Positions 1 to 38,545 of a DNA stretch of 38,545 nucleotides are shown here, one piece after another; the stretch's first letter is position 1, and the number at the start of each line of letters is the position of its first letter. The position numbers and the translations under genes are program-made. The DNA is from an uncultured bacterium. Lineage in GTDB: Bacteria > Verrucomicrobiota > Kiritimatiellia > CAIKKV01 > CAIJXV01. The stretch spans positions 175,379 through 213,923 of the forward strand of contig CAIJXV010000116.1 of NCBI GenBank assembly GCA_903824675.1, in the 5' to 3' direction. The notes under the pieces were generated by a model. It did no database searches, was not told the DNA's origin, and worked only from the letters and a program-made list of their open reading frames with translations.

Positions 1-356
1 CGCTCAAAAACCATCTCGTTAATCCGCCGTTCGATCACGCGGTCGGGAATGGTCTGTCCGGTTTTGGCAAAGGCTTTCAGGATCAGGCGCCGCTCGATCA
101 AATCGTCAAGCGCCTTGGGATAGGCTTTCCGGAGCTGTTCCTCCAGATCGGAACCGTGGTAAACCTGACGCAATTTGGCGACCAGCGGCTCCAGCGTCTG
201 TCGAACATCGCCGATCGTAATCGCCTCATCATCCACGTAGGCGGCCATTCCGTCGAGTTGAACCGTCCGGGATTCGGCACCGAATGCCGGAATCCCCAAC
301 GCCGCCAGAAGGAACGCGACCGCCACTCCCCGCCCATAACGTAAAAAAAAGACCAT
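1..356 (-). CDS. SurA/PpiC-type periplasmic peptidyl-prolyl isomerase, N-terminal part (cut by window edge)
   Basis: Reading the minus strand from an ATG at 354-356 gives 118 codons, open to the window edge. The first 28 residues or so are a signal peptide: a basic N-terminus, a hydrophobic stretch (VAVAFLLAALGIPAFG) and a likely cut after AFGA. The mature start (AAYVDDEAITIGDVRQTL, later DDLIERRLIL and IPDRVIERRI) has the pattern of SurA_N domains: a short strand followed by helices that enclose a Lys/Arg-rich 'ALDxLIxRxLI' helix. The family chaperones outer-membrane proteins in the periplasm and often has one or two parvulin domains, which would lie beyond the window. An AAGGAGAG ribosome site lies about 9 nt upstream. 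It follows mcsB on the same strand with an 89-nt gap. The call rests on the N-terminal domain only. Confidence 0.7.
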   Translation of the reverse strand, partial: MVFFLRYGRGVAVAFLLAALGIPAFGAESRTVQLDGMAAYVDDEAITIGDVRQTLEPLVAKLRQVYHGSDLEEQLRKAYPKALDDLIERRLILKAFAKTGQTIPDRVIERRINEMVFE

Positions 357-391
357 GTGCCATCTCTCCTTAGAATCGCTTTCAGAAGGGC

Positions 392-420
392 ACTATGTCA
401 CATCCAGCCCCGTCGGGCAA
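392..420 (-). promoter_or_regulatory. possible promoter of the SurA-like gene
   Basis: On the minus strand TTGCCC (415-420) and CATAGT (392-397) are separated by 17 bp, upstream of the SurA-like start at 356. The fit to a sigma-70 box is moderate, four of six bases in each half. It suggests the SurA-like gene can be expressed apart from mcsAB. Confidence 0.3.
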
Positions 421-439
421 TTCGATTCCGGGGGACCGG

Positions 440-456
440 CGGCGTTCAAAACGCCG
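440..456 (-). other. short hairpin overlapping the mcsB stop codon
   Basis: CGGCGT and ACGCCG can form a 6-bp stem around a 5-nt loop that contains the mcsB TGA. No T-run follows, so it is not a typical intrinsic terminator. It could be chance in GC-rich DNA. Confidence 0.25.
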
Positions 457-1519
457 GCTCGGCGCCGGCTTCCTTCAAACGCTCGCGGACCATCATCGCC
501 CGCAATTGGTCGCGATCTTCCACCGGCAGATCCCGCCGCGCCTGTCGCTGCAGGTGGCCCGGCAGAATCGATTGCATCAGCCGGTTCAACTCCCCGCCCC
601 CCATCGAACGGACCAGATCCATTTCGATTCCCAATCGGAGGGCCGACAATAAATCCAGCGCCTCCTGGGAATTCAAGATATGAGCCTGCATCAAAATCCC
701 AAAAGCACGCCCGACAAAATCACGCAGGCGGGCCGGGTGCTTTTCCTGCAAACGGGCGCGGGCATTCCGCTCATGGGTCGTCAATTCCTGGACCACGGCT
801 TCCAGCCGGCGGATCAGGTCAATCTCCCCTTCGCCCAGGGTCATCTGGTTTGACACTTGGAACATGTTACCCATCGCCTCGGTTCCCTCCCCACCGATGC
901 CCCGCACTGCCAACCCGATCTTGTTCAGCCCTTTGACGACCGGCTCGACCTCGCGCATCAAACGCAAGGCCGGCAAATGAACCATCACGCTGGCCCGCAA
1001 ACCGGTTCCGACATTGGACGGACAGGCGGTCAGATAACCCAATTCCGGCGAGAAAGCATAGGGCACCAACTCACTTAACGCGGTATCGAAGGCGTCAATT
1101 TCCTCCCAGAGCCCCATCAGGTTGGCGCCGGGTCGCATCACCTGCAAGCGCAGGTGGTCTTCCTCATTGATCATGACGCTCAAACTTTCGTCCGACCGTA
1201 AAACCACCGCGCTCCCGCGATTTCGGGAGGCCAGTTCGGAACTGATCAGGTGGCGCTCACAGAGAATCTCGCGATCCACCGGATCGAGTTCAGACATCTC
1301 CCAACCCCAGGCGCCGTCCAAAAACGGCAGGGATTCGACCGCCGGACGAAGCCGGTTCAGGATACGGACGCATTCCTCTTCACCCGCCCAGCTCGGGAAG
1401 GCGGCCTGCCGGAGATTACGCGCCAGACGGATCCGGGCGCTGACCGCGATCTCGGTATCCGGACCGGCATCGGTCAACAGCCAGGCTCCGGGACGGCGAA
1501 TGAGGTCATCGACGGTCAT
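446..1519 (-). CDS. mcsB: protein arginine kinase McsB
   Basis: 357 aa, the normal length for McsB. It is an ATP:guanido phosphotransferase that phosphorylates protein arginine residues; in Firmicutes the mark targets proteins to ClpCP and controls CtsR. The phosphagen-kinase signatures are present: SARIRLARN near residue 27, NEEDHLR at about 118-124, the catalytic-cysteine motif TACPSNVGTGLR with Cys166, and GGEGTEAMGN with Glu211. All the expected catalytic residues are therefore visible, so it looks active. The ATG overlaps the mcsA stop in an ATGA, implying translational coupling, and AAAGGA lies about 8 nt upstream. No ctsR or clpC is in the window, so the substrates and partner protease are not known from context. 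Confidence 0.93.
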   Translation of the reverse strand: MTVDDLIRRPGAWLLTDAGPDTEIAVSARIRLARNLRQAAFPSWAGEEECVRILNRLRPAVESLPFLDGAWGWEMSELDPVDREILCERHLISSELASRNRGSAVVLRSDESLSVMINEEDHLRLQVMRPGANLMGLWEEIDAFDTALSELVPYAFSPELGYLTACPSNVGTGLRASVMVHLPALRLMREVEPVVKGLNKIGLAVRGIGGEGTEAMGNMFQVSNQMTLGEGEIDLIRRLEAVVQELTTHERNARARLQEKHPARLRDFVGRAFGILMQAHILNSQEALDLLSALRLGIEMDLVRSMGGGELNRLMQSILPGHLQRQARRDLPVEDRDQLRAMMVRERLKEAGAEPAF

Positions 1520-2091
1520 GGCGGGGTTCCTTTCGCCGGAACCCGAGCCAGCACCTCTTCAAGCAGGCGGATCTGGTCGCGGAGAAGGGCGGCTTCCTCG
1601 TAATTTTCAACGACGATCGCCGCTGCCAATTGTTTGTGAAGCTGTTCGGGAGTGGGCCCAACCGGGATTGAAGGCGTCTCTGCAGGTGACGAGGGAACCG
1701 GCACGACCGGCATGACAACCGGAGTCACCAGCCCTCCCGGCGGCGTTTTGCCCACATGGCGCTCACCCTTATGCATGGAAGCGATCAACGGCGCCAAATC
1801 CGCGGAAAAAGCAGTATAGCATTCGGCGCAACCCAGGCGGGAAGTTTTCTTGAAATCGCTCCGCCGCATGTGACAGCCGGGACAACTGCGTTCCGCACCG
1901 TCAGGCGTAGCCGCCCCTTCTTCCGGCACCCCGATTTTGAGGAGTAATTCCGACAGGGAAAGGGCATTTTGAAGGTTGACCCCACCCTGCTCGGCGCAGG
2001 ATTCACACAGGTGAATTTCCCGCACCTTGCCGTCCATCACCTGGGTGAGGTGAACCGTGGCCGGATTCGCACCACAGGCCTGGCATTTCAT
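1516..2091 (-). CDS. mcsA: McsA-type zinc-binding activator of McsB with UVR domain
   Basis: 191 aa. It opens with a CxxC pair (MKCQACG) and a second CxxC (HLCESCAEQG). A further zinc-finger set follows near residues 70-95 (CPGCHMR and LGCAECY). The C-terminal 45 residues form a UVR helix pair (PEQLHKQLAAAIVVENYEEA, then RDQIRLLEEVL). This zinc-finger plus UVR layout is that of McsA, which binds and stimulates McsB. The gene lies directly upstream of mcsB with a 4-nt overlap, which is the classical order. GGAG lies 7 nt before the ATG. The proline-rich linker between the zinc fingers and the UVR domain (about residues 115-145) is unremarkable. Confidence 0.88.
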   Translation of the reverse strand: MKCQACGANPATVHLTQVMDGKVREIHLCESCAEQGGVNLQNALSLSELLLKIGVPEEGAATPDGAERSCPGCHMRRSDFKKTSRLGCAECYTAFSADLAPLIASMHKGERHVGKTPPGGLVTPVVMPVVPVPSSPAETPSIPVGPTPEQLHKQLAAAIVVENYEEAALLRDQIRLLEEVLARVPAKGTPP

Positions 2092-2106
2092 GAATCAACT
2101 CCATCC

Positions 2107-2973
2107 CTAGATCGGCATCCCGTTTTGTGGAGCGAAAGCATGAAACAGCCCGGCGAGGCGGCGGGTCACGTCTCCGGGACGGCCCGTCCCGATCGTCCGA
2201 CGATCAATATTCACCACTCCGATCACCTCGGCCGCGGTCCCCGTCAAAAACACCTCGTCAGCCGTGTATAAATCATAACGGGTCAGCATTTCCTCGGACA
2301 CGCGCAGCCCCGCTTTCCGGGCCAGGTCCATCACCACATTCCGGGTGATCCCCTCCAGGGTTCCAGCCGATGGCGGCGGAGTGACGAGTCGATCGCCCCG
2401 CACCACAAAAATATTATCGCCGGTCGCCTCCGCCACAAACCCCTGCGGATTCAACATCACCGCCTCCATGCAACCGGCATTGATCGCTTCGATCTTGGCC
2501 AGAATGTTGTTCAGGTAATTCAGGCTCTTGATCGCCGGGTTGACCGATTCGGTGTGATTGCGGATCGTCCCCACGGTCACAATCGACAGGCCATCCTGGT
2601 AGAGTTTTTTGGGATATAACTGAATGGTCGCCGCAATGATGATCACACTCGGTTTGGAACACAGGTAGGGATTCAACCCCAGCGTGCCAACGCCCCGGGT
2701 CACCACGAGGCGAATATATCCATTCAGCGTTCCGTTCGCCCGGCAGGTCCGGACGACCGCCCGGCAGACCTGTTCTCGGGTCAGGGGGATTTTCAGAGCG
2801 ATCGCCTGGGCTGATCGGAACAGTCGATCCACGTGCTCCTTCAACATAAAGACCCGGCCATTGTATGAACGGATTCCCTCAAACACCCCATCGCCATAGA
2901 GCAAACCATGATCGAACACCGAGATTTTGGCGCTTTTCTCGGGCACGAGCTTGCCATCCAGGTAAATTTTCAT
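2107..2973 (-). CDS. ilvE: branched-chain amino acid aminotransferase (class IV PLP enzyme)
   Basis: 288 aa from the preferred start. It catalyses the last step of Val/Leu/Ile synthesis, transfer of the amino group from glutamate to the branched 2-oxoacid. Fold-type IV landmarks are MKIYLDGKLVPE at the N-terminus, HGLLYGDGVFEGIR, the PLP lysine in NPAIKSLNYLNN, and the cofactor-phosphate segments EATGDNIF and FLTGTAAEVIGV. The frame is open for 15 more codons to 3018, but ATG 2971-2973 has GGAG 10 nt upstream and matches the usual family start. D-amino-acid transaminase is a sister family; the motifs favour IlvE. It lies 15 nt upstream of mcsA and may share its transcript. Confidence 0.9.
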   Translation of the reverse strand: MKIYLDGKLVPEKSAKISVFDHGLLYGDGVFEGIRSYNGRVFMLKEHVDRLFRSAQAIALKIPLTREQVCRAVVRTCRANGTLNGYIRLVVTRGVGTLGLNPYLCSKPSVIIIAATIQLYPKKLYQDGLSIVTVGTIRNHTESVNPAIKSLNYLNNILAKIEAINAGCMEAVMLNPQGFVAEATGDNIFVVRGDRLVTPPPSAGTLEGITRNVVMDLARKAGLRVSEEMLTRYDLYTADEVFLTGTAAEVIGVVNIDRRTIGTGRPGDVTRRLAGLFHAFAPQNGMPI

Positions 2974-3034
2974 CGAATAACTCTCCAAATCCATATTCCG
3001 AGGACCGCGTTCTGCCATCCATATCGAATGGGTG

Positions 3035-3064
3035 ATTTAACCAAATTACCCCTGTCCCTGACAA
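3035..3064 (-). promoter_or_regulatory. possible promoter for ilvE-mcsA-mcsB
   Basis: On the minus strand TTGTCA (3059-3064) and TTAAAT (3035-3040) are 18 bp apart in an AT-richer gap, about 60 bp upstream of the ilvE start. It is the best sigma-70-like pair in this intergenic region. Confidence 0.35.
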
Positions 3065-3235
3065 GAATAAACCGTGTGCGCATTTTTTTGAAATTTGGGC
3101 TTTCATTTTGCACATTCCCCCTCTAGACTTATTCACGTGTTTAGCCGAATGACCACTCTAGGATATGAAGTGGACGGCTCGGTCCGAGTTTTAAGGCGCG
3201 GTTCTCTACCGCATGCAGGGATTTAAGGTGATCGT

Positions 3236-4669
3236 ATGGCGCATCCGTTGATTATCCAAGGGGGGATGGGCGTGGCCGTCTCCGGTTGGCCGCTGGCCAA
3301 TGCCGTGGCCCGCTTGGGCCAACTTGGCACTGTTTCGGGTACCGCTCTGGGTGCCATTCTCGCCCGTCGCCTTCAAATGGGTGACCCCGGCGGACACCTT
3401 CAGCGGGCCCTGTCTAATTTCCCCTTTCCAGCCATGGCGGATCGAATCCTCAAGACATTCCTGATCCCCGGTGGTAAGGCGCCGAATGCGCCTTTTAAAA
3501 CAAACCCACCGCCCATGTTGAATGCCGACCGTGCTTCTTTGGAACTCACCCTAACAGCCAACTTCGCAGAGGTTTACCTGGCCAAGGAAGGTCATTCCGG
3601 CGTGGTGGGCATCAATTATCTGGAAAAAATCCAACTCCCCACCCTTCCGTCCCTGTTTGGCGCCATGCTCGCGGGGGTCGACTATATTCTCATGGGTGCC
3701 GGTATTCCCCGCGCCATTCCCGGAATTTTAGACTCTTTCGCCGAAGGTAAACCCGCCAGCCTGCTCATCGACGTCATCGGCGCCCTGCCTGGCGAACAAT
3801 TCATCGATACCTTCAACCCTGCGGAATTCTGTGGCGCACCGCCCCCTAAAATGGCGCGGCCTTTTTTCCTCGGCATCGTCTCGTCTGACATTCTGGCCGC
3901 CACCCTCGCCAAAAAATCGTCCGGCCGAATCGACGGTTTCGTGGTCGAAGGCGAAACCGCTGGCGGACATAATGCGCCTCCCCGCGGCACCCTGCAATTG
4001 AGCGATACCGGCGAACCTCTCTATGGCCCTCGGGACCGGCCCAATATCGCACGCATGCGGGATCTGGGCCTGCCGTTTTGGCTGGCGGGCGCCTATGGCC
4101 GGCCTGAACAACTTCGCGAAGCCCTCAGCTTGGGTGCGACTGGCGTCCAGGTGGGTACCGCTTTTGCCTTTTGTGAGGAATCGGGAATCACTCCGGAAAT
4201 CAAGCACGAAGTCATTCGGCTCAGCCGGGCCGGTGAAACCCGGGTCTTTACCGATCCATTGGCCTCTCCCACCGGTTTTCCTTTCAAGGTCGTCGAACTG
4301 AAGGGAACCCTTTCAGAAGAATCCGCCTATCAACAACGGCGGCGCGTTTGCGACTTGGGCTATCTCCGTCACCTCTATCGGCGCGAGGATGGCACCGTCG
4401 GCTATCGCTGTCCTTCCGAGCCCGTTGCCGAGTATGTGCGCAAAGGGGGCGAAGAGGCCCATACTCATGGGCGCAAATGCATCTGTAATTGTCTCCCCGC
4501 AACGGTCGGGTTGCCCCAACTACGAAAAAAATCGGATGACACCATTTCCTATGAACTTCCCCTCCTGACCGCCGGGAATGATGCCGCTAATGTTAAAGAC
4601 TTTCTTCCGGAAGGAAGCGATACCTATTCGGTCGCCGATGTCATCTGTCGACTGCGGGGCAATCTCTAA
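3236..4669 (+). CDS. nitronate monooxygenase / FabK-like FMN TIM-barrel protein
   Basis: 477 aa, longer than usual NMO or FabK proteins (310-370 aa). The N-terminus (PLIIQGGMGVAVSGWPLANA) is the FMN-binding start of the 2-nitropropane dioxygenase family. Other family segments are VVEGETAGGHN (the H of the AGGH motif), FWLAGAYGRPEQLREALSLG and GATGVQVGTAF, which binds the FMN phosphate. The last 110 residues or so, including a Cys cluster (RKCICNCLPA), form an extension beyond the barrel. The enzyme may oxidise nitronates or reduce an enoyl substrate; the substrate cannot be told from sequence. AAGGTG lies 6 nt before the ATG. It is transcribed alone and converges on the sulfatase-maturase gene with a 1-nt gap. 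Confidence 0.8.
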   Translation: MAHPLIIQGGMGVAVSGWPLANAVARLGQLGTVSGTALGAILARRLQMGDPGGHLQRALSNFPFPAMADRILKTFLIPGGKAPNAPFKTNPPPMLNADRASLELTLTANFAEVYLAKEGHSGVVGINYLEKIQLPTLPSLFGAMLAGVDYILMGAGIPRAIPGILDSFAEGKPASLLIDVIGALPGEQFIDTFNPAEFCGAPPPKMARPFFLGIVSSDILAATLAKKSSGRIDGFVVEGETAGGHNAPPRGTLQLSDTGEPLYGPRDRPNIARMRDLGLPFWLAGAYGRPEQLREALSLGATGVQVGTAFAFCEESGITPEIKHEVIRLSRAGETRVFTDPLASPTGFPFKVVELKGTLSEESAYQQRRRVCDLGYLRHLYRREDGTVGYRCPSEPVAEYVRKGGEEAHTHGRKCICNCLPATVGLPQLRKKSDDTISYELPLLTAGNDAANVKDFLPEGSDTYSVADVICRLRGNL

Positions 4670-4670
4670 T

Positions 4671-5906
4671 TCACCCGCCTTGACGGGCTCCACAGCAATG
4701 TTTGAATTTTCGTCCGCTTCCACAGACACATAACTCATTTCGCCCGGGTCCCCGTCCATCCGGACGAATTCCAGGCGCCTGCCCCACGCGGCGGGCTCCC
4801 CGGATTTCTTCGGCCAGCTGTCCAAACCGATCCGCCGTGTGTTCATAAAACATCTGCCACCCCGCGCAAAGCCGGCTCACCGCATCCGCCGTCCGTCCCC
4901 CGCAAAGCCGGTGCTTCAAACAATCCCCGGCACAAATCCCCACCCATCGGCAGGCGGCACAGCGCGAATTCCATTGGCTCTTCTGTTCCCCAAACGCCCG
5001 GTAATTCGGGGCCGCCTGAAGCGCCTCCCAGCTGTCCGTCTGGAGATTTCCCAGGCGGCGATCCGCCTCCACAAAAAAATCGCAGGGATAAATATCCCCA
5101 TTGTGTTCAACCACAAAATACTGCCGGCAATCCGTTCCGAAATGACAAACCGAAATCGCGTCATCCACCAGACGGGCCAGGATCGAATCGAAAAGCCGGA
5201 TCGAAATCCGGCGAACATCCTGCGGATACCAGGCGTCAAAAAGGTCGCACAAAAACCGCCCCCAATCCGCTTCTGCCACAGTCCACGGCGCAACAGAACC
5301 CTCCGGTCCGTATTCCACGCAGGGAATGTACTGATGGAATCGATAGCCCTGGGCACAATGAAACCGATAAATCTCCTCCGCACGCCGCGCGGAATGAGAA
5401 GTGACCAAGGTCAGGATATTGAAGGACACCTCATGCCGTTGCAGGCAATCAATCCCTTGCCGGACCGCAGCATAAGTCCCCGCCCCCGCCCCGTTGCGGC
5501 GGTAATGATCGTGTATTGCCGCGGGACCATCCAGACTGACGCCCAGTAGAAACCGATAGTCGGCAAAAAGTCGGGCCAGGTCAGGAGTGATCAGCGTTCC
5601 GTTGGTTTGCAATCCATTGGCTACAACCGCTCCGGGTAAACCCATTTTTTGTTGCAGTTGAACGGCCCGCTGAAAAAAATCAAAACCCATCAGCAGAGGT
5701 TCCCCTCCCTGCCACCCAAACACATGCTGAGGTTGCGGCGTCCGCAGGTATCCCCCGATCAAAGCGGCCAACACCTCGTCCGACATGCGGTGGAGGGATA
5801 CCCCGGGATACAGTGCTGCACGATCCAGATAAAAACAATAGGGACACCGCAAATTGCAATCAGCCGAGGCAGGCTTGATCAATAAGGTGAAGGGCTTCAG
5901 GCTCAA
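4671..5906 (-). CDS. anaerobic sulfatase-maturating enzyme (radical SAM/SPASM) with C-terminal SEC-C motif
   Basis: 411 aa. The radical-SAM cluster motif is CNLRCPYC (Cys17, Cys21, Cys24). A SPASM region with many cysteines follows (CHFGTDCRQYF, IYPCDFF, SRCAACRWVGICAGDC), which holds the two extra Fe-S clusters of anSMEs. Such enzymes oxidise an active-site Cys or Ser of sulfatases to formylglycine. The last 20 residues or so form a SEC-C zinc motif (NELCVCGSGRKFKHCCG) also seen at the end of SecA. The start is TTG at 5904-5906 behind GAGGGG. It lies 8 nt after the sialidase-fold gene and is probably co-transcribed. No sulfatase is in the window, so its clients lie elsewhere. Confidence 0.88.
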   Translation of the reverse strand: MSLKPFTLLIKPASADCNLRCPYCFYLDRAALYPGVSLHRMSDEVLAALIGGYLRTPQPQHVFGWQGGEPLLMGFDFFQRAVQLQQKMGLPGAVVANGLQTNGTLITPDLARLFADYRFLLGVSLDGPAAIHDHYRRNGAGAGTYAAVRQGIDCLQRHEVSFNILTLVTSHSARRAEEIYRFHCAQGYRFHQYIPCVEYGPEGSVAPWTVAEADWGRFLCDLFDAWYPQDVRRISIRLFDSILARLVDDAISVCHFGTDCRQYFVVEHNGDIYPCDFFVEADRRLGNLQTDSWEALQAAPNYRAFGEQKSQWNSRCAACRWVGICAGDCLKHRLCGGRTADAVSRLCAGWQMFYEHTADRFGQLAEEIRGARRVGQAPGIRPDGRGPGRNELCVCGSGRKFKHCCGARQGG

Positions 5907-5913
5907 TTTCCCC

Positions 5914-7029
5914 TCACATCCGCCAGCGCGTGGCCATCAGGCAGGGCCACTCTCCCGGGTGGTCCACCTGGTAGTAAATCGTTACGATCGTCCCATCGTC
6001 GCACTCGACAGAAGCCGGATAACCCAAGTCCTCGTTCGGCGCGTCGGCCCGTAACACGATTTCATTCCGGTAGTCCCAGGTGCGTCCGCCATCTGATGAG
6101 AGGCAGGCGCGCTGGCCGGTGGGAGCATGGCGGATCCCGTAGGTGACCAGCAAACGCCCGTCCCGAAGCCGTATCAGATGTGGGGGTTTGCCCCATATTT
6201 CCGTTTTCCGGGGGACCGTCCACGTGTGGCCGCCATCAAAGGAGTCAAATTGCCACAAAAAGCAATTCTGGTCCTCCTGGATTTTAGGCCGCTCTTCGTA
6301 TCGGGTCAGGGCCATCAGATGGCCGGGTGTCACTTCGACCACATGCGGTTCGCCGAAATAGGCCTGCTGGACCGACCCGCCGGCCGGAACCGCAGGAAAC
6401 ATCGGAATGCGTCCGATATTGACCCACGTCCGGCCCTGATCGCGCGATTCCGAGCAGATCAGCGCGCTGGTTTTGTTTATCCGCTCATACGCGTTGTTTC
6501 CAACAAACAGCAAGCGGCCATCGGCGCACTCAATGGGGCCGTGCGGGGCCGTTGGCGGGACGCGAATAGGTGGCTCCCACGTGTGAGCCCCGTCGGTTGA
6601 CCACCGAAGCCAATGGCCTCTGCGCCCGGACGAGGGCTCGATCAATCCGTCAGAAGTCCAGTCCGCGACGTCCTGTTCCGAGACGGTCTTCATGTATTCG
6701 GGCCAGCGGCCCTCGCCGCCGTCCATCCGCCACTGCACTCGAAAGAGGGTAAACCAAGTCACAATGACCGTCCCGTCACGGCAAACGCAGAGCCCGGCGT
6801 CACGGTCATCCAGCGGCGTGTTGTTGATCAGTTCCGGCGGACTCCAGGTCACGCCACGATCCGGGGAGCGGACCAGGAACGTCTTTCCAAATGGACAAAC
6901 GTGCTTGTCTCGATCCCCGGAAAACACCACCAGCAATTCCCCTTTGGGTGTCGCGGCAATCGTTGGCCAGGCTATATATCGACCCGGTTGTTTGCAAATC
7001 ACTTTCGAATCGAGAATCTGCGGTTTCAT
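5914..7029 (-). CDS. sialidase-fold (BNR/Asp-box) protein
   Basis: 371 aa from the chosen start. Five Asp-box-like turns are visible: SPDRGVTW, STDGAHTW, SRDQGRTW, SFDGGHTW and SSDGGRTW, consistent with a six-bladed propeller of the sialidase superfamily. The FRIP motif of true sialidases is not seen; the N-terminal blade reads GRYIAWPTI instead. It is therefore probably another exo-glycosidase or sugar-binding relative. No signal peptide is apparent, implying a cytoplasmic location. The frame is open to 7104 (an ATGA overlap with the lipoprotein gene), but ATG 7027-7029 has AAAGGA 5 nt upstream. Its place next to the sulfatase-maturating enzyme suggests a role in sulfated glycan use (inference). 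Confidence 0.75.
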   Translation of the reverse strand: MKPQILDSKVICKQPGRYIAWPTIAATPKGELLVVFSGDRDKHVCPFGKTFLVRSPDRGVTWSPPELINNTPLDDRDAGLCVCRDGTVIVTWFTLFRVQWRMDGGEGRWPEYMKTVSEQDVADWTSDGLIEPSSGRRGHWLRWSTDGAHTWEPPIRVPPTAPHGPIECADGRLLFVGNNAYERINKTSALICSESRDQGRTWVNIGRIPMFPAVPAGGSVQQAYFGEPHVVEVTPGHLMALTRYEERPKIQEDQNCFLWQFDSFDGGHTWTVPRKTEIWGKPPHLIRLRDGRLLVTYGIRHAPTGQRACLSSDGGRTWDYRNEIVLRADAPNEDLGYPASVECDDGTIVTIYYQVDHPGEWPCLMATRWRM

Positions 7030-7100
7030 TGATGTCCTTTGCATCCGCGCGTCAAAGTCAATGTTTGTCATTTCATTTTCAGTGGACCCAACGGGGCGCT

Positions 7101-7496
7101 TCATTCTGACAGTTCTACAGTGTTGCTCTTCGTGTGAACGAACAGAAATCCTGCATCCTTTCCTGCCGGAGTGAGGAACCTGACCAAGAATATGTCATTC
7201 GTCCCCTGCACGACACCAACCGCCGGCATCGTAACGCCTTTCCGTAAGGCTGTCCTAAAAACGAACTCGTTGCCCAGCCGCCATGCTTTCGCCGATTCTC
7301 GCTCCTTCGGGCCTGGTTCTTTTGTGCGGTAGATTTCCGGTGGGATTACGACATGGTACTGCACCCCCACCTTCGGCAACCACTCAGACTGAACTGGCGA
7401 GATGAGGTTCTCCTCGTACGGCGCGGTCGTCGGCTCCGGATTGCGGCAACCGACCAGGCAACACAGCGCAACCGTTGCGATCAGTATTCCTTGCAT
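7101..7496 (-). CDS. small predicted lipoprotein, function unknown
   Basis: 131 aa. It begins with a lipoprotein signal: hydrophobic ILIATVALCCLVG and a lipobox LVGC, with the lipidated cysteine at residue 17. The mature part (EWLPKVGVQYHVVIPPEI; GNEFVFRTALRKG; FLVRFLTPAGKDAGFLFVHT) looks like a small beta-rich domain. I do not recognise the family. The gene sits between the Gfo/Idh and sialidase-fold genes on the same strand. Coding appears real because the frame is intact, starts with a proper secretion signal and fills the gap between its neighbours. Confidence 0.6.
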   Translation of the reverse strand: MQGILIATVALCCLVGCRNPEPTTAPYEENLISPVQSEWLPKVGVQYHVVIPPEIYRTKEPGPKERESAKAWRLGNEFVFRTALRKGVTMPAVGVVQGTNDIFLVRFLTPAGKDAGFLFVHTKSNTVELSE

Positions 7497-7550
7497 CTTC
7501 CGGTATGCCCCTACGTTTTATCCGGTTTCTGACCACATTTTCCGGCTCGT

Positions 7551-8453
7551 TTACAACCGAACCGTTACCCCGCCCTGGCGCCAACTCTGTTCGGCCGCCT
7601 CCAGAAAAGCCATCTCCTCAACGGTTTCTTTGAGTGCAACCGGACTTTTTCCGGTCCGGAAGAAGTCGACGATCGCCATCAACATCGCGGCGAAAGCCGG
7701 CGGTCCGTCGGCAGGTTGAAGATCGGTACGAACCCCTTCCGAGTTGAACAGCGTTCGGCCAAAAGGATTTTTGCCTGTCAACCGGAGACCGCGCATCACC
7801 CCCAACCGCCCTTCAGGCCATCGCCCGATAATGATATCCTGGGTCGTTTCGTGGAACGTCGTCACCTCTTTGCAACCACGGCCAAGATGGGCATAAAGCA
7901 GATCTGCCGAATGAATTCCGTACCAGTAATAGGCCGGGTAATCGTCAAGCAAACTCATCGGACCGAAAGTTTCAACTCCCTGCAAGCCGGTCAGATCGAT
8001 TCCGGCAGGACCGATAACCGGGGTAAATCGGATACTGGAAGAGGAAAAGACGGGCACTCCGACCCGAATCGAAAGATCGGCCAGCGCCCGGGCGTCGGCC
8101 CCCGAGCAGGTCAAGGGCTTATCGATAAATACCGGCTTGCCAAAACGAGTGAGAGCCTCAAATTGTTCGCGATGCTGGCGGCCATCCACACTGGTCAATA
8201 GAAACGCATCCATGCCTTTCGCCGCATCCTCGAGTGAGCCGCATATGCGAATGCCGTGGGTATCCCGCAAGGTTGCCGTAAACCCTTGCACCCGATCGCG
8301 ACTGACCGCACAGGCCGCACTTCCACCGGGAAAGGCCTGCACCACCCGAGCGCCGGACACATGGTATGGGGTTTCCGGCTTGTTAAGATTCTCGACAAAA
8401 CCGGCACAATGCGAGGTATCCAGCCCGATCATTCCAATTTTCAGTTCAGTCAC
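7551..8453 (-). CDS. Gfo/Idh/MocA-family oxidoreductase
   Basis: 300 aa from GTG 8451-8453, which has AAGGAG 6-7 nt upstream; the longer TTG frame to 8471 would put the ribosome site inside the gene. The N-terminal Rossmann strand (ELKIGMIGLDTSHCAGF) binds NAD(P) with a relaxed glycine motif. FIDKPLTCS is the family's EKP motif, whose Lys is catalytic, and YYWYGIHSADLLY supplies the H of the substrate site. These enzymes act on sugars, inositols and glycosides. Next to a sialidase-fold protein and a sulfatase maturase it probably serves carbohydrate catabolism; the substrate is unknown. Confidence 0.82.
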   Translation of the reverse strand: MTELKIGMIGLDTSHCAGFVENLNKPETPYHVSGARVVQAFPGGSAACAVSRDRVQGFTATLRDTHGIRICGSLEDAAKGMDAFLLTSVDGRQHREQFEALTRFGKPVFIDKPLTCSGADARALADLSIRVGVPVFSSSSIRFTPVIGPAGIDLTGLQGVETFGPMSLLDDYPAYYWYGIHSADLLYAHLGRGCKEVTTFHETTQDIIIGRWPEGRLGVMRGLRLTGKNPFGRTLFNSEGVRTDLQPADGPPAFAAMLMAIVDFFRTGKSPVALKETVEEMAFLEAAEQSWRQGGVTVRL

Positions 8454-8490
8454 AAGTCGCTCCTTCCGCAATGAGAGATGTATTCCAATG

Positions 8491-8985
8491 CTACAGATGG
8501 GAAATGGGATCCGGCTCCCGGATGGCCCTCAACAGCAATTCCAACGCCGCCTGACAAGCCTGACGACGGATCTGCCCTCGATTTCCTCGGAATATCCGGC
8601 GATGGACTCTTCCGCCCCGCCGACTGGTTACACCGATAAAAACCAACCCCACCGGTTTACCCGGCAATCCCCCTGTCGGGCCGGCGATCCCGGTAATCCC
8701 CACGCCCCAATTCGATTTCGTCCGGCACCGAACACCAGCGGCCAGCGCCGCCGCAACCGGGGCGCTGACGGCCCCCCAGCGGCGGAGGAGTCCTGGCGCG
8801 ACACCGGCCAACCGGATTTTTAAATCGTTTGAATAAACAATCATCCCCCCCCGGAACCAACGGGAACTGCCGGATCCTTCCGTCAGGGTTGCCCCCAGCA
8901 AGCCCCCGGTGCAGGACTCCGCCACGGCCAGAGTTTCGCCGCGATCCAGTAGGGTTCGGGCCAGATGTAAAACAGAGGCGGTCAT
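8491..8985 (-). CDS. pncC: nicotinamide-nucleotide amidase (PncC, CinA C-terminal domain)
   Basis: 164 aa, the size of a stand-alone CinA C-terminal domain. Signatures are [22 protein letters not shown] with the catalytic Ser, [13 protein letters not shown], and [13 protein letters not shown]. It deamidates nicotinamide mononucleotide to nicotinate mononucleotide in NAD salvage. The last segment has the expected helix ([16 protein letters not shown]). The start lies 3 nt after the galE stop, so it is the last gene of the core cluster. No N-terminal MoCF (CinA) domain is present. Confidence 0.9.
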
Positions 8986-8988
8986 TGC

Positions 8989-9960
8989 TCAGGCAGGATA
9001 GCCGTGGGGATGGGCCTTATGCCAATTCCAGGCGCTGGTGATGATCTTGCGCAAATCCATGTATTGCGGATTCCAACCCAAAACCTGATGGGCTTTATCG
9101 GCGCCCGCCACCAGTTTCGCGGGATCGCCCGGCCGACGCGGCACCACTTGAACGGGAATGGGATGGCCGGTCACTTCCCGTGCCGTATTCAGGACGTCAT
9201 GGACTGAAAATCCGGTTCCGGTTCCCAAATTAAAAGCGTCCTGAACCGGCTTTTCAACCGCCAACAAATGAGCTTCTGCCAGGTCCAGAATATGGATGTA
9301 ATCCCGAATGCAGGTCCCATCGGGCGTCGCGTAATCGTCGCCGAAAATCCGAAAATCGGGCCGCTGTCCGAGCGCCACCTTGAGCAGGTTGGGGATCACA
9401 TGCGTCTCGGGCTCATGATCCTCTCCAAACCGCTCCGTGGCTCCGCAGGCATTGAAGTAACGTAAGAAAACCGGCTTGAATCCCCGGCACTCGCTGTACC
9501 AGTTGAATATTTTTTCACAAATCAATTTGGATTCGCCGTAAGGATTGGTCGGTTTCTGCGGCAGATCTTCCGTGATCGGCACCCGTTCCGGCTGTCCATA
9601 GGTTGCACAGGTCGAGGAAAACACCACCTTGCAGACCCCCACCCTCGCCATCGCTTCCGCCAAGTTAGCCACTCCACCGACATTATTGCCGAAATAAAGA
9701 TCCGGCCGTTCCATCGATTCGCCCACCAGGGCATAGGCCGCGAAGTGCATCACCGCATCGGGTCGTAGTCGCTCCATCACGGATTGAATGTCACTCGCTT
9801 GTCGCAAATCACCGTGAACGAAGGCCGCCCGATCATCGATCGCCTGGCGATGACCCCGTTCCAAACAGTCAAAAACCGTCACCTTGTGGCCCCGATCCAA
9901 CAGGAGTTCGGTTGCCACACTGCCGATATAACCGGCGCCGCCGGTCACCAGAATGTTCAT
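8989..9960 (-). CDS. galE: UDP-glucose 4-epimerase
   Basis: 323 aa extended SDR. NAD-binding GGAGYIGS is at residues 7-14, SSTCATYGQP carries the active Ser/Thr, and NPYGESKLICEK gives the YxxxK catalytic pair. IRDYIHILDLAEAH and the C-terminal GWNPQYMDL are typical of GalE. It interconverts UDP-glucose and UDP-galactose for LPS or exopolysaccharide sugars. The ATG overlaps the lpxD stop by 4 nt, so it is co-translated with an outer-membrane glycolipid gene. Confidence 0.94.
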   Translation of the reverse strand: MNILVTGGAGYIGSVATELLLDRGHKVTVFDCLERGHRQAIDDRAAFVHGDLRQASDIQSVMERLRPDAVMHFAAYALVGESMERPDLYFGNNVGGVANLAEAMARVGVCKVVFSSTCATYGQPERVPITEDLPQKPTNPYGESKLICEKIFNWYSECRGFKPVFLRYFNACGATERFGEDHEPETHVIPNLLKVALGQRPDFRIFGDDYATPDGTCIRDYIHILDLAEAHLLAVEKPVQDAFNLGTGTGFSVHDVLNTAREVTGHPIPVQVVPRRPGDPAKLVAGADKAHQVLGWNPQYMDLRKIITSAWNWHKAHPHGYPA

Positions 9961-11006
9961 GCGCCCTCTCCCGTCGCCCGTGAGTCTTTCAAGGTTTGAA
10001 CCTCTTTCTCCAAGGCGACCAAACGGCTCTTAAAATCAGGCAGGCGGTCGATCAAGGCGAGCAATTTTAAATTCAGATCATGGGGTTTGGCGAAATAACC
10101 GGACACGTAGGTGCGCGCGGGAACGTCCTTGATAACCCCCGCCTGGGCACCGACAACGGAGCCATCGCCGATATGGAGATGCCCGGACACGCCTACCTGG
10201 CCCGCCAACCGCGCATGGGCGCCCACCTGCGTACTGCCCGAGATACCCACCTGCGCCGCCAAAGCGGAATGATCGCCGATCGTCACGTTGTGGGCTATTT
10301 GCACGAGGTTGTCGATTTTAACGCCCTTCCCGATTCGCGTCACTCCAAACCGGGCGCGGTCCACCGTGGTGTTCGCCCCGATCTCAGCATCGTCCCCCAC
10401 TTCCACCATTCCCGTCTGTGGAATTTTAACCCAACCCCGGCCGTCATGGGTATAGCCAAATCCATCGCTCCCCAGAACCACTCCATTATGCAGAATCACC
10501 CGGTCTCCCACCCGCGTGTGCTCCCGCAGACTGACCAGCGGATAAAAATGACAGTCGGCCCCGATGGTGCAACCTGGGGCAATCACCCCGTTCGCCTCGA
10601 TCACCGTCCGATCCCCCACGGTACAGCCCTCGGCAATCACGCAATGCGGACCAATATAAACTTCCTTCCCCATCCTCACCCCGGGCGCGATCACTGCGCT
10701 CGGATGAATCCCCGGCAGGAACCGCACCGGCGGCGGCGCAAACCAGACCGCCGCCTCGGACAGTGCCACATCCGGATCCTTGACCCGAATCAGCGTAGCG
10801 GGCGAAGTCCCCTTCCATTGAGGCCCCACCAATACCGCGCCAGCCCTCGTTTGGGCCATCTGGGTCGCATATTTCACATTCGTCAAGAAACTCAGATCAA
10901 CGGGCCGGGCGTCGGACAGACTGGCAACACCTTCCAAGGTCCGGGTCCCGTCCCCTTCAACCGTCCCACCCAGGCGACGGGCCACTTCATCCGTGGTCAG
11001 CATCAT
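9957..11006 (-). CDS. lpxD: UDP-3-O-acylglucosamine N-acyltransferase
   Basis: 349 aa. The N-terminal domain of about 100 residues (VARRLGGTVEGDGTRTLEG) precedes a long left-handed beta-helix made of hexapeptide repeats (VIAPGVRMGKEVYIGPHCVI and onwards). The catalytic His lies in VQIAHNVTIGDHS. The C-terminal helix is about 40 residues (LNLKLLALIDRLPDFKSRL) and makes the trimer cap. LpxD adds the N-linked acyl chain in the third step of lipid A synthesis. AGGAG lies 7 nt before the ATG. The position after skp and before galE is consistent with the common bamA-skp-lpxD order. Confidence 0.95.
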   Translation of the reverse strand: MMLTTDEVARRLGGTVEGDGTRTLEGVASLSDARPVDLSFLTNVKYATQMAQTRAGAVLVGPQWKGTSPATLIRVKDPDVALSEAAVWFAPPPVRFLPGIHPSAVIAPGVRMGKEVYIGPHCVIAEGCTVGDRTVIEANGVIAPGCTIGADCHFYPLVSLREHTRVGDRVILHNGVVLGSDGFGYTHDGRGWVKIPQTGMVEVGDDAEIGANTTVDRARFGVTRIGKGVKIDNLVQIAHNVTIGDHSALAAQVGISGSTQVGAHARLAGQVGVSGHLHIGDGSVVGAQAGVIKDVPARTYVSGYFAKPHDLNLKLLALIDRLPDFKSRLVALEKEVQTLKDSRATGEGA

Positions 11007-11010
11007 GAGG

Positions 11011-11598
11011 TCACTCCTTAGCCGGGGATTTGTCGCGATTCAGGCTTTTCTCAATATCAGCCGTAATATCGAGGGTTCCGTCGGAATACAACGCCGGGGG
11101 GAAACCACCCCCCGCACCCGAGGAACTATCCAAAACCAGCGTGTAGCCGGATTTGCGGGCAAACTCACGAATCTCATCGCGAATCTCATCGATCAATTTC
11201 TGGCGCATCTGGCGGCGTTCATCATCCAACTGCTGGCGGCGTGACACGGCCGTTTCCCGGATTTGGGATTCATATTCCATCACCTCGAGCAGTTTATCTT
11301 CGGCCACCTGAAGCCGCTTATCCCGGGCCTCTTCGCTCAAGGCGGAATTCCGTGCTTCCGACCGGAGGGACTCGAATTCTTTCTTCATCCGACGATGCTG
11401 CGCCAGCATCTTTTCACCTTCATTGTTGAAGTCTTTCGCCTGATCCTCCAGATGTGCATCCATCAGATCCGTCTTATGATACCCCTTCAACAGCCGGTCG
11501 GCGTCAACGGTGGCAATCTTCAATTCACCCGCCCATCCCACCCCGCCCAAAACCACAACACCGATTGCCAATAAAAATCCCAGGCCAAAACGTTTCAT
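11011..11598 (-). CDS. skp: OmpH/Skp-family periplasmic chaperone
   Basis: 195 aa. A signal peptide of about 23 residues (MKRFGLGFLLAIGVVVLGG) is followed by KIATVDADRLLKGYHKTDL, the OmpH start. A long charged coiled coil then runs from about residue 45 to 140, forming the tentacles. The strand SGYTLVLDSSSGAGGG closes the core. It holds unfolded outer-membrane proteins for BamA. GGAGG lies just upstream of the ATG. It sits 19 nt after bamA. Confidence 0.9.
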   Translation of the reverse strand: MKRFGLGFLLAIGVVVLGGVGWAGELKIATVDADRLLKGYHKTDLMDAHLEDQAKDFNNEGEKMLAQHRRMKKEFESLRSEARNSALSEEARDKRLQVAEDKLLEVMEYESQIRETAVSRRQQLDDERRQMRQKLIDEIRDEIREFARKSGYTLVLDSSSGAGGGFPPALYSDGTLDITADIEKSLNRDKSPAKE

Positions 11599-11617
11599 TC
11601 AACACCTCCTCCCGCAG

Positions 11618-13948
11618 TTAAAACCCATACCCGATCGAAAAGGACCACTGGTCCGTTGCGGTCATCGGGTCATCCTTCTTTAAATCCCACGCATAGTCCA
11701 GCCGGATCGGAAAATAAGGAATATCAAACCGGATCTCCAAACCCGTGCCGGCCGCGTACTCGTTCAGATCGAAATCATAGGGATCATACCACACATTCCC
11801 GGCATCGATGAAGGCCGCCAACCTCAGCTTGGAAACAATCGGAATCGAATATTCGGCACTGGCAAGACCCAGCGAATCGCCGCCGCTGGGCTTTGGATCA
11901 TAGGGTTTCGAACCATCCGCCCGGTAGGCTTTAGGCCCGACGTCCCGGTACTTGAAGCCCCGAATGGTGCGAGCCCCCCCGATGAAAAGTCGCTCTGACA
12001 AGGGCACGTCCTCGGAGTCCCCGTAGGCATCAATCACTTCGGCACGCAATCGGAAGGATAGCACATGGTTGAAGGGCAACGAGAAATACCAGGCCGTATT
12101 CCCCTCCAAGGAATAGATATCGGAATCGCCCCCAAGCGGGCCGCCATACACGGTCGCGGTCATGGATTGACGGGATCCAGCCGAGGGGAGAAACGCATTG
12201 TTTCGCGTATCCCGGCTCAAGGTCGTCGCCAAGGAACTCAAGGTTAAATCCTGCTGGTTAAAATAAAAGAGGTTGCCTTCCTCATCCACGTAGGCATTCG
12301 TATCCGACGCGTCATTGATCTCCGACTTTTCGATACGATATTTGAAGTCCAATCGGTAGGGCCCGCCCAACCCCATCCCCAATCCCACCGCCGCCCCTAA
12401 TTTCTTCACCTGGTAATCATCGTAATCCCGTTCGGTTGAATACAGGTCCAGACTCAGGGCCAGGCGCCGGTCCATAAACCACGGCTCAATGAACCCAATC
12501 GTGTAATCCTCGCGGGTGGATCCGACTTCCGTACGGAATTTGAGTTTTTGCCCGCCCCCGACAAAAGGCCACCCCTTGATATCAAAATTTCCCTGGCTGA
12601 CCTCGGCAAACCCGATCAGATTATCGACGCTTGAAAAGCCCGCGCCCACCATGAACTGGCCGGTCCGCTTTTCCTCGACCTGGAAGATCAGATCGCTTTC
12701 CCCATCACGTCCGGTCGGCTCGGGATAAGACTCGACGACCTCAAAATAATTCAGATTCCGCAAACGGCTTTCGCTTCGCTTGACCCGGACTCCGTCAAAT
12801 ACTTCATCGGGGTAAATCAATAATTCCCGGCGCATCACCTTGTCCTGGGTACGATCATTACCGCGGATCTGTATGTTCCGGATGCGTGTCAAGACCCCCT
12901 CGCGAACCTTGAAGGTCACATCGACGACACCCAGATCCTTCGCCCGCTCCAAGAGCGGTGTGACCTGGGTTTCCATGTAGCCCCGGCTTTCAAAGTAGTC
13001 ATCGATGGCCTGGGCTCCGGCAAAAAGCGTCTCGCCTGACGCCCGGTCACCCGGCTTCAGTTTCAATGCGGCCCGCAGTTCGGCATCGCCAAACAACTTG
13101 GCCCCGACAATCCGGATCGAGCCCACCCGGTACAGGGGCCCCTCCTCAATCGGGATCTCAACCGCCAGTTTGCCCGGCGCCGGATCTGTGATCCGGGCGG
13201 CACCGATCTTAGCATCCAAATACCCATTATTGACATATACGCCCCGCATCCGATCTCGACCGGCATCGATCTGGTCCTGATCGACCGGCTGCCGGCGGAA
13301 CCAATAGAAGGGATTCCAGCTTGCCGGTAATTCCATCGCCTTGCGCAGCGCGGATTCATCCACTCCGGTCCGGCCGGGGAATTGATAACTCCGGACACCC
13401 CGCCGCACCCCTTCGGCAATCCGGATCGTCAAACGGGCGGTCCCGATGGCGGGATCCAGAACTTCCAGTCGTCCATCCATCTTGATGTCGGGATAAAGCT
13501 TTTTCCGGTATTCCTCCCGAACCTTGGAAATTCGGGCGGCCACCAAAGGATCGTCAACGTAATCCCCACCTTCCAGGCCCAGCAAATCCCGAACCGTTGT
13601 TCCACTTAATCCTTTTGCGCCGGTCACCACCGGGCGTTCGGCCAGTCGATAGCGATTGCGAACCTTGAAGACCAATTCCACCCCGTTTGTCAGAATCACG
13701 GCATCCGCTGACACATCAGAAAACCGACCGGTGCCCAAAAGCGCCTTGACATCCCGGGACACCAGAACCCGCTCCAATTCAACTCCCACCTGTTGGGAAA
13801 TATGGGTCTGAACATAGTCAAACGAAACATTGCCATCGCCCTGATTCTCGACCCGAATCGAACGGACGATTTCCGCCGCCGACAGACTCGCCACCTCGGC
13901 GGCCAAAAGCAGGGACATCCCCAACGAAACACGTCCGCGAAAACTCAT
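11618..13948 (-). CDS. bamA: outer membrane protein assembly factor BamA
   Basis: 776 aa, normal length. A signal peptide (cut near SAAEIV) is followed by about five POTRA domains up to residue 420 or so, for example TRIRNIQIRGNDRTQDKVMR in the last one. The Omp85 beta-barrel follows, with GSRQSMTATVYGG and the L6 loop motif in RTIRGFKYRDVGP (the VRGF/Y family motif). The chain ends in WSFSIGYGF, a terminal aromatic beta-signal. It inserts beta-barrel proteins in the outer membrane. Its ATG overlaps the dnaB stop (ATGA), an unusual coupling of an outer-membrane gene to replication. Confidence 0.96.
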   Translation of the reverse strand: MSFRGRVSLGMSLLLAAEVASLSAAEIVRSIRVENQGDGNVSFDYVQTHISQQVGVELERVLVSRDVKALLGTGRFSDVSADAVILTNGVELVFKVRNRYRLAERPVVTGAKGLSGTTVRDLLGLEGGDYVDDPLVAARISKVREEYRKKLYPDIKMDGRLEVLDPAIGTARLTIRIAEGVRRGVRSYQFPGRTGVDESALRKAMELPASWNPFYWFRRQPVDQDQIDAGRDRMRGVYVNNGYLDAKIGAARITDPAPGKLAVEIPIEEGPLYRVGSIRIVGAKLFGDAELRAALKLKPGDRASGETLFAGAQAIDDYFESRGYMETQVTPLLERAKDLGVVDVTFKVREGVLTRIRNIQIRGNDRTQDKVMRRELLIYPDEVFDGVRVKRSESRLRNLNYFEVVESYPEPTGRDGESDLIFQVEEKRTGQFMVGAGFSSVDNLIGFAEVSQGNFDIKGWPFVGGGQKLKFRTEVGSTREDYTIGFIEPWFMDRRLALSLDLYSTERDYDDYQVKKLGAAVGLGMGLGGPYRLDFKYRIEKSEINDASDTNAYVDEEGNLFYFNQQDLTLSSLATTLSRDTRNNAFLPSAGSRQSMTATVYGGPLGGDSDIYSLEGNTAWYFSLPFNHVLSFRLRAEVIDAYGDSEDVPLSERLFIGGARTIRGFKYRDVGPKAYRADGSKPYDPKPSGGDSLGLASAEYSIPIVSKLRLAAFIDAGNVWYDPYDFDLNEYAAGTGLEIRFDIPYFPIRLDYAWDLKKDDPMTATDQWSFSIGYGF

Positions 13949-15381
13949 GGTTGTTCTCCTGAATCACCGGCGGGCCGCATGGCCTGCTCGTCAATTCCTT
14001 CAACCCGATCCTGAAACCGGGTCAGCTCTTCGATGAAATTCAAACGGATATCCTCACCGGCCGGCCCATTTCGGCTCTTGGCCACATTCACCACGGCCAG
14101 GCTGCGGTCTTCCGATTCCGCATCACCCGGATATTTGCAGGGCCGGCGCAACAAGAGCACCACATCGGCATCTTGTTCGATCGCACCCGACTCGCGCAAA
14201 TCTGAAAGTTTGGGAACGCCGGTTTCCCGGGACTCGGTCTGGCGGCTCAATTGGCTCAACACCATGACCGGGACTTTAAGTTCCTTGGCCATGGCCTTCA
14301 ATCCACCTGAAACGGCGGTGATTTCCTGCTGCCGCCCATTATTCCGGGCGTCCTGGGGCGCACTGAGCAATTGTAGATAATCGACCACGATAAATTCAAT
14401 CCCATGGCGTTTTTTCATACGCCGCGCCCGGGCCCGAAGTTCGTTGATGGTCAAGCCCGCCGAATCATCCAGAAAAATGGGCGCCTGGACCAGGTGGGCA
14501 GCCGCATTAACCAACCGGCGATGGTTGTCCTGCGAAATATAGCCGCCGGAAACGCTGTGAGAGGAGACTCCGGCCTGACTGCAAATCAACCGCATCACCA
14601 GATCTTCGGCCGACATTTCCAGGCTGAAAATACCCACGGCCCGCGGCTTGCCGTCGGGATCTCCCGCGCCATGCGCAATATTTTCAGCGATGTTCATCGC
14701 CAGAGAGGTTTTCCCCATGGAGGGCCGCGCGGCCAAAACGATCATATTGCTGGGGCGCAATCCCAACAACTGGCGATCCAGATTGCTGAACCCCGTCGGA
14801 ATGCCGGCCAATCCTTTGCGGGTCGTGCTGATCTGATCGATATACTGCATGACGCCCTGGACCATTTGGGGCCAGGGGCGGATTTGTCCGGATTGCAAAT
14901 CGGTGATTGAAAAAAAGGACTGCTCAATTTCGCCCAGCAGGGCTTCGGCGCTCAACTCGCTGGCATAGGTATCGGCTTCGGCCTTGCGGGCCTTTTCAAT
15001 GATGCAACGCCGAATAAATTTCTCGGAGACGAGATCGATATAATACTGGGCATGGGCGGCTGTGGGAGTGGAATCGACCAGGCGATCGAGAAAAATAGCC
15101 CCGCCGATTTTTTCCAGCGACCCCTTATTTCTGAGCCGATCCCCCACAAAAACCAGATCGACCACCTTGCTCTCATTGACCATCTCAAGGATGGCCTCAT
15201 AGATGAGCCGGTGAGCGGGAACATAAAAAGCGTCCGGGGTCAGACGCGACTGTACGCAGAGATCGGCTACCCGGGCGCCATCCAACAAAATCGCCCCCAG
15301 AACCCCCCGTTCGGCTTCTTCGCTGTGGGGAGGCGACCGGTCGCCACGGGCAACCGCCGCGCTGGGGGAATCCTGGGCCAT
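13945..15381 (-). CDS. dnaB: replicative DNA helicase DnaB
   Basis: 478 aa. The N-terminal domain begins near HSEEAERGVLGAIL. The RecA-like C-terminal domain has Walker A ARPSMGKTSLAMN at about residues 218-230, EIAVVDYLQLL-type Walker B (FIVVDYLQLLS), and LSQLSRQTESR and DLRESGAIEQDADVV. It unwinds DNA at the replication fork. It is downstream of rplI by 5 nt, the well known rpsF-ssb-rpsR-rplI-dnaB operon order. No intein is seen. Confidence 0.96.
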   Translation of the reverse strand: MAQDSPSAAVARGDRSPPHSEEAERGVLGAILLDGARVADLCVQSRLTPDAFYVPAHRLIYEAILEMVNESKVVDLVFVGDRLRNKGSLEKIGGAIFLDRLVDSTPTAAHAQYYIDLVSEKFIRRCIIEKARKAEADTYASELSAEALLGEIEQSFFSITDLQSGQIRPWPQMVQGVMQYIDQISTTRKGLAGIPTGFSNLDRQLLGLRPSNMIVLAARPSMGKTSLAMNIAENIAHGAGDPDGKPRAVGIFSLEMSAEDLVMRLICSQAGVSSHSVSGGYISQDNHRRLVNAAAHLVQAPIFLDDSAGLTINELRARARRMKKRHGIEFIVVDYLQLLSAPQDARNNGRQQEITAVSGGLKAMAKELKVPVMVLSQLSRQTESRETGVPKLSDLRESGAIEQDADVVLLLRRPCKYPGDAESEDRSLAVVNVAKSRNGPAGEDIRLNFIEELTRFQDRVEGIDEQAMRPAGDSGEQP

Positions 15382-15386
15382 TTACC

Positions 15387-15836
15387 CTATTCCTCAACAA
15401 CCCAGACCTTGATGTCAGCATCCACCTGAGCGTGTAGACGCACCTTGACGTCATAAACTCCCAGTTCCTTGATCGGTTCATCAAGGACAATCTTATTCTT
15501 TTCAATGTCAAAACCCTGAGCCTTCAGGGCCTCGGCAATATCGGCATTGGTGACCGATCCGAATAATTTGTTTTCTTCGCCCACCTTGACCCGGATCGTA
15601 TAGGAATTCTTGGAGATTTCCGCCACCATCGCCCGGGAGGCTTCCTGCTGAACCTTCTCGGCTTCCGCGCGTTCGCGCTGAAGCTTAACCAACCGCCGCC
15701 GGGTTCCTTCCGAAACCGGGGCACCCAATTTCCTGGGAATCAGGTAATTGCGGGCAAAGCCGTCCGCCACCTTGACCACATCGCCCTGTACGCCCAGATC
15801 CTTGACATCCGTCATCAATAAAATTTCAACCGTCAT
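15387..15836 (-). CDS. rplI: 50S ribosomal protein bL9
   Basis: 149 aa, the standard length. The N-terminal globular domain has VEILLMTDVKDLGVQGDVVKV and the signature FARNYLIPRKLG. The connecting helix is rich in Lys, Arg and Glu, and the C-terminal domain ends in KVRLHAQVDADIKVWVVE. A GAGGAG site lies 6 nt before the ATG. Confidence 0.96.
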   Translation of the reverse strand: MTVEILLMTDVKDLGVQGDVVKVADGFARNYLIPRKLGAPVSEGTRRRLVKLQRERAEAEKVQQEASRAMVAEISKNSYTIRVKVGEENKLFGSVTNADIAEALKAQGFDIEKNKIVLDEPIKELGVYDVKVRLHAQVDADIKVWVVEE

Positions 15837-15883
15837 TCTCGTCTCCTCACTCGCGTTCCAACACCCATCGCTTCACCGGCGCT

Positions 15884-16105
15884 TCAGCGCAGGAGACCCA
15901 TAACCCGGGCGCGCCGGATCGCCTTGGCAATCCGCCGCTGTTGCTTGGGCGATGTCCCCGTGAAACGGGACGGCATGATCTTGCCATGATCGGTCATGAA
16001 TCGGCGCAAGAGTTCATAATCCCGGGTGTCAATATCCCGCACATCTTCGAGCAACCGCGTGCGACGGCGGCCGCCTCCCACTTTGTCGTCGTTAACTGGC
16101 TTCAT
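15884..16105 (-). CDS. rpsR: 30S ribosomal protein bS18
   Basis: 73 aa, normal for bS18. Motifs are IDTRDYELLRRFMTDHGKI, PSRFTGTSPKQQRRIAKAI and RARVMGLLR at the C-terminus. It lies in the rpsF-ssb-rpsR-rplI order. GAGGATCAGGT precedes the ATG. Confidence 0.95.
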   Translation of the reverse strand: MKPVNDDKVGGGRRRTRLLEDVRDIDTRDYELLRRFMTDHGKIMPSRFTGTSPKQQRRIAKAIRRARVMGLLR

Positions 16106-16134
16106 ACCTGATCCTCATTCAACTGCGTTGTCTT

Positions 16135-16644
16135 TTAAAAAGGCAAATCTTCTCCGTCTTTCCCGTCGCCCTCCCGGGCGCCCGGAACCTCATCAACCCC
16201 GTCCGCTTCCGGCATCGACGCCGGGGCCGGGGATGGACGGACCGACCGACTCTCAGGCCGTGTCCCTCGCACCTGTTCGCCGCTACTGTCCCCGCCGGAA
16301 CCAACTTCCCCGCGGCGCGGAGGATTCATAAACTGAACCCGTTCCGCCACCACCGAAATGCGGTTCTGCTTCTGGCCATCGCGTTCCCACTCCTCATAAC
16401 GCAAGTGGCCCTCAACCATCACCGGCGCTCCCTTCGCCAGATAATTTTTACACGCCTCCGCCTGCTTACCCCACACCGCCACCGTCACAAAGCAGGTCTC
16501 TTCCCGGTCCTCGCCGGTCGAGCTTTTGTACCGCCGGTTCACCGCCAGCCGCAAATCCGCCACCGGCTGATTTGACGGCAGATACCGGACCTCCGGATCG
16601 CGCGTCAGATTGCCGACCAGCATGACTTTGTTCAGACTGACCAT
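16135..16644 (-). CDS. ssb: single-stranded DNA-binding protein
   Basis: 169 aa. An OB-fold occupies residues 1-105 (NKVMLVGNLTRDPEVRYLPS; WGKQAEACKNYLAKG; VEGHLRYEEW). A disordered Gly/Pro/Ser-rich linker follows, and the acidic tip DGEDLPF binds partner proteins. It protects single-stranded DNA in replication and repair. It starts 1 nt after the rpsF stop. Confidence 0.95.
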   Translation of the reverse strand: MVSLNKVMLVGNLTRDPEVRYLPSNQPVADLRLAVNRRYKSSTGEDREETCFVTVAVWGKQAEACKNYLAKGAPVMVEGHLRYEEWERDGQKQNRISVVAERVQFMNPPRRGEVGSGGDSSGEQVRGTRPESRSVRPSPAPASMPEADGVDEVPGAREGDGKDGEDLPF

Positions 16645-16645
16645 C

Positions 16646-17002
16646 TTACCGGTCTCCCATCCGCTCCTCAGTCGGCTTGCGATTCTTCCGCTCGGTCCAC
16701 AACTTGAAATCGTCCGCGGACATCGCCGTGATCTGAACCCGGAAAATGAACTCCATCAGACGGAACCGGGCCCGTACGGGCGCCACTTGATCGGAATTCA
16801 CATCAAAGATCAGGTGCAGATAATACCCGGCTTCCTTCTTGTGCAGGCGGCGGGAAAACCCGCGCCGACCCAAGGCCGTGGCCTCTGAAACCCGCCCGCC
16901 GACTTTTTCAATTTCGGCCCGGATCTTCTGTTCGATGCCGCCCAAAGCTTCATCGGTCAGATTCTGCTCCGCAAAAATAAACAACGCATCGTAGGTTTTC
17001 AA
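16646..17002 (-). CDS. rpsF: 30S ribosomal protein bS6
   Basis: 118 aa. It starts at TTG 17000-17002 behind GGAGG, with KTYDALFIFAEQNLTDEAL at the N-terminus, YYLHLIFDVNSD in the middle and RVQITAMSADDF towards the end. bS6 pairs with bS18 in the small subunit. The start codon overlaps the pth stop (TTGA), linking the pth cluster with the rpsF-dnaB cluster. Confidence 0.94.
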   Translation of the reverse strand: MKTYDALFIFAEQNLTDEALGGIEQKIRAEIEKVGGRVSEATALGRRGFSRRLHKKEAGYYLHLIFDVNSDQVAPVRARFRLMEFIFRVQITAMSADDFKLWTERKNRKPTEERMGDR

Positions 17003-17619
17003 TCGTCCCCTCCTCGACTCTCGTCTCCAGCTTCCGGCGCCGGCTGACGCCGAACATTAAACCGGTTCATCGCCACTTCAACGCCGCGTTGAAGCATCAT
17101 TTCAACCGCCTGCGCAGCCCGATCGATCGCCTCCCGGATCGGCGGATCATCCTCGGGCGAAATTTTCGCCAGAACATGCCGCACCAACCCGGCGCTCGTC
17201 GTTCCACGCCCAATTCCGATTCGCAACCGCGGAAACCGATCCGTCCCCAAGGCTGCGATCACCGAGGCCAAACCTCGATGCCCGCCGCTGGACCCAAACG
17301 GCCGAATCCGCAGCGACCCCGGCTCCAGGTCGGCGTCGTCCAATATCACCAGCACCCCTTCGGGGGGCAACCCGTAATATCCAACCAAACCGGCCACCGC
17401 CCGGCCACTATCGTTCATATAGGTGTCCGGCCGCACCAACCAGCGATCCTCACCGGCCACCTCAACCTTGCCGAAATGCGCATCAAACCGCGCCCGCGGT
17501 CGCAATTCGCAGGTCCATCGCTGCGCCAGCAAATCCAAAGCCTCAAAGCCCACATTATGCGGCGTCCGCACATACTCGGGGCCCGGATTGCCCAATCCCA
17601 CAATAACCTTCAGGGACAA
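16999..17619 (-). CDS. pth: peptidyl-tRNA hydrolase
   Basis: 206 aa from the chosen start. Signatures are IVGLGNPGPEYVRTPHNVGF, with the catalytic His, PDTYMNDSG, and DDADLEPGSLRIRPFGSSGG. It frees tRNA from stalled peptidyl-tRNA. The frame extends to 17640, but TTG 17617-17619 has AAGGGG 7 nt upstream and places the family start (SLKVIVGLG) at the N-terminus. It follows rplY, the usual order. Confidence 0.93.
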   Translation of the reverse strand: MSLKVIVGLGNPGPEYVRTPHNVGFEALDLLAQRWTCELRPRARFDAHFGKVEVAGEDRWLVRPDTYMNDSGRAVAGLVGYYGLPPEGVLVILDDADLEPGSLRIRPFGSSGGHRGLASVIAALGTDRFPRLRIGIGRGTTSAGLVRHVLAKISPEDDPPIREAIDRAAQAVEMMLQRGVEVAMNRFNVRRQPAPEAGDESRGGDD

Positions 17620-17648
17620 AACGACACCCCTTCGCGACAAAATTCAAC

Positions 17649-18389
17649 TTACTTCTTGGGCTTCTTCTCCTCGCCCTTCTTCTCGTCGCCCTTCTTCTCG
17701 TCCGGCTTCTTGGCGCCCTTCTTGTCGCCTTCAGCAGCCGCTTCGCCTTCTTCTTCCTTCTTCTTCTTGATCACTTCAGGCTCGGTCGATGCCGCTTCCG
17801 CCGCCTCCGGCGCCACAACCTCTTCCGCCTTCGGAACCGAGACGATCGCCACCGGCTGGTCGCCCGCCGTCAGCACCGTCAATTGCGCCGGGATCTGCAT
17901 GTCCCGAACCAGCAGTCGGCCGCCCAGGGCCAGATTCGTAATATCCACGGGAATCGAATCCACCAGGTCGCCCGGCAAACATTCCACTTCGAGTTCGCGC
18001 AACACGTGTTCCAGAATACCGCCCCCTTGCGTTACGCCCACCGCATCCCCAATGAAGGTCACCGGGATTGTCACGCGCATCTTGCGGGTCATCGAAATCT
18101 CGACAAAATCAACATGCTGAAGATCATCGCGCACCGCATCCCGCTGGACTTCGCGCATCAGAACCTTCCGGATGCCCTGACCCTCAACCTCCAGGTTGAC
18201 GATCAGATTTTCACCCCTGTGATGGTGTAACATGGTGAAAAATTCATGCGTGTTGACCTGCACGGCCTGCGCCTTCCCTTTTTCGTCGCAAATGTTGCCG
18301 GGCAACATGCCACTCCGACGCAACCGCCGCGCGTTCGCCGACCCCGAGTCCGTGCGCGGCTTGGCCGCGAGTTGGATTTCTTTCGCCAT
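17649..18389 (-). CDS. rplY: 50S ribosomal protein bL25, long (CTC) form
   Basis: 246 aa. The N-terminal 5S-rRNA-binding domain (SGSANARRLRRSGMLPGNI) is followed by the TL5/CTC beta domain (EVECLPGDLVDSIPVDITNL). From about residue 200 the chain is a charged Lys/Glu/Ala/Gly tail with near-repeats of KKGDEKKGEEKK. This tail is longer than typical and its DNA is a run of similar triplets, so it may vary in length between strains. It starts at ATG behind GAGGAG, 20 nt after prs. Confidence 0.94.
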   Translation of the reverse strand: MAKEIQLAAKPRTDSGSANARRLRRSGMLPGNICDEKGKAQAVQVNTHEFFTMLHHHRGENLIVNLEVEGQGIRKVLMREVQRDAVRDDLQHVDFVEISMTRKMRVTIPVTFIGDAVGVTQGGGILEHVLRELEVECLPGDLVDSIPVDITNLALGGRLLVRDMQIPAQLTVLTAGDQPVAIVSVPKAEEVVAPEAAEAASTEPEVIKKKKEEEGEAAAEGDKKGAKKPDEKKGDEKKGEEKKPKK

Positions 18390-18409
18390 AGTGATCTCCT
18401 CTTTCTGCC

Positions 18410-19336
18410 TTATATCTTGAATAACGATGAAATGGATTGATTATCGTGGATCCGCAGCATCGCCTCGCCGAGAACCGGCGCCACCGACAACACGGTAACC
18501 GGGATGCCTTGCATATCCCGCAACGGCACCGTATCCGTCACCACCAATTCCTTGAGTACTGATTCCTTGAGCCGACGCACCCCGAGATCGCCGATCACCG
18601 CGTGGCTCACCGCGGCATATATATCGCCCGCCCCGTTCTGCTTAAGAACCTGGGCGGCCATGCACAACGTCCCCGCCGTCGTCGTCAGATCGTCCACCAG
18701 GACCGCCGTGCATCCGCGGACATCCCCCACCATGGTCAACGCCTCCACTTCCGTGGGACCCTTGCGCTGCTTGGCCACCAGGGCCAGCCCGGCGTTCAGC
18801 ATCTGCGAATAGGCGTGCGCCATCTTCAGCCCCCCCGTATCGGGAGACACCACCACCAGATTGCTCAGTTTTTTATCGATCAAAAACTTCCCAATCACCG
18901 GGGAGGCATACAAGTGATCGACCGGGATATCGAAGAATCCCTGGATCTGCTGGGCATGCAGATCCATCGTCAACAACCGGTTGGCCCCCGCCGCGACCAG
19001 AAGATTCGCCACCAGTTTCGCGGTAATCGGCACCCGTGGCTGATCTTTGCGATCCTGTCGCGCATACCCGTAAAAGGGTAAGACCGCCGTAATCCGCGCC
19101 GCCGACGCCCTGCGAAGGGCGTCGATCATGATCAACAATTCCATCAAATACTCGTTGGGCTTCTGACAAATCGATTGGACCACGAACACGTCCTTGCCGC
19201 GGACATTGTCGATGATCTTGACGAAAAGCTCGCCGTCATCAAAACGACTGATTTGCACCCGCCCCAGCGGGATGCCCATGTAGTCGGTGATCTTTTGAGC
19301 CAATTCAGGATTAGCGTTGCCGGTAAAGACTCTCAA
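18410..19336 (-). CDS. prs: ribose-phosphate pyrophosphokinase (PRPP synthase)
   Basis: 308 aa from TTG 19334-19336, with AGGAGAGG 4 nt upstream; the frame is open to 19366. RVFTGNANPELAQ is the family start. FYGYARQDRKDQPR binds ATP, MDLHAQQIQGFFDIP is a core motif, VVSPDTGGLKMAH is the flag region, and VLVDDLTTTAGT is the PRPP-binding loop. It makes PRPP for nucleotides, His, Trp and NAD. It starts about 34 nt downstream of the tRNA-Gln gene. Confidence 0.95.
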   Translation of the reverse strand: MRVFTGNANPELAQKITDYMGIPLGRVQISRFDDGELFVKIIDNVRGKDVFVVQSICQKPNEYLMELLIMIDALRRASAARITAVLPFYGYARQDRKDQPRVPITAKLVANLLVAAGANRLLTMDLHAQQIQGFFDIPVDHLYASPVIGKFLIDKKLSNLVVVSPDTGGLKMAHAYSQMLNAGLALVAKQRKGPTEVEALTMVGDVRGCTAVLVDDLTTTAGTLCMAAQVLKQNGAGDIYAAVSHAVIGDLGVRRLKESVLKELVVTDTVPLRDMQGIPVTVLSVAPVLGEAMLRIHDNQSISSLFKI

Positions 19337-19369
19337 TTGTCCTCTCCTACGTCCTTCCGCCTTCAAAAC

Positions 19370-19443
19370 TGGTTGCCCGACTAGGATTTGAACCTAGACT
19401 CTGGCCTCCAAAGGGCCGTGTGCTACCATTACACCATCGGGCA
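19370..19443 (-). tRNA. tRNA-Gln (anticodon TTG)
   Basis: The minus strand folds as a full cloverleaf. The 7-bp acceptor stem is TGCCCGA/TCGGGCA, the D arm contains GGTAGC, and the anticodon loop CTTTGGA has TTG at positions 34-36. The T arm is TAGGTTCAAATCCTA and the 3' CCA is encoded. It lies between ispE and prs, a position known for tRNA-Gln in several Gammaproteobacteria. The ispE reading frame runs into its first 50 nt. Confidence 0.93.
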
Positions 19444-20323
19444 ATATCCGGGCCACCCGGCTCCACAGCCCAGGTCCCATTGCCTTGCGAATCCGGCGGT
19501 CCAGACTCCGCGCGTGCTCTTCGTTTCGGGCCAAGGCAAACAACGACGCCCCACTGCCTGACAACAAAGCTCCCTCCGCGCCTTCTGCCATCAACCGGTC
19601 CCGCAAAATCGCCAATAACGGAAATTTCGCGAACACCGTCGGCTCCAGCGAGTTGAAAAGATTCGCCGCCGCCAGGTTAACGTCGCCGTTCATCAAAGCA
19701 AAACGTAGATTATTAAAGATTTCCGGGGAACAAGTCAAGGCTGGTTTATAACGAAAATAAACATCGCGGGTCATAACCGAAAATCCGGGATTGACGACAA
19801 CCACCCACCAATCGGCCCGCAAAGACTCATTGGGCTCGACCAAGGGGTGAATCCGGTCCCCTACCCCCTCCATTACCGCTGCCCGGCCGTGAATCAAAAT
19901 CGGGATATCGCACCCCAACCGCCCCCCCAAGGCCATCAGAGTTTCCGTCGCCAATCCCGTGTTCCATAGCTTATTCAAAACTCGCAGGGTCGCGGCCGCA
20001 TCCACACTCCCCCCCCCCATCCCCCCGCCGATGGGTATCCGTTTATCGATATGGATGTGTACCCCCCCGGTATATCCCGTATGTTCCTTTAATAAAAGCG
20101 CCGCCCGGGTCGCCAAATTTTCCCGGGAGCCGACCACATTGCTGCCGGCCGGCAGACCCTCCAGTGCCACCGTACAGTCCACCTCGCCATCGGTCAGCAC
20201 AAATGACAGCCGATCCCCAAAGGACAACGGGACCACGATGCTCCGCAAATCGTGAAAGCCGTCCGGACGCTTGCCGACGATCTCCAGATAGAGATTCACT
20301 TTCGCCGGCGCATCCACCGTCAT
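19394..20323 (-). CDS. ispE: 4-diphosphocytidyl-2-C-methyl-D-erythritol kinase
   Basis: 309 aa from ATG 20321-20323 (an in-frame ATG at 20342-20344 is also possible). A GHMP kinase of the MEP isoprenoid pathway. Seen: PAKVNLYLEIVGKRPDGFHD at the start, the ATP loop PIGGGMGGGSVDAAATL, and LLSGSGASLFAL near the C-terminus. AGGG lies about 9 nt before the chosen ATG, and the candidate promoter ends close to the farther ATG, favouring the shorter protein. The last 16 codons and the stop lie inside the tRNA-Gln gene, so the tail (LPDGVMVAHGPLEARV) is tRNA sequence read as protein. Confidence 0.92.
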   Translation of the reverse strand: MTVDAPAKVNLYLEIVGKRPDGFHDLRSIVVPLSFGDRLSFVLTDGEVDCTVALEGLPAGSNVVGSRENLATRAALLLKEHTGYTGGVHIHIDKRIPIGGGMGGGSVDAAATLRVLNKLWNTGLATETLMALGGRLGCDIPILIHGRAAVMEGVGDRIHPLVEPNESLRADWWVVVVNPGFSVMTRDVYFRYKPALTCSPEIFNNLRFALMNGDVNLAAANLFNSLEPTVFAKFPLLAILRDRLMAEGAEGALLSGSGASLFALARNEEHARSLDRRIRKAMGPGLWSRVARILPDGVMVAHGPLEARV

Positions 20324-20357
20324 CTGTTCGAGCCCTGTTTCCATAAGGAGGGGCGGA

Positions 20358-20385
20358 AATATCATACCCCTCCCCTCCCTGTCAA
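20358..20385 (-). promoter_or_regulatory. likely promoter for ispE-tRNA-Gln-prs and genes downstream
   Basis: On the minus strand a perfect TTGACA (20380-20385) is followed after 16 bp by GATATT (20358-20363). Transcription would start near 20350, about 28 nt before the preferred ispE ATG. No equally good box was noticed further into the cluster, so it may drive a long transcript. Confidence 0.5.
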
Positions 20386-20453
20386 GAAATCGCCGCAAGC
20401 AAATCTCAAAATCGACCTTGCTTTTTAAACCAAAATTGGAAAGATACGGCGGA

Positions 20454-21590
20454 ATGACCCCACGACAAAGGCTCCTCACAGTATTACAAGGTCGCATTCC
20501 CGACTGCGTGCCCGTCGCCCCCGACTTTTCCAACATGATCCCCGCCCGCCTCACCGGCAAACCCTTTTGGGATCTTTACCTCTATAACGATCCGCCCATC
20601 TGGGAGGCCTACATCCAATGTGCCCGTCATTTCAACATCGATTCCCTGATGGATGGATATTTCCCCCTGCAATTCCCCGAGGATATCGACACCCAGTCCC
20701 CGCCTCTCGAACGCTTTATCATCGCGCGGGATGACTCCCAGATTATCGTGCAGGAATCATTCATGGAAAATGGACGACGCCGGTGGCTGCCCCGGGTCAA
20801 TGTCTATTATGCCAGCAACCCCCCTAGTTTTTGGGTCGATCCCGCCAAAATCAACCTTCCCGCTGAACCTCGCTGGTTCGAACCTTTGACGGGCGTCAAA
20901 CCGGTCGATATCTCCCCCAATGGCTTATCCCGAATCAAGACCCTGATGGGCGATCAAGGCCTCGTGGGCGTCTGGCTCACCTGGACCTGCACCCGCGGCG
21001 GGCAGGATGGCATTTACGAATATTACGACCATCCCGAACGTCATGACACCTGGGCCGCGGAACATGTTGAAAAAACCGAAAGGAAATTCGCACAGATCAT
21101 GTCCATGCCCGTCAAGCCGGACTTTCTTTGCTGTGGCGCATCGGGCACCATGATTTGGCAAACCGTGGAGATGTTCCGCAAAATCTCGCTGCCCGGCGTC
21201 AAACGCGGCATCGAACTGGCCACGGCCGCCGGCATCCCCACCCATGTCCATTCCTGTGGCCCCGAAAAGAATCTGGTCAAAATCCTGGCAGAGGAAACCG
21301 ATCTCACCGTCATCGATCCCCTCGAAATTCCGCCGATGGGGGATTGCAACCTGGCCGAATTAAAACAAGCCTATGGTAAAAAAATTACGCTCAAAGGCAA
21401 TCTGCATACCACCGAGGTGATGCTGCGGGGAACGGTCGAGACGGTTGTGGCCGCATCCCGTCAGGCCATCGACGATGCCGGCGCCGGCGGACGCTTCATT
21501 CTCTCAACCGGAGATCAGTGCGGCAGGGACACCCCCGACGCCAACCTCCAGGCCATGATCGACACCGCCCGCACTTACGGGCGCTATTGA
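20454..21590 (+). CDS. URO-D-family methyltransferase-like protein (MtaA/CmuA-type)
   Basis: 378 aa from ATG 20454, the usual family start (MTPRQRLLTVLQGRIPD); a TTG 12 codons upstream is in frame. The C-terminal half has HVHSCG (His266, Cys268) and STGDQCG (Cys356), matching the HxC...C zinc site of cobalamin-dependent methyltransferases. HemE lacks these residues. It is therefore probably a corrinoid methyltransferase that moves a methyl group from an unknown donor or corrinoid protein. No corrinoid-binding (B12-binding) partner is in the window. The gene ends TYGRY-stop, inside a direct repeat also found 1.36 kb downstream. Confidence 0.82.
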   Translation: MTPRQRLLTVLQGRIPDCVPVAPDFSNMIPARLTGKPFWDLYLYNDPPIWEAYIQCARHFNIDSLMDGYFPLQFPEDIDTQSPPLERFIIARDDSQIIVQESFMENGRRRWLPRVNVYYASNPPSFWVDPAKINLPAEPRWFEPLTGVKPVDISPNGLSRIKTLMGDQGLVGVWLTWTCTRGGQDGIYEYYDHPERHDTWAAEHVEKTERKFAQIMSMPVKPDFLCCGASGTMIWQTVEMFRKISLPGVKRGIELATAAGIPTHVHSCGPEKNLVKILAEETDLTVIDPLEIPPMGDCNLAELKQAYGKKITLKGNLHTTEVMLRGTVETVVAASRQAIDDAGAGGRFILSTGDQCGRDTPDANLQAMIDTARTYGRY

Positions 21591-21620
21591 CCGGTTGCGG
21601 GTTGAACTTCAAAAATATAA
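21565..21620. repeat. 56-bp direct repeat, copy 1
   Basis: It matches 22922-22977 at 47 of 56 positions with no gaps. On plus it holds the end of the URO-D gene (codons for ARTYGRY and stop). On minus it encodes YIFEVQPATGQ and a stop, like the C-terminus of the large membrane protein at copy 2 (FIFQDQSVTGQ). Confidence 0.75.
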
Positions 21621-21724
21621 TTTTGTTTAGTCATTTGAGACCCCGGCTTTAGGATGAGTGACCCGCTTCTGCCACAAACAACCGATCTCCGCCGTTCAAC
21701 CGTCGTTCCGGGGACACGCCAGTA

Positions 21725-21747
21725 AAGCCAGACCTACGGGCTGGCTT
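21725..21747. repeat. small REP-like hairpin
   Basis: AAGCCAG and CTGGCTT form a perfect 7-bp stem with a 9-nt loop in non-coding DNA. The form resembles REP units, but only one copy was noticed. Confidence 0.35.
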
Positions 21748-21861
21748 CAGCCGTGCGATACGCCCGGCGGTACTGGGCGCCGCCGCGGGTCCGCACAAAT
21801 ATTCTGGAACCGCCGTTCGATATTGCAAGGTGCGAAGGGGGAAAATTCGCCCACTCCGCGC

Positions 21862-21892
21862 TTGACTTCACCCACGCGCCTCAACCTAGTGT
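21862..21892 (+). promoter_or_regulatory. possible promoter of the methyltransferase
   Basis: TTGACT (21862-21867) and TAGTGT (21887-21892) are 19 bp apart, about 90 bp upstream of the ATG at 21980. The -35 box is good, the -10 box and the spacing are poor. Confidence 0.3.
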
Positions 21893-21979
21893 CGCCACCG
21901 TCACGGATGATCAGAACACCCGCGGCCGTCGCCCATGTCCGGCGAAATAAACATCCAACCCTTTAGATAAGGTCCTCAT

Positions 21980-22749
21980 GTCGCATCGCATTAGAAGCGC
22001 CCTGGCCCGGATACTCGCCCCCCCCCCCCCCCGCCATACCCAATGATGCCGCTTCCTCCGTGGAAAACGAGCATTTTGTCCCCGCCTTCGGGCTCGACGC
22101 GCGGACCTATATCGCGGCAGGCGACACGGCCGGCGCACACCACCTGATCCGCTACCAGTGGGCGTGCGACGTGCTGACCCGCGACCGACCGCAAGGCGCG
22201 GTGCTTGATATCGCATGCGGGGCCGGCTACGGCAATTTTCTGCTGGCCCAGGCGCTTCCCGAATGCCCTGTCATCGGCGCGGACTACGACGATAGCGCCA
22301 TCCGCCATGCGCGCGAACACGACCATCTCCCAAACCTGAAATTCCAGCACGGCGACGTTTTGCGCTGGATCGAAACCCTGACCGACCGCGCCTTCGCAGC
22401 CATCGTCAGTTTCGACACGCTGGAGCATTGCCCCCATCGGGAAATCATGCTGGAAAACCTAGCGCGGCATTTGACCGATGACGGCCGGCTGCTTTTCTCC
22501 ACCCCGAGCGCCTGGGATGAAAATCGCCTGCACCCGGAATGGACCCATCACAAGATCGAATATGCCGCGGCCAGTTTATACGATTTTCTAGCCCGGTATT
22601 TCCGTGAAATCCGCCGGCCCGAGGAGTCCGATTTTCCCGGACATATGGTTTTCGATGTCTTCGAAGGAGCACCCGTGCCCTATTGCCTGCGCCTGAACCC
22701 CGTCTGGTGCCGGTCGCCGATCCGGGTCGACAATCCCTATCGAGCCTGA
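21980..22749 (+). CDS. class I SAM-dependent methyltransferase with a poly-C frame break near its N-terminus
   Basis: The intact frame runs from GTG 22060 (229 aa), but that codon has no ribosome site. ATG 21980 has AAGG 6 nt upstream and reads MSHRIRSALARILAP into a run of 13 C. From there it is one base out of the methyltransferase frame; 14 or 11 C would join them and add about 27 residues. The catalytic domain has motif I VLDIACGAGYGNF, GADYDDSAI and VSFDTLEHCPHREIMLENL, the pattern of Methyltransf_11/25 enzymes. The substrate is unknown. A large membrane protein lies downstream, so a glycan target is possible. The gene may be phase-variable, broken, or carry a sequencing error. Confidence 0.72.
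22020..22032 (+). repeat. homopolymeric tract, 13 C
   Basis: Thirteen C residues in a row lie about 40 nt inside the frame that starts at ATG 21980. Tracts this long slip readily during replication, and the present length puts the two parts of the methyltransferase out of frame. Confidence 0.9.
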
Positions 22750-22776
22750 CCTTCTTTTTGTATCAATCTATATCAG

Positions 22777-22793
22777 GACGTGACAGTCACGTC
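22777..22793. repeat. 17-bp perfect palindrome after the methyltransferase
   Basis: GACGTGAC, one A, then GTCACGTC. It starts 27 nt after the methyltransferase stop. There is no T-run, so an operator or REP-like element is as likely as a terminator. It also overlaps the end of the small remnant frame on minus. Confidence 0.55.
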
Positions 22794-22921
22794 TCTAAAC
22801 TCCATATTTCACACTCCACCCGTTTCATTTTTCGGCTGGGCAGTGAGTTTGGCAGGCCAATCCCCGCCGACACCGCCTTGGCGTTCATGCCCACCACTTG
22901 CGTCAATTCCGGATAAGTCAG
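22787..22921 (-). pseudogene. possible C-terminal remnant of an HTH protein
   Basis: A minus-strand frame without a start encodes about 44 residues, LTYPELTQVVGMNAKAVSAG and onwards to a TGA at 22787. The first half looks like a helix-turn-helix, such as ends some REP-associated transposases, but I cannot name the family. Its 5' side stops exactly where repeat copy 2 begins, consistent with truncation by rearrangement. Confidence 0.3.
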
Positions 22922-22977
22922 CCGCCCGAACCTATGGGCGCTATTGACCGGTTACGGATTGATCCTGAAAAATAAAA
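22922..22977. repeat. 56-bp direct repeat, copy 2
   Basis: It is 84% identical to copy 1 at 21565-21620. On plus it reads AARTYGRY and stop (22945-22947), a remnant of the end of a URO-D gene whose body is missing. On minus it is the true C-terminus of the 22941-24917 membrane protein. Confidence 0.75.
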
Positions 22978-24917
22978 TGCGAGCCGCCCCCCCACACCAG
23001 CTTCAATCCCGGCAGGTTCATAAAGGGCTGCGGATCCCCGGTTACGAGGATATGCGTTATCCCCAGTCTTGAAAACAAAGGGGTCCCCGGCTGTAATCGG
23101 ACGACGATCAGATCGTTTTGCACTAAATCGATACTGAACTGTCCCGGTTCTGATGGCAACTCAAACCGGACATGGGCATACCGGTTCCAGACCTCTTCAA
23201 ATGACCGCTGCGGATCGAGGCGGGTCCACAAGCCGGGCTGCGGATAGGGATGCACGCCGTCAACAGACCGGATCCCGAGCATTCGGAATAAGTTGGATAG
23301 ATAAATATCATATCGCTTGCTGCCATAAGCCACCCATTGCGGTTGAATTCCCTTCTCAACAGCCTCGTGCTGGATCAAGGAAATAGCCTGGCTGAGGGGG
23401 TTTTCGGCAATAAATGCCGTTCCGCCGCGAACCAGTGGGTTAAAGGTTAGAGTCGAACATACGCTGGCCATGGCAAATGTGAGGATAAACCAACGAGGGA
23501 GAAATACGAAAAGACATCCCAGAAGAAAAGTGAAACATCCCGCGCCTATCATTTTCCCGAGGCTGTAAGAGGGCAACATCTGTCTCAGGGCGTATCCTTC
23601 AACAATCAAGACGATGGCCAATCCACCCATGGCCCACGCTAATAGGGGATCGCGAATCAACCGCCGGAACGGGGACGCGAGATGTTGTCGCAAAACAGAA
23701 CATAGCAAAAGAACATCGCAGAGACCGATGGCAAGCAAGGTGCGCCGTTCGGGGACCCGATTCAACCCGGTGCCTTGCGCAACACTGGCCGGCAAGCCCA
23801 CCAGATACCAAGTTAATAAAAGCAGTAAACAGGCCATCAGGGCGAGTTGAATGCCATTTGGACGTTGATGGTCGCGGCGCCAGAAAAAGAATATCAGCAG
23901 GCACGTCAAAGGGAAAAATAAACAGAACGAAGAAGCCCCGCTGATGTTTCCCAAGGCGTGCCACTTGAAAGGATGCGCCCACGTCAGAAAGGATCCGCGC
24001 AGTAAATCGGCCCAAGTTCCTTCCCCGCCGGATACAAATCGTTTCCCCGGATACGAGGAACCTGCGGCAATCCGGATCGATTCCCAATTCTGAAAAACGA
24101 AAAAGATCGCGAGAAGAGACACCGTCAAACAGGCAAGAGCCAGGATCAGGGGCGCCTGGAATCGAGACCCGGCTGGAGTTCGCCGATCGGTCACCCGTAG
24201 TCCCACAAAGCAAAAAAGGATTACATAGAACAGAGTAATGAGATAAGGAAGGAAACTAAAGCTGAGGATAAATGCGGTCAACGCCCAGATTAAACCCAAC
24301 CCCTTCCAGACCCCGTGGCGGTGTCCTTGGCCGCGAAACAGCGCGTCGGCAAAAAGGAGTGATATCGCTGCAAACATGACCGACGGTGAGCAATTCAAAC
24401 TCCAATATTGAAAAAAGGGCGAATAGACCAGTACCGTGGCGCCCCCCAATGCTATCCCGTTATTGTTTTGAGTGACTAATCGAATCAGTAAAAACAAAGA
24501 CAACCACGCGCCGCCCAATAAAACCCACCAGTTCCACGCGAGGCCAAAATCAGATCCCCACAGATATCCCCACACTTGCGGCCTGAACAGGATCGTCCAG
24601 TCCCGAATGGGCATGGCGTAGTTGAGGCGCATGTTACAATGCCCATCCCCCACCAACGTGTTATAAACCGGAAAGGGTGGCGTATGTGCCCGTTGGGACA
24701 GGACCTGGGGTATCACGGCCACAAAATCGTCAGATCGAATTCCCTGAGCCTGACCCAGAATCACTTCGGTCTGGGGGGATTCATCGATAGGGTCGTGCCA
24801 TATGGGAACGGAAAAACCATGGAGCTTCAATAACGACAGGATTGCGATCAACACAAAAACATACCCGCAGATTGAGGGGGTTCGCAACCGCTGCAATAAA
24901 GAAAAAAAAGAACTCAT
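22941..24917 (-). CDS. large multispanning membrane protein, function unknown (GT-C/YfhO-like layout)
   Basis: 658 aa from ATG 24915-24917 (ATG 24932 is in frame but directly abuts the only AAGG). A first membrane helix (ICGYVFVLIAILSLLKL) precedes an external loop with GIRSDDFVAVIPQVLSQ and MPIRDWTILFRPQVWGYLW. About ten further hydrophobic segments lie between residues 125 and 480. A soluble C-terminal domain of about 150 residues ends in GDPQPFMNLPGLKLVWGGG. This layout, with an acidic loop after the first helix, resembles GT-C-type glycosyltransferases and YfhO-like proteins, but I see no proven catalytic motif. The neighbouring methyltransferase hints at surface-glycan work (inference). 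Confidence 0.65.
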   Translation of the reverse strand: MSSFFSLLQRLRTPSICGYVFVLIAILSLLKLHGFSVPIWHDPIDESPQTEVILGQAQGIRSDDFVAVIPQVLSQRAHTPPFPVYNTLVGDGHCNMRLNYAMPIRDWTILFRPQVWGYLWGSDFGLAWNWWVLLGGAWLSLFLLIRLVTQNNNGIALGGATVLVYSPFFQYWSLNCSPSVMFAAISLLFADALFRGQGHRHGVWKGLGLIWALTAFILSFSFLPYLITLFYVILFCFVGLRVTDRRTPAGSRFQAPLILALACLTVSLLAIFFVFQNWESIRIAAGSSYPGKRFVSGGEGTWADLLRGSFLTWAHPFKWHALGNISGASSFCLFFPLTCLLIFFFWRRDHQRPNGIQLALMACLLLLLTWYLVGLPASVAQGTGLNRVPERRTLLAIGLCDVLLLCSVLRQHLASPFRRLIRDPLLAWAMGGLAIVLIVEGYALRQMLPSYSLGKMIGAGCFTFLLGCLFVFLPRWFILTFAMASVCSTLTFNPLVRGGTAFIAENPLSQAISLIQHEAVEKGIQPQWVAYGSKRYDIYLSNLFRMLGIRSVDGVHPYPQPGLWTRLDPQRSFEEVWNRYAHVRFELPSEPGQFSIDLVQNDLIVVRLQPGTPLFSRLGITHILVTGDPQPFMNLPGLKLVWGGGSHFIFQDQSVTGQ

Positions 24918-24957
24918 AGTGACTCGGCACATCCTTTACGACAACCCATCCCGGACC

Positions 24958-25782
24958 TTAATCCCCCGGATCCTTGCGCCCCTCCTCGAGATAAATCGTC
25001 CGGTAGCCCAAGTGACCATTTCGATATTCATATAGACGCAGGGCCGGCTGGCGATCCCAGAATCGGGTGATCGGTTCTCCCACGTACATCGGGATATCGC
25101 CCATCCAATGCAATTCATCGCGGTGAAAATGCCCGGTGATGATCGCCTTCACCGATACGCCCCGAAGTAACTTTTCCCACTTCAGACGGGTTTTGTCCGA
25201 CCAGCCCGGAAAAAACTGATTGTGATGGAAATCCGCCACCTGCGGCGCATGGTAAAACAACAGCACCGGTCGGTCGGCCGCCGCCTTGAGTTGTTCGGCG
25301 AGCCAAAGCATCGGATCGTATCCTGGCAAACGATAATCCGACCGCAGAGGTTCGGTGAACATAAAAATGAAAAATACCCCCCGATACTCGGCGGTACTCG
25401 CCACGGGGCCAAACGCCGATTGAAATGATTCCTGGGTTTTACGCGGATTCGAAGCCAGAATATCGTGGTTGCCCGGCACAAAATGGATCGGTATTTTCAA
25501 CGGGGCCAACGCGGCCAAGCCGTCCTGGACCACCGTTGTTTTTTCGATGTTATCCGCCAAAATATCCCCGGTATGAACCACGCATTCCACCGGAACCGGC
25601 AGGGCATTGATGATCGCCACCGCCCGACGGGTCAAGGCCACTCCATCCCGCGCCCCCCAATGGGTATCGCTGATCTGGACAAAATAAAACCCGCCGGTTT
25701 CCGCCCCCATCAAACCTTCGCTTAAAACGATAAATAAGAAAATGCAAACCCGCCCGACCCATTGTTTACAGCCGATCCCCAT
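24958..25782 (-). CDS. secreted calcineurin-like metallophosphoesterase
   Basis: 274 aa. A signal peptide (about residues 1-27, RVCIFLFIVLSEGLMGA) is followed by the metal ligands of the family: DTH at 39-41, TGD near 71-73, GNHD at 104-107, YHAPQ, and GHFH near 217. Two metals would be bound and a phosphoester cut outside the cytoplasm. The substrate is unknown; relatives act on nucleotides, lipids or sugar phosphates. GGGGG lies about 6 nt before the ATG. It is upstream of the membrane protein gene on the same strand, 40 nt away, and may be co-transcribed. Confidence 0.85.
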   Translation of the reverse strand: MGIGCKQWVGRVCIFLFIVLSEGLMGAETGGFYFVQISDTHWGARDGVALTRRAVAIINALPVPVECVVHTGDILADNIEKTTVVQDGLAALAPLKIPIHFVPGNHDILASNPRKTQESFQSAFGPVASTAEYRGVFFIFMFTEPLRSDYRLPGYDPMLWLAEQLKAAADRPVLLFYHAPQVADFHHNQFFPGWSDKTRLKWEKLLRGVSVKAIITGHFHRDELHWMGDIPMYVGEPITRFWDRQPALRLYEYRNGHLGYRTIYLEEGRKDPGD

Positions 25783-25817
25783 CGCATCCCCCTTTCGCCC
25801 TCAGGCCCCGATTCCGT

Positions 25818-26078
25818 TCACGGGGTGGTTTTTACCAATGGATTCCCCAGCATCCCAACCTGATAAACCGCATAACAACTTTCCATGTTTGACGCATACA
25901 TGTAGAGTTTCCCCGATGCGGGATCGAAAATCCCCGTGACCCCGTTCGGATAGGCCACGAATTTCAAGCGATCCCCGCCTTCCCGATCGGTCTTCGCACC
26001 CATCCCGGCCCCCACCGTCAACATCAACCCCACGCCTAACGCCACGCCAACCGCCAGACTCGCAATTCGCATTTTCAT
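25818..26078 (-). CDS. small exported or membrane-anchored protein, function unknown
   Basis: 86 aa from ATG 26076-26078, which has GAGGAG 6 nt upstream; the frame is open to 26108. A hydrophobic N-terminus (IASLAVGVALGVGLMLTVG) suggests a signal or anchor. The rest (FVAYPNGVTGIFDPASGKLY, then ESCYAVYQVGMLGNPL) looks like one small beta-sheet domain of a type I have seen in PVC bacteria but cannot name. It is divergent from the Tad locus, with 124 bp between the starts. Confidence 0.6.
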   Translation of the reverse strand: MKMRIASLAVGVALGVGLMLTVGAGMGAKTDREGGDRLKFVAYPNGVTGIFDPASGKLYMYASNMESCYAVYQVGMLGNPLVKTTP

Positions 26079-26202
26079 GGTCCGCTCCTCATTCTTTGGG
26101 TTGCCCAACCCCCTTCATAGGTCTATTGAATCACGGCGGCTCTTGAAAATAAACACCATATTTTTCATTTACGCCCATCCGTGAAAGGGGTATTTTAAGG
26201 CT

Positions 26203-26370
26203 GTGAGAACCGATCGATCCCATCGCGAACGCCGGGGACAGGTCCTGGTCGAATACGTCGTCACCGTCGGGGTGATTATCGCCCTGATGTCCGGCGCGGC
26301 CTTGTTGCTTTATGTCCTTAAGGAAAATGGCGGACGCATTCTGGATCTGGTCGCATCCGAGTATCCCTAA
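26203..26370 (+). CDS. small Flp/TadE-like prepilin, first gene of the Tad locus
   Basis: 55 aa from GTG 26203. The start RTDRSHRERRGQVLVEYVVT places a Gly-Gln junction before a hydrophobic stretch (VLVEYVVTVGVIIALMSGAA) with Glu at position +5 or so, the pattern of class III/Tad prepilins cleaved by TadV-type peptidases. A TGA lies in frame at 26182-26184 and no other start comes between, so GTG is the only choice. AAGG abuts the start and AAAGGGG lies 12 nt away. It is probably a minor pilin or pseudopilin, next to a second Flp-like gene. Confidence 0.6.
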   Translation: MRTDRSHRERRGQVLVEYVVTVGVIIALMSGAALLLYVLKENGGRILDLVASEYP

Positions 26371-26400
26371 TCGTTGATGAAATCAATAGGAGAGAAACAT

Positions 26401-26643
26401 ATGAAATCGGCACGTCGTCGGCAATCGGGACAAGGCATGGTCGAATATATCATCATCGTCGTGATCGTGGCTCTCGCCGCCATCGCCGTGTGGGGCCTCT
26501 TCGGCGACCGGATCCGTTCCATGATGGGCGGCGCGGTGGTCGAACTGGGTGGCAGTTCGGACGAGGTCGGAACGGCGACCCAGACCAAGTCTGCCGATTA
26601 TCTCCGCTCCCTCAATGGCGCCGGCTCCGCCACCGGCAATTGA
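26401..26643 (+). CDS. Flp-type major pilin candidate
   Basis: 80 aa from ATG 26401, which has GGAGAG 7 nt upstream. The N-terminus RRRQSGQGMVEYIIIVVIVA has the prepilin cut site (G before QGMVEY, Glu at +5, Tyr at +6). It is followed by a hydrophobic helix and a short charged tail ending LRSLNGAGSATGN. Flp pilins form the fibre of Tad pili. At 80 aa it is a little longer than most Flp pilins (50-70 aa). Only 30 nt separate it from the preceding small pilin gene. Confidence 0.8.
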   Translation: MKSARRRQSGQGMVEYIIIVVIVALAAIAVWGLFGDRIRSMMGGAVVELGGSSDEVGTATQTKSADYLRSLNGAGSATGN

Positions 26644-26663
26644 GCCGACGCTTCAGGAGTCCC

Positions 26664-27323
26664 ATGGTGCGCGGCCCGGCTTCCATACGCCCGGCCGGCC
26701 CCACCGTCGCCGGTGAGGTCCGGCGACGAAAGGGTCAGGCCCTGATCGAAACCTGTCTCGTCCTGATCGTCCTCTGCCTGATCCTCTTTGGCTCCCTCCA
26801 GATTTCGCGCCTTTTTGCCGCCCGCGAAATCCTCGACTATGCCGCCGCCCGCGGCGCTCGCGCCCAAACCGTCGGCTTCAACCGGTTCATGGTCTATAAA
26901 ACCATCCGCGTCGGCGCCATTCCCAATGCCGGCCAACTCGTTTCGCCCGACTACGCCGGAGCGCTCTCGTCCGCCGGTGATCACGACTGGTCCGTCGCCG
27001 GGGGCGGCGCCCGCTGGAGTTTCGCCCTCTCCGCCACACCGGTCTCGCCGCAACAGGCCCTCGAAAGCGCCCGGATCCCCCTCTATCTCGGCGCCACCCT
27101 TTACGGCCATTTGCCCGCCACCCTGGATTATGACCGATGGGATTCCATTTCCCAGCAAACGACCGAGGGCAACGGGGATCGTATTCAAGTCCGGGTCTCC
27201 CAGGAATTCCCACTGGTCTTCCCCCTGCACCGGGCTTTTTATGCCGCCGATTCCGTTCCGCTGGAGGGCCGTTGCGATCTTGAAAACCATGCTGCACTCT
27301 ATCTCAATAATCAGGGCTGGTAA
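26664..27323 (+). CDS. TadE-like pseudopilin
   Basis: 219 aa from ATG 26664, with AGGAG 5 nt upstream; a longer frame begins inside the pilin gene. A basic leader (EVRRRKGQALIETCLVLIVL) gives the GQALIE prepilin motif and one membrane helix. The extracellular rest is 180 residues or so. TadE-like pseudopilins help prime Tad pilus assembly. The family usually has 150-200 aa, so this one is slightly long. Confidence 0.72.
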   Translation: MVRGPASIRPAGPTVAGEVRRRKGQALIETCLVLIVLCLILFGSLQISRLFAAREILDYAAARGARAQTVGFNRFMVYKTIRVGAIPNAGQLVSPDYAGALSSAGDHDWSVAGGGARWSFALSATPVSPQQALESARIPLYLGATLYGHLPATLDYDRWDSISQQTTEGNGDRIQVRVSQEFPLVFPLHRAFYAADSVPLEGRCDLENHAALYLNNQGW

Positions 27324-28719
27324 GCGCCCGCAGCGCGGCCAGATCATGATCTTTGCCATCCTGGCACTGGTCATCCTGGTTTTCGTCGCCCTTTGGAATT
27401 TCGACCTGCATAAAATCATCGCCGTCAAGGCCATCAGCCAGAATGCCGGGGATTCTGCCGCGCTCGCCGCCGCCCGCTGGCAGGGCCAGACGCTCAATCT
27501 CATCGGCGATCTCAATATCCTGCAGGCCGCCGCCCTCATGCGCGGCGAACCCGAAACCGCCGCGACGATTGCCGATCTCCAGGCCCGCCTCTGCTATGTC
27601 GGACCGATGATCGGGTTGATGGCCGCCCAACAGGCCGCCAAAAATAACGGTATCTATGTCAACACCGATTTCACCGACCGCGTCCGCGACCATGCCCTGA
27701 CCGTCCGCACCTTCTATCCCCTCGCCACCGGACCCTCCGACCAACCGCTCTTCCCCGAACCTTTTCCCGATGCCTGGGCCGAATACTCCGGCATGATCGA
27801 AGCCGTCGCCGCCAACGGTATTGCAGCCGCACCCGATAATGCCCGTTTCTATACCGATTATGGAGGCGACCATACTCTGCTGGATCCTGATTTTTACGAC
27901 GCGATCGCCGGCCGGTACTGGTGCTGGTTTTATTTCAACCATCCCGGTCTGTTGTCCTCCTACTCGCGTTACACTGATTGGCCACCCCTCCCCCCCACCT
28001 TTACGCTCGCCCAACCCATCAATTCGGAATTCTTCAGCCTTGATCTCGTGCGACTCGACCTGACCGATGATATGGCCGTTTTCGAGGTCATGGACTCTCT
28101 CCGCGAGGAACGAGGGCTCAGTTCCACCCTGATCATTGCCACCAATCTCACCGGTGTCACCGCCGCCTGGTATGCCTATGCCCCCGACCGCTGGACCGCC
28201 TGGGATGCGATCAGTCCCACCAACAACCCTTCCTTCCCGCTCGCGGGCCCGGTCCGTCCCGAATATAATTATGCCGGCGCCGATGCCGCGATCCGCATCC
28301 AAAGCACCGTTCCCCGCCGGTCGCCCGGCGCGCCGAGTTCAACCCTCCTGTGGTCGGCTGCCGCCAAACCTTTCGGTTCTCTCGGATCCGAACCCCAACG
28401 ACCCGATGCCGCCGGGCTCGTGCTCCCCGCTTTTCACGATGTCCGGTTGATCCCGGTGGATGCCTCCTCCGCACCCGCCGGAGGCGCCTTCAACATCGCC
28501 TGGCGCATTCATATCGAGCAACATCTCCCCGGTTATATGCAAAGCGGCCCCCAGGCCTCCTCGGTCGACTCGAGCTGTGGATATTGCCGCCAACTGATCA
28601 CCTGGGAAGATCCCTCCTTCCGGAGCGGCGGACGAAGCTGGCTGGCCAGCAACAGCAATACCTGTGATGTCGCCGGGGGACCCGGTTCGCCCGGCGGCGG
28701 AACCCGGAGGGGACATTGA
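27289..28719 (+). CDS. TadG-like / TadE-F-type large pseudopilin
   Basis: 476 aa from ATG 27289, which lies inside the end of the previous gene (35-nt overlap); no strong ribosome site is seen, and TTG 27280 is also possible. The leader KRPQRGQIMIFAILALVILV carries the prepilin-like cut site and one helix. QNAGDSAALAAARWQGQTLN follows, the pattern of TadG-type N-terminal domains. The large extracellular part has no recognised domain; it ends in a Cys/Gly/Ser-rich region (VDSSCGYCRQL, NTCDVAGGPGSPGG). Confidence 0.7.
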   Translation: MLHSISIIRAGKRPQRGQIMIFAILALVILVFVALWNFDLHKIIAVKAISQNAGDSAALAAARWQGQTLNLIGDLNILQAAALMRGEPETAATIADLQARLCYVGPMIGLMAAQQAAKNNGIYVNTDFTDRVRDHALTVRTFYPLATGPSDQPLFPEPFPDAWAEYSGMIEAVAANGIAAAPDNARFYTDYGGDHTLLDPDFYDAIAGRYWCWFYFNHPGLLSSYSRYTDWPPLPPTFTLAQPINSEFFSLDLVRLDLTDDMAVFEVMDSLREERGLSSTLIIATNLTGVTAAWYAYAPDRWTAWDAISPTNNPSFPLAGPVRPEYNYAGADAAIRIQSTVPRRSPGAPSSTLLWSAAAKPFGSLGSEPQRPDAAGLVLPAFHDVRLIPVDASSAPAGGAFNIAWRIHIEQHLPGYMQSGPQASSVDSSCGYCRQLITWEDPSFRSGGRSWLASNSNTCDVAGGPGSPGGGTRRGH

Positions 28720-29225
28720 AACGACGTCATCTAGCCGGCCAAGCCATGGTCGAATTTGTGGTGACCCTCGTCGCCGTCCTCGTCCTCATCACCGCCATTC
28801 TCCAAATCGGACAACTCGGCCTTCTCCATTCCAAAACCCTCCATGATGCACGGGACCGGGCTGGCGCCCTCAGCCTCCTCCCCAATCCCACGCTCGCCGG
28901 GCCCGATTATATCTCCGACTGGACCCCGGGGGAGGATGGCGCGGTCTATAGCCGGGACGACCGATCCCGCTCTGGATTGTCCGGCGGATTCGAGGCCGGT
29001 GTGGTCCAGCCCGCCCATCCTCAGATTCTCGCGGATCAGCTTTTTGGCAATCCCGTGTCCGCCCTCGCGGGAAATCCTTTTCCCCAGTTGAATTTCGGCC
29101 TCATCCAAGCCCAATTCACCGCTACCAATGCCTCTCTGCCCGTCGTCCGCCGTCTCTTCTATGCGGCCGATCCGATCGAAGTCGAAGGACGGGCATGGGC
29201 CACCTGGACGAAAGGAATCTACTGA
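28716..29225 (+). CDS. second TadE-like pseudopilin
   Basis: 169 aa from TTG 28716, overlapping the previous stop (TTGA). The leader KRRHLAGQAMVEFVVTLVAV has the GQAMVEF cut site and Glu at +5, with one membrane helix to about residue 32. The mature part is 135 residues, of usual size for TadE/TadF. The gene stop overlaps the next ATG (TGATG), so the three genes are probably translated as a unit. Confidence 0.72.
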   Translation: MKRRHLAGQAMVEFVVTLVAVLVLITAILQIGQLGLLHSKTLHDARDRAGALSLLPNPTLAGPDYISDWTPGEDGAVYSRDDRSRSGLSGGFEAGVVQPAHPQILADQLFGNPVSALAGNPFPQLNFGLIQAQFTATNASLPVVRRLFYAADPIEVEGRAWATWTKGIY

Positions 29226-29974
29226 TGCGTCCGACCCGGCTCATCCCTGTTTGCGTGGCGATCCTCCTCTTCGCCGCCGCCGGCCTGGCTTTCGCCCGCG
29301 TCTTCTGGCGGGTCCCGGCCCCGGCGGGGGTCCGGGGTCGTCTCCAACAAATCGGGCTGAACTCTGTCTATGCGGCCGATGTCGTCCTGAATGGCGGCGC
29401 GGGTTATGTCGAGGTCGGCCTCCTTGACGGCGATCCGGGCGAGGCCCTGCGGCGCATTGCGCAAAATCCCGGGACCGGGGACAAACAATGGCTCCATCAG
29501 GTCGGCCCCCAATTCGCTTCTGCCGCCTCACTGGATCCCGAGGGGTTCACCCGTATCCTCGCCTTCGCATTACCCGAACGGCCACAAACCCTGGTTTTCT
29601 GCCTGACCCAATCGCGTGCCGACGCCGCTCGTTCCGCCCGTCCGCCCAATACCCCCCCCGACGGCGTCACGCTGTTTCCTTATCAAGCGCTGTTGACCAC
29701 TTGGGAAAATCGTGATACCCGGACCCGCGCGGCCGTCGCAGAAATCGATTCTGATCCCGCAACGGTCCGTGATTTCTACCGGCGTCATTATCGCGACGCC
29801 GGCTGGCTCGAATTTCCGCCCGCTCTTCCCGGAACCGACTCCGCACACCCCTCGGGCCTTTATATCTACTCCAAGGGCCCCGAACTCGTCCTGGTCGCCG
29901 TTCAAACCCGTGCCCTTGCCCAGAGACAAACTCTCACGGTCCTCCATAAAACCCTTGGTCCGGAAGCCCAATGA
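29225..29974 (+). CDS. membrane-anchored protein of the Tad locus, function unknown
   Basis: 249 aa from ATG 29225. One N-terminal helix (RLIPVCVAILLFAAAGLAFA) anchors a soluble domain. The latter half (VFCLTQSRADAARSARPPNT; DPATVRDFYRRHYRDAGWLE) suggests a mixed alpha/beta fold. I do not recognise the family. Its fixed place among pilus genes and the stop-start overlap with the pseudopilin suggest a part in assembly. Confidence 0.6.
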   Translation: MRPTRLIPVCVAILLFAAAGLAFARVFWRVPAPAGVRGRLQQIGLNSVYAADVVLNGGAGYVEVGLLDGDPGEALRRIAQNPGTGDKQWLHQVGPQFASAASLDPEGFTRILAFALPERPQTLVFCLTQSRADAARSARPPNTPPDGVTLFPYQALLTTWENRDTRTRAAVAEIDSDPATVRDFYRRHYRDAGWLEFPPALPGTDSAHPSGLYIYSKGPELVLVAVQTRALAQRQTLTVLHKTLGPEAQ

Positions 29975-30011
29975 TGTTAAATATTAAATCTATCGCACTT
30001 GGAGATAACGA

Positions 30012-30836
30012 ATGAAACCTAAAATCGCCCTGCTTCTTTCCCTGATCGCCGGCCTGCTCGCGTTTCTGCTGACCCTGAACTTCCTGCATAATCAACGTAA
30101 GGATTTCGAAAAGGCCCGGCTCGCCCTCAATGCGGGCGTGGATATGATCGAAGTCGTCGGCGCCGGGAAAGACCTCCCGGTCGGCACGGTTATCGCAGCC
30201 AACGATCTCGGACATAAAAGCGCCCCCAGTCGCGACTTCGGAGAACGCGCCGTCCTCTATTCGGATTTCCGGCAAATCCTCGGTAAGAAACTCAAATATG
30301 CCATCCGGAAGGATGAAATCCTCCAGTGGCAGGATCTCGATATTCCCTACGCCCCCGGTTCCGGCCTGGCCCCCACCATCAAACCGGGTCTGCGCGCGGT
30401 TTCCATCTCCGTCGGCGGTGCCGCCACCGTCAGCGGCCTCGTCCAGCCCAATGACCGGGTCGATATCCTCGGTACGTTCGCATTCCCCTCCCGCCGTAAC
30501 CCCGCCGAAATGGAAACCGTGACGATCACGATCCTCCAGGATGTTTCGGTCCTCGCAGTGGGCCAGACGCTCGCGCGCCAGGCCGGTAGCGCGGAAGGTC
30601 CCCGCCGGGGCATCGCCGGATATAACATGGTCACCTTCGAAGTCACCTCGCGCGAAGCTGAACTGCTCGTCTTCACCGAGAGCATGAAGGGCCGACTCAC
30701 CCTCGTCCTGCGCAACCCCGAGGATATGTCCTATGAAAAAACGCTGCCCTCGGTTGACTTCCAACGTCTGGAACAATCCCTGCCCGAGTTGAATGAATAC
30801 CGGCAGCGGATGATCCGGCATAAACGGGATTATTGA
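30012..30836 (+). CDS. cpaB: Flp pilus assembly protein CpaB (RcpC)
   Basis: 274 aa. A signal-anchor helix (KIALLLSLIAGLLAFLLTLN) is followed by an SAF-like domain (VVGAGKDLPVGTVIAANDL; KYAIRKDEILQWQDL). The CpaB core then has GLRAVSISVGGAATVSGLVQ, NDRVDILGTF and the C-terminal EVTSREAELLVFTESMKGRL. CpaB sits in the periplasm and supports the outer-membrane channel of Tad systems. The gene comes after a 37-nt gap. The cut-off pattern matches the family well. Confidence 0.88.
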   Translation: MKPKIALLLSLIAGLLAFLLTLNFLHNQRKDFEKARLALNAGVDMIEVVGAGKDLPVGTVIAANDLGHKSAPSRDFGERAVLYSDFRQILGKKLKYAIRKDEILQWQDLDIPYAPGSGLAPTIKPGLRAVSISVGGAATVSGLVQPNDRVDILGTFAFPSRRNPAEMETVTITILQDVSVLAVGQTLARQAGSAEGPRRGIAGYNMVTFEVTSREAELLVFTESMKGRLTLVLRNPEDMSYEKTLPSVDFQRLEQSLPELNEYRQRMIRHKRDY

Positions 30837-30853
30837 CGTCTGGAGCCCATCTG

Positions 30854-32530
30854 ATGGCTGATCTCATCCAACTAACCCTTCTCGCCCCTCCGGCACCACC
30901 GCGCCACATCCCCCTATCGCCCGGCGTCTATTCGATCGGCTCGGATGAACGAAACCGGATTCCACTCCCCTCCCCTGGAGTCACCGGTCGCCATGCGATT
31001 CTTACCGTCAATCCCCGGGAATGTTGGATCGAGGATCTGGACAGCGATCAGGGCACCCAGCTGGATGGCCGCCCGGTCCGGGGCCGCGCCGCTTGGAAAC
31101 CCGGCCAACCCCTCGTCATCGGGCCCTTCACCCTTTCATGGGCCCTCGCCCTCTCGCCCCTCCCCCCCCCTACGCCCCCACCCGAGCCCCTTCCCGCCCC
31201 CCCGCCCGCGCCGGTTGCGGATCCTCACCGCGAGAGCCGCATTCGCATCAAACAAACCATCCACCGTGAACTGCTCGAACGGCTCGACATCAAACGCATG
31301 TCCGCCGCCCATATTGGCCACGAGGAGCTCAGCCGGCGGACGGTGAAAGCCTTGCAGGATATTTTGCGCGATTCCGAGGGACGTCTCCCCCGGGAAATCA
31401 CCCCCGACCAGTTGATCCGTGAAATTCATGACGAAGCCCTGGGCCTCGGCCCGCTCGAAGATCTGCTCGCCGACGCCTCCGTCACCGAAATCATGGTCAA
31501 CGGTCCCAGCCAAATCTTCATTGAACGCGCCGGCCGCATCGAACTGACCGACCGAACCTTCCTCGACAACGATTCGGTTCTGGCCATCATCGAACGCATC
31601 GTCTCGCCCCTCGGTCGCCGGATCGATGAAAGCCAGCCGTATGTCGATGCCCGGCTTAAGGATGGCTCACGGGTCAACGCCGTCATCCCCCCGCTCTCAC
31701 TCATTGGCCCCTGCCTCACCATCCGTAAGTTTGCCCAAATTCCTCTCCGGGATGAGGACCTGATCCGCTACGGCACCTGGACCCGCGAAATCGCCAACTT
31801 CCTCCGGGCCTGCATTCTCCTGCGCAAAAACATCATCGTCGCCGGCGGAACCGGGTCCGGTAAAACCACCTTGTTAAATGTTTTGAGCGAATACCTGCCC
31901 TCCACCGACCGGATCCTGACCATTGAGGACGCCGCCGAACTCCGCCTGAAGCAACCCCACGTCATCCGCCTCGAAGCCCGTCCCCCCAATCTCGAAGGCA
32001 AGGGCGCGGTGACGATCCGCGACTTGGTCCGCAATTCTTTGCGGATGCGGCCGGATCGGATCATCGTTGGGGAATGCCGCGGGGGGGAAGCCCTCGACAT
32101 GCTCCAGGCCATGAATACCGGACACGATGGATCGTTGACGACGATTCATGCCAACTCCCCCCGGGATGTCTTATCCCGTCTCGAAACCCTGGTCCTCATG
32201 TCGGGCATGGATCTCCCGGTCCGCGCCATCCGGGAACAAATCGCCTCGGCCATCGATCTGGTCATCCACGAATCCCGTCTCGGCGATGGCTCGCGTAAAA
32301 TCGTTAGCGTCACCGAAATTGTCGGGCAGGAAGGCGACCGGATCACGATGCAGGAGTTGTTTAAATTCGAACAGTCCGGCGTCCGGCCGGATGGTCAGGT
32401 CCTCGGCTTTTTCACCTCCACCGGAACCGTGCCCACCTTCATGGAAGAGTTCCACACCCGGAATCTTAAAGTCGATCAGGCCATTTTCGATCCGCTCTAT
32501 TGGGCTCAATTCAAGGGGGCCACATCGTGA
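30854..32530 (+). CDS. FHA-domain fused CpaF/TadA-type secretion ATPase
   Basis: 558 aa from ATG 30854, with GGAG 8 nt upstream. Residues 8-95 or so are an FHA fold (SIGSDERNRIPLPSPGVTGRH), followed by a proline-rich linker to about 125. The rest is a CpaF/TadA motor: an N-terminal helical domain, VTEIMVNGPSQIFIE, Walker A GGTGSGKTTLLN with Lys337, TIEDAAELRL, RMRPDRIIVGECRGGEA (Walker B) and the His box SLTTIHANS. It would power pilus assembly at the inner membrane. The FHA domain binds phosphothreonine peptides, implying regulation by a Ser/Thr kinase. The HxxxE-type catalytic features look intact. Confidence 0.9.
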   Translation: MADLIQLTLLAPPAPPRHIPLSPGVYSIGSDERNRIPLPSPGVTGRHAILTVNPRECWIEDLDSDQGTQLDGRPVRGRAAWKPGQPLVIGPFTLSWALALSPLPPPTPPPEPLPAPPPAPVADPHRESRIRIKQTIHRELLERLDIKRMSAAHIGHEELSRRTVKALQDILRDSEGRLPREITPDQLIREIHDEALGLGPLEDLLADASVTEIMVNGPSQIFIERAGRIELTDRTFLDNDSVLAIIERIVSPLGRRIDESQPYVDARLKDGSRVNAVIPPLSLIGPCLTIRKFAQIPLRDEDLIRYGTWTREIANFLRACILLRKNIIVAGGTGSGKTTLLNVLSEYLPSTDRILTIEDAAELRLKQPHVIRLEARPPNLEGKGAVTIRDLVRNSLRMRPDRIIVGECRGGEALDMLQAMNTGHDGSLTTIHANSPRDVLSRLETLVLMSGMDLPVRAIREQIASAIDLVIHESRLGDGSRKIVSVTEIVGQEGDRITMQELFKFEQSGVRPDGQVLGFFTSTGTVPTFMEEFHTRNLKVDQAIFDPLYWAQFKGATS

Positions 32531-33420
32531 TTCCCGGCTGGATCTCCTACCTTCTCATTCCTGGACTGGCCTGTGTCAGTGTTGCCGGGTTGACCTATTT
32601 GGTCATCCAGGCGCTCCGGTCCGGGGCCGAGGATTACAGCCGTCACTATGCGGCCACAACCGCCCGCCATCTCGACGATATGTTCCTTTTCATCCCGCCC
32701 CGCCGGATCCTTGAACTGGCCGCAGCGGCAGCTCTGGCCGGGTTTTTGATCGTCTTTCTGCTCATCGGTGGGTTCCAGACCCGCGGCGCCTTCCTGCGCG
32801 GCGTGATCCTTGGCGCCGTCGCGGCTGGAGCCGGTTGGTCGCTGCCCCATCGGATCCTCGCCCTGCTCAAGCAACGGCGCATCCGGCGATTCAATGATCA
32901 ATTATCCGATGCCCTGCTAACCCTCAGCAATGCCCTCAAGGCCGGGTTTAGCATCCTCCAGGCTTTCGAAGCGGTGGTCCGCACCGGGGTCAACCCGATT
33001 GCCGAGGAATTCGGCGTCTTCCTGCAGGAAACCCGCGTCGGCGTTAAATTCGAAGAGGCCCTCGCCAATCTCCGCAAACGCGTCGATAGCGAAGACCTCA
33101 CCCTGCTGATTCTCGCCATCGAAACCGCCCGACTCACCGGTGGCAATCTGACCGAAGTCCTCGATAACATCGCGCTCACCATCCGGGAACGAACCCGGGT
33201 TGAACGCCGCGTCCAAACCTTGACCGCCATGGGACGCCTCCAGGGCAATGTCGTCGGGGCCGTCCCGATCCTGCTCGCCCTGCTGTTGACGGCCATCGAT
33301 CCGGTCATGATGTCCGCCTTTTTCCACTCACCCGCAGGATGGGTCACCGCGGCCCTCGTCATCATCCTCGAAATCGCCGGATTCCTGCTTATTCGCAAAA
33401 TTGTCCGCATCGACATCTGA
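32527..33420 (+). CDS. tadB: Tad pilus inner-membrane protein TadB
   Basis: 297 aa from GTG 32527, which overlaps the ATPase stop (GTGA) and has AAGGGGG about 7 nt upstream. Four or so membrane helices: near residues 5-28, two around 60-105, and two at the C-terminus. A T2SS-F domain (ALKAGFSILQAFEAVV; ETARLTGGNLTEVLDNIA; RVQTLTAMGRLQGNVVG) lies between. TadB and TadC form the platform on which the ATPase works. The order ATPase-TadB-TadC is standard. Confidence 0.88.
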   Translation: MIPGWISYLLIPGLACVSVAGLTYLVIQALRSGAEDYSRHYAATTARHLDDMFLFIPPRRILELAAAAALAGFLIVFLLIGGFQTRGAFLRGVILGAVAAGAGWSLPHRILALLKQRRIRRFNDQLSDALLTLSNALKAGFSILQAFEAVVRTGVNPIAEEFGVFLQETRVGVKFEEALANLRKRVDSEDLTLLILAIETARLTGGNLTEVLDNIALTIRERTRVERRVQTLTAMGRLQGNVVGAVPILLALLLTAIDPVMMSAFFHSPAGWVTAALVIILEIAGFLLIRKIVRIDI

Positions 33421-33433
33421 AAGGTTGCGCACC

Positions 33434-34342
33434 GTGGAAGTGGTCTTGATCAGTCTGCTATGGGGCATTGGCGCCTTCGGCCTCGCCGGCTATGGCCTCG
33501 CGGTCGGCCGCGAGATTTCTTATGTCACCCTCGCCGACGGACGCCGACAGGAACGCCGCCTTCCCCTCCTTTTCCGTCTGCTCCTCCCCTGGACCGCTCT
33601 GCTCAACCGCTGGACCCTGGGCGACGATTTCCGGCCCTGGCGCGATAAAACCCAAATCCAGCTTGTTCAAGCGGGATTCGACGGTATCCTCGCCTCCCAC
33701 GAGTTTATCGGCTTGCGCCTGCTCGCTCCTCTGGTCCTCGGCGGATTCGGGACGGTGATCGTTTTTTTACTCGCCGCCGCCATGCCTCCCCAAGCGTGGT
33801 TTGCCCGCCAAAGCGGACTGATCGCACTGGTCCTTTTCCTCGGCGCCGCAACCCACCCCGGCCTCTGGCTTGCCGCTCGGATCCGCGAGCGTCACCAACT
33901 GCTCCAAAAATCCCTCCCGTTCGTCATGGACCTCCTGACCCTTTCAGTCGAAGCCGGCACCGATTTCATGTCCGCCATCCAACGGATCATCGACCGCCGA
34001 ACCCTCGACCCCATGGGCGAGGAGTTGATCCGGGTCTTGCGCGAAATCCAATTGGGGAAAACCCGGCGGGAAGCCCTGCGGGATATGGCCCGCCGGATCG
34101 ACCAGGCCGATGTCCGCGCCGTGCTCCAGGCGCTGGTTCAGGCCGACGAACTCGGCGTCGGATTGGGCGGCATTCTTCGTATCCAATCGGTTCAAATCCG
34201 CAATAAACGCTTTGAGCGCGCGGAAAAGCTTGCCAACGAAGCCCCGGTCAAACTCCTCTTCCCGCTCATCGCCTTTATTTTCCCCGCAGTTTTCCTGATT
34301 CTCCTCGGCCCCATCCTCGTCTCCATGGCCCATTCATTCTGA
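33434..34342 (+). CDS. tadC: Tad pilus inner-membrane protein TadC
   Basis: 302 aa from GTG 33434, 13 nt after tadB; the frame is open 11 codons further upstream. Membrane helices lie near residues 4-24, 90-140 and 275-298. The T2SS-F domain shows LPFVMDLLTLSVEAGTDFMS, REIQLGKTRREALRDMARRI and VQADELGVGLGGILRIQS. TadC is the partner platform protein of TadB. GAAAGG lies 10 nt before the GTG. Confidence 0.87.
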   Translation: MEVVLISLLWGIGAFGLAGYGLAVGREISYVTLADGRRQERRLPLLFRLLLPWTALLNRWTLGDDFRPWRDKTQIQLVQAGFDGILASHEFIGLRLLAPLVLGGFGTVIVFLLAAAMPPQAWFARQSGLIALVLFLGAATHPGLWLAARIRERHQLLQKSLPFVMDLLTLSVEAGTDFMSAIQRIIDRRTLDPMGEELIRVLREIQLGKTRREALRDMARRIDQADVRAVLQALVQADELGVGLGGILRIQSVQIRNKRFERAEKLANEAPVKLLFPLIAFIFPAVFLILLGPILVSMAHSF

Positions 34343-34379
34343 TCTTGACTCCCGTCCCCCGGAATTGGAAAGTGTCGAC

Positions 34380-35735
34380 ATGAGTGTTTCGCATTTGATC
34401 GTCGAAAAAGGACCCGATCGCGGACGCGAAATCACCATCCCCCCGGATGGCGCACGCATCGGCCGCTCCTCACGGAATGACATCACCTTGCTCGATCCTG
34501 TCATGTCCCGGTTCCATTGCCGGATCTTCTGGCTCGACCCCCAAACGCTTGCCGTAGCCGATTTGGGCAGTTCCAACCAGACGCTCGTCAATGGCCACCC
34601 GGTCCAGGAACAACCTTTAAAAAGCGGGGACCGGATTACACTCGGCGATTCGGTGCTTAAAGTCGTCCGCACCGGGGACCCCGCGCCCGGGGAAATATCC
34701 GTTTCAGTCGATCCTCCACCGGCGGCCGCATCCGCGCCCCTCGCCGCCCCCGTGCCAGCCGCTCCCCATCGATCCCCGCTGACCTTCCGAATCCGCCGGG
34801 CCCTTCCGCCCACTCTTCCCCCCCGCCGGATGATCCTGGCCGGTGTCGCACTCGTCATGGCCCTCATCGCCGCCTCCGTCTGGTTATTCAAGATCATTCA
34901 GTCCGACTCTCCACTCAAGGGTGGCTCCGCCCCCGGCCCCAGGATTGCCGTCCCGGAACCCGCCTTTTTCCTCGTTTATGAAAAAGTCGAGGGGTCCGCA
35001 TCCAACATCTTCCGCTATGCCCTTTCTGTTCGCGACGGAACGGCCACGGTCCAGATCGACGAAATCCTTTCAGCCCGACATGTCCGCCGCGAGAAACGGG
35101 TCGACGATTCACTGCTCGAGAGTCTCGCCCAATCAGTCCGAGCCGCCGGTTTTTTTGAACTGCCGGAGGATTATCTCGGCGTCACCCCACCCAACCTCTT
35201 CGATTCCACCACGCTCCTGATCGCCGCCGGCCGCGATTCCCGTAAGATCCGCATCCTGAACCGCGTGGAACCGGATGCCTTCAAACCCATCCGCGAAATG
35301 ATCGAGGAATTCGGCCGCAGTGAACTCGGTCTGGCCGCCCTCGCCATGCCACCCGACCGCCTGCGGGGCGAAGCCCAAAACGCCTACCTTCGCGGACTTA
35401 AGCTCGCCGAGGAACGCGAAGTCCGGGAAGACAACCTTTTCAAGGCCATCCAGGCGTTCCAGTCCGCGGAGTGGTATCTTGAAACCCTCGACCCAAAGCC
35501 CGACTATTTTGCGGACGCCATCACCCAGCGCCAGGCCTGTGAGCACGATCTTCAGGAGCGTATCGCCAATCTGGATTTCCTGGCCGAACGCGCCATCAAA
35601 TTGCGCGATTGGACCGATGCCGCCCGGCAGTTGCGGCTCATTTGCGCCCTGATGCCCGACCGCATGGATGACCGTAATAAACGGGCCATGCGCAAATTAT
35701 TGGAAGTCGAGCGCCATCTCAAACCCAACCGTTGA
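34380..35735 (+). CDS. FHA-domain, single-pass membrane protein with TPR-like C-terminus
   Basis: 451 aa from ATG 34380, with GGAAAG 7 nt upstream. Residues 5-95 form a canonical FHA domain: GARIGRSSRNDITL, VMSRFHCRIF and DLGSSNQTLVNG. A Pro/Ala-rich linker precedes one helix (151-170, MILAGVALVMALIAASVWLF). The part beyond the membrane has a domain of about 110 residues (FFLVYEKVEGSASNIFRYAL) and helical repeats (LRGEAQNAYLRGLKLAEERE). FHA would be inside and the helical part outside. It lies between tadC and the PEGA gene, so it probably senses kinase state and recruits envelope parts. The function is otherwise unknown. Confidence 0.75.
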   Translation: MSVSHLIVEKGPDRGREITIPPDGARIGRSSRNDITLLDPVMSRFHCRIFWLDPQTLAVADLGSSNQTLVNGHPVQEQPLKSGDRITLGDSVLKVVRTGDPAPGEISVSVDPPPAAASAPLAAPVPAAPHRSPLTFRIRRALPPTLPPRRMILAGVALVMALIAASVWLFKIIQSDSPLKGGSAPGPRIAVPEPAFFLVYEKVEGSASNIFRYALSVRDGTATVQIDEILSARHVRREKRVDDSLLESLAQSVRAAGFFELPEDYLGVTPPNLFDSTTLLIAAGRDSRKIRILNRVEPDAFKPIREMIEEFGRSELGLAALAMPPDRLRGEAQNAYLRGLKLAEEREVREDNLFKAIQAFQSAEWYLETLDPKPDYFADAITQRQACEHDLQERIANLDFLAERAIKLRDWTDAARQLRLICALMPDRMDDRNKRAMRKLLEVERHLKPNR

Positions 35736-35744
35736 AAGGCGTCT

Positions 35745-37097
35745 ATGCGTTATCGTCCCCTGTCATCGGTTTTGGTCGCCCGTCTCGGACTCCTCAGTGC
35801 AATCTGGATCGCCCTGACGGGATCCCTGTCTGCCGGTTCCGCCCAACTCCGGGTCGCGTCCGAGCCCCCAAGCGCCGAGGTCAGTCTCGATGGCCTGCCT
35901 CCGGAAACCACCCCCCTCACGTTTACCAACCTCCCCCCCGGAACCCACCGGCTCGATTTTCGAAAATCGGGTTTTCAGGACACCCTCAGGTCTGTCCGCC
36001 TGAGCAATGGCCAGAAGAGTGCCATCGAAGTTCGACTTGAACCCCTCACCGGCCTCCTGCTGGTCGATTCCTTCCCCAGCGATGCCGAAATCGTCATTCA
36101 GGGTATCGCGCGCGGACGAACCCCGACCCTGCTCACCGATCTCCCGCTCGGCCTCCACCGCATCCGGTTTCATGCGGTCGGATTTGCCCCGCAGGAACTC
36201 GAAGTCAATCTCGCCGATCGCACGCCCCGTCGCCTCTTCGCCCACTTGAGCTCCGATTCCGCCTTCCTGGTCGTTGATTCCGATCCTCCCGGCGCCGCCC
36301 TTCTCCTCAACGGGGCTACCGTCGGCAATACGCCCTGTGTCATCGAGCGCGTTCCCTCCGGCAAGAAGCAACTGGAAGTGAACCTGGCCGGGTATCGCCC
36401 GTATCATCAGGAACTCGATCTGGCCATCGGATCATCCAACCGGGTCTCCGCCCAACTCATCGCCATTCCCGGGGCCCTCTCCATCGTCTCGCAACCGCCC
36501 AAGGCCCGCATCTATCTCGGCGGCCAGTTTCGAGGGGAAACCCCCCTTGCGCTTGACAGCCTGCCCCCGGGCTCCCTCGATTTGCGCGCGGATCTCAAAG
36601 GCTTTGAATCCATCAGCCGAAAAATCGACCTGCAACGGGGTGAAAATCAAAGCGTTGAATTCATCCTGGTCCGGAATTCCGGTCTGGCCGAAATCATCAC
36701 CGAACCGGCGGGAGTCCGGGTCTTTATCGACGGCGAAGATTGCGGCCTCACCCAAAGTGGCGCCAGCGACCTCATTTCCAATCCACTGCGCATCGATCTG
36801 CTCTCCCGGGGCCCCCATCGCTTGCAATTAACCCGCAAAGGCTATTATCCGGTGGAGAAAAGTTTTGAGGTTGAAACGGATAAATCCGTCTCGATCCAGG
36901 AATCCTTGCGCAAAAAATTCATCGCCGACACCCGGATCCGCTTCCTCAACGAGGCGGGGCAGGAGGAAACCAAAATCGGGGCCGTCTCTCAACACCAGCC
37001 GAACGGGGATATGGAACTTGAAACAAAGCCCGGCATCTATGTCAAAATCCCGGGCACTAAGATTATAGGCATTGATCCGGTGGTCCTTCGAGAATAA
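35745..37097 (+). CDS. exported protein with five PEGA repeats
   Basis: 450 aa. A signal peptide (about 1-32, SVLVARLGLLSAIWIALTGS) is followed by five PEGA-like beta domains starting near residues 34, 103, 173, 244 and 313. Each has the pattern 'P..A.v.l.G...G.tP..l..lp.G.h.l', e.g. PPSAEVSLDGLPPETTP. The final 75 residues are a separate domain (DTRIRFLNEAGQEETKIGAV). PEGA proteins bind cell-wall or surface structures; the role in Tad systems is unclear. It is the last gene of the locus and overlaps the DUF192 gene on minus by 35 nt. Confidence 0.82.
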   Translation: MRYRPLSSVLVARLGLLSAIWIALTGSLSAGSAQLRVASEPPSAEVSLDGLPPETTPLTFTNLPPGTHRLDFRKSGFQDTLRSVRLSNGQKSAIEVRLEPLTGLLLVDSFPSDAEIVIQGIARGRTPTLLTDLPLGLHRIRFHAVGFAPQELEVNLADRTPRRLFAHLSSDSAFLVVDSDPPGAALLLNGATVGNTPCVIERVPSGKKQLEVNLAGYRPYHQELDLAIGSSNRVSAQLIAIPGALSIVSQPPKARIYLGGQFRGETPLALDSLPPGSLDLRADLKGFESISRKIDLQRGENQSVEFILVRNSGLAEIITEPAGVRVFIDGEDCGLTQSGASDLISNPLRIDLLSRGPHRLQLTRKGYYPVEKSFEVETDKSVSIQESLRKKFIADTRIRFLNEAGQEETKIGAVSQHQPNGDMELETKPGIYVKIPGTKIIGIDPVVLRE

Positions 37098-37425
37098 GCC
37101 GATCCCCCACGTCCGGACCCTTCTCCGGCAAGCCACCCGCCCGCCATTCCAATGCGCTGGTGGCGTGTAATCCTCCCATCGCGATTCGAAAGGGCTTCAA
37201 ATTCCGGATCGTTTTCAAAACGATTCCGGCCCGATTGAGAAATACCACGTCCAAGGGATAGGCCATCCCCACCGTGTGAATCGAACTGCAGGGGATGAAA
37301 TGCATCGCCGTATTCAAAGGCAGCGGCGAACGCGCAATCAAACCTTGAAGACGAGCAGAAAAAGAACGGGCAACGATCACCCGGGAAGCGAAACAATGCC
37401 CATCGCTGGTGCGAATCAGGGGCAT
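37063..37425 (-). CDS. DUF192 family protein
   Basis: 120 aa from ATG 37423-37425; the frame is open to 37536, but that part lies over the 37448-37627 gene. Motifs are VIVARSFSARLQGLIARSPL, GMAYPLDVVFLNRAGIVL and the end ALEWRAGGL. DUF192 proteins are small beta proteins, often exported, of unknown role. This copy has no clear signal peptide. The GGGAG site is 10 nt before the ATG. It starts 22 nt after the small membrane protein. Confidence 0.75.
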   Translation of the reverse strand: MPLIRTSDGHCFASRVIVARSFSARLQGLIARSPLPLNTAMHFIPCSSIHTVGMAYPLDVVFLNRAGIVLKTIRNLKPFRIAMGGLHATSALEWRAGGLPEKGPDVGDRLILEGPPDQCL

Positions 37426-37447
37426 CTCCGTACGCTCCCGGTTAGAA

Positions 37448-37627
37448 TCAATGCAACAGGGCGCCGACGACAACGCCAAAAACCATCCAGCCCAGATAAA
37501 CGAAGGAAGCCCTGATATTTTCCAGCTTATAGCCAATCAGGTTAACATCCACCTTATCCTGCGTGATGATCAACACAATGGCCGCCAACCCCAACAACAC
37601 CAACGCGATAATGACCGTTTTGCTCAT
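37448..37627 (-). CDS. 59-aa two-helix membrane protein (LapA-like)
   Basis: The frame from ATG 37625-37627 to TGA 37448 encodes two hydrophobic stretches: VIIALVLLGLAAIVLIITQD and FVYLGWMVFGVVVGALLH, with a polar loop (KVDVNLIGYKLENIRA) between them. AAGGA is 7 nt upstream and the start overlaps the coaC stop (ATGA). The layout is like LapA/DUF1049 proteins of LPS assembly, which are larger (about 100 aa). The name is uncertain. Confidence 0.7.
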   Translation of the reverse strand: MSKTVIIALVLLGLAAIVLIITQDKVDVNLIGYKLENIRASFVYLGWMVFGVVVGALLH

Positions 37628-38217
37628 GACTTTGTCCTTTTGCCCCGGGTGGATTTCGCCGTTCGAAAAATTTCATTGAGGATCACCTTGGGGTCGGCCA
37701 TACGGCCCTCCCCTTTCCGACCACACGCCAAGTCCCCGTTCCCGGGATTGACAATCCGCACTCCGCGCTGGAGAAGCGTGCGCAAGTTGGCACGGGTGGC
37801 CGCATGCCGCCACATATGATCATTCATCGCCGGAGCCAAAATCAGGGGTACCGGACAGGCCAGGGCACTGCACGACAGCAGATCGTCGGCCAATCCATGG
37901 GCGAGCTTGGCCATCACGTTGGCGGTGCAGGGAGCGATCACGAATAGATCGGCCTGCTCGGCATAAGCGATATGCTCGGGCTTCCATTCTTCGCGGGGAC
38001 CGAACATATCGAGCCCCACCGGTTTGCGGGTCAGGGTCCGAAAGGTCAATTCACCAACGAATTCCGTTGCGGCGCGGGTCATGATCACCGTCACGTCCCA
38101 CCCAGCGGTTTGGAGCAAACGCACCAATTCCGCCGATTTATAAGCGGCGATGGAACCGGTGACCCCGATCAGGGCATGCAGAGGACGTCTGGAACTGGTT
38201 GATTTGGGCTTCGGCAT
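37624..38217 (-). CDS. coaC: phosphopantothenoylcysteine decarboxylase (stand-alone CoaC)
   Basis: 197 aa from ATG 38215-38217; the frame extends to 38421 through the tRNA-Ser region, which cannot be coding. Flavoprotein signatures: ALIGVTGSIAAYKSAELVRL, CTANVMAKLAHGLADDLLS, the substrate motif APAMNDHMW and the CoaC end GDLACGRKGEGRMAD. It removes CO2 from phosphopantothenoylcysteine in CoA synthesis. Most bacteria fuse it to the CoaB synthase; here the chain stops after CoaC. No ribosome site is clear. Confidence 0.85.
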   Translation of the reverse strand: MPKPKSTSSRRPLHALIGVTGSIAAYKSAELVRLLQTAGWDVTVIMTRAATEFVGELTFRTLTRKPVGLDMFGPREEWKPEHIAYAEQADLFVIAPCTANVMAKLAHGLADDLLSCSALACPVPLILAPAMNDHMWRHAATRANLRTLLQRGVRIVNPGNGDLACGRKGEGRMADPKVILNEIFRTAKSTRGKRTKS

Positions 38218-38279
38218 AACGTTTATCGAATCATTTTCGATATTCCGGGTCAAGTCCACAATTACCCGGCGAAATTGGA

Positions 38280-38309
38280 TTGCGTCCGCCCGGCGTTTTT
38301 GTTTATAGT
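38280..38309 (+). promoter_or_regulatory. likely promoter of tRNA-Ser
   Basis: TTGCGT (38280-38285) and TATAGT (38304-38309) are 18 bp apart, with the tRNA 38 bp further on. Both boxes agree well with sigma-70. Confidence 0.5.
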
Positions 38310-38346
38310 GCCCGCGCTGTTTGAGCAATTCAACCCGGTTTTTCCT

Positions 38347-38439
38347 GGAGAGGTGGCTGAGTGGTTGAAAGCAGCGGTTTGCTAAACCGCCGTACTGATT
38401 ATATCGGTACCGAGGGTTCAAATCCCTCCCTCTCCGCCA
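38347..38439 (+). tRNA. tRNA-Ser (anticodon GCT)
   Basis: A class II tRNA: acceptor GGAGAGG/CCTCTCC, D arm with GGTTGAAAGC, anticodon loop TTGCTAA with GCT, a long variable arm (GTACTG...CGGTAC) and T arm GAGGGTTCAAATCCCTC. The encoded CCA is at 38437-38439. It reads AGC/AGU serine codons. No other tRNA follows before the window edge. Confidence 0.95.
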
Positions 38440-38545
38440 CTTCCACCATATGCCTGTAAATATTGACTGCTACACTCATTCACTCTTCGCGACGATGCTT
38501 TTGGATAACGGTAAAGGTTAACGTTTCCATTTTCGTCACCCATGT
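38440..38545. other. window end, no gene recognised
   Basis: After the tRNA there are 106 bases, AT-richer than the rest. A short frame from ATG 38450 ends after 23 codons and looks random. No terminator is evident. Confidence 0.5.

Follow-up and report, generated by a model that had tools for sequence, protein, structure and literature searches.

The window analyzed here (i.e., the whole 38,545-nt stretch of DNA, from an uncultured bacterium) contains a methyltransferase gene that is preceded by a pure run of 15 C residues and, upstream of that run, by an ATG with a Shine-Dalgarno (SD)-like site (Table 1). The length of the tract was established by reading the sequence, by script, and by a whole-genome pattern search, in which three overlapping 13-C matches amounted to a single run of 15; an earlier note on this DNA had counted 13 C. 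The tract begins 38 nt after ATG 21978 and ends 27 nt before GTG 22060, the start of the 229-residue methyltransferase ORF. Position 21980, which the note had given for the ATG, is the G of this codon.

As assembled, the ATG (21978 to 21980) opens a leader ORF of 22 residues (MSHRIRSALARILAPPPPRHTQ), which ends at a TGA (22044 to 22046) lying 13 nt upstream of GTG 22060. The two starts are 82 nt apart, not 80 nt as claimed before, and their frames differ by one, so that they are joined when the tract has 14 C (minus one) or 17 C (plus two). In translations at 13 to 17 C, the frame ran through with 14 or 17 C and was broken with 13, 15, and 16 C; with 16 C, ATG 21978 yields 56 residues and passes GTG 22060 out of frame. 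In the fused form, 27 residues (including, e.g., ILAPPPPAIPNDAASSVENEHFVPAFGLDAR) are placed upstream of the GTG position. The earlier proposal that one more C would make the frame continuous had the wrong sign. Its other observations on the two starts were borne out, namely, the ribosome site at the ATG (TAAGG, 5 nt spacing), the lack of an SD at GTG 22060, and the long pure C tract separating an ATG from a methyltransferase frame with which it is out of register, as seen in the sequence and in the script translations. Simple-sequence-repeat (slipped-strand) phase-variable genes are recognized by long pure repeats located either in the promoter or in the 5' coding region, the threshold in Campylobacter being G/C runs of seven or more. 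A long pure repeat lies in the 5' coding region here provided that ATG 21978 is the start used; otherwise, the tract is 5' untranslated.

TABLE 1 Features at the methyltransferase locus and genes with apparent frame breaks at C/G runs elsewhere in the genome (G000)
Feature	Position	Strand	Remarks
Shine-Dalgarno-like TAAGG	21968..21972	+	5 nt spacing to ATG 21978; read from sequence
Leader ORF as assembled (15 C)	21978..22046	+	Translations at 13 to 17 C; coordinates checked
15-C tract	22018..22032	+	Between SD-preceded ATG 21978 and GTG 22060
Class I SAM-dependent methyltransferase ORF, 229 aa	22060..22749	+	GTG start without SD; TGA 22747-22749
AddA-like helicase-nuclease	L204		UvrD_C, then PDDEXK_1
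Poly_export/SLBB protein (Wza-like)	L205
S41 peptidase	L208:1211-1220 (G000 C52:13810-13819)		Run of 10; single Pfam domain split over two frames (profile 2-48 / 41-165)
Wzy_C-like (O-antigen-ligase-like) membrane protein	L217		Match below curated cutoff
Beta-helix protein	L221
Signal-peptidase-like	L028:1501-1511 (G000 C2:17511-17521)		11-C/G run; break between membrane region and Peptidase_S26 domain
No clear domain	L224 and L238
Laminin-G-type protein	L242
Apparently broken tracts, G000 positions	C2:17511, C24:1048, C25:20130, C52:13810, C74:37739, C88:61350, C104:11375, C47:12396, C55:81757

The 229-aa ORF carries a class I SAM-methyltransferase domain. Its Pfam matches (Methyltransf_31/25/23/12/11) were well above the cutoffs, with scores of 62.6 bits for Methyltransf_31, 56.3 for Methyltransf_25, and 51.8 for Methyltransf_23 (cutoff, 27 in each case), and codon usage strongly favored this frame (+61.8 bits). 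A search of the genome_contigs collection found no relative of the methyltransferase. In 58 related genomes, all from outside the genus and family, the best other match was 33% identical, and the closest relative in a sample of the phylum was 43% identical across residues 25 to 187. Two matches in viral contigs were rejected, as they covered 30 residues only and the frame there did not look methyltransferase-like.

Several distant relatives of the methyltransferase are located beside O-antigen/capsule genes, and plasmid-borne ones adjoin rfbF/rfbG and genes for an oligosaccharide flippase, an FkbM methyltransferase, and a glycosyltransferase. These neighborhoods make a glycan substrate likely for the family; by analogy, the most likely substrate of the enzyme studied here is a surface glycan or a precursor of one. 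In the window, the methyltransferase gene is flanked by a gene of the URO-D family and by a convergent gene for a DUF7657/DUF7654 membrane protein, with no glycan cluster. Among 80 loci compared for synteny around the URO-D gene, none contained the methyltransferase, ispE, DUF7657, prsA, or L25 genes.

A query with 21560-22060 gave 79 matches in the genome, mostly to 21709-21778, which is part of an interspersed repeat; this repeat is REP-like, with GC-rich inverted repeats (judged by eye), and some of its copies form tandem arrays (e.g., C123:14778-15235, C105, and C51). In addition, a 57-nt direct repeat (84% identical) occurs at 21565-21621 and 22922-22978. It comprises the last part of the URO-D-family gene together with 31 nt and recurs after the methyltransferase, where the convergent DUF7657 gene overlaps it with its final part. 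One possible origin is that insertion of the methyltransferase segment separated two convergent genes and duplicated their junction.

The 15-C tract is the longest C/G run of the 4.24-Mb genome, in which no other C run reaches 13. Pattern searches of the whole genome with 9-, 10-, 12-, and 13-mers counted 73 C/G runs of 9, 27 of 10, 5 of 11, 1 of 12, and 1 of 15. Markov models built from the window predicted 0.07 to 0.8 starts of 15 C per genome, and the genome's own run-length decay (a ratio of ~0.2 to 0.3 per base, estimated from the counts) extrapolates to roughly 0.006 to 0.03 such runs. The tract is an outlier and not an impossibility, and one such run per genome is no proof of function.

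We surveyed the loci of runs ≥10 long and of many 9-base runs, scoring codon usage on both flanks. Approximately nine other genes appear to shift frame at C/G runs of 9 to 11, each within an apparent single protein (Table 1). The break is firm for the S41 peptidase; the others are putative and were proposed from codon usage, the order of domains, and the absence of a convincing second start. In the signal-peptidase-like protein, AMEP stands in place of the usual SMEP-type motif, and this protein may therefore lack the catalytic serine. The apparent breaks at L235 and L039 proved to be ordinary gene boundaries. The frame was kept at 15 runs of 9 and 11 runs of 10, as well as at one run of 11 and one of 12 (the last two judged by eye); a run of 10 C (20009-20018; 10 G in the gene) in the glycine motif of the ispE GHMP kinase also leaves the frame intact. 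Breaks were more common in longer runs, i.e., 7/20 at lengths of 10 to 12 versus 2/30 at 7 to 9 (Fisher p 0.02, to be read as a guide only, with a codon model drawn from this window, some classes assigned by eye post hoc, and a script threshold chosen once). This pattern is what slippage-prone DNA would give, and homopolymer-length errors in the assembly would account for it equally well.

We tentatively regard the locus as a candidate contingency locus of the known poly-C type, in which a slippage-prone tract lies in the 5' end of a methyltransferase gene, and assign this reading a probability of about 0.42. Replication would add or remove C in the tract. With 14 or 17 C, ribosomes starting at ATG 21978 would read straight through into the enzyme. 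With 15 C, they would stop after the leader peptide, and reinitiation at the nearby GTG might yield a smaller amount of the 229-aa enzyme. With 13 or 16 C, they would pass the GTG out of frame and stop near 22145, leaving the enzyme off or minimal. The predicted switch is graded (fused, reinitiated, or off) rather than a plain on/off one.

The earlier suggestion of a phase-switched methyltransferase holds in part. It is favored by the position of the genome's longest run inside the best-looking start, with an SD there and none at the GTG, by a frame that is broken at the tract and joined at 14 or 17 C, by the glycan-linked relatives, and by the approximately nine further apparent breaks, two of which affect typical contingency functions (polysaccharide-export-like and O-antigen-ligase-like). 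Against it stand the lead-in, which is not conserved, with most relatives starting at or near the GTG; the neighborhood, in which glycan genes are missing; and the breaks in AddA-like and signal-peptidase-like genes. The last are odd for contingency loci and lean toward length error or undirected slippage. With a lead-in that is dispensable for the enzyme core, a clean on/off switch is less certain than the earlier note had it; what the tract governs may instead be how readily GTG 22060 is reached.

Two serious rivals remain beside this plausible reading. The stronger, which we consider doubtful and yet well within reach, is that the tract length was misassembled or missequenced: the true tract would be fixed at 14 C (or another in-frame length), the gene would be read from ATG 21978, and the break would be an artefact like others in the assembly. 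Here, such an error would have added one C to the tract, not dropped one as the earlier note had it. The breakage of unrelated genes at C/G runs and the rise of the break rate with run length are what this explanation expects. A homopolymer that is 15 C long is expected to slip in vivo regardless, which counts against a pure length error, as does the retention of frame by runs of 7 to 8 and most runs of 9 to 10, the ispE run included. A length error would also leave unexplained why the longest run of the genome lies exactly between the SD-preceded ATG and the gene. Regarding precedents for such errors, 10x Illumina contigs carried homopolymer errors in ~1% of their genes (PMC3277595), and spurious indels are known in Illumina data to rise in runs above 14 bp (PMC8808543).

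A survey of the class found runs of 12 or more C in 232/346 genomes. Of 59 tract loci analyzed from this survey, 29 were located ≤200 nt from a contig end, which leaves biological tracts and artefacts indistinguishable in this survey. In class relatives (e.g., G034:C108, G063:C284, L059, and L072), many contigs terminate in very long C/G runs, the longest of 54; these may reflect artefacts of assembly or sequencing, or variable tracts left unresolved.

The second rival, which we judge to be rather unlikely, is a passive tract: the enzyme would start at GTG 22060 (or be reinitiated at every tract length), the ATG would be a chance start, and the poly-C would have no role in a 5' untranslated region. 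In N-terminal alignments, the relatives share an E[HR]F[IV]PG-like motif (e.g., MADEHFIPG in L109 versus VENEHFVPA in our protein), and most of their starts, as picked by script, lie 0 to 10 residues upstream of our GTG position. The enzyme core would accordingly be complete in the GTG-initiated form. Some genes in the window lack an SD, as GTG 22060 does, and the upper Markov estimate permits nearly one such run per genome by chance. However, most genes in the window have an SD, and an SD-like site with an ATG open into the tract, as at ATG 21978, has a chance frequency of about 5%. The 13 codons from this ATG to the tract scored -1.0 bits in codon usage, a value that falls inside the 5 to 95% ranges of both true frames (-2.5 to 8.5) and wrong frames (-11.3 to 1.7). 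From this evidence we infer that ATG 21978 is in use with a probability slightly better than even.

Finally, poly-C acts in some promoters (e.g., that of opc in Neisseria meningitidis) and the tract ends close to the GTG, but a switch in which its length alters promoter spacing or strength is very improbable, given that a sigma-70-type scan found no such site spanning or flanking the tract and its sole upstream promoter-like site (21587-21616) lies ~400 nt away. A search for a structured RNA or riboswitch found nothing in Rfam at E values up to 1.

Extending the contingency reading to the whole genome, the lineage would use long C/G runs as contingency switches, with ~10 genes (for glycan export, O-antigen ligation, glycan methylation, proteases, and DNA repair) alternating frames by slippage and the leader acting as a three-state control; we consider this broader proposal unlikely. 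If reads show mixed tract lengths, poly-C contingency loci, so far mainly host associated, would extend to an uncultured bacterium with ~10 candidate loci. If they do not, the lesson is that false frame breaks resembling phase variation can arise in such assemblies at C/G runs of ~10 or more.

A literature search linking Kiritimatiell* with phase variation returned nothing, and comparisons were drawn with systems from other bacteria. Translationally coupled ORF pairs occur among predicted frame transitions (PMC3711429). As in those pairs, the upstream ORF at our locus ends near a downstream start without its own SD; in contrast, it has only 22 codons, and its end is set by the length of a homopolymer. 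We know of no conserved cluster of pairs like our leader and methyltransferase. In the Chlamydia pmpG genes, frames break at poly-G and poly-C (PMC6740158). There, as here, the frame is lost no more than 5 nt from a long C/G run and surface proteins are affected, whereas the tract positions in Chlamydia are conserved across paralogues and strains and ours are in single genes of one genome. In Helicobacter canadensis, all 29 homopolymer tracts vary in length in read data (PMC2823697). That variation was seen in reads, unlike at our locus, which is known from an assembly; the two cases are alike in that genome sequence places homopolymers in genes of many functions, either close to the 5' end or toward the end of the gene.

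The closest parallels are the phase-variable C/G-tract methyltransferases of Campylobacter. One of these is cj1426 of Campylobacter jejuni, a capsule heptose methyltransferase (PMC8437040), and the Campylobacter phasome includes several SAM methyltransferases, with tracts that are mostly 9 to 10 long and rarely 13 to 15 (PMC6321876). Tract variation and phenotype have been demonstrated for those genes, whereas ours is a candidate seen in assembled sequence, and our tract precedes the family-conserved start and lies outside a glycan cluster. Our locus resembles the poly-G/C genes of C. jejuni in that a C/G homopolymer stands near the beginning of the reading frame of a SAM methyltransferase, where a change in tract length would shift that frame.
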